Shown here: piece after piece, positions 1 through 64,000 of the stretch
Position numbering within the stretch: position 1 is the first letter of the stretch
Layout: each line of letters opens with the position of its first letter
NCBI GenBank assembly: GCA_024663395.1
Contig: JANFAH010000010.1
Span: 620,001-684,000 of the forward strand
Origin: Pisolithus tinctorius
Taxonomy: Eukaryota > Basidiomycota > Agaricomycetes > Boletales > Pisolithaceae
Length of the DNA stretch: 64,000 nucleotides
Direction of reading: 5' to 3'
The notes under the pieces: model-generated
What the model saw: only the letters and a program-made list of their open reading frames with translations
What the model was told of the DNA's origin: nothing
Database searches by the model: none
Made by a program: the position numbers and the translations under genes

Positions 1-639
1 TCTTTGTTTGCATCCATCTGTGTTGCAACATACCAAGCAAACTATGGTTATGCCACTGGCACAGCATAGTTTGGGCATTGGTGATCCCAAAGTTTTCTGT
101 ACCTGGATCACTCTGTGTAACAAGTGGAATGTCTGTTAAGGAAGCAGCAGGTATGTGCATCCCCACAGCATGCCTAGGGTTAATTACTTACAACCAAGTT
201 CATCAACAACATTGAGATAATAGCTTAGGATTAGTTGAGGGTTACAATTTCAATGCCAGATGCACATCCACATTATTCTTCATGAAAATGGCTCTATACA
301 TATGTGGAGAGCTAAGCCAAACTGAAGCCATTGATCATGCTGATCAATTGCCCAAATATCATTCACAATAGCAGCCCAGAATTGCTGCCATTGAAGATGC
401 TGAGCCTTCCACTGTTGAACAAGATTGGGCTCGTAGGTGGTGAAGTATTCATGGACAACACTGCTGCAGTGGAGTAAGTTGATGTATGGGATGGTTGATC
501 CAAACTTACCGAGATACAGACATGTCCATCTCATGGAACGATAAACTTATTGTTTCATGCACTCCAGCCTTGGGGTACATCTCACACAGATGGACCATAA
601 CACTACAGATCGGTTCAGTTGTGTGGCCCTGCTGGTGAG
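1..639. other. Left flank, no recognised gene
   Basis: No family was recognised. The longest open stretch is 84 codons on the minus strand (280-534) and has no motif I can name. The segment borders the gypsy LTR at 645 and may be host sequence disrupted by that element. Confidence 0.4.
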
Positions 640-644
640 TATGG

Positions 645-1301
645 TGTAGGAACTAGTCCAAGTAGCTGTATAATACGAGCTAGATGGCTTAGATAACAAC
701 AATAAAAAAATGAAGGGAACGAATTGTTCGTCCCAAGGGATTCTGGACTGTCGGGACTAGAAGGCAAGACCCAGGGCTTTGTAGTGGTAGTGTTTCGTGA
801 CATGCACGGCGTGGTCTGCAGAGTAGTACTGGCGATGCAAGCGGTGCAGGCGGTATACATAGTTCGTGCGCAGTGGAATGCGAGATGTGCGACATAGACA
901 AAGTGTAAAGGAAACTCATGGTGACCTTCTGAGTGCCAAAAGGTATCATTCTGTACCTAAGTACAGGGCTTTATAGTCCAGACAAACCCGGAACCTAAGT
1001 AAGACAGGGTACAGTAAAGGAAAGCTGCGCGACAGCATGTACACAGAAGACAGGCCAAAACAGAGGCCAAGGGTATACTACAAGCACTAAAGGAATAGAG
1101 ACTGTGATAAGAGAAAGAGTCTGAGGAAAAACAACAACTGGAGCACAGTGGCTGTGGGTATAGCATTGCGTGAGAGGGAGCAAGGGCATGGGAAGGTAGC
1201 ACATGAACGATGGTGAATGCAAGAGGGGAGCAGATGTAACAGTAGTCACGGAACGGTTAATGATAGGGGCTTACATGTCCAGGGAATGCAGATTCCTCAC
1301 A
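645..1301 (-). repeat. 3' LTR of gypsy element E
   Basis: The 657-bp repeat starts TGTAGGAA and ends TTCCTCACA on the plus strand and is repeated at 11842-12753. A TATAAAG box (minus strand, near 970-976) fits an LTR promoter. Against the other LTR nearly all differences are C/T or G/A transitions, many at CpG. Confidence 0.85.
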
Positions 1302-1340
1302 CCTGCGGGGGACTTAGATGCTGACCATCCCCGGTCAGCC
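1302..1340. repeat. Direct repeat 1: hairpin plus G-rich motif beside LTR
   Basis: CCTGCGGGGGACTT is followed by an inverted repeat (GCTGACC...GGTCAGC). A diverged copy lies at 3362-3400, so the two copies flank the whole antisense accessory gene module. The position next to the 3' LTR is where a polypurine tract belongs, though the purine run here is imperfect. Confidence 0.6.
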
Positions 1341-1510
1341 ACGTGGCGTGGAGGACATAAATAACTTGCTGCATGGTGATGGCAATGGTGTGGTGCCGAG
1401 GGTTTGAGAATACCAGATGATTCCGCGTAGAAGCAAAGCAAGCATGGAGACCGTTGAATGCTGTGTATAGGCGTCCGGACCGATGACATAAGTGCCTCAT
1501 GGCTGCGAAG

Positions 1511-1517
1511 TATATAA
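1511..1517 (+). promoter_or_regulatory. TATA box of the antisense accessory gene
   Basis: TATATAA lies about 80 nt upstream of the ATG at 1596. A CT-rich initiator-like stretch sits between them. It points into the plus-strand gene, opposite to gag-pol. Confidence 0.55.
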
Positions 1518-1595
1518 TTGTTAGTGCACGGCTCAAACCTTTGCATTGATTTGATTCTGTCCCCCTCATCAATCACCTTCTCTATCACTCTAGTC

Positions 1596-2660
1596 ATGTC
1601 TGTCAACCATGCCCCCCGTCTGTCCCAGCTTGTTCGTGCAGCCACTCCTGACCCTGCAGAAGTGGAGAAGGCCACGCTGAAGGTAAGGTTCATTGTTGCC
1701 TCCGCGGCTCTGGTCGCTGAGGCGAGGTGCCTCCCAGATGACAAGGAGGAGCTTTGGGAGGAGAAGGTCATGTGGATGTGCCAATGGGAGGAGAGAACAG
1801 TAAGTGGGCAAGCTGTCTGAGACCCGCGGTATTGACTGTCTTCTAGGGGGAGGTGTACCCCATCATCAAGCGTGGGCAAGAACTGGGCATCGACACCAAG
1901 ATAGATGCAGTGGATGGACCCACTATCGCAGAGGCCAATGAGGCCTATGAGAGGTGGGTGGCCGAGGAGATTGCACACGGAAAGGCTGACAAGGATGTGC
2001 AGATGGGCGAGGAGGCTGTCAGTGAGCAAGGTGTGAGTGTTGCGGTGCTGGTGGTGACAGAGAAGATGTCACATGTCGAGGTTGTAGCCTGGCCGGTTTG
2101 AAAGGTGAGTGTGCAGGTAGTATGGTGGTATGATAATGGCTGACACCAGAGTCTCAAGCGATCGTGGCAGACTATTGCTGAGAGCGAGGATGAGGGCAAT
2201 CCAAAGATTAATGTCCCACCCAGTTCGATTCTCCACAAGGTGCCCTGCACGTGTTGCCTGGTCAGGAATGCTGTGTGCATGGGTCCCACCGGCCACACAT
2301 GGATGAAGCAAAGGTGCAAGAAGTCGACAAAGGCTGTGGGGAAGAGAGTGCAGGCAGGCACATCGGTCAGTAAGTAGTGTCTCCATCTTGGGAGGTGTGG
2401 AATTAACAGTCTGCAGCCCAAGCTTCAAAGACCGTGAAGGCTGGCCCTTCCAAGAGGACCGTCGACAACAATGAGGTGGAAGTGGTCGAGAGCCACATGT
2501 GCGCAAAGGGGAAGGCACCTGTGCACAGTCGGCTCAATGCCAGGGTCATGGCTGACCTCTCACAGTTGCTGAGGCTGCAGAGTCGCAGGCCACATACCTT
2601 CACCTGCAGGTGCGCGTCAATCAACTCGCTGAAGCTCTGGAGAAGATTGGGGTAGATTAG
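1596..2660 (+). pseudogene. Antisense accessory gene of element E (Cys-motif, coiled-coil protein)
   Basis: Function unknown. The proposed exons are 1596-1799, 1847-2104, 2150-2369 and 2417-2660. The introns are short GT-AG; the second (2105-2149) and third keep the frame. The N-terminal part is acidic and charged. The third exon holds C-X2-C-X6-C followed by a basic stretch, the same spacing as in the antisense proteins of elements A and B. The C-terminus (about 2565-2660) reads as a short amphipathic helix ending in TAG at 2658, but reaching it needs one frame change or a missed intron. A TGA at 2099 falls where CGA would continue the exon. The gene lies opposite to gag-pol, so genomic RNA cannot splice its introns out and they survive retrotransposition. 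Confidence 0.55.
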
Positions 2661-3361
2661 GAACGTTTGTATCTAGTTCAGATTCGTTGTATTGTCCTAT
2701 CTGCATGTCAGCGCATACCGCACTAAATATACTGCTCTTCTTGCTTCTGTGTGAAGTTGCAAACGACTCGAAGTGCTTGAGGATGTCCCGTGGGACAGTG
2801 TGGCCACAGTAAGATATGATGTGTGGGGTACCGCCCGACTTGTCTTCTTTGTGCGACTTTTGACTTCTCTCAACGGTAAGTCCTCATGAAATGATCTTGA
2901 TGGTAGGATGTGACAGATTCTTGAAGAAGAAGCGAAGGGACTATTTATTGGGTAGCTGGGATGGTCTTTGTGTATCAATTGTAAGGAGATGGAAGGAGAT
3001 TTGAAAGAAAAACAGATCAAGGGGCACACGCTGATTGTGCGATCGAAGGGGAAATGTGCGGGGTGGTTGCGAGGATCCACAGTATAGGGTGGCCAAGGAT
3101 GGCATCAGTGAGACTAGTAAGAGAGATAGGAGAGACATTGTTTTGGCTATATACTTATTTGGTGTTTCGTTATTTTTCTGGATGGTTTTGGACTTTTTGT
3201 AAGCGGTTTTTATGTTTTTTGAGCGAGGACTAACTATCAGTAGAATCACTGGACAAAACCCGGGGTGGAATAGAGGTCTCCAGACGAAACCCGGGGTAAA
3301 ACAGATAAAAGGAAATGAACTATGTCTGATATCGGGTGGATCAAGTGGTATTCTGGGCACC
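2661..3361. other. Non-coding 3' region of element E
   Basis: No convincing gene. On the minus strand it resembles LTR-type sequence: a CAATAAATAG element near 2940 and a duplicated ACCCCGGGTTT(C/T)GTC motif near 3250-3300. It could be the remains of another LTR inserted beside the direct repeat at 3362. Confidence 0.35.
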
Positions 3362-3400
3362 CCTGCGGGGGACTTTGAACGCTGACTGTCCCCAGTCAGT
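3362..3400. repeat. Direct repeat 2: hairpin plus G-rich motif
   Basis: Second copy of the 39-bp motif at 1302-1340. The hairpin is CTGACT...AGTCAG. It lies about 140 bp past the integrase stop on the minus strand. Confidence 0.6.
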
Positions 3401-3540
3401 ATGGGAGAAGGAATGAGGGTATCGGAAGAAGCTGTGGGGAGGTGGGTGCAGCTGCAGAAGGAGGTAGGGGTATCGTGGGAGACGAGGGTACAGGGGAACC
3501 ACGCGATGGACAGACTGTGGACACTGGAAAGGGCAGATAG

Positions 3541-5184
3541 TCAGCTGTCCGCAGCAAAAGCCTTGACATCATCATCAGTGGGGTCATCCTCAGCCTCTTC
3601 AAGAAGGTGGTCTAGTTCTTCATCATCTAGCCCAGTAATGTGAGTCACAGTTGCACGGGTTTGAGACTGCGGGTGGTAGGGAAGTAAGCGGAATGCAGCG
3701 AAGCGGAGTTTGGAGATGGAGCCATCCAACTCAGCCAGCAGGTACGAACCCCCAGTGGTCCGACGAAGGACGACCATGGGACCAATGTACCATGGCTTCG
3801 TCTTCCAGTTCAGTTCATTCTCGATGTGGGAGTTGCGAACGAGCATGAGGGTGCCAGGAGTGAAGTTATGGTCTTTAATGCGATGCTGAAAGGTGGTTTC
3901 GAACTGCTGGATAGACTGAAAGCATGTGCAGAGGACATTGCTGTGGACCTGGTCTAGGTCATCCTGACGCTTCTGTAGCTGGTGCGCATGCCAAGCTATC
4001 AGTTCTGTGGTAGTCAGCGGTGTTGCATTATCGTGGGATAGAGGTAAGAGGAAGGTAGCCTCAGCGAGATCAAATGGAAACAGTGGCTTGACACCATGTA
4101 CCATGAAGTAAGGGGATAAACCTGTGGATTTCAAGATGGTGACCCACTCAGCCCAGAATATGGAATGTGCAACAGTGTGCCAGCAGCGGTCATCATTCTC
4201 ACAGCTCTTCATGATAGCCTCGCAAACATCATAGTGGCAACACTCTATGATGCCATTAGCCTGAGAGTTGTAAGGACAGATACGGATGTGATGGATATGA
4301 TATTGCGTGGATAGGGCATCTAGGGCTTGGACGAATGTGGGACCATTGTCAGTGACAATCATGGTGAGCAGACCCCAGCAGCATAGAATGTCTTCGAAAA
4401 TGAAGGACACGAGCGCAGTACTATTTTCCATGTGCAACATGCGCCATTCAGGATATGAGGTGAGCACGCAACGAGCCTGTACTATGTAGCAGTAGCTGCC
4501 AGCTTTGGGCATCAGCATTGTGTCAATGTGAGCTTTATGAAACAGGCCCCCTATCATGGGTACAGTGGGGGGGATATGAAGCTTCTGCATCTGGCGGATC
4601 TGGCATTCGTGACAAGTGCGAACATACCACTTCACATCCTCGACAAGAAGAGGCCACCAAAAGCGGAGGAGAAGGTGTGTACAGACCGTAGAGACACCCT
4701 TGTGTCCAAGGTCATCATGCACTTCTTTGATGAGACGATACCGCTTGGATTCATCAACAACTAGCTGGTGCTGTCCGTGCAGTTCCCTGTGCCATAAGTT
4801 GCCATCTAGGAGGAAGAAGTGGCTAGCCAAATTGAAGAAGGATGAGTACTGCACATCAGTAAGGTCAGGTGGTCACTCGCAGTTCACAAGGAATGTGTGG
4901 ATCATTTCTATCTTCACTTTGTGTGCCCAGGCTTTTGCAGACCACGGGATGGCAGGGTCATCAGGGGTATCGGAAGGGTTATTAGCATCAGCAGTTGCAG
5001 CAAATGCGAGATAAAAGGATGCAGGCAGCGGGAGGTTTGCCCAATGGTAAGCGGGTGGTGGTAGGGAATGGTGATCTTGACTGGGAAGTGACATAGGAGG
5101 TGGGCGGTCATTGACAACCTGTGTAGAGAAAGAGTAAAAACAGTCCAGCCAATCCTCATGGTCGTCATTCTCGGGCGGTGTCAC
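3541..5184 (-). pseudogene. Integrase region of element E pol
   Basis: Integrase inserts cDNA into host chromatin. The reading frame from 5184 to 3541 is open except for one TGA at 4872-4870, where Arg is expected. An HHCC zinc-binding module (H-X3-H then C-X2-C, in HDDLGHKG and CHEC) is followed by the D,D-35-E core: Asp in HIDTML, Asp in VTDNGP, Glu in GIIECC. A basic C-terminal domain follows (PWYIGPMVVLRRT). The tail is acidic and I see no chromodomain, unlike elements A and B. Upstream the frame joins RNase H across the insertion 5179-7044. Confidence 0.85.
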
Positions 5185-5581
5185 ACACCAAAGGTGTTGT
5201 GGACATGGTTACAGCTGACTCTGCCTAACTCGTCAATGAGTTGTGCACAATGCCCATGCATGCAGATGAAGACTAAAGGCCTCATGCATAGAAAGACTGT
5301 TGGATGTGAACAGTCATCCTTTGCACAAGATCGAGTCATCAGTGCTGAAGAGAAAAGAGGAAGTGAGTTAAGTGCACACTAAAAGTTTTTAGCACCCATG
5401 TATGGCATTCCAGTTTTCGTCATATCTCTGCCGTTTCCAAAGATATCAACTCGGTTCGCATGCTCGCTTAAAGTGCTCAGCCCCACGATTCTTCCTTCCA
5501 AATTTGGAGAGGATCCTCGCACCCTACACATTTCTACAGCACTCCATCCATCAGACACTCATTTCGCTAAGTCCATCAATC

Positions 5582-6061
5582 ATGGCCGCCTCTTCGTCAG
5601 TCATCTCGCTTGTCTCATTTGCCAGAGACAATGGCTATGGATATCTGCCAGGTGTTCCCACCAGCTTCCATCCTGAAGCCCCCTGGTTCATCCCATCATT
5701 GTCGGCCCCATCCCATCCCATGCAGCTTGGTCAGCGTGTTCTCCTTGTCAGTATGACTTCCAGAAGGACGTTCTTTGGTTGCCTCAGGTCTGTCACTTGG
5801 TTAGAAAGGTCTTATGTGGTCGTTTCAGTCTCCCCTCTTGATGAAGCATATGGATCGTTCCTCCCTGCTCCCTGCACCGTCTTTGTTCCAATCTTGTCCA
5901 TCATTCTTCCTGCGTTGCGACAGCTGCAGTATAATCTACTGTCCTCCAGCCTCCCTGATTGCATCCATGATGAGTATGACATGCATCTTGCCTTCCTACT
6001 GCAAGATCCAGCAGAAGATGTCCCCCCTTCTCCTCCTCCTCCATCAGAACCCTGTCCATGA
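5582..6061 (+). CDS. Uncharacterised ORF inside the 1.9-kb insertion
   Basis: A 159-codon ORF with a good start context (CATGGCC) lies upstream of the TATA box of the putative LTR. The frame is open for a further 60 codons upstream (to 5402). The product is hydrophobic in the middle, has a Pro-rich C-terminus and resembles no family I know. It could be a captured or LTR-encoded protein, or a chance ORF. Confidence 0.35.
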   Translation: MAASSSVISLVSFARDNGYGYLPGVPTSFHPEAPWFIPSLSAPSHPMQLGQRVLLVSMTSRRTFFGCLRSVTWLERSYVVVSVSPLDEAYGSFLPAPCTVFVPILSIILPALRQLQYNLLSSSLPDCIHDEYDMHLAFLLQDPAEDVPPSPPPPSEPCP

Positions 6062-6499
6062 AGTTTTTGTTAACTTCACTGAGAGGATGAAAGGGTGGGA
6101 GATGCGATCATCTATGCCTCCCATTGCCCCACAGACCCCCAATGCCCTAGCCCCCTTTGACGCCTGACTCATGCCCTTCAATTCTGGAATTAATACTTCC
6201 CTATCTGGAAACACTGTCCATCTGTCATGCCATCTTTGGATCTAGAGATGTCTCCACTGAGATCTGACTTGCATCACCACCCCCTAATGTGATATCAGTG
6301 TGCTTACTTGGTTTCTGACTCTATTTGACTCATTCTGTGATATTTTGACTATCCTTGACTCGTTCATTGCCAATACTTACCAATCTTCTTTGCTTGCTTA
6401 CTTTTCATTTCTCACTTACTCATCATGATTACTCAGTCCTTACTCATTACTTACCAAGTGTTTGTGCCCTGTTTGTCACAAGCTGTGCTCCCCCCACAG

Positions 6500-6507
6500 T
6501 ATATAAA
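6500..6507 (+). promoter_or_regulatory. TATA box in the 1.9-kb insertion
   Basis: TATATAAA follows a C-rich stretch. The downstream sequence has repeated GAGGCTC and GTCTATCT motifs, as in an R/U5-like leader. Confidence 0.5.
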
Positions 6508-7045
6508 CCCCCATGTACTTAGCTACCAAGAGGCAATTCAGAAGTCACCCAGAAGTCAGCTCAGCTCAGCATATCTCGTCATTCACAATTGAGGCTCATT
6601 CAGAAGAGTCTATCTGTCTTCATTCGTATCATTGGTAGTTGAGGCTCCATCAAGGGTCTATCTACCTCTATTCATCATCAGCAGTATCATCAGTGCTTAG
6701 TCAGCAACCTCTCATTTAGTCATCCATCCACTCCTGCATAACTCGTCATCGACTTGTGCCAGGAGCACATCCAAAAGATCATCACACCAGAGTACTTTCA
6801 GCTGAATACCTTCACTCTATTCAGCATCCCCTATCCAGTTGTCACTTGCTTGTCTCCTCCTGCATAACTCGTCATCGACTTGTGCTAGGAGCACCTGCCA
6901 TCAAAGTTTCCCCCTCTTAGGTTTCTGCACTCCAGGTTCCGCAGAGGCACACCACCACTCGCTCTATATTTGTCTTTTGTGTTGGATTTGTTTGGTTTTC
7001 ACCAGCATTCCACACTTTGACTCACAGTGGGTTGAGCTCCAACCG

Positions 7046-9004
7046 CGGACATCATGATAAGCCATAAGGGCCAGCATACCTGTCCGCAGGAACGTGGACA
7101 AGTTTGAATGAGAAGAGGAGGACGCCAGCGATCCAGCGATTGATCGTCGTGTTAGGCTGTAGATCTGGGTTATTTATCATGCCCTTAATATACTTTGCAT
7201 CTACCTCCACAGTGAAGTTAGTGAGACCGAAGATGTATACGCGTACCACACACAATGCATGGAAGAGACCATACAACTCAAGCTTGGCCTGGGAGTAGCG
7301 GCTTTCCACTTCATTGAGGGTGATGGATCCAAAGCGACTTGGGTACCATCTGCCATCTTCGCCAAGCTGGTAGAGGATGTAGCCAACTGCGATGACTGAT
7401 GTGTCGACTGCCAAAATTACTTCACAACCGCACTTGTAGTCGATTCTTCGGAGTGCAGGGGACTTTACAATTTCGTCCTTGAGTTGTTGCATGGCAGTGC
7501 ATTGCAGCTCGTCCCATGTGAATGGTACGTCTTTCTGCATGAGCGCGACTAGTGGCCATGCGATCTTGGCAAAGTCTTTGATGAAGATGCATAGCACACC
7601 GCAGACACTGAGGAAACCGTGAACCTGTGTCAGGTTGTGGCACTCAGGCCAGTTGTGGATCTTCTGCACTTTGCTTTCTTCAAGAATGCGACCTTCAAAG
7701 GTGCACTTGTGGCCAATGATCACAGCAGACAGAGTGGCTAGCATGAACTTCTTTGCTGAGACGGTGGCTCTGACATTCTGCAAATGCTGAAGGATACAGT
7801 TAATGACTATACAGTGGTTCCAGATAAATTTCCAAATCCCAGGATTCTCTGGGATAGTCTCATAGGACCTGTCTGCGCACTGATAGCGGGTGGTCTCAGA
7901 TTTTACTGGGATGTCATCTATGAAGGGGAGGGTATGATGCGGGATCTCATCCTGGAGAACAAATGCAGTATCTCCCTGGTATACCTGTACTGCGTTCACA
8001 TGACCTTGCAGCAGAGTAGTAAGCCAATGCAGTCCGAGTGGGGTACTGAAGGTGGTGAGGTCGTGGGAATCGACATGAAGTGCATGCTGGTCATACCCAG
8101 AGTAGAGGTCCATCATCGCATACACCGCATATCCAGCAAAGGATTCTGCGAGGTGTTCTACAAAGGGCGGAACAGACACATTGCGGATGGTCACTGCATT
8201 CAGGGGCTGTAAGTCATGCACAAGACAAAGAGACTTTCCGTCTTTCTTTACTATGCAGAACCAGCAGGAGTGGTAAGCCACTGTAGAAGGTTCATACATG
8301 CCTGACTTGATGCAATCTTTAATCATGTCTATGACTTGGGCATGTATCGCATTTGGGATAAGGATATTGCATTGGACCCAAGGTGTGTGCAGAATCGTAG
8401 GAATCTTTACCGGCAGAAAATAGCGTTCACCTAGGTGTCCACACTCTGTAATGTTCCAAGCGAATGTGAGCTCATGGACCGAAATGAGCCAAGTTACGAG
8501 TTTAAGTTCTTCTGGTCAAAGCTAATCTGCAGGATCAAGGTCAAGTTCTGCGGCCCATTTGGCAGTGAAGCGGATGCCCAGAGCGAAGTCTGGTGGATGG
8601 GTTGGAAGTGGTTGGAGACCAGCGAGCGGGTCGTCAGGCAGGCTGTGCATGATGTGGTATTCTTCCACCATAGGGGCAGGTACCATCCAAACCTTCTTGG
8701 CAACTGGCTTGTAAACAAGGGTGCAAACTGCAGGGTCTAGTTGATAAATGCTGCCGAATGCGGCTATTGCAGAGGGGTTTAGTATTGTCTGAGTGGAAGA
8801 GAGGAAAGTGAAAGCAGGTGAGGGTATTCTGGTGGGTATGTTCCACGGTACAATTGCTGCGGGCGAAGAGAAGTTCATCAAAGTGAAGGCTAGTGATGAG
8901 ACTGTAGGACTCAGGAACGGATAACAGCAGCTAAATAGGAAACAGGACGTCTTAGTAGGCTCTCCCCGACCGTTTGGTGGATCATCAATATTCAAAAACC
9001 CCAT
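7046..9004 (-). pseudogene. Reverse transcriptase-RNase H region of element E pol
   Basis: RT copies the element RNA and RNase H degrades it. The minus-strand frame runs from the slippery site at 9001 to 7052 with TAG and TGA near 8516-8522 as the only breaks. RT fingers and palm motifs are seen (WFCIVKKDGK near 8265, YAMMDLYSGYDQ). The catalytic YxDD box is degenerate (FIDD). RNase H shows LAVDTSVIAVGY (Asp), the Glu in SQAKLELYG and VEVDAKYIKG. The frame ends in GLS then TGA, and the insertion at 5179-7044 separates it from integrase. An enzyme with the altered active-site box and stops is unlikely to work. Confidence 0.85.
8992..9001 (-). promoter_or_regulatory. -1 ribosomal frameshift site at the PR/RT junction of E
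   Basis: Read on the minus strand in the protease frame, the sequence is TGG GGT TTT TGA. It contains the heptamer G GGT TTT, which fits X XXY YYZ exactly and sits directly before the stop. A -1 slip enters the RT frame, which is open from here. I did not find a clear downstream pseudoknot by eye. Confidence 0.6.
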
Positions 9005-10278
9005 TTGACTATACTTTGGTGACTATGGTAGTGCTTGCTGCACTTACAGCACGGACAGCCCTCACGCCATGGGCATGTGGGCAGAGTGTATTCATGGCTG
9101 TCATTCAGGTCTTGGAGGGTGATCCACTGTCTGCCATCGGGATAATCGTTCATTACCGCACTCATAAGGCAGATGAACGGACATCCGAGGAGCATGTCGA
9201 AATTGGCATGTTCAATCACTTGAACCTGGAGCATGACTGGGCTGGTGCTGAAGTCAAGTTTCAGGTTCTCTAGTATGCCTACAGTAGTGTGTTTAGATAT
9301 GTTAGCAGATGTCATAGTCATGAGATGATCACAGTGCAATGGGAGTCCGATCTTTTCCCAGATGCACCTGGGCATGGCGACGATTTCTGAACCAGAATCT
9401 AGTATGCAGTTGATTGTGATGTCAGTCCCGGGGACCTTGGCTTCGATGCAGCGGAGCAGCAGAGTGTGGTGAGCTATGATGGAGCTGTCGTCACCGCAGA
9501 TAACGTGGTCTCCGTATTCGCACACAGTTCTTTGAGGATCGCAGCCGGTCAGTTCATTCACTTGTACTCCTTCTTCATCGTCGCTACAAACTACCTCAAT
9601 CTCATTTGTGGTGACACATTTCGCCGTGGTGATGTCTCTGAACTGTTTGCAAAACTCTGGGGCTACTGCAAATAATTCTTTGACTGGCATGGCAATGCTG
9701 GTTTTGAGTACACACTCCACAATATGCTTGGGCATGGCTTTGTCTTCGAGAGGGAATGAGTAATGATACTGGTTTTGATTGCGAGTTGCTGGGTATGGCG
9801 TCTGTGATGGAACAATTGCCATGGGAATGGGATCCTTGCGCATGGGCATTGGAGCCAGACTAGTTGGAGGAACATATGGTTTCGTAGCAGTGGATGTTGG
9901 TGCAGGTGTAGAGGGATTGGATGCCTGGCGAGCGGCATGCGAACTTTGAATGCCAGGGGAAATGATTTCCTCTTCGACAGTGGCTGCACGTGGGTCGACT
10001 CGTGGAGGGTTGGCAGGACGTGCCACAGGTCGAGCTGTGATTTCAACTCCGTCAAAGCGGGCTTTCTTTCCGCAGGGAATGACTGCTCCCTTGTTACCTT
10101 TATCTGCTTGGTAGGTAGCCCAAGCTTGAGCAACATATGCTTGGAAGTCAGGGTCGGCTAAGTCTGCGACAGGTTCATCGGCATCTTGGACAGTGTTTAA
10201 GAAGGCAGAAGGCTGGATTTCCAACTGCATGTCAATTTCGGGATGAGCAATGCAGAAGAGGTTAGCAGTGCCTTGCAC
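8992..10278 (-). CDS. Gag C-terminal/aspartic protease ORF of element E
   Basis: A 428-codon open frame. The retropepsin motif is CILDSGSEIVAMP (catalytic Asp, DSG) around residue 300. It is followed by a second conserved block (ANISKHTTVGILENL) and the flap-side LLGCPF motif. The N-terminal 230 residues are Pro- and Thr-rich and resemble a gag linker. It overlaps the gag ORF by about 80 nt in the -1 frame, so it is probably made as a gag-pro fusion. I saw no classic heptamer in that overlap. The C-terminal Cys-rich stretch (CPWREGCPCCKC) ends at the slippery site. Confidence 0.8.
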   Translation of the reverse strand: MQGTANLFCIAHPEIDMQLEIQPSAFLNTVQDADEPVADLADPDFQAYVAQAWATYQADKGNKGAVIPCGKKARFDGVEITARPVARPANPPRVDPRAATVEEEIISPGIQSSHAARQASNPSTPAPTSTATKPYVPPTSLAPMPMRKDPIPMAIVPSQTPYPATRNQNQYHYSFPLEDKAMPKHIVECVLKTSIAMPVKELFAVAPEFCKQFRDITTAKCVTTNEIEVVCSDDEEGVQVNELTGCDPQRTVCEYGDHVICGDDSSIIAHHTLLLRCIEAKVPGTDITINCILDSGSEIVAMPRCIWEKIGLPLHCDHLMTMTSANISKHTTVGILENLKLDFSTSPVMLQVQVIEHANFDMLLGCPFICLMSAVMNDYPDGRQWITLQDLNDSHEYTLPTCPWREGCPCCKCSKHYHSHQSIVKWGF

Positions 10279-11798
10279 GGAGCAGCAGGAGTGGCAGTGT
10301 GTGCGCTGGCCTGGTCTCTGTCAGCCATGACGCGGTCAACAGCCTCTCTCAATGAGTTACATTCAGGGAAATGTGGAATTTGGCTCCCATCCGCCAGATA
10401 GAGACAGTTGTCTGTACCTCTCATGATCTTACCGGCGCGGATATAAACTTCAACGAGTGCGCACATCCTCGTCCAGTGGTTGGGGTCTGTGCAGAAACTG
10501 CAACCAGGTCTGCATTGCTGCGGTGGAGGCTGCATCTGGAAGTTGTATTCCTGTTTAACGACAGTACCAGAAGGTGGCACTTGTGGCATGTAAGCCGAGG
10601 AGGGAGGTGCAGCTGGCGAGGCCACAGTACCCATCATTGGTACTGTGCTACGAAGAGCAGATCCTGTCAGAAGGAACTTGGTGGCTTTGATGACTTCTGC
10701 CAGCAGGTATGGATCATCAGGGCAGAGGTTGGTGCGGACTATGGAGAGTCGATGACGAATTCAGTCTGCGATGGCCCTCGGGAAGCCATTCAGGAACATG
10801 GAATCCTGTTCTGTCTCTGCAAGCTTTTTAGTTTTAATGAGCAGGGCAGAAATCTTAATGAATTTCCACTGGTATTCTCCGAGGTCATCCTGGTTCTGCA
10901 TAGGCATGGACTGATATTCTTCGATGAGGTACTGCAAGTCTGCACGGCAGTAGCAGTCGTCACCCTTGCAGCCAGGGTACAAACCCTTAACAGCTACTAT
11001 GAAGGCATCCCAGTCATCGGCCACGGGAGCGGCTTCCAGAAGCATTTGCCAGACCTTGGCTTCTTCGAGGTCAGCATAGCGGATTGTGGCTCTGATCTTG
11101 CCACGGTCATCAAGAGTAGCGAGAGTACCGAGGAAGTCGATGTCTTCGAGGTAGCATGGAAGCTGCACAGGAGAATCTCCGCTAAATTTAGGTGAGTTTT
11201 GTGTTCCATGGAGCGGCATCTGAAACTGAGGATTAGCCATTGGTGGGTTAACCTGTGGTGGCTGTGCCAGATTGGTAATGGGTGGAATGGGTATTGGTTG
11301 CGGGTGCGAAGCAGTTGGTATAGTGTGCGAGTGAGCAGGTGGAAGTGTTGGCAGGTTACTAATTGGCCGATGGGTGGTCTGCAACTGAGTGAGTGGTCAC
11401 AGCAGTGTGGTGGATGGAACTGAGAGTCTGGGTATAGATTCGGAGGTGTCAAAGAGACAGGAAAAAGAGGGTGTCAGTGATGATGAATCAGATGATGTGA
11501 TGGGTGTTAAAGGTGATGGTGGGGTTTCGGGCCTTTGGGGAGTCAAGTGGATAAAGCCACTGGGAAAATCAGGGGCAGTGAGATCTAGGTGATCCGATGT
11601 GATGGATATCTGATCTGCCGAGATATCAGGAGGAGTGATCATGGGTAGTACCCACAGAATGTCAGCAGGTAATTGCGCATGATCTGGTGTTACAGGTGAA
11701 ACAGGGCAGAAAATGTTGGAGTCTTCTGACAGGTTGAGATTGCGAAAGTGCAGGCATAAATTTTCTAGTTCGGTGCGTTCGGCAGTGTGCCTGAGCAA
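10197..11798 (-). pseudogene. Gag of element E
   Basis: Gag forms the virus-like particle. One continuous minus-strand frame (about 534 codons) is broken by two TGA codons (11399-11397 and 10760-10758), each where Arg fits. A Pro-rich N-terminal region is followed by a capsid-like helical part (about 11200-10750) and a zinc knuckle C-X2-C-X4-H-X4-C (CSFCTDPNHWTRMC, near 10500). The protease ORF overlaps its 3' end. With both TGA codons read as Arg the protein would have normal gag size. Confidence 0.8.
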
Positions 11799-11823
11799 CC
11801 TTCTGGAAGTGACAGCAGAACCC

Positions 11824-11841
11824 CTTGCAGTGGGCTCCAGT
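11824..11841 (-). other. Candidate primer binding site of element E
   Basis: Directly after the 5' LTR the minus strand reads ACTGGAGCCCACTGCAAG. A TGG two bases inside is typical of sites that pair with the CCA end of a tRNA. I could not assign the tRNA. No self-complementarity to the LTR was found. Confidence 0.4.
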
Positions 11842-12753
11842 TGTAGGAACTAGTCCAAGTAGCTGTATAATACGAGCTAGATGGCTTAGATAACAACAAT
11901 AAAAAAATGAAGGGAACGAATTGTTCGTCCCAAGGGATTCTGGACTGTTGGGACTAGAAGGTGAGACCCAGGGCTTTGTAGTGGTAGTGTTTCGTGATGT
12001 GTGTGGTGTGGTCTGCGGAGTAGTACTGGCGATGCGAGCAGTGCAGGTGGTATATGTAGTTCGTGTGTGGCAGAATGCGAGACATGTGACATAGACAAAG
12101 TGTAAAGGAAACTCATGGTGACCTTCCGAGTGCCAAAAGGTATCATTCTGTACCTAAGTACAGGGCTTTATAGTCCGGACAAACCCAGAACCTAAGTAAG
12201 ACAGGGTACAGTAAAGGAAAGCCGTGCAACAGCGTGTACACAGAAGACAGGCCAAAACAGAGGCTGAGGGTATACTACAAGCACTAAAGGAATAGAGACC
12301 ATGATAAGAGAAAGAGTCTGAGGAAAAACAACAACTGGAGCACAGCAGCCGTGGGTATAGCATTGTGCGAGAGGGAGCGAGGGCGTGGGAAGGTAGCGCA
12401 TGAATGATGGTGAACACGAGAGGGGAGCTGTTGAAAGATCTGTAGGCTACCTCAGTAGTGAACAAACTACTGATGTATTAGATGTACCTGTAGGCTACTA
12501 CAGGATGTCAGTATAGTAGAATACTTGTAATATAAACAGACTTACCCTCAGTAGTGAACAAACTACTGAGGGAATACTAGTAGAAAATACTACAAGTAGG
12601 TGCGCTATTTCAGCTTATGTAAGCAGCCAAAACATCGCACAGTGGTCAAGTACCACAGGGGCACTTTATGTTCCAACAGGAGTGGACATAACAGTAGTCA
12701 TGGAACAGTTAATGATAGGGGCTTATGCATCCAGGGAATGCAGATTCCTCACA
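11842..12753 (-). repeat. 5' LTR of gypsy element E, interrupted
   Basis: Same repeat as 645-1301. Net length is 657 bp after removal of the solo LTR and its duplicated target. Differences from the 3' LTR are dominated by transitions. Confidence 0.85.
12429..12678 (-). mobile_element. Solo copia-type LTR with intron and spliced copy
   Basis: A 250-bp segment, TGTTG...CAACA, is flanked by the 5-bp duplication GGAGC/GGAGT, and the uninterrupted site is visible in the partner LTR near 1230. Read on the minus strand it has a 48-nt GT-AG intron (12545-12498: GTAAGT, TACTGAC, CTGTAG). Its flanks are exon 1 (12568-12546) and exon 2 (12497-12488). After a 15-nt spacer, exon 1 and exon 2 recur directly joined (12472-12440). 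The terminal sequences resemble those of element D but the body is a different family. Confidence 0.8.
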
Positions 12754-13784
12754 ACAGTGCAACCCTAAGCTTTTGTGAATGGCCTTGAATTTCATCAGGC
12801 TGGTAATTTTGGATCAGGGTTAATGGGACATGGATAACAGAGGAAAATGTAGCTGTGTACCCAATTCTGTATTCCTCAGTGTTGATGTGCTTGAGAACTT
12901 CTTCCAGCATCTCCTTGTCTGTGTGGCAGGCCTTCCACAGCCACATGACATGGGGGGTAATCTGCTCAATTGGTGCTGTTCCAATATCAGGGCAGTGGTG
13001 TAATACATTGTGAACTGACATATGCAACAGTTTATGTTGATTAGGCATCAACTCAACTTGAGGCCTTCAGGCTGAAGGTAAAAAACACACAGGGAGGCAC
13101 ACAATGACCTAGCATACTCTTGTATGTTGTTAAATGCCCAAGGTCTGCCTCTGCCCCTAAGCTTCAAAGCCTTAAGGTTGCTAATTGAATTGAAGCCTCA
13201 TGCCTCAGCTGTGGTCTCCTGTAACTAGAATTTGATACAACATTTTCTGAATGTTTCCACTCCTCCTTGTGATGAGTAACTGAAGGTGATACTGATGTTC
13301 ATTCACTTTCCTGAAGTATCCTCATCAATGCCTTCTTCAGACACTTGGAACTTAACATCTTGTCCACCCCTTTGACTGCCCCTGATACATTGCCTCGTTC
13401 ATGGCTTTTGAACATGATTTCCAGCTGCTGTTGATTCATTTTTGCAGCACTGACCTCAAGTTTTCTTTCTTGGGTGATCTGGGCCTTCATCAGACACTCA
13501 GTAGTGTACCATCCTGACAACCCATGGTTATTCTCTGATACCTCATTTCAGTCATGTCATCTAAACATGATTTCTGACTACCAATGATTCAGTTTTTCCT
13601 GTGGACTTGCACCTATCCACCACAGATAGGCTGGGATCTGAGATGGGGTGTTTTTTGGTGTGACCCACCAGTTGTAGACTCACTGCTTCACTTTCCACAA
13701 TCTGGCCACTATTTAAGCAGATCTTGGATCAATGTACTACACCAATTCCCCACCATCCTCAAACACTACTTGATTCTCGATACT
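12754..13784. other. Host segment upstream of the kinase gene
   Basis: No recognised gene. Two minus-strand ORFs (12749-13051, 100 codons; 13299-13520, 73 codons) have no identifiable domain. It may contain the kinase promoter and part of an older gene. Confidence 0.35.
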
Positions 13785-16462
13785 ATGATGAGACTAAATA
13801 TTGAGCTTGTGTCTCAGTTTACAGATGATGTCACTGAAAACAATATGATCTGTCAACAATCAGCATGCAGTGCATTCATTCCCAAAGGGGCTCCTTACTT
13901 CTACATTTTTACTGCCAACCCATCCAAGTCTGACCATTATGTATGTAAGTCGTGCTATGATTGGTACAGCAAGAAGCCAACCACAACTGTGTGAGTGTCC
14001 GTGCAAGCCATAGGTATGGCCATACCTGATTTATACTTCCTGATGCTGATAAGAAACTCCAGATATGCCTATGGCACCAGATGGCATTCAAGGCCATGTG
14101 GCTTCTAACCCCCAACCTGTTGTTACTGCCCATCTCCCTGATCCAAAAGTAATACAGTAGGTCATGAATGCTGCACAACGTGGCAGTAAGCATAATTTCT
14201 GATCCACTAAGGGTCATCACGAACTAATGGATCAAAGCTACCATTTACCCACCGCAAGTGATTGCTCTCCCTCCAGTGGGAAATGCGGCCCAGAAGCAAA
14301 CAGGACCTGATGTTCATGTTCTGTCATCCTGGAGGAATTTTCAGGACTCCAGGCCCCCTGTGCACTCCAAACCTCCTCAGAATGTAGCAGCAGTACCATG
14401 TGTCTATACTCTCAACCATGTGCTCTATGGATCCAAGCGTGAACAATGGGCATGCCTTGCATACTGTACCCCACCTGCAGAGACAATTATGCTAGATATC
14501 TCAGCCTTATATGAGGGTGGTTCTAGGAGAAGCCACCTCCATGGCACACCCTTCAGTGTAAGTTATCACTTCTTTGTACAATGCAAGAACTAATGCATTG
14601 ACATTCATCAGAGTATTTGTGAGGGAAAAAAGGATATCAATGCCCACATCACCACTCCTGAGCTGGTGTCCATCGCACTTACCACCATCATTCCCAAGAT
14701 TCATGCATTCTGTCTGGGGTTCTGATGGAAATATGATGAATTCATTGTCCACAATGTGTCATGGGTGAACTTGCTGGACCATCCAGATTGCAACTGTCCA
14801 TATTTCTATGGAGAATGCATTCAGCCAGGCACTTGTAAAAATGCGAAGTCATTGGTCTTCATGTCAAAGCAGTTTTCTCTTTATGTTGTCATTCCTGCCA
14901 TGCAATGGAAGGATTATGAAAACTTCATTGAGACTGTGTCAATGGACTATGCCACCAAGCCTCATCAACCAGTCATCAATTTGCCCAGCACTCAGGCTCA
15001 CCTTGTCGATTCATTCAGCAGTGTAGCAGAATGGCCCATATCTCATGATGTCCACATTGCTGAGGCCAAAGTAAGTCACTGTCATCTTTACCTTGATGAT
15101 ACCTAGTGGCCAACTAATCTTTCCTGCACAGTCTCAGTCACAGGCATCTAGTGGTAACCAGTTGTTTGTCAACAGTGAAAAATGCGATAATGTATGTGAT
15201 CACCATTTTTTGAAGTACTTTGTCTCATTTGTCATCAGCCATCCCCTTCCCCAACAATGACCAACCAATGCACCCCAAGCAAGCACAACTACCAAGCATC
15301 CATTAGTGTGTCAAGTGTTATTACCATATCCCCTCCTAGGAAGAAGGTTGTACACTGCCTGGTACCCTCCCCCGATCACAACAAAGTGATTGAAGCACTT
15401 GCATGTGGTGGCACTGCAGACATGGATGTCAAGAAAGGTATGTGCTGTCTTTGTGGCCTGCCACTTCTGCATGTAATTAATGATTGGTCACAGTCCTGAA
15501 AATGAAACTCAAATCCATTGTTTTTTATCCAATACCTACACTGCCTTTGGAGGATATCTTAGAGAATTCCAACAAGCATTCATTCCAAATCAACCCACAT
15601 TCATCGCATCCTGGTCAACTGATATTCAATACTTCGATGGAATCTCTCCTGGAGTTGGTGCATTTAAGACAGCTTATGCAGTGCTGAGCTGAGCTCATTC
15701 TTACCCCACCAGCACCCACCAGCCTTGGATCACTCCCTTGTCATGATGTCATCATGAAGTGACCTTACCACAGTACTGGTGATGGCAACCTGAAGGACAA
15801 GTCCACAATCCAAATTGGCCACTACATCCTTCAGCAGGAACTTGAGAAGCTTTTTCAGGAAGCCAATGTTCTCTACTGGTCCCAATCACTCATGAAGATG
15901 ACCTACAAATTCATTGACCATGCTATTGCAGCTTCCCCAACTCCACCACCATTTCTGATCCCTTGCCTCCATTTTGTGGATGCTGGACTTGCCCTTGCAT
16001 ATACCCAGGCTCCAGAGTCCACAAGCATTTCAGCAAGCTTATCAAGAAGCTTGACCTGAATGACTGGTGCTTACCTTTTGGAGGAGAAAATTGAATGTGA
16101 TGGTGACTTCACAAAATTCATTCATAATTGTGATTGCGTTCCACTTCTCAATCCAGATGAGGAAGGGTATGATATTGCAGAGTTTCTCTGCTTTACTCAA
16201 CATGTGCAATACATCAAGACAAAGGGGCTTGTTTACATAGCCAACTATCAAGGTATGTGTTCATTTGTGACATGTGGCATGGCTTCAATATTAATTCTAT
16301 TATGCAGGGAGTCAAACACTGCTCACTGACCCTCAGACCTTAACACATCTGTATTGTTACGTCAGTGTGTCTAACTGTTGCCTAGCTCTGTGGGAAAGGG
16401 TAGAGACTTATTTGGTGAGGGAAACTTGGAGATTGGAGTGGAACATTTTGTGACAGAACACA
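13785..16462 (+). pseudogene. Alpha-kinase domain gene, 5' part (split by element C)
   Basis: Atypical alpha-kinases phosphorylate Ser/Thr. Many copies of this architecture occur in basidiomycetes. Exon 1 (to 13990) encodes a Cys-rich module (C-X4-C ... VCKSCYDWY). Further exons start at 14063 and 14612, with GT-AG introns at 13991-14062 and 14558-14611 and others near 15072 and 15440. The kinase core begins near 16050. It includes HNCDCVPLL, AEFLCFTQHVQY and KTKGLVYIANYQ; then, after an intron ending near 16307, GSNTLLTDPQ and RDLFGEGNLE. Nonsense codons (for example TGA in GF-stop-WKYDEF near 14725) show decay. The frame runs into copia element C at 16463 and resumes at 36551. The first ATG is uncertain. 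Confidence 0.8.
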
Positions 16463-16703
16463 TGTCGAGAATGCGATCTGGAATTATGGTAGCATCTTGG
16501 AGTTTCACCCAGAGGGCTCAGAATTTCTCCCCAACCATCAGAATTAAATTCTGATGTCAATGCACTTACTAATTACCATACTATAAATTTTCTGCACCGT
16601 TGTTTTCCACCTCAGTGACTACTTCATACACTGAGGTGAGTATAGCTAGATCCCTGCTTGTTTACTTGGTACTGACATAGTGTAGAAACTCATACCTTCA
16701 TTA
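16463..16703 (+). repeat. 5' LTR of copia element C, with an intron
   Basis: 241 bp. A 50-nt intron-like segment (16636-16685) has GTGAGT, TACTGAC and TAG in the right order. The 18 nt after it end the LTR directly at the primer binding site. Unlike the 3' LTR, this copy has no downstream spliced duplicate. Confidence 0.85.
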
Positions 16704-16718
16704 GGTTATGAGCCCTGC
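16704..16718 (+). other. Primer binding site of element C (half-tRNA initiator Met)
   Basis: GGTTATGAGCCCTGC directly follows the LTR. It is the complement of the anticodon stem-loop of initiator tRNA-Met (GCAGGGCUCAUAACC), not of its 3' end. This is the copia-type half-tRNA primer arrangement. Confidence 0.75.
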
Positions 16719-16767
16719 TCTTGCACTCTAATTCCGAAAGAGTTAATATGCAGCACCAATACCCACT

Positions 16768-16802
16768 ATGGCAAAAGACAATCATTCCTTACAAGTCCCA
16801 AC
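16768..16802 (+). pseudogene. Start of copia gag (element C), first 12 codons
   Basis: The ATG at 16768 opens MAKDNHSLQVP, after which chromovirus A begins. The frame continues at 31924 with LNADGSNWLYYKAW, a typical copia gag N-terminus. Confidence 0.8.
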
Positions 16803-17324
16803 TGTCAAGTATGGGATGTCTGGGTTAAGGCCGGACTGGAGACTGAAGCGGGTGCAAAGCCGAGGGGTCAGGGTCAGGGGTGAAGTCGAGGATGCAGATG
16901 TTTGGACTGTTTGGACTTAGTGACTGAGGATACAGCACTATTCCTTGTGTGGGTCTCAGTCCAAGTCCAAGGCCAAGATGGAGTTATCAGAGGTGACTTA
17001 GTTGATTTCAGACTGAGGTCTACAGGCCGAGTATCTATGAGTTTATATACCAGAAGTAACTATAGTACGGAGACCAGTAATACCAGTCTCGCAAGGATTG
17101 CTAAGATGATTGGTAAGACAAGGATTACTAACGTATGACTAAGGTAGCGGAGACTGGGACAGTGGACTGGGGACAAGACCGGGCAGAGTTTAACCAAAAT
17201 GACAGACACTGCAAAGCAGTGTCTACCGCACTAGGACATCTGGGGATAGAGGACAGGCATGGCTGAGGCTGGACTGAGTGAGTGCAAGGCCAAGTCCAGC
17301 CAGGGTCGAGGCATGACTATGACA
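16803..17324 (-). repeat. 3' LTR of chromovirus A
   Basis: 522 bp, TGTCAAG...TATGACA on the plus strand. It contains a TATATAAA box (minus strand, near 17045) and the presumed RNA start AGTCTGAAAT (17014-17005). Confidence 0.9.
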
Positions 17325-17338
17325 GTATCCCCCTCTTA
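17325..17338 (-). other. Polypurine tract of chromovirus A
   Basis: The minus strand reads AAGAGGGGGATAC directly before the 3' LTR. The same tract precedes the 3' LTR of B. Confidence 0.8.
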
Positions 17339-17445
17339 GGGGTCGAACCCATGAGACCCCTGCGAGAGTGGTAGGCTGAGTTTGAAAAAACCGATACTTG
17401 TGACTTGCTAAGCCCTTTGCGTCTTTCTTTCTCATCTTAACCATC

Positions 17446-18525
17446 ATGTCCGAACCGAGGCCGACCCCGGCAATTGACCAACAATGATGAAGGCTGGGTC
17501 ATCATCGGTTGGACCCAGGTGTTGGATGATGCCATCTGATACGACACCGACGACGAGGAGGAGATGATGAGGGCCAAGGCCAAAGAGAGGAAAAGGGTGA
17601 AAGGTGGCTGAGCAAGCCTGGTGGGAGGAACAGGTGCAGCTTGAGGCCAAAAGGGCGGTGAGGGAGCAGGCTGAAGCTGAGAAGGGCAGCACGGGAGAGG
17701 GCTGAGGCCGAGAGGGCAAGAGAGGGAGGCCGAGGAGAAGAAAGCATGCGAAGGAGGAGGAGAAACGGGAGGCCGAGTGTAAGTGTAAGGCCAGGGCTGG
17801 CAAAGGTGATGAGGCCGGTACTAGTGGGTGAGGCTGGGGGTGAAGTGAAACAGGTGGTAATGGACCCTGGGTGAGTATATTTTTGATCTGGGTGCATGTT
17901 TTCTTCTAACCTCCTTTTCAGCTGTACTCACTGTGCCTGCGCTCAAGTCGTCTGTGAGTTTGTCGTAGACAGCAACAAGAAGCACATTGCCTGTGTGCGA
18001 TGCAATCAGTCGAAAGGTAAATGCCAGTGGCCCGGGGATGGCAAGGACACTGAGGCCAGTCCCAAGATCAAGGCCGACAAAGGGAAGAAGCGGAAGGCTG
18101 ACGAAGAGACGCCAGAGCCTGGGCCAAGCCAGAAGAAGCAGGCGAAGGACGAGTGTGAGGCCAATCGAGGTCTTGGATCTCAATGAGACTGAGGCCAGCG
18201 GGAGTGGAGTGAAGGAGGCCAGTGTGGCTAGATACTTGGGCTTGGAGGGCAAGCTCGAGCGATGCTGCAGGGCTGATTGCCAACAACCTGGCCAGCCTTT
18301 TCGAACTTCACAAGACCACGGTCGAGAACTCGGGCTGCATTGCTGACGCTCTCGAGTTGCTGCTCGATGAGTCTTATGGGTACAGGATGGCAGTGTCCCC
18401 CTCGGACTCGGGCTCAATCTGAGCTCGACTCCGATGAACTGCGCAAGGAGGCCGAGTGGTTGAAGAACCACGGCGAAGACGAGGAGGGGGAGGCCGAGGG
18501 GGAAGATGAGGACATGGCCGAGTAG
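17446..18525 (+). pseudogene. Antisense accessory gene of chromovirus A
   Basis: Function unknown. It lies opposite to gag-pol between the polypurine tract and the integrase/chromodomain end. It starts at ATG 17446 after a CT-rich leader. A long Glu/Arg/Lys/Ala-rich region reads as coiled coil but has stops and shifts in this copy. An intron near 17871-17921 (GTGAGT...TTTTCAG) sits at the same place as in B. The second exon has C-X2-C-X6-C (CTHCACAQVVC) and then ACVRCNQSKGKCQWPG. The C-terminus is acidic and ends at TAG 18523. The homologue in B is better preserved. Confidence 0.6.
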
Positions 18526-18775
18526 GGTACATAGTGTAGCACCTTCGTTAACCTTCTGCAAATGTCATGTGTCTGGTTTCGGTCTTGTACAGTAAGTGAA
18601 ACAGAAGAAAGGGAAAACAAGGTAAGTAAGAGATCAAAGAAAGCTAGATACCAATAGAAAACAGAAAAGAAGCTGAGGCCGGTTGAGACCGGTCCTCATT
18701 GATATGGTCTGGGTTTACTGGGATAGCTGGAGTGAAATTCTTGGATGAGTTCAGAAGCGTTGTCAAGCTCTGTAG

Positions 18776-20164
18776 TGAGTACCCAAGTAGTTTCTTCATC
18801 AGTCCCCCTCATAGCCAGTCCCACCGGACTAAGTATTGAAGCCAACACTGGTGATGCCGGTTGACCTTAGAGTCGAGGATTTCTGCTACCTCAAACTCTA
18901 GGTCACCATCGACTTCAACTGGTGGGGGTGGTGGTTGAGTCCGGTTCGGGACGGTATTAGGGATGGCTGGCTCGAGTTGGGAAACATGGAAGACCAGGTG
19001 CACCGTGTGCATTGAGTCCGGCAGGCGCAGTGTGAAAGAGTGGGTACCGGCCTGAGCTATGATCGGATATGGTCCAAGGTTCTTCTCCAAGAGTTTCTTG
19101 GAAGGCTGGGTAGACCGGAAGTATTTGGCTTTGACATATAACTGGTCACTGACCTTGAAGTCCGGAGCTGGCATGCATTTAGCATTGGCTGGGCCCTGGT
19201 AATGCTGTTGTGCGAGGGACATTTCTTCCTGTAGGTATTGGTGCAGTGAGTCTAAGTCAACTGCATAGTCATGAGCCTGAGCGGAGGTGAGATCACGCTC
19301 CGGGTACACCAAGATGTTAGGATGGTAGCCCTTATTAGCAAAGAAAGGTGAAACACCAGTAGTAGTGCTAGGGGCATTATTGTAGGCGAACTCAGCCAAA
19401 GGTAGTAGATTGGCCCAGTTGTCCTGCTGATAGTTGCAGTACACTCGGAGGTATTGTTCTAGAGTCTGGTTGGTCCTTTCAGTCTGGCCATCACCTTCGG
19501 GGTGGTAGCCTGAGGTGAAGTGTAAACGCATGTCCAAAGCCTTACTGAGCGACCAGATGAAATGAGAGACGAACTCCGAGCCTCGGTCTGAGGTTACATG
19601 GGCTGGTACTCTGCGCTTCGAGAAGACATGGAGTAGGAATAATTGGCAAGTTCTGGGGCCATGATAGTGTCGTAGGTGGGGATGAATATGGCCTGCTTGG
19701 AAAGCTGGTCAACTACAACGAGGATGGCCGTGAAGCCGGTTGAGGCCAGAAGCTGCTTGATGAAATCCATAGAGATGGAGTTCCATGGCTTCTCCAGCAC
19801 CAAGAAGTTGCTTCAGGAGGCTGTAAGGCTGATGGCAGGGAACCTTAGCCTGGGCACAGGCCATACAAGACCGGACATAGTCCTTGACGAAGGTCCTGAG
19901 GCCGGGCCAGGTGTATTCACACCAAATGAGTTCTAGGGTTCGGTTTTGGCCAAAGTGGCCAGATAGAGGGTGGTCATGCTTAAGCTGCAAGACCCTAAGA
20001 TGGAGATCATTTGAGTCCGGCACGTAGATCCTTCCATCAAGGCGAAGGAAACCGGTGTCATCTACTGACCACTGGGGATCAGACATGTCAGACAGACAGA
20101 TTTGTGAGACCGGGTCATCTGGCAGTGCAGCCAGGATATCATTGTGCAATTTCTCGACATCCAT
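18776..20164 (-). pseudogene. Integrase and chromodomain of chromovirus A
   Basis: The zinc-binding HHCC module (HDHPLSGHFGQN ... SCMACAQ) is at 20164-19830. The catalytic core is broken near 19600-19540. The core end is clear at 19537 onward (HPEGDGQTERTNQTLEQYL, carrying the Glu), followed by a GPY-like domain (KNLGPYPIIAQAG) and a chromodomain (EFEVAEILDSKV ... LQYLVRW). The chromodomain places it in the chromoviruses, which target heterochromatin. One nucleotide shift disrupts the end of the chromodomain. Confidence 0.85.
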
Positions 20165-20353
20165 TAGGGCAACTGCTCGAAGGACCAGGTACTCGAGGTA
20201 TGTGGCATGGAGGGAGACCGCTAGTTGCTCCTGGGTGAAGACCGGTCTCAGATTTGCAGGTTCACTCAGGCATAGCCGCTATCCCCCTCTTTGGGGTAGA
20301 CATCCCATTGTAGTTAGGGCATCGGGCTTAGCCCCGAGCTTACTGGGCCTGAA

Positions 20354-21999
20354 TCAAATGATCATATTGAACTGAGACAGGAACTCAGACCAGTGAGCTT
20401 GGCGGCAGGTGAGTACTTTAGAAGTAGAAAAGTACTCAAGGTTCTTGTGGTCGGTTACAACGTCGACCGGTGAGGCCGAGCCCTCAAGGTAGTGGCACCA
20501 GGTCCAGAATGCTTCGAAGATTGCAAGCAATTCCTTGTCATGGGTATCATAGTTCAGCTCCGGGGCCGTCAGAGTCCAGGAGTAGAAGCGACTGGATGTA
20601 TTTGGCTGTCGCCGCAAGTGATAGAGAGGATGCCAGCGATGGCATAGTCCGAAGCATCAGTCTCAATGGTGATGGGAACTCTGGGGATGAAATGGGTTAA
20701 GACCAGCACAGTGGTGAAGGCAGCCTTGAGGTTGTTGAATGACTGGCGGCACTCCTCAGAGAAGTTCCAAGGAGCCCCTTTGCAGGGTAAGCTGAGTCAG
20801 TGGTACAACAATGTCCGAGTAATTGAAAATGAACTGGCAGTAGAAATTTGCAAAGCCGAGGAAAGATTGAATGTCCTTGACCTTGTGAGGCTCAGGCCAG
20901 TCACAGATGGTCTGGACTTTTCCTTTGACATCATGAGGCTGGCAGGGGAGAGGTGGAATCTGAGGTATTTGACTGAGTCCGAGTGGAACTCGCATTTCAC
21001 CAGCTTTGCATAAAGGCCGTGAAGCCGAAGCCGGTGGAGTACTTCTTGGACATGCTGCTTGTGGGAATCTTTATCTCTGGAGTAGATCAGGATGTCATCT
21101 AAGTAGATGACTATGCATACATCCAACATATCTGCGAAGAGAGTGTTGACGAAGCGCTGGAAAGTGGCTGGGGTGTTGGTGAGGCCGAAAAGGCATCACT
21201 AACCACTCATATGATCCATACCGAGTCTGGAAGGTGGTCTTCCATTCATCGCCCAGGGCAATCCAGATGAGATGGTAAGCATGCCGAAGATCAATCTTTG
21301 TATAGATCTTGGCTCGGCTTGGTGAGTCTAAGAGGTCGGAGATGAGCGGGAGTGGGTTAGCGGTCTTTCTTAGTGATTTTATTGAGGCTGCGGAAGTCTA
21401 CACACAGCCGGAGGGAGCTGTCCTTCTTTTTGACAAAGAGGACCGGTGCAGCATAAGGGGAAGAGGTGGGTCCGAATAAATCCGGTGGTGAGGTTTTCAT
21501 CGATGAAAGTCCAGAGAGCTTGGAGCTCAACCGGGGACAGCGAGTAGATGGTGCCGAGGGGTGGGGTTGTTCCTTCTTGAGCTCTATCTCAGGTCATACT
21601 CCCAGTGGTGCGGGAGAGTGCTGAGGCCTGGCCTTGCTGGAATACATCAGCGAAGTCATGGTACTCTTCCAGTACATTGGGTAAGGCCGGAGGAGGGGAG
21701 GCCTGAGGCCGATCAGGCTTGAGCTGAGTCCGAGGGGCAGAGGTGAAGTTGGAACGGACAGACCCTTCCAGTTGCAGGTGTGCACAAAAGTGGCTGCATT
21801 GATTAGGGAAACCAGAGGGGCCTTCAGAGGGGTGCGAGCCGGGGAGTCGGAGACCGGTACAGATGGTGCAAGGCGGGTTGGTCACTAGGACCGGAGTCAG
21901 GAGGCCGGTGGGGACTGTGCTTACAGGGGGTGTCGACAGGGTTGGCATTCCTTGTGTAGGAGTCCAGAATGTTAGACTGCTCAATACCCAATCAATCAA
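20354..21999 (-). pseudogene. RT and RNase H of chromovirus A
   Basis: The RT palm motif is [14 protein letters not shown] (near 21095). The conserved upstream linker EEYHDFADVF lies near 21660. RNase H shows [16 protein letters not shown] and [11 protein letters not shown] (20617-20354). Several frameshifts separate the blocks. Confidence 0.85.
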
Positions 22000-22060
22000 C
22001 GGATTGTAGTGGGTGAGCCAGTCATGTCGAGAACTATCTTACACTCAGAATCCAACAGGG

Positions 22061-23767
22061 CTAAAACAGGGTTACTGGGTGACATCGCCAGATGCGAAGC
22101 GAATATTGACATCTACTGCCTGGGTTATAGTGAAGTGGAGTTCCATCAAAAGGAGTCGGATTGGTGAGACGAGTAAGGGGTAAACGATGTTGATTAGCAA
22201 ACTGATTATCTATGAAACAGTGCGTGGAACGGAGTCCACTAAAGTACGAAGCTGAGGTAAATCTGGGTTTTCTAATGTGACATAGGGGGTTAAGAGTTCG
22301 GGCTGGAAAGAGCAGACACATTGAGACGAGCCTCCAAGTTTGCACAACCAGAGTCAATGCAGCTCCCAGATTGTGCAGAGTCCTGGGAGCTGCTACCTAT
22401 TTTTTTGTCTCGGGGGTAGTACCCAAGCCCGAGGCTGATGCAGCCTCGGTGGTAGCTGCAGCACGAGCCTTGGCCTTTCTGGCTTTCTTGGGGCATTTGT
22501 CAGCAAATGGCCAGGACCCTCTGCAGAACATGCAGAGGTTTCCATCTATGCGATGCTTGCGTTCTTCAGGGGTAAGCTTTCCATCTTTCCGAGTTTGCTA
22601 GGCTCGGGCTTGGAGGAGTTGCTATATTGTTATTGCCCAGCTTCGATGAAGCCAGCTTGGGGGAAGAACTGGAGTTGTTATTGCTGCCGGTCTTGGCTTT
22701 CTCCTGACCAGACTTGGGCTGACTGTTACTGCTGGAGCCTCCGGACTTATTGTTGCTGGAGTTGGACGAGCCCTGGTGTTTACTCGCCTGCTGGACTTCT
22801 TCCTTGTGCTCCCAGTAGCGCGCATCTATTTCTTGGGCGAGGTGGCGGAGCTCGTGAAGTGTCTGGGGTTTGCCAACTTGACAGACTTCGTCCTTAATCC
22901 AGTCTGGGAGTCTGGAATAGAAGTGGTGGCGCAGCACACCATCTCCATAACCTCAGACTTGCGAAGCAAGCCAATTAAAGTCAACTACGTACTTGTTAAT
23001 GCGCTGGTTATCCTTCATGTATAAATGGTCGAGCTGACTCTCAGCATCAGCGACTGGATCGTGGGGGCCGAAGGGGTTTGCAACTCTAGGATGAACTCCC
23101 TCCAGGAGTCCATGCAGAGAGGCCGGTCATTGGGGTCGTCGAGCCCAAGTAAGTCTGGCTCAAACCACTCTAAGGCCATGCCTTGAGGTACAATTGGGCG
23201 AAGATGACCTTGGCATGGTCGGTCCTAAAAGCCCGGGGTCGGTCTTGGAAGTTAAGTTCACACTGGATGAAGAACGTGCAAAGCTTCTTGGGGTCGGTGC
23301 CATCAAAGGTGTCGGGCTCACGTAACTTGGTCCTACTTGAGGACTCAGGGGTGGTGCGGGCATTGTGAGCCAATAACTTGATGGCCGAAGCGAGGTTGTC
23401 CAAGACCGTAATGGTGGGCTCGGTGTCCGGATCTGGGAAGTCCAGATCATCTTCTGGATCATTGTCACTGGGACCATTATCATCGGGATCATTACTGGGG
23501 TCATCATCTTCTGGGGGGTTATCATCATCGTGCCCGGCCCATCATTGCTGGGGTCACCCTCGGGGATGGGAGCAGTGGGATGATGTGGAGTGGGGGTATT
23601 AGAAGTGCGGGCTGAAAAGCCCCTGAAGGGACTAACGGGATCTGGGGAGCGCCTAGTGGTGCCTAATGCAGCTAGAGCTGTTTTGCGGCGAGCCCCACTG
23701 GCTGAGGCGGAGTCGGGATTAGTGGCAGAGCGGCCATGGGAGGTTGGAAGCAAGTCTTGGTTGCCAT
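22061..23767 (-). pseudogene. Gag and protease of chromovirus A
   Basis: The ATG at 23767 opens a polar N-terminus, and a capsid domain follows (EPDTFDGTDPKKL, RPRAFRTDHAKV). A Gln/Ser/Lys-rich linker leads to a zinc knuckle that has lost its His (CMFCRGSWPFADKC). The protease box near 22235 lacks one nucleotide in DSG, shifting the frame (VDS | STHCFID). Element B has the same missing nucleotide. Confidence 0.8.
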
Positions 23768-23793
23768 GATGTATTAGACCCACACAAGTGGAG

Positions 23794-23803
23794 AGTCTGA
23801 AAT
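23794..23803 (-). other. Self-priming PBS of chromovirus A
   Basis: The minus strand reads ATTTCAGACT two bases after the 5' LTR. It is the exact complement of the presumed RNA 5' end AGTCTGAAAT inside the LTR, as in Tf1/sushi elements. Confidence 0.7.
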
Positions 23804-23805
23804 AC

Positions 23806-23854
23806 TGTCAAGTATGGGATGTCCGGGTTAAGGCCAGACTGGAGACCGAAGCAG
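23806..23854 (-). repeat. 5' LTR of chromovirus A, inner fragment
   Basis: The first 49 bp (plus-strand order) of the LTR, cut by element B. The rest is at 31440-31918. The duplicated target is AGCAG (23850-23854) and AGCGG (31440-31444). Confidence 0.9.
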
Positions 23855-24375
23855 TGTCACAGTTGTGTCTCAACCCCAGCCCAGACTCGGCCTCGCACTC
23901 ACTTAGTCCAGCATCAGCCTCGCCTGTTTGCTATCCCCAGATGTCCTAGTGCGGTGAACACTGCTTTGCAGTGTCTGTCATTTCGGTTAAGTCCTTCCTG
24001 GTCCTGTCCCCAGTCCACCTGTCCCGGTCTCTGCTACCTTAGTCATACGTTACATACTTGCCTTACCAATCATCTTAGCAATCTTTGCGAGACCGGCATT
24101 ACTGGTCTTCATACTATAGTTACTTCTGGTATATAAACTCATAGATACTCGGCCTGTACTCCTTAGTCTGAAATCAACTAAGTCACCTCTGATAACTCCA
24201 TCTCGGCCTCAGACTCGGACTGAGACCCACACAAGGGAATAGCGCTGTACCTTCAGTTGCTAAGTCCAAACAGTCCAAACATCTGCATCTTCGACTTCAC
24301 CCTGACCCTGACCCCTTGGCTTCGCACCCGCTTCGGTCTCTGGTCCGGTCTCAACCCGGACACCCATACTTGACA
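23855..24375 (+). repeat. 5' LTR of chromovirus B
   Basis: 521 bp. It holds TATATAAA at 24130-24137 and, 28 nt past it, AGTCTGAAAT (24165-24174), the presumed transcription start. Confidence 0.9.
24130..24137 (+). promoter_or_regulatory. TATA box in the LTR of B
   Basis: TATATAAA is conserved in all A/B LTR copies. Its spacing to the presumed RNA start at 24165 is normal for a TATA promoter. Confidence 0.7.
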
Positions 24376-24377
24376 GT

Positions 24378-24387
24378 ATTTCAGACT
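24378..24387 (+). other. Self-priming PBS of chromovirus B
   Basis: ATTTCAGACT follows the 5' LTR by two bases and pairs over 10 nt with AGTCTGAAAT at 24165-24174. No TGG start is present, which argues against a tRNA 3'-end primer. Confidence 0.7.
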
Positions 24388-24413
24388 AGCCACTTGTGTG
24401 GGTCTAGTACATC

Positions 24414-26200
24414 ATGGCAACCAAGACTCGTTTCCAACCTCCCCATGGCCGCTCTGCCACTAATCCCGACTCCACCTCAGCCAGTGGGGCTCGCCGCGAA
24501 CACAACTCTAGCTGTGTTAGGCACCACTAGGCACTCCCCAGATCCCGTCAGCCCTTTCAGGGGTTTTTCAGCCCGCACTTCTAATACCCCTATCCCATGT
24601 TGTCCCATTGCTCCCATCCCCGAGGGTGACCCCGGCAATGATGGGCCGGGCGACAATGATGATAACCACCCAGAAGATGATGACCCCGGTAATGATCCCG
24701 ATGATAATGGTCCTGGTGACGATGATCTGGACTTCCCAGATCCAGACACCGAGCCCACCATTACAGTCTTGGACAACCTTGCTTCGGCCATCAAGTTATT
24801 GGCTCGCAATGCCCACACCACCCCTGAGTCCTCGAGCAGGACCAAGCTGCACAAGCCCGACACTTCGATGGCACAGATCCCAAGAAGCTCTGCACATTCT
24901 TTATCCAGTGCGAGCTTAATTTCCAAGACCGTCCCCGGGCTTTCAGGACCGACCGTGCCAAAGTCATCTTCGTGCAATCGTACCTCAAAGGCATGGCCTT
25001 AGAGTGGTTCGAGCCGGACTTACTCAGGCTCAACGACCCCGATGACTGGCCTCTCTGGATGGACTCCTGGAGGGAGTTCGTCCTAGAATTGCAAACCACC
25101 TTTGGCCCCCACGATCCGGTTGCTGACGCCGAGAGTCAGCTTGACCATCTACACATGAAGGATAACCAGTGCATCAACAAATACATAGTTGACTTCAATT
25201 GGCTTGCTTCACAAGTCTGAGGCTATGGAGACGGTGCACTGCGCCACCATTTCTATTCCAGCCTCCCAGACCAAATCAAGGATGAGGTCTGCCGGGTTGG
25301 CAAACCCCAGACACTTCATGAGCTCTGCCACCTTGCCCAAGAAATAGATGTGCACTATTGGGAGTGCAAAGAAGAGGTCCAACAGGCGAGTAAGCACCAG
25401 AGCTCCTCCAACAGCAACAACAACAAGTCCAGAGGCTCTGGCAGTAACAGCCAGCCCAAGACCAGTCAGGAGAAAGCCAAGACCGGCAACAACAATAACA
25501 ACTCCGGTTCTTCCCCTAAGCCAGCTTCATCAAAGCCGGGTAATAACAGCAATTCATCCAAGCCCGAGCCTAGCAAACTCAGCAAAGATGGAAAGCTCAC
25601 CCAGAGGAATGCAAGTGTTGCCTAGATGGAAACCTCTGCATGTTCTGCAGAGGGTCCAGTCATTTGCTGACAAATGCCCCAAGAAAGCTGGAAAGGCCAA
25701 AGCTTGTGCTATGGCCACCACCGTGGCCGCACCGGCCTCAGGCTCGGGTACTACCCCCAAGACAAAAAAAATAGGTAGCAGCTCCCAGGACTCTGCACAA
25801 TCTGGGAGCTGCATTGACTCCAGTTGTGCAAACTTGGAGGCTCATCTCAATGGTGTCTGCTCTTTCCAGTCCGAATTCTTTAACCCTGTACATCACTATA
25901 GAAAACCATGATTTACCTCGGCTTCGTACTTTAGTGGACTCCGCTCCACGCATTGTTTCATAGAGTAACCAGTTTGCTAATCACACTCTTTTACCCCGTA
26001 CTCGGTCCATCACCAATCTGACTCCAGCTTTTCGATGGAACATCCACCTGCACTATAACCCAGGCAGTAGATGTCATATTCACTTCGTGTCCAGCGATGT
26101 CACCCCAGTAACCCTGTTTTTAGCCCCGTTTGGATTCTGAGTGTAAGATAGTTCTCGGACATGACTGGCTCACCCGCTACAATCTGTTTGATTGATTGGG
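24414..26200 (+). pseudogene. Gag and protease of chromovirus B
   Basis: ATG at 24414 (MATKTRFQPP). An acidic Asp/Pro/Asn-rich stretch precedes the capsid domain, then ALEWFEPDLL and DQLHMKDNQ-like motifs (near 25000-25180). A Ser/Asn/Lys linker follows and then a zinc knuckle (CMFCRGSSH, near 25640) interrupted by a 1-nt deletion. The protease DSG box near 25935 has the same 1-nt deletion as A. Confidence 0.8.
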
Positions 26201-26499
26201 TATTGAGCAGTCTAACATTCCGGACTCCTGCACAAGGAATGCCAAACCCTGTTGACACCCCCCTGTAGCCCGGTCCCCACCGCCTCCCTGACTCCGGTCC
26301 TAGTGACCAACCCAGCCTTGCACCATCTGTACCAGTTCTCTGACTCCCCAGCTCGCACCCCCCTGAAAGGACCTCTTGTGTCCTCTATCAATGCAGCCGC
26401 TTTTGTGTGCACCTGTAAACTTGAAGGGTCCATCCAGTTCCACTCCAACTCCATCCCTCGGACTCAGCACAAGCCTGATCGGCCTCGGCCTCCCCTCCT

Positions 26500-27880
26500 C
26501 CGGCCTTACCCAATGTACCAGAAGAGTACCATGACTTCGCTGATGTATTCAGCAAGGCCAAGGCCATCAGCACTCCCGCCACACCGGAGTATACCTGAAG
26601 ATAGAGCTCGAAGAAGGAACAACCCTGCCATTAGGCACCATCTATTCGCTGTCTCCGGTTGAGCTGCAAAGCTCTCCAGACTTTCATCGACGAAGAACCT
26701 TACTACCGATTCATTTGGCCTACTTCATCCCCTTATGCTGCACCGTCCTCTTTGTCAAAAAGAGGAACAGCTCCCTCTGGCTGTGTGTAGATTTCCGCAG
26801 CCTGAACAAAATCACTAATAAGGACCGATACCCACTACCGCTCATCTCCAAACCTGTTAGATTCACCAAGCCGAGCCAAGATCTACACTAAGATTGATCT
26901 TCGGCATACCTACCATCTCGTCCAGATTGCCCTGGGCGATGAATGGAAGACCGCATTCCGGACTCGGTATGGATCTTACGAGTGGTTAGTAATGCCCTTC
27001 AGCCCTCACCAATGCCCCAGCCACCTTCCAATGCTTCGTGAATACCAGTTTCGCGGACATGTTGGATGTCTGCGTAGTCTCTACTTAGATGACATCTTAA
27101 TCTACTCTGGAGATAAGGAAGTCTCACAAGCAGCATGTCCAAGAAGTCCTCCACCAGCTTCGGCTTCACGGCCTTTATGGAAGCTGGAGAAATGTGAGTT
27201 CCACTTGACTCGGTCGAATACCTCAGACTCCACCTCTCCCTGCTTGGCCTCACATGTCCAAAGGAAAAGGTCCAGACCATCTGTGATTGGCCTGAGCCTC
27301 GACAAGTCAAAGACATACAGTCCTTTCTTGGCTTTGCAAACTTTCTTCACCGGTTCATCTTTAATTAGTCGGACATCGTCATACCACTGACTCGCTTACC
27401 GCAAAGGGGGCTCCTTGGAACTTCTCTGAGGAGTGCCGCCGGTCTTCAACACCTCAAGGCCACCTTCACTACTGACCGTCTACAGTCATTTCATCCCATG
27501 GGTCCCCATCACTGTTGAGACCGAATGCATCGGACTATGCCCATCACTGGCATTCTGTCTATTACCTGTGGACGATGGCCAGATTCATCCGGTCGCCTTC
27601 TACTCCTAGACCCTAACTGCCCGAGTTGAATTATGATACCCATGATAAGGAATTGCTTGCTATTTTCGAAGCATTCCAAACCTGGCACCACGTACCTTGA
27701 GGGCTCAGCCTCACCAGTCGACGTTGTACCTGACCACAAGAACCTTGAGTACTTTTCTACCTCTAAAGTACTCACCCACTGCCAAGCTCCGTTGGTCAGA
27801 GTTCCTGTCTCAATTCAATATGATCATTCAGATTCAGGCCCAGGTAAGCTAGGGGCTAAGCCTGATGCCCTAACTAGATG
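26500..27880 (+). pseudogene. RT and RNase H of chromovirus B
   Basis: Seen in pieces and several frames: the pre-RT linker EEYHDFADVF-like at 26520, RT fingers ([20 protein letters not shown], about 26757), the palm [11 protein letters not shown] at 27085-27120, and RNase H with [12 protein letters not shown] (about 27625) and [11 protein letters not shown] (about 27735). Confidence 0.85.
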
Positions 27881-28139
27881 ATGGGACATCTACCCCAAAG
27901 AGGGGGATAGCAGGCTATGCCCGAGTGAACCTGCGAACTCTGAGACTGGTCTTCACCCAGGAGCAACTAGGCAGTCTCCCTTCATGCAACCTACCTCGAG
28001 TACCCTGGTCTATACGAGCAGTCGCACTGATGGATGATAAGAGAACTTACATAAGTGATATCCTGACCGCACTGCTGGAACGACCTGGTCTCACAAAATC
28101 TGTCTCTCCGACATGTCTGATCCCGGTGGTCAGTAGATG

Positions 28140-29490
28140 ACACCGGCTTTCCTTCGTCTTGAATGGAAGGATCTACATGCCAGACTCAAATGACCTTCTG
28201 CCTTAGGGTCTTGCAGCTTAAGCATGACCACCCCCTGTCCGGCCACTTCGGCCAAAACCACACACTAGAGCTCATACAGCATGAGTATACCTGGCCTGGC
28301 CTCAGGACCTTCGTCAAAGGACTATGTCCGGTCTTGCACGGCCTGCACTCGGGCTAAGGTTCCCCGCCATTGGCCTTACAGCCTCCTCAGCAACTCCCAG
28401 TGCCGGAGAAGACCATGGAATTCCATCTCTATGGATTTCAATTGAGCAGCTTCTTGGCCTCAACCAGCTTCATGGCCATCCTCGTTGTAGTTGACCAGCT
28501 TTCCAAGCAGGCCATATTCATCCCCCAACCACAACACCATAACAGCCCCAGACTCGCCAAACTGTTCCTACTCCATGTCTTTTTGAAGCACAGAGTACCG
28601 GCCCATGTGCCTCAGACCGCGAGGCTCGGAGTTCGTATCTCATTTCTTCTGGTCACTAGGCAAGGCCTTAGACATGCGCTTACATTTCACCTTGGGGCTA
28701 CCACCCCAAGGGCGATGTGGCCAGACCGAGAGGACCAACGAGACCTTGGAACAATACCTCCAAGTGTACTGCAACTACCAGCAGGACAATTGGGCCGACC
28801 TGCTACCTTTGGCTGAGTTCACTTACAATAATGCCCCTAGCACTACTACCGGTGTTTCACCATTCTTCGCTAACAAGGGCTACCATCCTAATATCTCAGT
28901 GTACCCAGAGCGCGACCTTACCTCTGCCCAGGCTCGTGATTATGCAGTAGACCTAGACTCACTGCACCAGTTCCTACGAGAGGAAATGACCTTAGCACAG
29001 CAGTGCTATCAAGGACCGGCTGATGCTAAACGCATGCTGGCTCCAGACTTCAAGGTTGGTGACCAAGTATATGTCAAAGCCAAATACTTCTGGTCTACTC
29101 GGCCTTCCAAGAAACTCTTGGAGAAAAACCTTGGACCGTATCTGGTCATAGCTCAGGCCAGCACCCACTCTTTCACACTGTGCCTGCCAGACTCAATGCG
29201 TGCAGTACATCCAGTCTTCCACGTTTCCCAACTTGAGCCGGCCATCCCTAATACCATCCCGAACCGGACTCAACCACCACCCCCACCAGTTGAGGTCGAT
29301 GGTGACCTAGAGTTCAAGGTACAGAAATCCTTGACTCTAAGGGTCAACCAGCATCACCGGTGTTGGCTTCAGTACTTAGTCTGGTGGCCAGCTACGAGGG
29401 GACCGATGAAGAAACCACTTGGGTAGTCACTACAGAGCTTGACAATGCTTCTGAACTTGTCCAAGAGTTGCACTCCAGCGATCCCCACGT
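28140..29490 (+). pseudogene. Integrase and chromodomain of chromovirus B
   Basis: The HHCC module is near 28210-28355 (HDHPLSGHFGQNHT). The integrase core shows LVVVDQLSKQAIFIP and, at 28605-28800, the SEF-type region and QTERTNETLEQYL with the Glu. The GPY-like domain (KNLGPYLVIAQAS) is followed by a chromodomain spread over two frames (LEFKVQKSLTLRV, LQYLV; then YEGTDEETTWVVTTEL). Confidence 0.85.
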
Positions 29491-29686
29491 AAACCCGCCC
29501 ATACCAATGAGGACCGTTCTCAACTGGCCTCAGTTTCAGTTCTGTTCTCTATCGTATATAGTTTCTTTGACCATCTTACTTACCTTGTTTTCCCTTTCTT
29601 TGTTTCTCTTACCTCACTGACTCGACACCGGACGCACGGACACATGACATTTGCGGAGGAAACAACAAAAATGCTACGCTATGGGT

Positions 29687-30777
29687 CTATTTGGCCTCGG
29701 CCATACTCTCATCCTCCCCTTCGGACTCCTCCTCCTCATCTTTGCTGTGGGCTTTCAACCACTCAGCCTCCTCATGCAACTCGTCAGAGTCGAGCTCAGA
29801 CGAGCCTGAGTCCGAAGGGGATACCGCCATCCCAAAGCCATACGATTCATCGAGTATCGACTCGAGCGTGTTGGCTATGTGACCCGAGTTCTCAACTGTG
29901 GTCTCATGGAGTTCAAAAAGGCTGGCCAAATTGTTGGCAATCAGCCCTGCAGCCTCGATCAGTTGCTCGAGCTTGTTCTCCAAGCCTGAGTACCTTTCTG
30001 CGCCAGCCTCCCTTTGCCCGCTTCCGCTAGCCTCAGGCTCGTCGAGGTCCAAGACCTCGGTCAGTCTCGCACTCGTCCTTGCCCACTTCTGGTTGCTGGG
30101 CCTGCTGCCTTGGCATTCTCCTCATTGACCTTCCTTTTCTTGCCTTTGACAGCCTTAGGACCGGCCTCGGCATCCTTCCTGTCTCCAGGCCACCGGCATT
30201 TGCCCTTCGACTGGTTGCAGCAGACACAGGCAACCCATTTTTTGTTGCCATCCACGAGGAATTCACAGACAACTTGAGCCCAGGCACAGTGCGTGCAGCT
30301 AAAAAGGAATGTCAAGAGAAATATGCACAAGATGGGGGGTACTCACCTGGGGTCCATAACTACCTTTTTTACTTCACCGGCCTCGCTACCACCGGCCCTG
30401 GCTTCGTCACCCTTCCCGGCCTCGGCCTTGCGTCTTTGCTCAGCCTCCCTCTCCTCCTCGGCCTTGCATTTCTCCTCCTCCTCGCACACCCTTTGCTCCT
30501 CAGCCTCCCATGCCATCCTCTCGGCCTTCTCCCTCTCAGCCCTCTTGGCCTCAATCCTCTCCCTCTCCACCCTTTTGGCCTCCAGCCACGCCTGCTCCTC
30601 CCACCAGGCATGCTCAGCCGCCTTGCACCGTTTCCTCTCTTTGGCCTTGGTCCTCATTGTCTCCTCCTCATTGTCAGTGTCATATCGGATGGCATCATCC
30701 AATACCTGGGTCCAGTCAATGACGACCCGGCCTTCGTTGTTGTTGCCAGTTGTGGTGATTGGCCTCAATTTGGACAT
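29687..30777 (-). CDS. Antisense accessory gene of chromovirus B
   Basis: Function unknown; best preserved of the three antisense genes. The ATG is at 30777. Exon 1 (30777-30347) encodes an N-terminal WTQVLDDAIRYDTD motif and then about 100 residues of Glu/Lys/Arg/Ala-rich coiled coil. The intron 30346-30299 is 48 nt (GTGAGT...TTTTTAG) and matches that of A. Exon 2 has CTHCAWAQVVC (C-X2-C-X6-C), then ACVCCNQSKGKCRWPGD, a Lys-rich segment, LENKLEQLIEAAGLIANNL and an acidic tail. A frame change near 30055 is shared with A, so it may be a second intron. It could bind nucleic acid through the Cys/basic module, but that is inference. Confidence 0.65.
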
Positions 30778-30902
30778 GATGGTTAGGATGAGAAGGAAAG
30801 ACGCAAAGGGCTTAGCGAGCCACAAGTATCAATTTTTTCGAACTCAGTCAAAGTTTCGGACTCAGCCTGCCACTCTCACAGGGGTCTCATGGGTTCAACC
30901 CT

Positions 30903-30915
30903 AAGAGGGGGATAC
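30903..30915 (+). other. Polypurine tract of chromovirus B
   Basis: AAGAGGGGGATAC abuts the 3' LTR at 30916. Confidence 0.8.
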
Positions 30916-31439
30916 TGTCACAGTCATGTCTTGACCCTGGCCCGGACTTGGCCTCGCACTCACTTAGTCTGGCATCGGCCTCGCCTGTTCGCTATCCCCA
31001 GATGTCCTAGCGCAGTGAACACTGCTTTGCAGTGTCTGTCATTTTGGTTAAGTCCTTCCCGGTCCTGTCCCTGGTCCACCTGTCCCAGTCTCCACTACCT
31101 TAGTCATACATTACTAATACTTGCCTTACCAATTGTCTTAGCAATCTTTGCAAGACTGGCATTACTGGTCTCCGTACTATAGTTACTTCTGGTATATAAA
31201 CTTGTAGATACTCGGCCTGTACTCCTTAGTCTGAAATCAACTAAGTCACCTCTGATAACTCCATCTCGGCCTCAGACTCGGACTGAGACCCATGCAAGGG
31301 AATAGCACTGTACCTTCAGTCACTAAGTCCAAACAGTCCAAACATCTGCATCTTCGACTTCACCCCTGACCCTGACCCCTCGGCTTCGTGCCTGCTTCAG
31401 TCTCCAGTCCAGTCTCAACCCGGACACCCGTACTTGACA
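30916..31439 (+). repeat. 3' LTR of chromovirus B
   Basis: 524 bp, TGTCACAG...TACTTGACA. It is followed by the target copy AGCGG and, in inverted orientation, by the rest of the 5' LTR of A. This produces a large imperfect palindrome at 30916-31918. Confidence 0.9.
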
Positions 31440-31918
31440 AGCGGGCGCAAAGCCGAGGGGTCAGGGTCAGGGGTGAAGTCGAGGATGCAGATGTTTGGAC
31501 TGTTTGCACTTAGCGACTGAGGATACAGCACTATTCCCTTGTGTGGGTCTCAGTCTGAGTCTGAGGCTGAGACGGAGTTATCAGAGGTGACTTAGTTGAT
31601 TTCAGACTGAGGTCTACAGGCTGAGTATCTATGAGTTTATATACCAGAAGTAACTATAGTACGAGACCAGTAATACCGGTCTCGCAAGGATTGCTAAGAT
31701 GATTGGTAAGACAAGGATTACTAATGTATGACTAAGGTAGTGGAGACCAGGACAGGTGGACCAGGGACAAGACCAGGCAGAGTTTAACCGAAATGACAGA
31801 CACTGCAAAGCAGTGTCTACCATGCTAGGACATCTGGGGATAGAGGACAGGCGAGGCCGAGGCCGGACTGAGTGAGTGCAAGGCCGAGTCCAGCCAGGGT
31901 CGAGGCATGACTATGACA
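31440..31918 (-). repeat. 5' LTR of chromovirus A, outer fragment
   Basis: Continues exactly where 23854 breaks off. It ends CATGACTATGACA before CCAAC, the target duplication in element C. Confidence 0.9.
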
Positions 31919-33770
31919 CCAACCCTAAATGCAGATGGAAGCAACTGGCTATATTACAAGGCTTGGGTTGAATGGGCCATCAGCTTGAAAGGGCTGATCA
32001 GACACCTGACTGGCTTGGATGCAAAACCAGAGGACCCTTCAGCAGGGAAAGATGCCTCCTGGAAGCCCACAGCCATGGAGCAAAAACTTGTTAGTGAATA
32101 CCCAGAAAAACTCTGGCAATGGGCAAAGGACAATGGATATGTCAAGCAAGTGATTGCTGTGACGCTCCAGAATCTCTGTTCCTTCGAGTCCTGAAGGAAG
32201 AGACTGCAAGAGTGTGTGGGGTGTCCTCACTGACCTTTTCCAAAACTGTTCTTGTATCATCACAATTGACCTTCAGAGAAAACTCCAAGAATCCTGCTGT
32301 TCAGAAAAAGGCAATGTCTGTGCTCACTTTGACAAGATGTGTGCACTGCACGAACAACTTGCCACACTTGGACAGTCAATCACAGACAATGACTTTGCAG
32401 CCATCATCCTCAGTTCACTTCCTGCTTCATACAACTCCAACCTTGCAGCTATGACATCTTCAGACCTAGTCATGCAAAAGGACCTATCTCCAGACTTTAT
32501 AATCAAAGTAATTTCCGATGAATATGATAGGCACCAAACACAGATGAAAAGGGCAACTCTGGAAACTCTGGGAATTCCAAAGATGCAGCTTAGTCAGCAA
32601 AGGATGGAAAGAAGCTGAATTGTGAAAACTGCAGAAAGAAAGGTCATATGAAAGACCAATGCTGGGAAGAGGGTGGCAGAAAGCTGGGCAAGCGCCCAAG
32701 TGGTTCCAGAACAAGGGAAAAGGGAAAAAGAAGGAGAAAGGTACTGGAAAAGCAGCCACTGCAGCCAGCGCATCAGCCAGCTTGAGCACACAGACCAGTG
32801 CTGACTCTGAAGCCAATGGACTTTGGCTAGTGCACCTGCAGGATGACAATTGGCTTACAGAAATTGTGGAGGAAGAAATTCCGAAACCCCAGGACATCAT
32901 TAATGATGAAGAAGATGCATACACAAACAACTACAACCATGTTCTCCTTGTGGGTGAAAATCTAAATTCTGCAGAAGAGACCATCCTGTTCAACTCAGGT
33001 GCTTCACATCATATGTCCTCCTACCACAGCAAATTCCTCGACTACAAGCCAATCATTCCCAAACCCATCACTGCTGCTGACAACCACACCTTCCATGCCA
33101 TCAGGACAGGCACCTTGCCATCTCACTCCCAAACAGCACTGCACAAACCCATATTCAACTCAAAGATGTGCGCTATGCTCCCAGATGGGAATTACACTCG
33201 TTTCTATTAGCAAACTTGACATTGCTGGGTATGTGGCATTATTCCAAGACAAGCGTTGTCAATTTTCAATGCTCAGAAAAAGAAAGTAGCCAAAATTCCA
33301 ATGCAAAAAGGCCTCTACTGCCTCAAACGAGCTCATTGTGCCTTTGCAGGCCTAGCCAAGGCCACAGAATCCTTAACCATGGAGGAAATTCACATCAGGC
33401 TTGGCCACATCACTCCTGAAGCCATCTGCTGCATGCTCAAGGACAGCACAATCACCGGAATTAGACTGGATGAAGCACATTCTACCATGGGTGCATGCAA
33501 TTCATGCGAATATGCCAAAGCAACTCAGAAGCCCATCAGGAAGGAGCATGACCCACCCTGCCATGAACATCTAGGTGACAAGGTCCACACAGATCTCTGG
33601 GGACCTTCTCCAGTCCAAACCCCTGTCCACAGTCAGTACTACATGTCATTCACAGAGGACCACACCCACTACACCAGCTGTACCTCCAGAAGACAAAAGC
33701 TGAGACCTTCATGTCATACAAGGCCAACAAAGCATGGCTGAACATGCAGTTCAATACCAAAGTCAAGTGA
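31919..33770 (+). pseudogene. Gag, protease and N-terminal integrase of copia element C
   Basis: The gag frame resumes at 31924. A zinc knuckle CENCRKKGHMKDQC lies near 32620-32660. The protease motif at 32987-33015 reads LFNSGASHHMS; the catalytic Asp of D-S-G is replaced by Asn (AAC). Integrase starts near 33370 with H-X4-H (EIHIRLGHI) and C-X2-C (CNSCEYAK), then VHTDLWGP with the first catalytic Asp. Frameshifts near 32190, 32620 and 33740 disrupt the polyprotein. Confidence 0.85.
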
Positions 33771-36243
33771 CCTTCACTCAGATTGTGGGGAGAGTAATCT
33801 TAGTGTGGAATTTTTGGAATCTCTGAATCCCAAGGCACAGAACGATGCCTAACTGTCCATGATACCCCTGAACACAATGGAGTTGCAGAATGACTCAACA
33901 GAACACTTGTTGAGCATGTACATGCGATGATTCATGCCAGTGGCCTACCCAAGAACCTCTGGGGGGAGGCCATCATGCATGCAACCTGGCTCAAAAACTG
34001 CTCATCGACTCACTGTCTAGGCACAAAAAACTCCCTACAAAATGCTCTACCAAAAACCACCTGACCTCTCAAAAATTCCAGTCTGGGGATGTCATGTCAA
34101 GGTCCATGACACCTCTGGCTCCAAACTAGACATGCAAGCCTGAGACAGACACTGGGTAGGTTTTGATCCTGAGAGTGATGGCCACCACATCTACTGGCCT
34201 GACACACAAGCAATCAGAATTGAAAGAAGTGGCATTTTCAAGCACCAAGATGTGTCCATACCACATGGTGTGCAGGAGCAGGGGAATTCTGATGCCTCAG
34301 AAAGAAATTCCGAAGCCTCAGAACAAAATTCTGCAACTTCACAGGGAAATTCCAAGGCCCCACAGATGGTTTGAGTGACCCACTGAAGCAACTTTGGAAA
34401 TTCTGAGACTCATTTCAGACCCACTCAGGGAGAATTTCAAGACACCTCCATCTCAACCTCATCGTTCCACTCACCAGTGCTTCAAATCAGACTATACGAG
34501 GCACCTACATACAGGAGAAGGCACTTGTGATGGACACATCCTTCTCGACTTTGTAAAAGAACTCCAAGAGAGCAACAGCAACCCTAACAGCCCTAAATCC
34601 CGAGAGAACACCACCTACATATCTGATGAAGAACTAGCTACTGATGAAGACAACACTAACATCGTGTATGCTATGGTGGCAGGGATGGCTGAAGCCGAAG
34701 GGCTGGACCCATCAACAGTCCATGAGGCAAAATCCCAAGCTGACCGGCCAAAGTGGCAAAATGCCATAAATGCAGAATTAAAGAGCCTAGAGCAAGCACA
34801 TACCTGGGATGTTGTTGAGTGCCCCAAAGGTGCAAACATCATAGGATGCAAATGGGTCTTCAAGATCAAACGCAACACCACTGGAGAAATCGAGAAGTAC
34901 AAGGCCCACCTAGTTGCAAAGGGCTATTCTCAGATCCAGGGCATTGACTATGACAAAACATATGCTCCTGTCACAAGACTTGCATCTCTCCACACCATAC
35001 TAGCAATTGCTGCATGCAATGACTGGGATATTGATGTATTTGATTTCCACTCAGCATTCCTCAATGGCAAACTCAGAGATGGTGAAGACATCTACATGGA
35101 GCTCCCTGAGGGCTATGCTGTAGGGTGCAATTTTTCCCCATCCAGTTGGGAAGCTAAACATAGCATTATACAGCTTGAAACAAGGCATGCTTGGTGGTAC
35201 CAGAAGCTATGCACTACTCTTGCAGATCTTGGGCACACCAGAGCACATGGAGACTGGGGAGTGTTCTATGGTCATATAGGATCGGAAATTCTCATCCTCA
35301 CCAGCCATGTTGATGACTGCACTGTAACAGGCAGTTCCCCATTGCTAGTTCACTTGTTTTAAAATCTCTGACCTAGGGCCCATCAGTTGGCTACTCGGAA
35401 TGAAGGTGACACAGAACAGAGAAGCCTGCACCATATTGCTATCCCAGCAGTCCTACATTGAGGCCATCCTGATGAAATACAACCTCTCTGACTGCAAACC
35501 TGCCACAATCCCGATGGACCCCAGCATAAAACTCTCTTGCAGAGAATTCTGCAGCCAGCCAAAGAAGCTGCATGCATGAAGAACATACCCTACTGTGCTG
35601 CTGTAGGCTCCCTCATGCACCTCACTGTTGGAACACCCCCAGATATCACATTTGCTGTCTCCACAGTTGCGCAGTTCAACAATGCACCCAATATGACTCA
35701 CTGGGAAGCCATGAAATGAATCTACAGGTATATCTCAGGCACAAAAGTGCTTGCTTAATGTTTGGAAATTCAGAATAAGGCCTTGAGGGCTATACTGATG
35801 CAGACAGAGCTTTGCAGGAGCATCAATGCACTATAAGTGGATATGCCTACCTACTAGATGGTGGAGCTATCAGTTGGGCTTCATGGAAACAAGAACTTGT
35901 AATGCTCTCCACTGCTGAAGCAGAGTACATCACAGCAACTCACACAGCCAAAGAGGGCCTGTGGCTTTGATGACTCATCAGGGAAGTTTTCCGACCACTC
36001 AAACACCCTATCCTGCTGTATTCTGACAGCCAATCCACCATTGCACTTACCAAAGATGGCAGCTATCACACTCACACAAAGCACATCGACATATGATACC
36101 ATTTCATTTGTTTTGCTGTGGAAAACCATTCCTTTCGTTTAATTTATTGTCCTACTGATGACATGGTCACTGATACCCTTACCAAACCTTTACCCAGCAT
36201 CAAGGCGAAACACTTCACATCTGCACTCAGACTTCGTTCCAAT
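33771..36243 (+). pseudogene. Integrase C-terminus, RT and RNase H of copia element C
   Basis: The integrase end is decayed (GVAE motif near 33880). RT is clear at 34800-35360: WVFKIKRNTTGEIEKYKA, DYDKTYAPVTRL, DFHSAFLNGKL and HVDD in place of YVDD. RNase H runs at about 35780-36240 (LSTAEAEYITAT, SDSQSTIALTKD, TKHIDI, DTLTKPLP). Stops and shifts are present. The frame ends just before the polypurine tract TTGAGGGGGAG (36243-36253). Confidence 0.85.
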
Positions 36244-36253
36244 TGAGGGGGAG

Positions 36254-36545
36254 TGTCAAGAATGTGATCCAGCATTACAGTAGCATCTTGGAGTTTTGCC
36301 CAGAGGGCTCGGAGTTTCTCCCCGACCATCGGAATTAAATTCCGATGTCAATGTGCTTACTAATTACCATACTATAAATTTTCTGCACCATTGTTTTCCA
36401 CCTCAGTGACTACTTCATACACTGAGGTGAGTATAGCTAGATCCCCACTTGTTTACTTGGTACTGACATAGTGTAGAAACTCATACCTTCATTAGGTACT
36501 AGTATAGTGACTACTTCATACACTGAGAAACTCATACCTTCATTA
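36254..36545 (+). repeat. 3' LTR of copia element C with an added spliced copy
   Basis: The first 241 bp equal the 5' LTR and include the 50-nt intron at 36427-36476. A further 51 bp follow: 12 nt of filler (36495-36506), then the sequence flanking the intron with the intron removed (36507-36527 joined to 36528-36545). The target duplication ACACA follows at 36546. Confidence 0.85.
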
Positions 36546-37540
36546 ACACATGTGTAACTCATTTTGCCAGTGGCATGGGTTTCAGTTGCAGCTGTCATAT
36601 CCATGACTCTTGGACTCAATCCCAGTCCAGTCTGGACCTATAGCCCCTATCTCTGGTCAAGTCCGGTCCTAGTCCAGCCAAGAAAACCCAACTCTGGTCC
36701 TAGATAACCCAACTCTGGCCTGAATAACTCAAGTCCAGTCTTTTACCCCTATCTCCAGTCCATTCTGGCCTTCTGGCCTTGCACTGCTCCACCCTGGTCC
36801 TCCCAGGTCCATGTCCAGGTGACCTGGACATAACTCCGGTCTGTTTTCCTTTGTTTGTGCTATATTTAGTCTTGTCCTTTTGTCTAACTCTGCTTACTGT
36901 ACAAATCCTGTGTCTGACCCCAGTTATGCCAGTCACCCCGACTTTGGCTATTAGCCTCTGCATAGCCACAGTGGCTATCCTCATCTTGCTAATCTTCTTG
37001 CTAATAGCTTATCAACAAGTCCAGCTCTATGTTCATTATCCCAGTCTGGCCTTGTGTATTTAACCCCTGTACATACTTTGTAGCACCCCAGTCAGAATAT
37101 CAATTAAGTATTACCCTCAACTCCTGTACTACACCCTGAGACTACTCTATAGCTAAGGCCAAGCCTTAAGCTATCCCTGGCCCCTGTCCTGGACCTCTCC
37201 CCAGCTTGCATAAGGGTACAGCACATAAGTTGAGACCAAGGGAGGTAGATCCAAACCTAGACCAGCTTCCCCTTGTGTGCACTCCAAGACCAGTCAGTTT
37301 CCCACACTCCCGGCCTTATTCCCACACTCCTGGCCTTAAGACCGGTCCTCTGGACTTAGCCCCTGACCTCTGGCCTCAACTCTGGTCCAACCAGACTTGG
37401 CCCCTGTCTCTGGCCTTGACTTTGGCCACCTGGACTTAGCCCCTGTCACCCGAGGGTAAACCTGTACTTGACAGCAGCCATTCAGGATTGACACCACTGG
37501 TTCTCGAGAGAAGGTGCCCAGTGCCACTTTGGAGACTTGA
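36546..37540 (+). pseudogene. Alpha-kinase gene, 3' end, split by a solo LTR
   Basis: Taking 16448-16462 with 36551-36592 and 37474-37540 continues one frame: TEHMCNSFCQWHGFQL and then QPFRIDTT, ending at TGA 37538. The H-x-C-N-x-F-C pattern is the alpha-kinase C-terminal zinc-binding signature. The 881-bp solo LTR interrupts the last exon between Leu and Gln-Pro. Confidence 0.8.
36593..37473 (+). mobile_element. Solo LTR, 881 bp
   Basis: TGTCAT...TTGACA flanked by GCAGC on both sides (36588-36592 and 37474-37478). The end sequences and the repeated (C)TGGTC(C) motifs resemble a distant, longer member of the A/B LTR family. No coding capacity. Confidence 0.8.
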
Positions 37541-39090
37541 GGTGACAATGACTAGGTAGTGCCTTTTCCTTTTCCATTGCATGTAATGACTGGATCATGT
37601 AGGCTATAAACTAGTAGATTTCAATGACATTGGTTCTCATATCCTATCCTGAGCCCTCACTTTATGGAACCCTGCTGGGTTGTGATTGGTGGTAGAAACC
37701 TGGGCATACACCAAAGTTGGTGCATCACATGAAGATATATATACATGCTACTCTACACTTATTAAACTTCTAGCCCCTACATTCCATGTGGGTGATCTGC
37801 ACCCCCCCTACTGATAGCTGTACAGTGTTTCTCAATGAATGAGGCCAAGCATGTCCAATCAACATTGCAGCATGTGTTAGACACTGTAACTGTGACACAG
37901 TCAAACCCAAGCCCTACACAATTGCTTGAAGCATTTGGCAACTCAACTGCTGTACAAAACCTACTTCCCAATGGTTCATTTTATGCTGTAGTTGTGGGCA
38001 CACCCACTGGTATTCATCACACAAGGTTATTGGCATGACTTATGTTTGTGTAGTGGTTGTCTCAAGTTCTAGCATCCTAGAGATATTGTGACAGCCTCAG
38101 AACAATCATTTGCTTATCCCAAATGGAGAGAGTCATGCACATTCTGGGAAGCTTTGGCTTATTTGATAGTCAAAGGTATTGATGATCACATGCCAGCAAT
38201 GTTAACTACAAGTGCAAGTCACAGCCCTCTGCTGTCACTACCTGGCAAGCAACATTTGTCTAGAACTGTTCTACTATCATGAATCAACTAATCATTGCTC
38301 ACAGGCTGCTCTAGTAATACTATGAGTGTTGGGAGTCTCATGGACAGATTGGCGAGCATCCAGCTTCATGATAGTCCCAGTGCACAGCCCAATCCAAGCC
38401 ACCCACCAGCACTGAGGCAGCCACCAGGCCCACTGAAGCCTGAGCCATGTACTATGACATCAAGGCCTGCTGTGCAAGCATCACAACTGAGTGCAACACT
38501 GTTGCCTGCCTCAGTGTCTGGTATGTATGACATTACTCCAGCTACCTACATTGTTATTAACACTTTAAATAGCCAGCTCGACAGCACCACATACTGTGAC
38601 ATCAAGGCCTGCTGTGCAAGCATCACAATTGAGTGCAACACCATTGCCTGCCTCTGTGCCTGGTATGTATGACATTACTCCAGCTACCTACATTGTTATT
38701 AACACTTTAAATAGCCAGCTCGACAATGACTCAGCAGATTGTGGGCCAGGATCAAGACATGCACTCCCCAATCATCTATTCTCACACACAGACTCTGCAT
38801 GGCATCACACAAACTCAGTATTTCTACTCCATTCCACCCACACAGATGCACCATCACATCCACATGCTCGGTGCCCATGCCACCTGATACCTTGCAGTGC
38901 ACGGATATACACATTCTGCTATTGATATGATCATCAATGTGCTGAATAGCAGCAATTCCGAGCACACTTTTGCACTGACACTCTCACAGCAAGGCATGGT
39001 ATTAGTAGAAGGCGAGTACCTGTGGTACTTGATACATATTCCTGGATGCCATCAGGCCAGGTCTGCAAATTCTTTGTCGCCAATGATCAT
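37541..39090 (+). other. Host segment with a possible RNase H1 N-terminal-like domain gene
   Basis: A short exon at about 37835-38038 contains NGSFYAVVVGTPTGI. A second at about 38088-38260 contains FAYPKWRESCTFWEALAYLIVKG. Together these resemble the caulimovirus viroplasmin/RNase H1 N-terminal fold that binds RNA-DNA hybrids. I see no RNase H catalytic part. The following exons are Pro/Ser-rich and include the tandem duplication at 38451. The gene may be cut by the Harbinger element at 39094. Confidence 0.4.
38451..38734 (+). repeat. Tandem duplication, about 142 bp, two copies
   Basis: Copy 1 is 38451-38592 and copy 2 38593-38734. Both contain ACATCAAGGCCTGCTGTGC and end AGCCAGCTCGACA. 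They differ by a few transitions and small changes. Confidence 0.8.
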
Positions 39091-39245
39091 TCAGAGCTAG
39101 TTCGGTAATGAAGTCCCACAAAGAATCCAGGTGAAAAAACCCAAAAAAAAGTCCCAGGCCTTCATGACATAAGCATACAGAGTTCAAGCGGAGCTCCAAT
39201 TTAGGAGGAGACATAGGCGATATCGATAACCACAACACAACTATC

Positions 39246-40659
39246 ATGGCTGACAAGTTGGGCATAACTAGGAACCTGATGGGTGGGGATCCTCCTGATG
39301 CTGCAGATGACGAGACCAAGGAAAGGCACATCAACATCAACAATGACCACTATCAACACCACAAACTCCTCATTCTTATCCTCATCCACCATCACCTCCA
39401 ACTCTTATCCCTGCTACTTGTGTTGGCAGATGCTCTACAGGCCATCACGGAAGTGATGCGGCGTGCTGACCCGATCCCATACCACATGTCAATCCTGACT
39501 GGGAGTGGGTGGGTAGCCGAATTGTTGAATGGCCATCCCAAGTGAATTCGTACAGAACTCGCAGTTCACAAGCATGTATTCAACATCTTATTGTGGGAGC
39601 TCCAACAGCATGGAATTGGTCCTTCCAAACATGTCATGCTCGAAGAGCAACTCACAATCTTTCTATATACCTTTGTCACCGGTTTGTCCATCAGACATGT
39701 AGGTGAACATTTTCAAAGGTCAAACAGCATGATCTCCAAGTAAGTCTTTGACCACACCATTTTTGGTGGATTAATCATCATTCCAGGTACTTCAAAAAAA
39801 TTCTGTTCACATTCTTGTCGGGTGATATATACAGCAAGTATGTACAATTGCCATGCAGTGATGCCCCCATCCACCCAACTATTCACGATAACCCCAAATT
39901 TTTCCCTTTTTTCACTGACACTGTCGGTGCAATCGATGGGATGCACATCGTGTGTGCTCCCAGTTTGGAGGAAAGGGATGCAATGCGAAATCGCAAAGGT
40001 TTCACCTCCCAGAATTGCCTGCTCTGCTGCAATTTCGATATGCGCTTCACATATGTCCTTAGTGGGTGGGAGGGGTCTGCGGCCGACTCATCAGTCTATC
40101 ACAATGCGTGGCTGAGCGATCTCGCTATTCCGGACAGCAAGTACTACCTTGCCGATGCAGGGTTCCCCAATTGCCCCCAACTCCTGACTCCATTCCGAGG
40201 GCAACAATACCATCTCACAGAATGGGGCCACATGCACATATGGTAAGTATTTCTATCGATGTTTTTATTTACTCATAATCCATTGGAATTTACAGACCAG
40301 TAAACGCCGAGGAATGCTACAACCTTCGCTACGTGCAGCTTTGAAATGTGATCAAACGGATAATCGGAGTCATCAAACGTCGCTTCCAAATTCTCATTGT
40401 GCCTCCAGAGTATGGCATGGATGTCCAGGCCTGTATTCCTCCCGCTTTATGTTGTATTCACAACATCATCCGCATGTACGATCTGTTGGAGTTAGACAAC
40501 ATTGAAGGCTTCATATCACCTCCACCGCTGGACGAGTCAGAGGAGGTAATCGGCGTGATCGCCGATGGCGTTACAACTACCGCAGAATGCCTTTGGATGT
40601 TGGAGAGGCAGGGTGCAATCACACAAAACATTTGGAATAGCTACATTGCCGAACAAGTA
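39246..40659 (+). pseudogene. PIF/Harbinger transposase (DDE nuclease)
   Basis: The enzyme cuts and rejoins the element ends. The start is ATG 39246. A helix-turn-helix-like part (FLYTFVTGLSIRHVGEHF) precedes an intron at 39739-39785. The nuclease core has VGAIDGMHI (first Asp), RNRKGFTSQNCL, YVLSGWEGSAADSSV and YYLADAGFP (second Asp). The third residue, Glu in the usual V-I-E-R-I-F-G motif, is Lys here (NVIKRIIGVIKRRF, about 40345). TGA codons at 39542 and 40342 replace Arg. The gene is dead at three sites, each explained by a single transition. Confidence 0.85.
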
Positions 40660-41729
40660 TGAAGGGGAGAGTTCATTGCAGATTAGCATTTATGTACCAT
40701 CATTTCTCTCTACGTTATGCTACCCTTATGATCCAAATTGCACTTCTTTGAGTTCCGATCTCCAGAGGCAGAGTTTGAGAACTGAAATGCCGATGATATT
40801 GCAACAAACATCAAGGTAAAAAGTGGATACTACAAGCTGCAAGTACAACAATTACTGGCTATGTCTCCCAATCTCATTGAGCTTCGCCTCAAGCCATGCA
40901 TGCCGAACTGTAGCCATATGGTCAGGATCGCTAGCGAATGATAAGTACAGGCTGGCATGGGAAACATTTCCCTCAAAGTGATTTGCAATCCTAACAATGT
41001 CAGTTGGTGAGAACTTATCCATGTCCAACAGCAACAGCTTCTGTGTCACCTCAGTCACCAATGGATGGACCGGATCTTGGCAGATCTTGGGCTTGGGATT
41101 GGGCACAGGTGATTCCACAAGGGATGTGATTGCATGAGTGATGGCAGTCATATGTGAGTGGACTGTACCATGGATACCTCCAACTTCCTCTTCCACTCAT
41201 TCAAGTATCATGTTCCCTGTGTGTCGCTTTCATGCCAATGAGGCAGTTGAAGCCGCAGTGCTTGAAAGAGCACCCAAAACGACAGATTGATCGTCATCAT
41301 CATCTGCCTTCTGCTTTCTGGAGCGCTCCATACAAGCCAAAATGCTGGAGGATGGCTTGACGGAGCTGACAGACAAGCCATTGAACAATGATGGGGCAGT
41401 TGGAGGGGTGAAGTTTGAAGGTGTGCCAGGGGGGGGAGCAGACTGGTCTGAGCGCCAGTTAAAAGTAGATCCGCTATGAACCGAAGCGACGGTAGATGGC
41501 GCCAGGCGATGGGAAGTTGTTAGTGTAGGGGGGATGGGATTTCCAGCTGCAAATGAGTGGAACGAGGGTTGATTAGCAGATGGCCACGATGGTGGAGCAT
41601 AGGAAGTTGTTGGCATACTGAAGCCAGTGCTTCCAGTCGTGAATGGGTAGAAAATCGTTTGGTTCATAGACAGCGATGCTGATGGAACAATGGGCGATAT
41701 ATCCACGTCGTTACTGGTTACCAGTGCGC

Positions 41730-41997
41730 TCTTAAGAGGAGGTCGAAATTAAGACTGTAAAGAAGGTCTCAGGCTTCTGTGGTAAGAAGACTGAATATTA
41801 ACAAGCTAACCTGTAAAGAAGGTCTATAGTAGTACATCAGTAAGGTAGCTGTAGGGTTAATATAGTAAACATACCTCAGGCTTCTGTGGTAAGAAGACTG
41901 AGGTGCATGAGGAAAAACTAACTGCCTAAGTGCGAAGAATTATTATGTAAGCTTGTATGCTGTAAGCAAATAAACACAGGGGACACATGTTCCAACA
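41730..41997 (-). repeat. 3' LTR of copia element D
   Basis: Minus strand TGTTGGAAC...CTTAAGA. Intron at 41874-41824 and spliced duplicate at 41793-41755, as in the 5' LTR. The polypurine tract ACTGAGGGGGTG abuts it at 41998-42009. Confidence 0.9.
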
Positions 41998-42020
41998 CAC
42001 CCCCTCAGTGTAGCAAGTCT

Positions 42021-43697
42021 TTAGAAAATAATTCCCATACCAAGAGAAAAGCGTTCATGCTTCTCACGTGACAGTCCCTTGGTGAGAACATCGGCGATCT
42101 GTTCGTTCGTAGAAATGTACTTGACATCCACTTCTCCATCTTCAACCTTCTCACAGATAAAATGATGACGAATAGCTATGTGCTTCGTGCAATCGTGGAA
42201 CATTGCATTGCTCGTCAGGGCTATTGCAGACTGGTTGTCGACTAGGAGGGAAGTGGGCTGTGCAGTCATATCCATATCTAGTTCACGTAGTAGCATTCGT
42301 AGCCAAAGTACTTCTTTTGCAGCTGCCGAGACTGCCATGTACTCGGCTTCCATGCTGGACAATGCAACGGAGGTCTGTTTCTTCGATGACCAGCTAACTG
42401 CGCCACCGCACAGAGTAAAGATGTAGCCAGTTACAGAATGGCAGTCATTTACATCTGCAGCCCAGTCAGCATCAGTGTAGCCTACAAGAGAACTTGCAGA
42501 GTCTCTCATGTACTGTAAACGCGCATCAACAGTTTTTCAAAGATATCTGTAAACTCATTTGAGTGCGGTCCAGTGTTGGTCACCAGGGGTAGCTGCATGC
42601 CTGCTAAGCATGCCCACAGCAAATGTGAGATCTGGTCGGGTAGCCAGCATAGCGTACATCATTGCTCCAAGAGCACTTTGGTATGCATGCAGGTCATAGG
42701 CAGGGGCATCGAGTTTCTCTAATTTTAAGTTCTGCTTGATGGGCGTGGACACTGTATGGCCATCCTGCATGCCCATACGCTCGAGAATGAGCCCTATATA
42801 GCGATGCTGAGACAATTCTATGGTTCCCTTGTCGCGATCTTGTATAATCTCCATACCAAGGATCCACCGAGCCTTGCCTAAGTCAGAGAGGTCGTACTCA
42901 GCTGATAGCTGGACTTTGAGGTGGTCAATGGCCTCATGGCTCTTTGAGAGGATTAGTTTGTCATCGACATAGACAGCAACTATAATTAAAATCCCATTTT
43001 TGTCTTTGTAGAAAAGACTGTGATCAGCGTCACTGCACGTGAACCCGAGAGATTCAAAAACTTCTTGTAGTCGATTGTACCAGGCTTTAGGAGCCTGTTT
43101 CAGTCCATAGAGTGCGCGATAGAGACACCAAACGATGTCACTTGAGTCTCGGAAGCCAGGAGGAGGGCAGAGGTATATTTCCTCCTCGAGTTTGCCATTT
43201 AGAAAGGCAGACTTTACATCCATCTGGTGGATCTCCAGATCAAACTTAGCAGCAAGGGCAAGTAGGGTTCTGATGGTAGAGAACTTAGCTACGGGCGCGA
43301 ACGTCTCCATATAATCAATTCCATGGACCTGTGTGAATCCCTTTGCGACGAGTCAGGCTTTGTACTTATCAATGTCGCCTGTAGGGCCTCGCTTTATCTT
43401 GTAGACCCATTTCGAATCTATAATCTTTCTGTCAGGTGGGTGCGGTACCTCCTTGTACAATCCTATAGCGTGAAATGTTGCTAATTCATCGGCCATCACT
43501 GCATACCAGCAGTCAGCATCAGCATGATGCATCGCCTCTGTGAACGTCGTAGGTTCGTCATCGCAGATTGTGTTTGTTTGGTACGCGGTAACTTCTTCCC
43601 TTTCTGGGTCATCACCACTCTGCCTCACCGTTGCCACACCTTCTCGCGTGCTCGCCTCTGTCTCAGCACCCTCACCCTCTGCCACTACATCCTCCAC
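42021..43697 (-). pseudogene. RT and RNase H of copia element D
   Basis: RT starts with SKWVYKIKRGPTGDIDKYKA (43390), then a TGA at 43354, then METFAPVAKF, MDVKSAFLNGKL, ALYGLKQAPKAWY and AVYVDDKLILSKS with an intact YVDD. A TGA near 42540 separates RNase H (YTDADWAAD, LSSMEAEYMAVS, DNQSAIALT, TKHIAIRHHFICEKV, DVLTKGL). Both stops fit C-to-T changes. Confidence 0.9.
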
Positions 43698-44192
43698 AGA
43701 CGGTAAGCTATGTTTTTGCTATGCATTGATGAAATAGCGTTGATCGTCGTCTCGAATAGGCACTTTTTTGGCTCGGGATGACCTTCGAAGCCCCAGAGGG
43801 GGGATAGGGATTGCATAGGGACCAGGGGGCCCAGGCGTCGCTCCAGAGCGATGAATGGCCACTGATGGCACTTGGCGTCGATGTTCTGAGGTCCGTACCT
43901 CATCATTCTGCTCATGGTTTGACCCACTAACGGTTTTCTCTGTTTTAGTGTGAGTTTTAGGCTCGAGCGTTGAGCGGCTGTGATCGTCAGTGATCTGCGA
44001 GCCATCGTCGATCGCCATCTTGTCGTTTTGACTGTCCCAGGTGTGTCCTTCAATATTTCCTCCATCTGACTCGTTTCCAGGTTCATCTGGGGTCGTTTTG
44101 CTCTCTGGTAAGTCAATCACCCTTCGCATCCCTTGTGCATGAACTGTAGGTGTTACACCCCTTGTTTCCCTAGTTACCATGTCTATCTGGAC

Positions 44193-45332
44193 TCAAGACA
44201 CGTCTGTGCTGTCCCCTTCATTGAAGACAGCATCGCATGTTTCGACAATTCGCCCGGTGGACCGATGTATGCACAGGTTTGCCTTTTTATTCTCCGAGTA
44301 TCCCAAGAGTGCGCACTCAAGGGACTTAACATCCAGCTTTTGACACTTCTCCTCCGGAACATGGACATGTGCCATGCATCCAAAAATTCGAAGATGGGCG
44401 ATTGATGGCTTGTTCCCAGTGTACGCCTCATAGGGGGTTATGCTTTGCTTGAGCACTTTAGTCAGTAGTCTATTTATTATGTGCGCTGCATGCAGTATGG
44501 CGTCCCCCCAATATTTGTTGGGCAGACTGGTGTCGCTGAGCATAGCTCGTGCAGACTCAACAAGTGTTTGGTTCATCTGTTCCGCTATGCCATTTTCCTG
44601 TGGTGTGTAGGCATTTGTCTTCTCATGATGTATGCCTTCTGACTTCAGATAGGCTTCAAATGTGTTCGAGCTGTATTCCCCACCACCATCGCTTCGAAGA
44701 TAGTTAGGGCGATGTCCAGTTTCCGCTTCAGCTCTAGCGAAGTACTCCTTGGTTAGTCCAAAGACTTCATCCTTCGACTTGATTAACTTAACCACCAGGT
44801 GGTGCAAGTGTCCGTCAATGAACGTTACGAAGTACTGGTGGCCAGATCGTCCTGCAGTCTCCATAGGCCCACACACATCTGTGTAAGTTCTGTGCAGTAC
44901 ACTCAGGCTTTCCACAGCTGACTTCGATGGAATAGGTTCCCGATGTTGTTTGCCATCATGGCAGGCCTTGCACGAAGTCACGTTGTGCTCCTTCGGTCCT
45001 GTCAGTTCCATCCCAGACACCATGCCACTCTCAGATAGTCTTAGGATGTTTCTGATGTTCGCATGTCCGAGTCGACGATGCCAGGTGGTTAGTGTAGCCT
45101 TAGATATCATTGTTCGTGAGGTGAGAGCAGTGAAAGGTTCATTTGGGTTTAGTGCGTCAGGTGTACTGACAATGTATGCAGAATGACTGCCAGATACGAT
45201 GCTTGCTTCGAGTATGTAGAGGGACTTTCGTTTAGTAGCCAGAGCTACAACCTTGCCGTCGATGTGCACCCTACACTCCTGCTCTCCAAAGGTGACTAGA
45301 AGTCCCCTCGAGGCTAGTGCGGGCACTGACAC
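44193..45332 (-). CDS. Integrase of copia element D
   Basis: Zinc module H-X4-H (TWHRRLGHANIRN) with C-X2-C (CKACHDGKQ), then the catalytic core with TYTDVCGP (Asp), LRSDGGGEYSS (Asp) and PQENGIAEQMNQT (Glu). The core ends with YSENKKANLCIHRSTGRI. The frame is open over 379 codons. A single TGA at 45369-45371 separates it from the protease in the same polyprotein. Confidence 0.9.
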   Translation of the reverse strand: MSVPALASRGLLVTFGEQECRVHIDGKVVALATKRKSLYILEASIVSGSHSAYIVSTPDALNPNEPFTALTSRTMISKATLTTWHRRLGHANIRNILRLSESGMVSGMELTGPKEHNVTSCKACHDGKQHREPIPSKSAVESLSVLHRTYTDVCGPMETAGRSGHQYFVTFIDGHLHHLVVKLIKSKDEVFGLTKEYFARAEAETGHRPNYLRSDGGGEYSSNTFEAYLKSEGIHHEKTNAYTPQENGIAEQMNQTLVESARAMLSDTSLPNKYWGDAILHAAHIINRLLTKVLKQSITPYEAYTGNKPSIAHLRIFGCMAHVHVPEEKCQKLDVKSLECALLGYSENKKANLCIHRSTGRIVETCDAVFNEGDSTDVS

Positions 45333-45368
45333 AAGGTTTGTGTCCAGGTCTGGAACATAGTAGACATC

Positions 45369-45779
45369 TCAGAGGATCGTTCCACTTGTGCAGCCATCCT
45401 CGAGATGCATGGAGACTTTGATTCTCCCTTTCCCAATAGCTTGTATGGATCTGCCATCACCGACAATCACTGGTTGCGAGGGTGACAGTTTGCTGAATGT
45501 TGCAAACCACGAGTGTTGGCAGCACATGTGTGCTGAGGCACCGGAGTCAACTATCCACTCTGATGCACTGGTCTCAGGGCAAGTGCGTGCCATGAATAGG
45601 CAAAGAGGTCCACTATCCTCTTCTGCAACAGTTGCGACCTTGGCTGTTAACTCTGTTTTTTTCCTTGGATTTATCCTTGCTCCCTTGTGCAGACCCCTGG
45701 GGTGCAGCTTTGGCTGCTTCGTCTGCCTTCTTTTTGTAGCATTCATCCTCCGTATGTCCAGTTTTGCCACAAGGGGCAT
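45369..45779 (-). CDS. Protease segment of copia element D
   Basis: EWIVDSGASAHMC contains the intact D-S-G catalytic motif, followed by VIVGDGRSIQAIGKGRI. A zinc knuckle-like stretch (CGKTGHTEDEC) lies just upstream at about 45785-45750 in a neighbouring frame, so a 1-nt change separates gag from protease. Confidence 0.85.
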   Translation of the reverse strand: MPLVAKLDIRRMNATKRRQTKQPKLHPRGLHKGARINPRKKTELTAKVATVAEEDSGPLCLFMARTCPETSASEWIVDSGASAHMCCQHSWFATFSKLSPSQPVIVGDGRSIQAIGKGRIKVSMHLEDGCTSGTIL

Positions 45780-45876
45780 AGAGACACTTCTTCTTCTTTT
45801 TCTTCCTGTCTGTTGCCTTTGACTTTTTACCCGGGTTAGTCTTAGCAGCGAGAGCAGAATGTGCTGTCGAAGTTTG

Positions 45877-46557
45877 TCATGTTCTTTCTTCTACCAGGAC
45901 TTGGGATATGACAGTCTCGATGGTGAGCTTGTCATTCGAGGACATAAGGATTGTCTGGAGTGTGGAGTACGACTGCAGGAGAGATATCACCATCGCGATC
46001 ACTACCAGCGAGTCATCAAGGGGTTGACCGAGTGACGAGAGGATGTGGGCTTTTTGCCGCATGGCATTTAGCTGTGTTTCCATAGGCTGGTCGTCGGCGA
46101 GTGTGCCACAAAACAGTTCTCCTATAAGGTAGGCTATGGATTGCTTTCCCTTTCCTTCATACCATTCACTGAGCTTGGTCCAGGTCTCCGCTGCAGTACT
46201 AGCATACAGAACACCGCTAAGAGGCTTGTCCTTGAGCGTTAAGGTAATCTGTGCACATGCTTCTTTGTCTTTCATTAACCATTCCTCATACTGGTCTGGG
46301 TTCGTGTTCGCATCCGGAGCTTTCTTCTCCGTGCCAGCAACTACGTTCCAGAGGCCTCGTATACCTAGGACTTTCTGCATTTGAAACTTCCACATTTGAT
46401 AATTTGCTCCATCGTCTGCGAGGGGTGTTATATCATAGAGTCGGCTTGAGCCTTGGGTGACCCTAGCACTAGTAGATGCAGAAACTGTTGTGTTCATGCT
46501 TGTCGATGGGCCTGGTTGCCGGGATGTTGATGCTGACACTCCAGATGACATGTCCAT
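45877..46557 (-). CDS. Gag of copia element D
   Basis: ATG 46557. The Ser/Thr-rich N-terminus is followed by the UBN2/gag-polypeptide fold: DDGANYQMWKFQMQKVL, LKDKPLSGVLYASTAAETWTKL, KAHILSSLGQPLDDS and a C-terminal TIETVISQVLVEE. It assembles the particle. The ORF is intact up to its stop at 45877. Confidence 0.9.
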   Translation of the reverse strand: MDMSSGVSASTSRQPGPSTSMNTTVSASTSARVTQGSSRLYDITPLADDGANYQMWKFQMQKVLGIRGLWNVVAGTEKKAPDANTNPDQYEEWLMKDKEACAQITLTLKDKPLSGVLYASTAAETWTKLSEWYEGKGKQSIAYLIGELFCGTLADDQPMETQLNAMRQKAHILSSLGQPLDDSLVVIAMVISLLQSYSTLQTILMSSNDKLTIETVISQVLVEERT

Positions 46558-46612
46558 AGGTTATTTGGTGGTACCACTTTCGAGTTCGTTGATACTGTAA
46601 GGTTAGAGCTGC

Positions 46613-46627
46613 ATGGGGCTCATAACC
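46613..46627 (-). other. Primer binding site of element D (half-tRNA initiator Met)
   Basis: The minus strand reads GGTTATGAGCCCCAT directly after the LTR. The first 12 nt complement the initiator tRNA-Met anticodon arm, as in element C. Confidence 0.7.
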
Positions 46628-46895
46628 TCTTAAGAGGAGGTCGAAATTAAGACTGTAAAGAAGGTCTCAGGCTTCTGTGGTAAGAAGACTGAATATTAAC
46701 AAGCTAACCTGTAAAGAAGGTCTATAGTAGTACATCAGTAAGGTAGCTGTAGGGTTAATATAGTAAACATACCTCAGGCTTCTGTGGTAAGAAGACTGAG
46801 GTGCACGAGGAAAAACTAATTGCCTAAGTGCGAAGAATTATTATGTAAGCTTGTACACTGTAAGCAAATAAACACAGGGGACACATGTTCCAACA
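46628..46895 (-). repeat. 5' LTR of copia element D with intron and spliced copy
   Basis: Minus-strand order: exon 1 (46798-46773), a 51-nt GT-AG intron (46772-46722, GTATGT, ACTGAT, TATAG), exon 2 (46721-46709), a 17-nt spacer, then exon 1 and exon 2 directly joined (46691-46653), then 25 nt to the LTR end. Confidence 0.85.
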
Positions 46896-47862
46896 TGCGC
46901 TAGGTGCACTTCCTCTGACAGACACTGGTATTGGGAAGTCAACGAAAGGTAACCCCAGGGACAGCGTGTTGTTCCCCATGCTCTCGCTGTTGGAAGAACT
47001 CAACCTGGTGCAGGACAGGCCTCCAGAAGAATCGTTGATACTCAGTGCCGAAAAGCGATTCAAGCCCTTGCACTTGGAAGGTATGAGTGCACTCATCCTG
47101 TCATAGAATAGCCATCCCTTGTTTTTACAAGGTGCTGCATCCTTGTGGACCTGCCGACATCACCATTAGCACAGGACATTCAATCCAATTGGATTGAATC
47201 ATACCTTCACATAACCATCCCATGAATTCTCGTTTGCAACACTGATATCAGCCCCTGACTTCAGAGAATATGCAAATCCAGATGAACGGCTGAGATGATC
47301 AACGACTGCGTATGTACTTCGTAGCTGTGTGATATCAGCTAGTTATTCTGTCGTTTGACTGACTCATGCACCCTTTTCCATTTCTCTTTACATGATTTAG
47401 GGGTTTTGGGCCCCCCTTTCTCAGGGTTTGCAAGCATTGGAGAAGCTGCACAGGCATTCCAAAATGGCGCCTTGAAATTTAAACCATCACCAGCAGTTGC
47501 CTTGTGGGAATTGATGAAGTCAAGAAGAGCAAATGTATCCTTATCTGACCACAACACTTGCATCGAGTGGCCATCCAGGGACCATGAACTACGAGATTTG
47601 CCCTTGTGGTCAGACAATTTCGCTGCTTTACAAGGGGGCATGGCAACGAATGGAGGGAGAAGCAAGAGTAGATGCTGTACAAGTGGAGCTTTGATGCATA
47701 ACCCCACCTCTAGCATGGCATCTCAGCCATACACCAGATGCTCTCCTCCTAAATTGGGGCTCTGATTGAACTCTGTATGCTTATGTCATGAAGGCCTGGG
47801 ACTTTTTTTTGGGTTTTTTCACCTGGATTCTTTGTGGGACTTTGTTACCGAACTAGCTCTCA

Positions 47863-49077
47863 GGGTTTTAGGACCGTTAACTCTGGTCACGTGGTTGTTT
47901 GCAGGAGGGGGGCGAATTGGATTCATTCGTATTTTGTAACTGTTACATCACTTAATGTCAAGCTCATGACCTGGAGGCACATCTTGTTGATTGTGCATTA
48001 TCATGGACAGTGGCATGTGCCACTTGTATATTGACATTGTTGGTGTCAATGACGATGCTGTGATTAGTTATGAGTTTGTCTGCCAAGAGTATACACTCGA
48101 GCGTGTAACTGTGCAGAATGATTTCAGGGGGGGCAGTGTACCCTGCAGGTTCGTTGTTGTCGTGCATGCAGCTCTGTTCGAGAGTTTGTTGAACAGTACC
48201 CTTTCTGGGGGCTAAAGGATCTAAAGTCTACTGTGGACTGCCACAATGTGGTTCTGCATGACTGCTTGCGCCATCAGTTGCATGTGGATGTGCTCCATAG
48301 TCATACGTGCTCAGTTACTTGTATGTCACCATTGTATGTGTTTCAATGGTTAAAACATGCCCAGCGAGGGAAATGTCTCACTCCTGTATTGCAAGCAGCT
48401 ACTTCACCAGCTTTCGATTCATCTCCTGTGAGGGGACCGACCACCCACCCTTCGTGTGCAGGACCTAAATCCAATCCCTCAATGATTGGGGGTGGTTGTC
48501 ACTTGACTTTGCTACTGTTCCCCACCATGGCACTGACCCCACTGCTACATTCTCTCACTTGGGTATTGTCGACACCATCTGGACACTCAGAGGAAAGTTT
48601 GCAGGTCGTCATCATTATGCATCCTGCAGATCCTCCACATCATCAAAGATTGCTCATATGTCCTGCTGAAGCCAAACCTACCACAACTGACCATCATCTA
48701 CCATCCTACATAGTAACAAAAACTATTTTATGGCTTAACCACTGACATTCCTACACCATCTCCCCTAACGCATGGACCAACCCAATTACATAATCATTAG
48801 AAGTACTTAGGAAATTGATTGCGTGCTTTATTCATATGTGTCCAGGAGCGCCCAGAGGGCTTTGGTATGTAGTACTACGGTAACTAGAATGTCATTACTT
48901 GGACTCAACCTTGGCAGAGTCTGCATAAATACCTATAAACACCCGCATGTATTTTTCTGGGGCTGTCCCGGGTCCCAAGGTGGCCGACTACCAAATACAG
49001 TAGGTGTACGGCACATCTCGTACTATGTACCTGAGCGTGACCGTCTGGCTTTCCATACTATCTTCCTTTCGACACAC
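47863..49077. other. Segment between Harbinger element and URB2, no recognised gene
   Basis: The longest plus-strand ORF (48233-48745, 170 codons) shows no motif I recognise. Short ORFs near 47991-48215 may be exons of the gene interrupted at 39093. The promoter of the downstream gene should lie in the last few hundred bases. Confidence 0.35.
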
Positions 49078-52000
49078 ATGCTCCATTGGACTCGTACCCT
49101 TTCGCCCTCCATAGTTTCTCAGTCGCTGAATGCACAATCAAGCCAAGAAGACCCGTCGTCGAAAACCCCGAAACAACTTCATGACACTCTTTACTATGCA
49201 GGTATCGAGACGCTATTCTCCGTCGAAGGTCTCAGGCAGCCTCTCGATACCTTATTGGATGCACTTTCGCGCGTATGCACAGACCATCATGGCCTTTCCC
49301 TCCTGCCATGCCCTTTTGCTGCCCGTCTTTGTGCAGTAAGTCGCCACCGCACAACGCTTTTCCCCTCTTCCTCCGGGTCGGCATCTCCTGCCCTGGCCAT
49401 TCGTGAGACCGTGCGCGCTGATGCAATGGAGGTTTGAGAATCCTGTTGGAAGGTTCTTTTACGCGATACCGTAACGGTGGACTCCGGACCACAAAGGACG
49501 GACGCATGGATGGCGCTTGTAGGGATCTTGGACGTGGTCGAAAAGGAGCGCCTGTATATCCCGCACACAACTGTTGGGTCAGGCAATCGGAACACGGTTC
49601 CCGGTCGTGATGCGAAGTCTGCTTTGATAGAAGCGAGGGAGCTTGCGCTGGTCAAGTTTGTAACTCGAATGACGTGTCGGTCGTGACTCTGGCAATAGAT
49701 GTTCTCGACGTACTGGTGAGAGTTGAGTGTGAACTGATAGGCAGCGAGACGCGGAAGTTACTGGGCGCTATTGTTAGTGTAAGTAGTAGTAAATTACGTC
49801 TTGGTGTACCTTGCAGACTGACTTTCTTCGATTTTCTTAGTTGGTGCGCCCGCTCTCCGTGCGGACAGCGGATGCGATTCAGCGACTGCTTTCGGACCTT
49901 CTCGAGTATCACACCAAGACCCGCACGGTACACATGTACATCCTCACGCTTCTTACTGCCCTCTCTTCACTCAGCCTGCCCGAGTCGGTCTCCTCGCAAT
50001 CTCTCCCTATACCACCGCATGACGTGATGTTCAGTCCACTTCGGACACACCTTTCGTTGCTCACTAGAGCTCTCCGTATGGCTTTGACCCCTGTACAATC
50101 TAGAGAATTGGGGCCAGCTGTTTTGGAAGAACTTACGCGGGTTTGGAAAGCATACACTGCTGAAAGAGGTCAAAGTCGACGCGGCGGTAAGCGACGAAAA
50201 ACTGACGAAGGGGAGGAGATATCAGCAAAAGGACACGATGATGACGATGGCACGTTGCGGTCGAAGTGCCACTCGTTAGCAGTTGGATTTACTTATGTTG
50301 CCCGCGTGTCCGGCGCCGTTCTCGCGAGCCTCCCCCCGTATGCGTATGTCCCCGACACTCAGAATCAAGGAGTCCCGTGGGACGAGGTTGGGAAGCTGGG
50401 GTGGGATATCGCCTGGGAGTGTATGCGACACGGACGAGGTGAGTCGCAAGAAGTAGCTCCCCAACGCGAAGACGAAAGCAAGAGAAAGAGGCGCAAGAAG
50501 TGGCAACGCGAAAGGGAGCGGCAGGGTCCTGATATGCAGGGTTCGGATGATGTCGCTTCTGCTGCGTTGCGATGTCTATATGATGTCCGCGCTCGATTGA
50601 TACGAGTTGCGAGCTCGCCAATGCCTGTGACGCTAGGCCCAAGTGACGTATTGGGAAGCGATGAAATCGAGGAGTTGCTGGGCGTCGTCGGGGACGAAGG
50701 CACGTCTGCTGAATTAGTACTAGAAATCGTGCGTATGCCCTGCGTTACTATTCCTTTCTTTGTGCTAACTGTATCCACACATGTACAGGTCAGGACACTC
50801 TTCGCGCAGGTTTCCCAAACGCGCGGCTCCCAACAGGCTCAGGCTGGTGTCATTACCAAGACGAGCATCGATGTTTTGATTCGCCACTTCTCCCCTCAAA
50901 GTCGATGGTGCGGCTCTTCAGCAGCGCTTACACGGGAAAACTTAGGCGTTGCACTACTTTACGTGCTAGCTGATCGGTGGATAGGTGTCATTGAGTGCGT
51001 TCCTTCGATTGCCCAGATTCGTATCTCATCGGAAACGTTGCCCTACTGTAATATTCAGTGCAGCCGCTCCGGAAGAGGTGCTCCAGAGGTTCATCTGCCT
51101 TCTCTTGACCATTCCATTAGGACTTCCATTTGGAACTACCAACGAACTTCACGGGCAGCTGGGTTCACACCACGACATTCTTCTCCTTGTTCTGAGGAAT
51201 GCACAGTTCTGGGATTTGCCCAATATGCGAGGTACGTTTCCAGTTGGTTGGCCGTTCCGTCAAATAATTTCTTGCATTTATCCTTCGGTTCTGCAGGTGC
51301 CTTCCTGTCGTTTGCATTAAAGCAGACTTCCCTTCTGTCCTCATCTTGCTTCCTTCCTGGGTCTACTGGGACTAACGGACTTGACAAACTTGAGCTTTTA
51401 CGTGCAAGTGAAGTTTACACTCTTCTAATGTATGTACCTCCCAAGTACTTCACCCGGGCCTCTCGCATGGAACTTGTGAAGAGAGCGGTAGGTGGTGACG
51501 TCGCCATATGCTCGGTACTTCAGGTCGTAAGTGGCGGCGGGACAGCGGATCGGAGTGACAGGGAGCACTTGGGGAAGGGAAAGGATATGGTTGATTCACC
51601 GCAAAAATCTGATGCTGGGTATGAGATGGACATGGACGAAGAAGACGATTCTGGAGTGCGAATGCTTAGAGAACTCTGCGTTCACCATCTCACGGTATTC
51701 CGTGCCTTCCTGTATCGTATGGGCCAGTTTACGAACGCGCTGGATTGCACCGTGAGTTGGCGATTATCTTGTCGGATTCGCTTTCCATTTCCCAGTGATT
51801 GAACTTTATTAGACATCTCGTGCATACGTCGAACATTTACTGCAGTCACCATCAAAATTGGCCATGTCGCCAGATGCACTTACAAAAGAGACGTTAAATC
51901 TTGTCTCGTTTCACCTATTGTAAGGTTTTTACACGAATTTCTGGCCTGGTACAATTACTGGTCATCCTAGTACTCTCCTCCGTGCCCAGAATTCCGAGGC

Positions 52001-53796
52001 ATCAGCAGCGGTGGCCAGCATACTGAGTAGTCTTGTTGCTGCTCAACCGTTTCCCGATACGTTGTCACAGGGATTATGGCAACATGTGCTTACCCGATCT
52101 GTTGTGTTCCGGCTCATTGAATGTCTAAGAGAACACCATTCTCCAGGAAGGTGAAATTTACTTTTGGAAAGTTTGTCCGGTATTGCTTCTGACGTGCGTA
52201 CGTAGCCTTGCAACAGTTGTTGTATCCGCGCTGAGAACACTGTACGGATCCTTTACACCCATCCTCGTTCCAGCCGGGGGACAATCCAGAACCAGTGGCG
52301 CACTTGCATTGAGCGACCATGTTGAAGCTCGTTCTTATGCGTTATCGTTTGGGCAGTGGCTAGGGATTGACAGTACGTAAAGCCATTGCTGAGCTGCGTG
52401 TATACTTGCTCAACTTTTGCAGTAACTGGTAGCGTTGCGCCGATAGGCATAAAATTAGCGACTGGGGTTATGCGAAGCCCACTGCGCAGTCCCTCGCTGC
52501 CGGTAGGTGCAGACCGTGCAACGATGTGTCCTCGTGTACTGGCTCTGCTGTTCGAGGAGCTTCGATGTTTTCCCAATATTTCGGACTCGGCATACCTCGA
52601 GACAATCGCAGCACTGTGTTCAATACATGGCACTGAGATGGAAGGTAATCCGTTGTTCGACATCGGTTTCAGCTTTAAGTATCTCACGCCATTGCTGTAG
52701 TGCGCTATGCCCTGGATATGCAAGTCACGAAGGCCACAGCAGAACTGTCGGTAGACAGTTTTGCACACCTGCTCAGTGTGATAGGAGAAGGAATCGAGGA
52801 CCCTTGGCTTCCGGTGGGCCAATGCAAAAGCTTGATGCACCTCTCGACGATCTTGCTGCATGATACACCCCAAGGTCTGTATCAATCTCCTATTCTGATT
52901 ATAAGTGGCAGGGTTCGGTAACGTGTCACCACAGGGCCTCTCGAGGTGGTCCAAGTATTCGTAACGCGCTGTCTCGATGCCTTCAACGATCAACCTCACC
53001 TATACGGAGGTTCAATGGAATTGAAAGAACACTATCTGGAACTGATCGCAAAGCATTGTTCTGACAGAGTGGGTGTCATCGCTTGAAACACTTTGGTCAA
53101 TGTCATTCTTATATCCAATGGCAGCCCGCTGCTGTGCGTTCAGCCGACCTCGGAAGCATCTGGTCTTTGCTCTGTAAAATCCTATCGGGGTCCACCGACC
53201 ACGCCACTGCCACCTCGTTTGCGACTTTTCACTGCATCGTTTCTATAGCAGGCTCTCTCGTTCGTATGAGACGTGACATAGTTATTCATACGCTCCCGCA
53301 TCTGGCCTTCGTCTTGCATCGTTTGCTGTTGATAATCAGGCGCATGCGCCCCCAGCTAGGAGCTAAGCAGAGTAAACTCGTCGCGGGAACACTTCCGTCT
53401 TGGATTTCACCATCCCAGCCGCTCGGCATCGCCGAAAGCCGTGCTCTTAGTCGACTTCTCACCGCACTCACCGTCAAAACCGTCCCTCATACGCACACAA
53501 CACAACATACCGCGATTGCCGCCGAAACACAAAAAGCTGAATCGCTGGCAAAGCCTTTCGCAAAGCATGTAGGACACGTCCTCTTGGCATACATCGACTC
53601 TATGAACAACCCGTTGTGTATCCTAACACCGGATATACGACGAGAAGTCGAGCCTGGGCTATTCTCATTATGTGAAATGCTTGGCGAGTACAATCGAGGT
53701 GCTCTGATGGTCTCTGCACTGGATTCCGGCGGCAAGACTCTCATGAAGTCGCTCTGGAGGGAGTATGAGAAGCAGCGATATGTGGGGAAGGGGTAA
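49078..53796 (+). CDS. URB2: Urb2/Npa2-type nucleolar pre-ribosome protein
   Basis: Urb2/Npa2 acts in early 60S pre-ribosome assembly in the nucleolus. The call rests on the C-terminal 130 residues: SLAKPFAKHVGHVLLAYID, PGLFSLCEMLGEYNRGALM, ALDSGGKTLMKSLWREYEK. This matches the Urb2/Npa2 C-terminal domain in sequence and position. The body is alpha-helical with an internal Lys/Arg-rich segment (RRGGKRRKTDE; KRKRRKKWQRER) suited to nucleolar targeting. Several 45-60-nt introns are evident (for example 49783-49841, 50727-50789, 51750-51812). The start at 49078 is the first in-frame ATG near the conserved part and is uncertain. An in-frame TGA at 49435 (CGA expected) lies between two well-coding blocks of the same frame. 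Confidence 0.8.
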
Positions 53797-54708
53797 CACG
53801 ATATGTATTTGTGGCCTTAGAAATGTCTTCGCCTCTCAGCGAGCAACAAAATCGTCCGTCAAGGGAAGGGGCACCGAGGCATATGTTCTAAAAGCTAATC
53901 TATTCAAGTTTAGTTGGAAAAGCCTACGTAGTGACATATTATAAGTGACTAAGGCATGGAGATTAATAGGTGTCCCATTAGATAGTTATGCAAATTTTAT
54001 AAGAGGTTCTGCGACTTCCATGGCTATCCGTTGGAGTCACACACAGCGCGAAGGATAGGATCTCAACTGGTGGAGGTAAGGGAGGATAAGGCGGTAGCCA
54101 GAACGCAGCACTCACTGGTGATGCATTTTGGAGACGGAGCTTGGGTCACGTACTGTGGAAGGGAGCAAAGAGACATGTTGCTTGTGGATTTCCCAACTGC
54201 ACGACCGAGTATTGTGGAAGAATGTTTTTGGAAACCAGATCCTCGAGGGAGGAGCTGGGGAAGCCCTACTGTACTACGGTGTCTGGTGTGAAGGACGGGG
54301 CGAGCATGGAAACACAAAGCCGCTGAGAAGATCGGTAGTACGTTTCACCAGGAGCACAACTAGTGCACCTATCGAGCTGGCTTGGTACCGCGGAGAGCAT
54401 GGGACGAGCCCCCCTGATATTGCAATGAGCAATGGAGGATAACAAGGATCGATGGTCGAGTCTTTCTCTCGCCGATACATCACCGGGACGCGGTCAGACG
54501 ACGAGAAGAAATGGGACGGTCCAACAGGAACTTGGTGGTCGTAGTTTACACACGTGTCAGGCTGCGCACCACCGATAGGCACGTTGATTCAACGCAACTT
54601 GACTCCGTAGTCATTTGCCCTTCGCACATCACCACCATCGTTCCCTACAGTCATAGCACGCTACTGCTCGAGACATCCTAAGACCTTTTTGCTCATCTTC
54701 ACATCACC
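53797..54708. other. Intergenic region between URB2 and the GTPase gene
   Basis: No gene recognised. ORFs on both strands around 54031-54582 are short and without motifs. The last 100 bp before 54709 are CT-rich, consistent with a fungal promoter/5' leader. Confidence 0.4.
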
Positions 54709-57700
54709 ATGGCGCCGTGCTCTCTTCGTTCCTGGTGGCGTTCGTTGCGGCGTTCTCAACCTCCGAGTGGCAATGTTGGTGTAATATTCCCCACCGAAGC
54801 CACTTCTTCAGGTGCCCCGGACGCGATCGTCCCTACACGGGCTTCAGATGATTGCTTAGATCCTACCGAGGCCAAAAAGCAGATTGATCGCATCCCTTCT
54901 CAAGCCCCGAGTGGCAATGCTGGTGTGTTACTAGTTCCGATTCCAACTGAAGCCGCTCCTTCATGTTGCTTCGCATGCAGTCATCTCTACACGGGCTTCA
55001 GACGATCACTTGGATCCTGCCGAGCCCAAAAAGCAGATTGATCGCATCCATTCTCAAACACTGAGTCGCAACGCTGGTATATTACTCCCCACTGAAGCCA
55101 CTTCTTCAGTTGCGCCGGATGCAGTCGTCCCTACACAGGTTTCGGACTATCGTTTAGATCCTACCGAGGCCAAAAAGCAGATTGATCGCATCCCTCGTTT
55201 TCGCATTCTTGTGATGGGCAGAGCAAATGCGGGTAAAACGACTGTTTTACAGCGGGTCTGTAAGACTACGGACCAGCCCGAGATCTTCGATGGAAACGGA
55301 GAGAAGGTATGTGCATGTGTCATGTGCTTCGTATTTATAAGCATGTCATTCTGCCAGGTTGATACTGGGGCGGTGGAGGGTTCACTGGGGGTAAGGCCAC
55401 CTCGTGAAATTACATGGTGCTCACATCAAACTTATGCAGCGTGGCTACCATAACATTGAAGATGAGCTAGTGTTTAAAAGTAACCCGCGCTTTGTGTTCC
55501 ATGACTCATGTGGATTTGAGGCGGGGAGCGAGGCAGAGTTTGATGAGATGAAGAAATTTGTTACAGATCAAGCAAAGTCCACAAAGCTGGAGAAGAGAAT
55601 ACATGCAATTTGGTAGGGACATGTCTGACTACTGCCACTGGGGGTCCACTGACCTGGTCTTTGTGATTGATTTAGGTATTGCATTCCATTGAATGAAAGG
55701 CATAGGATGGTCACGGCTGCTGAAAGGAAGTTCTTTAATGAGTGTGATTCAGGACATGGTATGTATACACAAATATCACATCATATTTAGTGCAAGGGTT
55801 TAGGATTTGCAGTTCCTGTGATTGTGCTACTAACAAAGGCAGACACCTTGTATCTTGATGCATTCCAAAAGGTTAGGAGAAGGGGGTTAACTACAGATGA
55901 TGCAAAGACAAAGGTGCCGGAGGTAGAAAGACAGCTGCAAAAGGGCTGTCTGGAAAAGATCAAAGGGTGGCTGAATGAACTGATGTTTCCACCTCAAAGC
56001 TACCTGATGCTCACTGGTAAGTAAGTCATGAATAAAAAAAACTGCAGATTGGCATGTGTCTCTCCAGGCATGGAACAGGAGAGTGCAGATTGTGCAGAGC
56101 TATTGAGATGCACAGCAAATGCTTTGACAGAGGAAGGGCTGCGAGGACTGCTTATATCATCTCAACAGTCAAACTTGGGACTCTGCATGGAATTTGCCAT
56201 AATGAAGTGAGCAGTAAAAATGAAGTTCTACAGGGTACTGATTACAGAAAGGACATTGAGGAGGGCCATGATCAGTGTGGCTAAGCAGGACCTGGACAGC
56301 TTACTATATGAGCTTGTATTATGGTTCCCATTTGTAAGCAACAGTGTGTTGGGGGAATTAGAGGCTAATTAGGTGATAGGTGGTGTGTGAAATTCTGCAA
56401 GAGCAAGTATAACTGATACTAAAGGTGATTGTGGTTGTTGTGTTGGACTGTGGTTTACAGAAAGTGAGCAGAGTCATGGCAGATGGTGGTGGATGCATGC
56501 TGACATGTTCACTCCCACTCTGTTGCACTGGGGTTCATAGTATGTAAGTGGAGTCATACCAGATGACAGTAGATGCATGTTGATTGTTCACCCTCCCTGC
56601 TGGACTGGGGTTCATAGTATGTAAGTGGAATCATGGCAGATGGTGGTGGATGCATGCTGATGTGTTCACTCCCACCCTGTTGGACTGGGGCTCATAGGAA
56701 GTGAGTGGAGTCATGGCAGATGGTGGTGGATGCATGCTGACATGTTCACTCCCACCCTGTTGCACTGGGGTTCATAGTTTGTGAGTGGAATCATGGCAGA
56801 TGGTGGTGGATGCATGCTGACATGTTCACTCCCACCCTGTTGGACTGGGGCTCATAGCCTGTGGGTGGAGTGATGGCAGATGGTGGTGGATGCATGCTGA
56901 CTTGTTCACTCCCAACCTGTTGGACTGGGGTTCATAGTATGTGAGTGGAGTGATGGCAGATGGTGGTGAATGCATGCTTACATGTTCACACCCACCCTGT
57001 TGCACTGGGGTTCATAGCATGTGAGCAGAATCATGGCAGATGGTGGTGGATGCATGCTGACATGTTCACTCCCACCCTGTTGGACTGGGGTTCATAGGGA
57101 GTGAGTGGAGTCATGGCAGATGGTGGTGGATGCATGCTGACATGTTCACTCCCACCCTGTTGCACTGGGGTTCATAGTTTGTGAGTGGAATCATGGCAGA
57201 TGGTGGTGGATGCATGCTGACATGTTCACTCCCACCCTGTTGGACTGGGGCTCATAGCCTGTGGGTGGAGTGATGGCAGATGGTGGTGGATGCATGCTGA
57301 CATGTTCACTCCCACCCTGTTGGACTTGGGTTCATAGGTTGTGAGTGGAGCCGTGGCAGATGGTGGTGGATGCATGCTGACATGTTCACTCTCACCCTGT
57401 TGCACTGGGGTTCATAGACAGTGAGTGGAGTCATGGCAGATGGTGGTGAATGCATGCTGACATGTTCACTCCCACCCTGTTGGACTTGGGTTCATAGGTT
57501 GTGAGTGGAGCCATGGCAGATGGTGCTGGATGCACACTGACATGTTCACTCCCACCCTGTTGCACTGGGGTTCATAGGGAGTGAGTGGAGTGATGGCAGA
57601 TGGTGGTGGATGCATGCTGACATGTTCACTCCCACCCTGTTGCACTGGGGTTCATAGTTTGTGAGTGGAATCATGGCAGATGGTGGTGGATGCATGCTGA

Positions 57701-59019
57701 CATGTCCACTCCCACCCTGTTGGACTGGGGCTCATAGGAAGTGAGTGGAGTCATGACAGGTGGTGGTGGATGCATGCTGACATGTTCACTCCCACCCTGT
57801 TGGACTGTGGTTCATAGACAGTGAGTGGAGTCACAGCAGATGGTGGTGGGTGCACACTGACATGTTCACTTCCCCCTTGCTGGACTGGGGTTCATAGGTT
57901 GTGAGTGGAGCCATGGTAGGCAGTGGAGGATGCATGCTAACTATATTCATCACTGCTTTGCTTGACTTGCATGCATAGGATGTGAGTGGATGGATGCAAA
58001 ATGGTGGCCATGGATAGTTGCTGAATGTGATTCTCTCTCCTACCCCATTGCATTTGCATTCATAGCATGTGAGTTATGTTGTGGCAGCATTGCATCTGCT
58101 GGAGGAAAATATATACTCACAATCCCCATTACTTCACTTTTGGCCTCTGGATCTTAGAGAGTGAGTGTTGTGGACATTCCCAATTTAGCATGCTTTTCAC
58201 AGGGTCTTCTCATCAAACAGATGGTGAGCTTGATCACTGCATGTATCTCTACTATATTGTTGAGACATTGCCTTAGGATGTAGGTGCAATCTTTTGATGG
58301 AGTATGCCTTTTTTCTTATTTCTCTGTTGTTCTCAGCATGTTAGTTGTTAAATTATAATTTCTCTAAATTCCTGGCAAAGTTTAACCTATTTCCAGAATG
58401 TATGGTTTTGTTCAACATCCCACACTCATTCATTGCCCATATGTTTTACAGTTGGTTTGTCACTCTTTTTCCTTCTTCAACATTGGTTCCTGTTTTACCC
58501 TTTGTATCTTGTTAGGTGGTATGTTTCAATTCCTTTTCCCCCTTAGCTGTCTATGATGTGTTGAATTGGTTGGTCACAGAATCCCATTCAAGTTGACAGC
58601 ACTTACATCTCTGTCTTTCAATTGTCCACATCAAGGCAGCCTTCCCAGATGGCACTTGCAGAACATGCCATTGGTAAATTATCTCTTGATACTTCTTTAA
58701 TCTGAAGTTCATGATTACAGGTTGTGTAATTGCCTTTGAATACTTGTTTTTCAAGTTGCAGGTCAGGGGTGGGAGTACTACACAGATGGATTTGTGGCCA
58801 GATCTGCATGAGATTGTCTGGGAATATTGCACATCAGGTGTCCAAAAAATTGTTAATGCACGCATTGCAGAAGCCTTCCAGCAGCATGGTGAAAGTGTGG
58901 ATGATTTATGCTCCATGCTTGTGGGTATAGCACAGGCAAACCAGATGTGTAAGACATTCTTTATCACAATGTTGGAAGTCCTATTTGAACTGTCCACAGC
59001 AAAGAAATTCCTGAAATGA
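54709..59019 (+). CDS. P-loop GTPase-like protein with a micro-exon array
   Basis: Resembles the G-domain proteins common in Agaricomycetes; the cellular role is unknown. The N-terminus has three repeats of about 45 residues. The Walker A motif is GRANAGKTT (55215-55241), followed by FVFHDSCGFEAG (switch II-like, DxxG replaced) and VLLTKADTLYL (G4, TKAD). Introns include 55307-55357, 55391-55439, 55617-55676, 55760-55811 and 56021-56069. The exon ending LLYELVLWFPF stops at 56333. Then come 28 predicted 3-nt exons (56461-58518). The last exons (58580-58711 and from 58730) encode NPIQVDSTYISVFQLSTSR, EHAIG-CVIAFEYLFFKLQ and a helical C-terminus to TGA 59017. A 1-nt difference in the second N-terminal repeat (or an intron at 54920-54983) needs checking. 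Confidence 0.7.
54775..55195 (+). repeat. Three N-terminal coding repeats of the GTPase gene
   Basis: Three copies of a unit of about 135-145 bp encode PTEATSSxAPDA...DPTEAKKQIDRI. Copy 2 has one extra nucleotide in the GAAGCC...CTACAC block (46 against 45 nt). A cryptic GTGTGT...GCATGCAG intron spans that region. Confidence 0.8.
56464..58065 (+). repeat. 80-bp minisatellite whose units are introns plus one codon
   Basis: About 20 units. Each runs GTGAGT(GG)...ATGCTGACATGTTCACTCCCA...TTCATAG (74-84 nt, mostly 77) and then 3 nt before the next GTGAG. Two units have GTGGGT. The 3-nt gap starts at 56541, 56618, 56698, 56778 and so on in 80-nt steps to 57898, then 57979 and 58066. The triplets vary (TAT, GAA, TTT, CCT, CAT, GGA, GTT, ACA, GAT) while the intron-like parts are nearly uniform. 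Confidence 0.85.
58066..58579 (+). other. Diverged continuation of the micro-exon series
   Basis: The sequence is no longer repetitive, yet AG-NNN-GT recurs at intron-sized spacing. Triplets: 58066 CAT, 58158 AGA, 58221 ATG, 58277 GAT, 58337 CAT, 58397 AAT, 58452 TTG, 58516 GTG. The segments between are 89, 60, 53, 57, 57, 52, 61 and 61 nt. They begin GTGAGT, GTGAGT, GTGAGC, GTAGGT, GTTAGT, GTATGG, GTTTGT and GTATGT and end in pyrimidine-rich AG. Confidence 0.7.
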
Positions 59020-59778
59020 AGAAAAAGATAATTTTAACTCTTATGTGCTTCACTGTTCTTGGTATGTCCCTTGGTTTCCATCTGCTCACCAGTATGAAGA
59101 TTTGATTTGTAGTGTCTCAATGCCTACAAGTGTCTTTTTTTGAAATCCCCTATTGCTATGGAGAATCCTGTGAAATTTGGAATCTGCTTGTTATTGTGTA
59201 CATTCATGTCCTCTCATATAGTCCTATGCACCCTTCAAATTTGAGACCTGATTTCTTGCCATCAGAAGTTGGGAGTTTGTGCTGCCTTTGTATAACCCCA
59301 TATAGATTGCTGGGATTTGGCAATGTATACAACAATCTCCAAAGTCCCATATACATCCAAACTGCCACCACAATGTTACATTTCTCACAAATGTGTCCAG
59401 TGGTATTAACCTTTGAATCCCAAGACATCCATGTGCATACTGTTATGAGTGGATCTTTTCACCATTCATGCAGTTATTATTCTGAGAAGTTTTCAGCAAA
59501 CAGACTGTTGATAAAGCCAGAAGGCCAATAAAGTTTATGTATAGTCACAAATAAGAGTAGCATGTTGGGGTATGGGACTATTGCTTATCATCAATTTGTC
59601 TGGCCTGTTCAATACCCATCTCCACTGCAGCATGCCTAGTGTAAGGTTGTGGGGAGTTATCTCAAACTTGCATGTGTGAAGTGTACTACATGGTATTCAC
59701 ACTGTTGGAAGATACACAGATAAAACTTATTTACAATATTTTCTGAGCCTGGTATACATAAAGCATTGTGTGCACTGA
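59020..59778. other. No recognised feature
   Basis: One 139-codon ORF (59112-59531, plus) has no known motif. The sequence is AT-rich and intergenic in character. Confidence 0.3.
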
Positions 59779-60375
59779 ATGTTGCAACCCCAAGATGACC
59801 ACTTGTTCAGGAGGATATCCTTTCAGGGACTACCACACTCAATAATTAAGAATGTTTTTGAAGCTTGCAGAATATCTGCTGAGCACTCAACAATCATGAA
59901 AATCCTTGAAGAGGTATGCTGCATGGAAATGGTACAGAAGGCCATAAACATGCATATGAGAATGAGCCATGCTGGCTTTGGAGGGAAACCTCCCAGGGAT
60001 AAAGTGGTTCATGCCCACACAGCAAGAGGACTGATCAACACTCTTCATCTAATGAAAGCTTTAAATACATAAAGAAAGGGGATACCATTTATTGAAGAAA
60101 GACAAATCTTCCAATGAAGAGCAACAGACTCCTGGGGAAGGATGGTGCAGACCATCAATCTTGTCAATGAGAGCAGGATCACTTGTATGGTAAGGGGAAA
60201 CAACCCCAGAAGTTCCTAGCAGGGATCACCTGCTTCAATTGCAACAAGGAGGGCCATATTGCTCCTGATTGTCCCTTCCTAAAAAGGATAAAGGCAAAAG
60301 TGCAGCAAAGCTGTGACTGTTCACAGTCAATGTCCAAGAGGACACACAGGGTGAGCATATATACCTATCTTGTCT
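59779..60375 (+). pseudogene. Retrotransposon gag remnant with zinc knuckle
   Basis: The first part (59779-60072) reads LQPQDDHLFRRISFQGLP and ISAEHSTIMKILEEV, typical of basidiomycete retroelement gag. After stops, the frame at 60183-60300 has FNCNKEGHIAPDC (C-X2-C-X4-H-X4-C). No LTRs or pol are found next to it. Confidence 0.7.
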
Positions 60376-60891
60376 GACTGCAGCAATGCTCAGTTCAGAC
60401 TGTCAGTCAGTCAGGTTTCTTGCCTCAAGGTAACCTCATGTAACTCTCTAGAATGTTCCATTCCACTATGATGTCACCCCTGACATCATGCCCACTACCT
60501 AGTTACCATGCTGTACTCCTCATGTGCTGTAGTATAAGTACCATTCTCAATACCCAGACAAGCTTCTCCTAAGCTAGTTCATTTGGGTCTTTGAGCCCAT
60601 TTACAACCTTGTGTTAAGTCTTACCACACTTGAACTACTAACTTCACTGTCTTGAATCTTTGCACCCAGACTCATCCAGAGTTAAGGAGATCATTGCCGC
60701 ATGTGCCCCAGCTGCCAGAGTCTTACTCTTGGTAGCTTCAACTAACATCATTCCTTGCTTCCTTTTTTTTGGTGGATGCAAATGCTAGGAAGGCAACTGA
60801 CTAAGTCAGCCCCTTAGTAGCAGGTTTGGATTTGGGGTTTGCACCCAAGGATCATATCAAAGCATAATCATATAATCATAAACCCATAGTG
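60376..60891. other. No recognised feature
   Basis: AT-rich sequence between the gag remnant and the foldback element. No ORF or repeat of note. Confidence 0.3.
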
Positions 60892-62435
60892 CAGTGGCTC
60901 AAAAAACTGTCTGCATGTTTGTATATTTTACATTAGTTATGACTAACTAAATGCAATAACCCCTAACCCTAGCCCTAAACCATGAGTGTATGAAATAAGG
61001 TACTTACTCTTGGCTTTCTATTGGTCCATGAATCAAGTGATTTGGATAGGAATTGATAGAATAGCAGCCATTTGAAAATGTCATGTCATGCAGACAGTTT
61101 TTTGACTTAAAGTTTTGATTACATAGTTTTGAGTTTAACAAAGTTTAAAATGCTGTGAGGTGCTTACTAATGCTTACATGGTATATCACATGGACTATTT
61201 GATGATTTGTCATCATACAAACAATGCAAAACAATGAATTGGGACCATCAAGGCTCCCTCTTCTACCCCAACTCATGCAACCATCCTCCTGGTCCATCTG
61301 GGCCATTTTCTCAGAGTAATGCCCATAAATATTGGTGCCACTACAGTAATGTCATCAGGGTATATGTCCAACACAATCAAACCCTTAAAAAATCTGCTTT
61401 CAGTCATCCCTGTGCTGTTTCCCCCACCCATACCTGACATGTTCTGCAACTAATCAGTACTGAGAATGCTGGAAATGCCATGGAGGTCAATCCAGCACAT
61501 CAGGAAATGATGAACAAACAAAACACCTTTTAACCAGTGCATTTTCACCCCAGTGCAACTAGTTTCAATGCTGAGGTGAGACAAAACATTTCTGTGCACT
61601 TCAGGTGGCATGGGAAGCAAGAGAATGGGTGATTTGGTTATATAAGACCATAGGTAATACTCAGGGCTAGATGGAGTGATGGAATCTCCCTCCTAATAGT
61701 TCAGTGGACTATCCCCCCCAGGGCACCTGGACTGTAATGAAGAGTTTTAGTCCACCCTAGCCCTCAACCCAGCACCCCTGAGGTGGAAACCCACCAGATA
61801 AGAGGTGATTGGATTGTTGGTCATGTTTTACAGTGCCAGATTAACCATCATGGCTTTTTCAGCATCCTCAGTACTGATTAGTTGCAGAACATGTCAGATA
61901 TGGGTGGGGGAAACAGCACAGGGATGACTGAAAGCAGATTTTTTAAGGGTTTGATTGTGTTGGACATATACCCTGATGACATTACTGTAGTGGCACCAAT
62001 ATTTATGGGCATTACTCTGAGAAAATGGCCCAGATGGACCAGGAGGATGGTTGCATGAGTTGGGGTAGAAGAGGGAGCCTTGATGGTCCCAATTCATTGT
62101 TTTGCATTGTTTGTATGATGACAAATCATCAAATAGTCCATGTGATATACCATGTAAGCATTAGTAAGCACCTCACAGCATTTTAAACTTTGTTAAACTC
62201 AAAACTATGTAATCAAAACTTTAAGTCAAAAAACTGTCTGCATGACATGACATTTTCAAATGGCTGCTATTCTATCAATTCCTATCCATATCACTTGATT
62301 CATGGACCAATAGAAAGCCAAGAGTAAGTACCTTATTTCATACACTCATGGTTTAAGGCTAGGGTTAGGGGTTATCACATTTAGTCATAACTAGTGTAAA
62401 ATATGCAAACATGTGGACAGTTTTTTGAGCCACTG
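60892..62435. mobile_element. Foldback/MITE-like element with ~600-bp inverted arms
   Basis: The left arm (60892-61497) and the right arm (62435-61831) are near-identical reverse complements, starting CAGTGGCTCAAAAAACTGTC. The loop is about 330 bp. Each arm holds the same 76-codon ORF and a degenerate telomere-like stretch (CCCCTAACCCTAGCC). The ends look like those of a DNA transposon. No transposase gene is present and no clear target duplication was found. Confidence 0.8.
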
Positions 62436-63007
62436 TAAGTCTGGTTCTTTGCCAGTCCAAAGCCAGTCTGGAGTCTGGTTGGGGGTCAGAGGGGGTACAA
62501 GATAGTAGATGGTTGGACTAATTGGACTTAGTGACTGAGGAGCAGTGCTATTCCCTTGCATGGGCCATAGTCTGGTCAAGAGGCAGAAATGGGAGAAGAC
62601 TGGGTTAGATGAGACTAGATTGATTTCAGACTGAGGCTAAACAAATCTTCCTATGGCTTAAATACTGAAGGTAAACTAAGTGTAACATAGCACCAGAGAC
62701 TGGTTGCACTGGTACAGCAGTGATTGGTAAACAGATTGGTAAGTGCAATGTTACAAAGAATATTATCAAGCAAAGGTAAGAACAAAGGTTTACCAGGAAC
62801 TGGGGCAGGACTAGTGACAGGCCAGGTACCACACTGGTCCAGCCTCAACTGAGCAAACAGCTCAACTGGGCACTGCCTTGCAGTGCCTCACAAGCTAACA
62901 TGTTTCTGGGTCAAAGTGTCAAGGCCAGGACCAGGATAGGGGCAGGGACAAGACCAGTTGAGACCAGGGTAGGACCAGTCTAGGGTAGTCTAGGCATGGT
63001 CATGACA
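62436..63007 (-). repeat. Diverged LTR remnant related to the A/B family
   Basis: It shares ordered motifs with the LTR of A (GGACTTAGTGACTGAGGA, GATTTCAGACTGAGG, GATTGGTAAG) and ends ...CATGACA at 63007. The start is missing and abuts the foldback element. Confidence 0.65.
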
Positions 63008-64000
63008 GCCAGGCCAGGTATGCACTCTGTCACCCTAAAGCTCCCTGACTCTATGCACTCAATACCCCTGGTCTTCCATGACTCACAACTGGCAGCCACA
63101 GTGGCTAACCCCTTCCCAAACTGACAACAACCTCTGCTGTGAGTCAATGTGTGGAAAGGTGGTACAGTGTGTGCCACTCAAAATAGATAACTGTACTATA
63201 GGCAACAACAAAACTGTAATTACACCTTGAATCCTGTGGCTTTCAGGATTTAAAAGATATAGAGGTACTCTAGTTGATTAGAGGATGTAGACTACCTGAA
63301 TACAATTTTGAAAATCAGACTTTCTGGCAAGGGGGTTTCCCCAAAAGTGAAATTGAAGCGGAGTTTATCGGAGTTACCATATTTGTCAATCAGAGTTAGA
63401 GTCAGCAATGCAGGCCATCCAGCATGAACTCTGGCAGTCAGTTGACCAGTACATCAATGCTCATCATCACTGCTGGACTGCAGCAATGATGAGACTTGTA
63501 CTTCTTGACAGCAAATTCTGCCTGGCAGGTGTTGAGCCCTTTCCTGTGAATAACGTAGCATTGAATGATGATTCTGTGGTGTGTTACCAATGGCACACAC
63601 CTGTAGGCATCCATATATCACCAACTCTTGTGAAAGAAAGCATGGATTGTCTTGATGGGGCATGCATCCAAAATTTCTGGGACAAGGCATTTTGTGGTCC
63701 AAAATGTGCCATCTGCAGTGGTGTGAAAGCCTGTGTGAGTGATCAGTGCAGTGATGTGGCAGTGATCAGATAAACAGCATAACAATGACATTGCATGGGA
63801 CACTCATGAGCATTAACCCACCCCCAGTACATCTCAGTAGGATTGAGTTGCAAGGAAATTTTGGTAAGAACCAGCATCTGTGCCCTGCACCTTCAATGAT
63901 GATTTGAATGAGTGGTTTTTTGTCTCTGAAGTCCTGCTGGTGTGATGGCATTTTCTGCATGCAACAGTCTTTTCTGATGGACTCCTGCACAATGTCTCCA
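63008..64000. other. Right flank, uncharacterised ORF 63408-63773
   Basis: A plus-strand ORF of 121 codons (start 63408) contains several Cys and His residues (CGPKCAICSGVKAC) but no family I can name. It could be an exon of a gene running out of the window. The rest shows no feature. Confidence 0.35.

Follow-up and report, generated by a model that had tools for sequence, protein, structure and literature searches.

Predicted one-codon exons in a GTPase gene family of the fungus Pisolithus tinctorius

Whether a protein segment can be encoded one codon at a time, with an intron on either side of every codon, is the question raised by a GTPase-like gene of Pisolithus tinctorius. The gene lies in a stretch of 64,000 nucleotides (assembly GCA_024663395.1, contig JANFAH010000010.1, positions 620,001 to 684,000), hereafter called the window, whose own numbering is used throughout. 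Between 56334 and 58579 the gene very probably contains 28 exons of one codon each, likely spliced into a 28-residue peptide between the GTPase and C-terminal parts, in a family for which recombination between units and a role in recognition are proposed. One-codon exons are real in this GTPase family, and the window gene's own 28 are predicted. The predicted features are as follows.

54709-55195, plus strand: likely 5' coding part (MAPCSLRSWWRSLRRSQPP...), within which PTEAKKQIDRIP segments recur, from reading frames and the closely similar N-termini of P0005, P0006 and P0017; extent of the whole part, not exon limits
55196-55306, plus strand: P-loop exon (RFRILVMGRANAGKTT...), matched in 20/20 fetched paralogs
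55358-55390, plus strand: GTPase exon 2, from the gene model, with closely similar residues in P0001 and P0004
55440-55612, plus strand: GTPase exon 3 (RGYHNIEDELVF...HAIW), matched in 20/20 fetched paralogs; pN/pS 0.16 over 19 loci
55676-55758, plus strand: GTPase exon 4, from the gene model
55813-56016, plus strand: GTPase exon 5 (VPVIVLLTKADTL...), from paralog matches and the gene model
56068-56206, plus strand: GTPase exon 6, from the gene model
56252-56333, plus strand: last exon before the array, ending WFPF in phase 0, acceptor AAAG/G; AG at the same place in the paralogs compared, and P0001 and P0004 read ...AIMKTLK...
56334-56460, plus strand: first array intron, 127 nt (127-128 nt in 13 loci listed)
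56441-57938, plus strand: 80-nt tandem repeat array (77-nt intron plus 3-nt exon), 18.8 copies with 87% matches by Tandem Repeats Finder
56461-57900, plus strand: 19 one-codon exons of the repeated part, starting at 56461, 56541, 56618 and, in steps of 80 nt, 56698 through 57898, from unit statistics; residues K Y Y E F P Y H G F P V T V G F E T V
57979-58068, plus strand: two one-codon exons, at 57979 (GAT) and 58066 (CAT)
58158-58518, plus strand: conserved tail of seven one-codon exons, starting at 58158, 58221, 58277, 58337, 58397, 58452 and 58516; AGA ATG GAT CAT AAT TTG GTG, or RMDHNLV
58580-58673, plus strand: first ordinary exon past the array (NPIQVDSTYISVFQLS...AEHAI), matched in 19/20 paralogs
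58721-58948, plus strand: C-terminal exon (GCVIAFEYLFFKLQVRGG...AQANQM), from paralogs; same frame in P0001-P0003
59000-59019, plus strand: last exon, SKKFLK and stop; P0002 ends SKKFLK

An acceptor at 56248 was rejected for 56252, which fits the paralogs compared, and a 5-nt exon at 58721-58725 was rejected since P0001-P0003 read GCVIVFECLFFQLQ through without a break there. Ratios of pN/pS were taken from full-length gapless exon matches only (19, 19 and 17 loci); that of the C-terminal exon was 1.02 (17 loci), for which weak constraint could be another reading.

The window protein carries the sequences GRANAGKT and LLTKAD, a G1 motif (GxxxxGK[ST]) and an NKxD/TKxD-type motif, the marks of a P-loop GTPase. 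Residues G47, G52, K53, T180, K181 and D183 were invariant over 49 aligned proteins. Run on a gene model in which one junction beyond the array was wrong, Pfam gave weak matches below cut-off to Arf, MMR_HSR1, Septin, GTP_EFTU and RsgA and detected no NACHT or ankyrin domain. Domain naming likewise gave weak GTPase matches, the best being to septins (E 8e-4, for P0025). Among the best 50 rows of a fold search, mostly G-protein complexes were found, with murine IRGa6 at rank 26; these generic G-protein folds indicated no specific function. In a structure model of P0004 the array part had pLDDT below 50, and the array peptide may be a disordered, variable insert in this expanded family.

Each of the 28 triplets of the window array stands between an AG and a GT, none is a stop codon, and joined they read KYYEFPYHGFPVTVGFETVDHRMDHNLV. 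The first intron is 127 nt long and the remaining ones are 52-89 nt. On all of these points, including the triplet starts, the 3-nt steps and the phase, the first-pass annotation proved exact. When chains of AG, k nucleotides and GT were sought from the donor at 56334 to the acceptor at 58579, with introns of 45-130 nt allowed and k from 0 to 15 tried, a complete chain was obtained for k = 3 alone. The same was true of the non-repeated last part by itself (57982-58579), and a full chain appeared in none of 2000 dinucleotide-preserving shuffles of that part. The 3-nt spacing earlier reported for eight final non-repetitive steps therefore stands, with the number corrected to nine triplets, from 57979 on, the last seven of which are conserved in paralogs. 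The phases of the exons flanking the array agree with the conserved reading frames of the paralogs. CTGAC was said to be shared by the repeat-derived introns; it is present in 15 of the 29 window introns and the looser CTRAY in 18, and a search of the last nine introns for CTRAY found it in none. The remark is accordingly valid for most, not all, of the repeated introns, and branch sites were not counted as evidence for the tail.

One-codon arrays were present in all 20 further GTPase loci fetched from the P. tinctorius genome, giving 21 parsed array loci including the window, with further ones listed. Matches to the GTPase exons were obtained in each of the 20 paralogs fetched, and to the downstream exons in 19; one GTPase exon had 150 matches in the genome. 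Under a strict unit parse, 20 loci had between 5 and 70 core units each, and the unit pattern, with up to one mismatch, was matched 1,907 times genome-wide. For ten of the 12 clusters listed, a GTPase exon in the same orientation was found 0.8-1.8 kb ahead of the cluster, and two were without such an exon match. L048 and L051 are 99.45% identical over 2,553 nt, with a difference of three whole units close to where the array begins. L036, a near copy of L035 (99.94%), was left out of the linkage test and of the unit-variability, tail and pN/pS analyses, and L045, without a downstream exon match, was outside the 20 chained loci. An extra first triplet about 47 nt past the array donor, proposed by dynamic-programming chains, was judged spurious: P0004 joins WFPF directly to the L032 triplet 128 nt past the donor. 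Such chains may include other spurious codons, and unit statistics were taken from stricter parses.

The repeated unit is an intron in which 3 of 80 nt are coding, and it is on these three that stop avoidance and hypervariability fall. Genome-wide, 1,229 units with perfect flanks contained no stop triplet and seven TGG. A second, different unit of 82 nt (n = 371) contained 34 TRR, no TRA and no TAG, hence 34 TGG and no stops, so that the two types pooled gave 0 stops in 1,600 exact-flank units. Among 653 units in 21 loci, no stops were observed where 41.8 were expected from position-specific composition, and joined triplets read in the three frames gave 0/653, 3/632 and 98/632 stops. Entropy over the three triplet positions of these 653 units was 1.90, 1.85 and 1.27 bits, as against 0.0-0.94 at flanking sites, where that of the AG and GT is set by the search pattern. 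Within loci (599 units with flanks at most 16 mismatches from consensus) the per-site difference was 0.064 in the intron and 0.622, about ten times higher, in the triplet. Same-locus unit pairs with identical 80-nt surroundings numbered 560; in 427 of them the triplets were not the same, the difference extending to two or three bases in 317, and no change was synonymous. An amino acid within a locus used a single codon in 115 of 122 cases. In the tail, nearly the same triplets for RMDHNLV are kept in paralogs while intron lengths shift by one to several nucleotides.

Protein records were then compared with the joined triplets. P0135 reproduces 43 of 43 consecutive triplets of locus C109 in order, its 44th and last residue differing, and contiguous reading frames at that locus account for at most three of its array residues in a row. 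The lgn contig behind P0135 is presumably cDNA, to judge by its content. Of 45 consecutive L032 triplets, P0004 has 44 in frame and lacks one codon; 12 residues of joined L048 triplets in P0001 and 14 of joined L047 triplets in P0002 are in a shifted frame. Among 150 protein records, only these last three had an unbroken run of at least seven residues in common with the joined triplets of the 20 chained loci, C109 being a locus beyond those 20. The window gene's own array peptide was not found in any protein record, including a search with residues 270-410 (16 candidates, none scored), and its 28 exons are therefore predicted from homology and sequence. A peptide written codon by codon, as first suggested for the window gene, is seen as long joined runs in two sister genes, in the records P0135 and P0004. 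P0135 ends upstream of the tail and P0004 exits the array after the first tail codon (R), also without the exon that follows the array; the last six tail codons were in no protein record compared, and conservation is what suggests that they are exons. P0006 was rejected as a truncated L038 product, its unit-like tail being absent from the forward frames of the loci compared.

That 56334-58579 is a single 2.2 kb intron containing a minisatellite, with AG-NNN-GT a by-product of an intron-like unit, is extremely improbable. Some database models do join the flanks directly (P0003, P0034, P0120), but for the sister genes this reading is contradicted by the joined triplets in P0135 and P0004. It also leaves stop avoidance and hypervariability falling on exactly those three nucleotides, and near-constant tail triplets between introns of changing length.

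The search of homologues past the WFPF motif, proposed with the first annotation, had a divided outcome. Joined codons were present in P0004 and P0135. Among 49 records compared, 20 stop no more than 34 residues past the WFP motif, 10 are without it, and in at least seven of the remaining 19 one flank runs straight into the other (P0003, P0025, P0028, P0030, P0034, P0052 and P0120). The loci of the first six of these seven may be without arrays. Since so many records are short or flank-joined, non-productive or array-less transcripts may be common, or the models may be wrong. The array might accordingly be a regulatory or non-productive device, most transcripts retaining an array intron or skipping the array to give a truncated or short GTPase, with full splicing a minor by-product. 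The short and flank-joined records are consistent with this, as are P0120, which skips the array that P0135 shows spliced, and P0061 and P0089, in which array-like peptide runs into sequence resembling a translated intron unit. We consider it unlikely all the same: the short models may be prediction errors, and the absence of stops from 1,600 units, the locus-specific triplets, the 0/3/98 frame bias and the conserved tail would be left unexplained.

The preferred reading, in which the one-codon exons are spliced together, would have each 52-89 nt intron removed singly by intron-defined splicing and its codon fused to the growing exon, since a GT and an AG bound every intron separately and most repeated ones have a CTGAC branch motif. 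A unit skipped or duplicated would leave the frame intact because all exons are 3 nt and in phase 0. Near-identical introns could act as recombination handles, in which case unequal exchange would duplicate, delete or reorder units along with their codon, and the codons of units may be kept different by selection acting on the peptide. Tandem duplication of unit and codon together is suggested by block repeats and by the fact that, at a given locus, an amino acid mostly has a single codon. An introner-like origin, in which an older coding segment, once uninterrupted, received insertions of a 77-nt intron element between its codons, would account for near-identical introns with splice signals and for 1,907 pattern matches with up to one mismatch, and at the protein level a linker occupies the corresponding position in distant homologs, P0111 among them. 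This origin is nevertheless very unlikely, for insertion after every codon, in phase 0 and with 3-nt exons throughout, is unexpected, and 10 of the 12 clusters listed lie behind a GTPase exon and not in varied genes.

Runs of small symmetric exons encoding variable proteins characterize the schistosome micro-exon genes, whose exons for the most part exceed a single codon and whose proteins are not related to the Pisolithus GTPases. The closest system is in the truffle Tuber melanosporum. The belief that no gene like this had been described was mistaken, as four papers, available in part, credit Iotti et al. 2012 with codon-sized exons, dozens of 3-bp mini-exons, in NACHT-ANK (nank) genes (PMC4986451, PMC3689799, PMC10197012, PMC9815663). 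As far as those excerpts describe them, the nank arrays are proposed to diversify a sensor region, and they share with the Pisolithus arrays the presence in a single gene of tandem 3-bp exons by the dozen (28 in the window gene, 43 matched in P0135), an expanded paralogous nucleotide-binding family (21 array loci parsed, more listed) and an ectomycorrhizal fungus. On the same excerpts, the truffle genes are ascomycete, encode NACHT and ankyrin domains and have their diversity described as alternative splicing, whereas the Pisolithus genes are basidiomycete, encode a GTPase in which neither domain was detected, occur on a genome-wide scale and have their diversity written in the DNA of each locus. 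The fungal NLR hnwd family, with hypervariable near-identical repeats under concerted evolution (PMC4986451, PMC9815663, in the parts available), likewise has near-identical tandem units, few highly variable positions, repeat exchange and family expansion; its unit, however, is a coding WD, ANK or TPR repeat, while the Pisolithus unit is an intron with one codon, so that the arrays lack repeated coding units with variable positions. An Arabidopsis 1-nt exon (PMC4674806), a Drosophila homothorax 3-bp exon (PMC7392893) and a Trichoderma Xlr2 microexon (PMC11121469) are also spliced near the lower size limit but, in the excerpts available, are isolated and not in arrays of tens. No description of the Pisolithus arrays was found in the literature searched, which covers few subscription journals.

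The arrays take exon size down to a single codon across a whole genome, and with them questions of exon and intron definition become testable, as the spliceosome would excise tens of short introns serially, keeping 3 nt between them. They amount to a natural protein-diversifying design in which each unit gained, lost or exchanged stays in frame and changes one residue; the layout likely lets the fungus gain, lose or exchange single amino acids in a large, variable GTPase family. Recognition of other individuals or organisms is the likeliest use of the peptide, a suggestion we make tentatively. Together with the truffle case as excerpted, the arrays suggest one solution arrived at twice, by ectomycorrhizal lineages of two phyla and with different nucleotide-binding proteins. 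An improbable extension is a codon-cassette system, in which intron units carry interchangeable codons and a dedicated process (unit-targeted recombination or templated triplet replacement) rewrites these with the introns almost untouched, the family being an evolving library of recognition peptides convergent with truffle NLRs. One-codon arrays may have been overlooked elsewhere because gene models miss them, as P0120 does that of P0135. Among the protein records, as distinct from reads, P0004 lacks one of 45 codons and some models skip or truncate the array.

The 28 triplets of the first-pass annotation were found at the positions it gave, each preceded by AG and followed by GT (28/28). As it had claimed, no stop codon occurs among them (0/28), and the introns measure 127 nt for the first and 52-89 nt for the rest. 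The repeated part of the array is as follows:

56441-57938, forward strand, 80-nt tandem array (77-nt intron plus 3-nt exon)

When exon lengths of 0-15 were tried with introns restricted to 45-130 nt, only a length of 3 gave a complete splice-site chain from the donor at 56334 to the acceptor at 58579. The non-repetitive end, for which the same spacing had been proposed, permits exon length 3 only when 57982-58579 is taken alone, and a full chain through it arose in 0 of 2000 dinucleotide-preserving shuffles. CTGAC, said to precede the AG in the repeat-derived introns, was present in 15 of the 29 array introns but not in the remaining 14; CTRAY was present in 18 of 29, and neither was found in the last nine. 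Elsewhere, at 38450-38725, the window holds a direct repeat whose 142-nt unit is present in 1.9 copies with 95% matches.

Joined one-codon exons were observed in database protein records of the GTPase family. P0135 ends in DLPPYEQPQYQQQEGETREQWYERRYQEEQEQEQQHEQEYQEQQ after the motif WFPNTK; it comes from an lgn-source contig of 1,695 nt, and lgn is taken to assemble public sequencing runs, RNA included. The best genomic match of P0135 is contig C109 (loci L054 and L055), where the listed exon pieces are 86-96% identical. After WFPNTK, C109 carries an 82-nt tandem array with one GC donor (a GC-AG intron), and its triplets correspond to the P0135 residues in order, 43/43; the record's final residue, number 44, does not match. 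The contiguous frames of P0135's genomic locus contain at most 3 of those 43 residues in a row. P0004 (BKA82DRAFT_4223615), on the contig of locus L032, reads WFPF-HLVVDGGQGHYGLVGHYGLLV-VDVLRGGHHVDYVRRYGDLDYNR, corresponding to 44/45 consecutive L032 triplets with one glycine missing. P0001 and P0002 contain 12 residues of the joined L048 triplets and 14 of the joined L047 triplets, respectively, in shifted frames, and peptides at the array position in P0061, P0064, and P0089 are known from protein records alone. The one-codon exon reading is right for the GTPase family, and splicing of the window gene itself is predicted: the proposed one-codon-at-a-time peptide holds for the family in P0135 and P0004, but the protein search found no record of the window gene's own array peptide.

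Other records count against this reading or limit it. Among 150 records, only P0001, P0002, and P0004 share at least 7 consecutive residues with the peptides read from joined triplets in the 20 chained loci. Among 49 records read, 10 are without the WFP motif, and 20 end no more than 34 residues past it; direct joining of the flanks is seen in at least 7 of the remaining 19. The peptide that homologues were expected to carry after WFPF is present as joined triplets in P0004 and absent from at least those 7. P0120, closely related to P0135, leaves out the array that P0135 shows spliced.

One piece of the window array used as a DNA query gave 386 matches, around which 20 further loci were fetched. 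The P-loop exon and exon 3 lie upstream of the array in 20/20 of these, and the downstream exons are present in 19/20, the exception being L045. The pattern TTCATAGNNNGTGAGTGG had 1,229 exact occurrences, versus 0 for the reversed control, and 1,907 when up to one mismatch was allowed, versus 4 for that control. A GTPase exon lies 0.8-1.8 kb upstream on the same strand in 10 of 12 array clusters among the matches listed (contigs C2 and C4). The 80-nt-unit arrays at C2:4832020-4832575 and C4:58989-60621, near which the GTPase exon 3 query had no match, may be relics or parts of other host genes. Another GTPase subfamily carries a second family of arrays, built on a distinct unit of 82 nt (L054 365-3501; L055). 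L035 and L036, which lie on two contigs, are almost the same sequence (99.94% identity); exon 5 matched in one piece in L036 and in two in L035, either a small indel or an assembly error.

No stops were observed among 653 units of 21 loci, compared with 41.8 expected from position-specific composition, although such unit counts are not independent trials because units share descent. Joined triplets in the other two frames gave 3 and 98 stops. Genome-wide, TAA, TAG, and TGA were found in 0 of 1,229 exact units and TGG in 7. Stops were 0/371 in the second family, where all 34 units matching TRR are TGG, since TRA and TAG each occurred 0 times. Entropy at the triplet sites was 1.90, 1.85, and 1.27 bits versus 0.0-0.94 at flanking sites, of which AG and GT are set by the search pattern. 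By these sequence measures, the array triplets behave as codons. C is nearly absent from the third triplet position, a scarcity explicable by CpG loss before the donor G. The window array (56461-57938) has 1 CpG in 1,478 nt (observed/expected 0.01 vs 0.456 for the window), and the 5' part beside it (54700-56333) has 53; near-total CpG loss in the array suggests methylation-driven mutation. In the core arrays of 20 loci, serine accounts for 2/599 codons and methionine for 0, with G, Y, D, L, and R dominant.

Per site, units of one locus differ by 0.064 in the intron and by 0.622 in the triplet. Of the 560 unit pairs that share a locus and have identical 80-nt flanks, 133 had the same triplet and 427 a different one (at one base in 110, two in 169, and three in 148; synonymous in 0). 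A single codon was used in 115 of 122 amino-acid-in-locus cases; the 7 others compare with a mean of 29 (minimum 23) when codons were shuffled among loci 500 times. A unit and its closest match by intron sequence had the same triplet in 171/630 cases versus 81.5 expected. L048 and L051 (99.45% identity over 2,553 nt) are distinguished by three entire units, GGG GAA AGA, close to the start of the array. This pattern fits a history in which whole units are duplicated, lost, and reordered, with introns homogenised and selection keeping codons apart; a codon-directed process may be an alternative.

At the end of the array, seven one-codon exons (AGA ATG GAT CAT AAT TTG GTG) are little changed, all of them occurring in 18/19 loci compared, with L036 omitted as a copy of L035. 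The L049 chain omits the AAT exon, where the acceptor is GG instead of AG. Tail introns vary in length, not always by multiples of three, and the exons remain 3 nt. P0135 stops before the tail, and P0004 has its first codon only and then exits the array; after NR, P0004 continues LSQVKDSG, and the exon following the array is also absent. Tail exons beyond the first are predicted from comparative evidence.

The first-pass annotation knew of no such gene, but four papers crediting Iotti et al. 2012 describe Tuber melanosporum NACHT-ANK genes with codon-sized or 3-bp exons, their number given variously as dozens, tens, or multiple (PMC4986451, PMC3689799, PMC10197012, PMC9815663), so this kind of array is already known. 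Unlike that precedent, the Pisolithus arrays lie in basidiomycete GTPases, on a genome-wide scale, with locus-specific DNA-encoded codons; the literature search found no description of this combination. Both fungi are ectomycorrhizal, which is suggestive only. Family expansion, variability, and the truffle parallel point to a putative recognition role for the array GTPases.

The window gene encodes a P-loop GTPase upstream of the array and a C-terminal part downstream, and with the 28 codons joined its frame stays open to the stop, giving 416 residues when counted from the P-loop exon. Pfam returned GTPase hits only, all sub-threshold. In the predicted structure of P0004, a sister protein (mean pLDDT 67), the GTPase core is modelled with confidence and residues 314-382, a stretch including the array peptide, with low confidence; a fold search returned mainly G-protein folds. 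The tested GTPase exons are constrained (pN/pS 0.16 and 0.22). For the C-terminal exon (window 58762-58948 and paralogs), which has no stop in 17 loci, a pN/pS of 1.02 suggests relaxed or diversifying evolution. Further downstream, an ORF at 60171-60377 with a CCHC zinc knuckle (CFNCNKEGHIAPDC) is likely a retroelement remnant, and an inverted repeat (60946-61614 and 61717-62385) has 669-nt arms, 92% complementary, around a 102-nt spacer.
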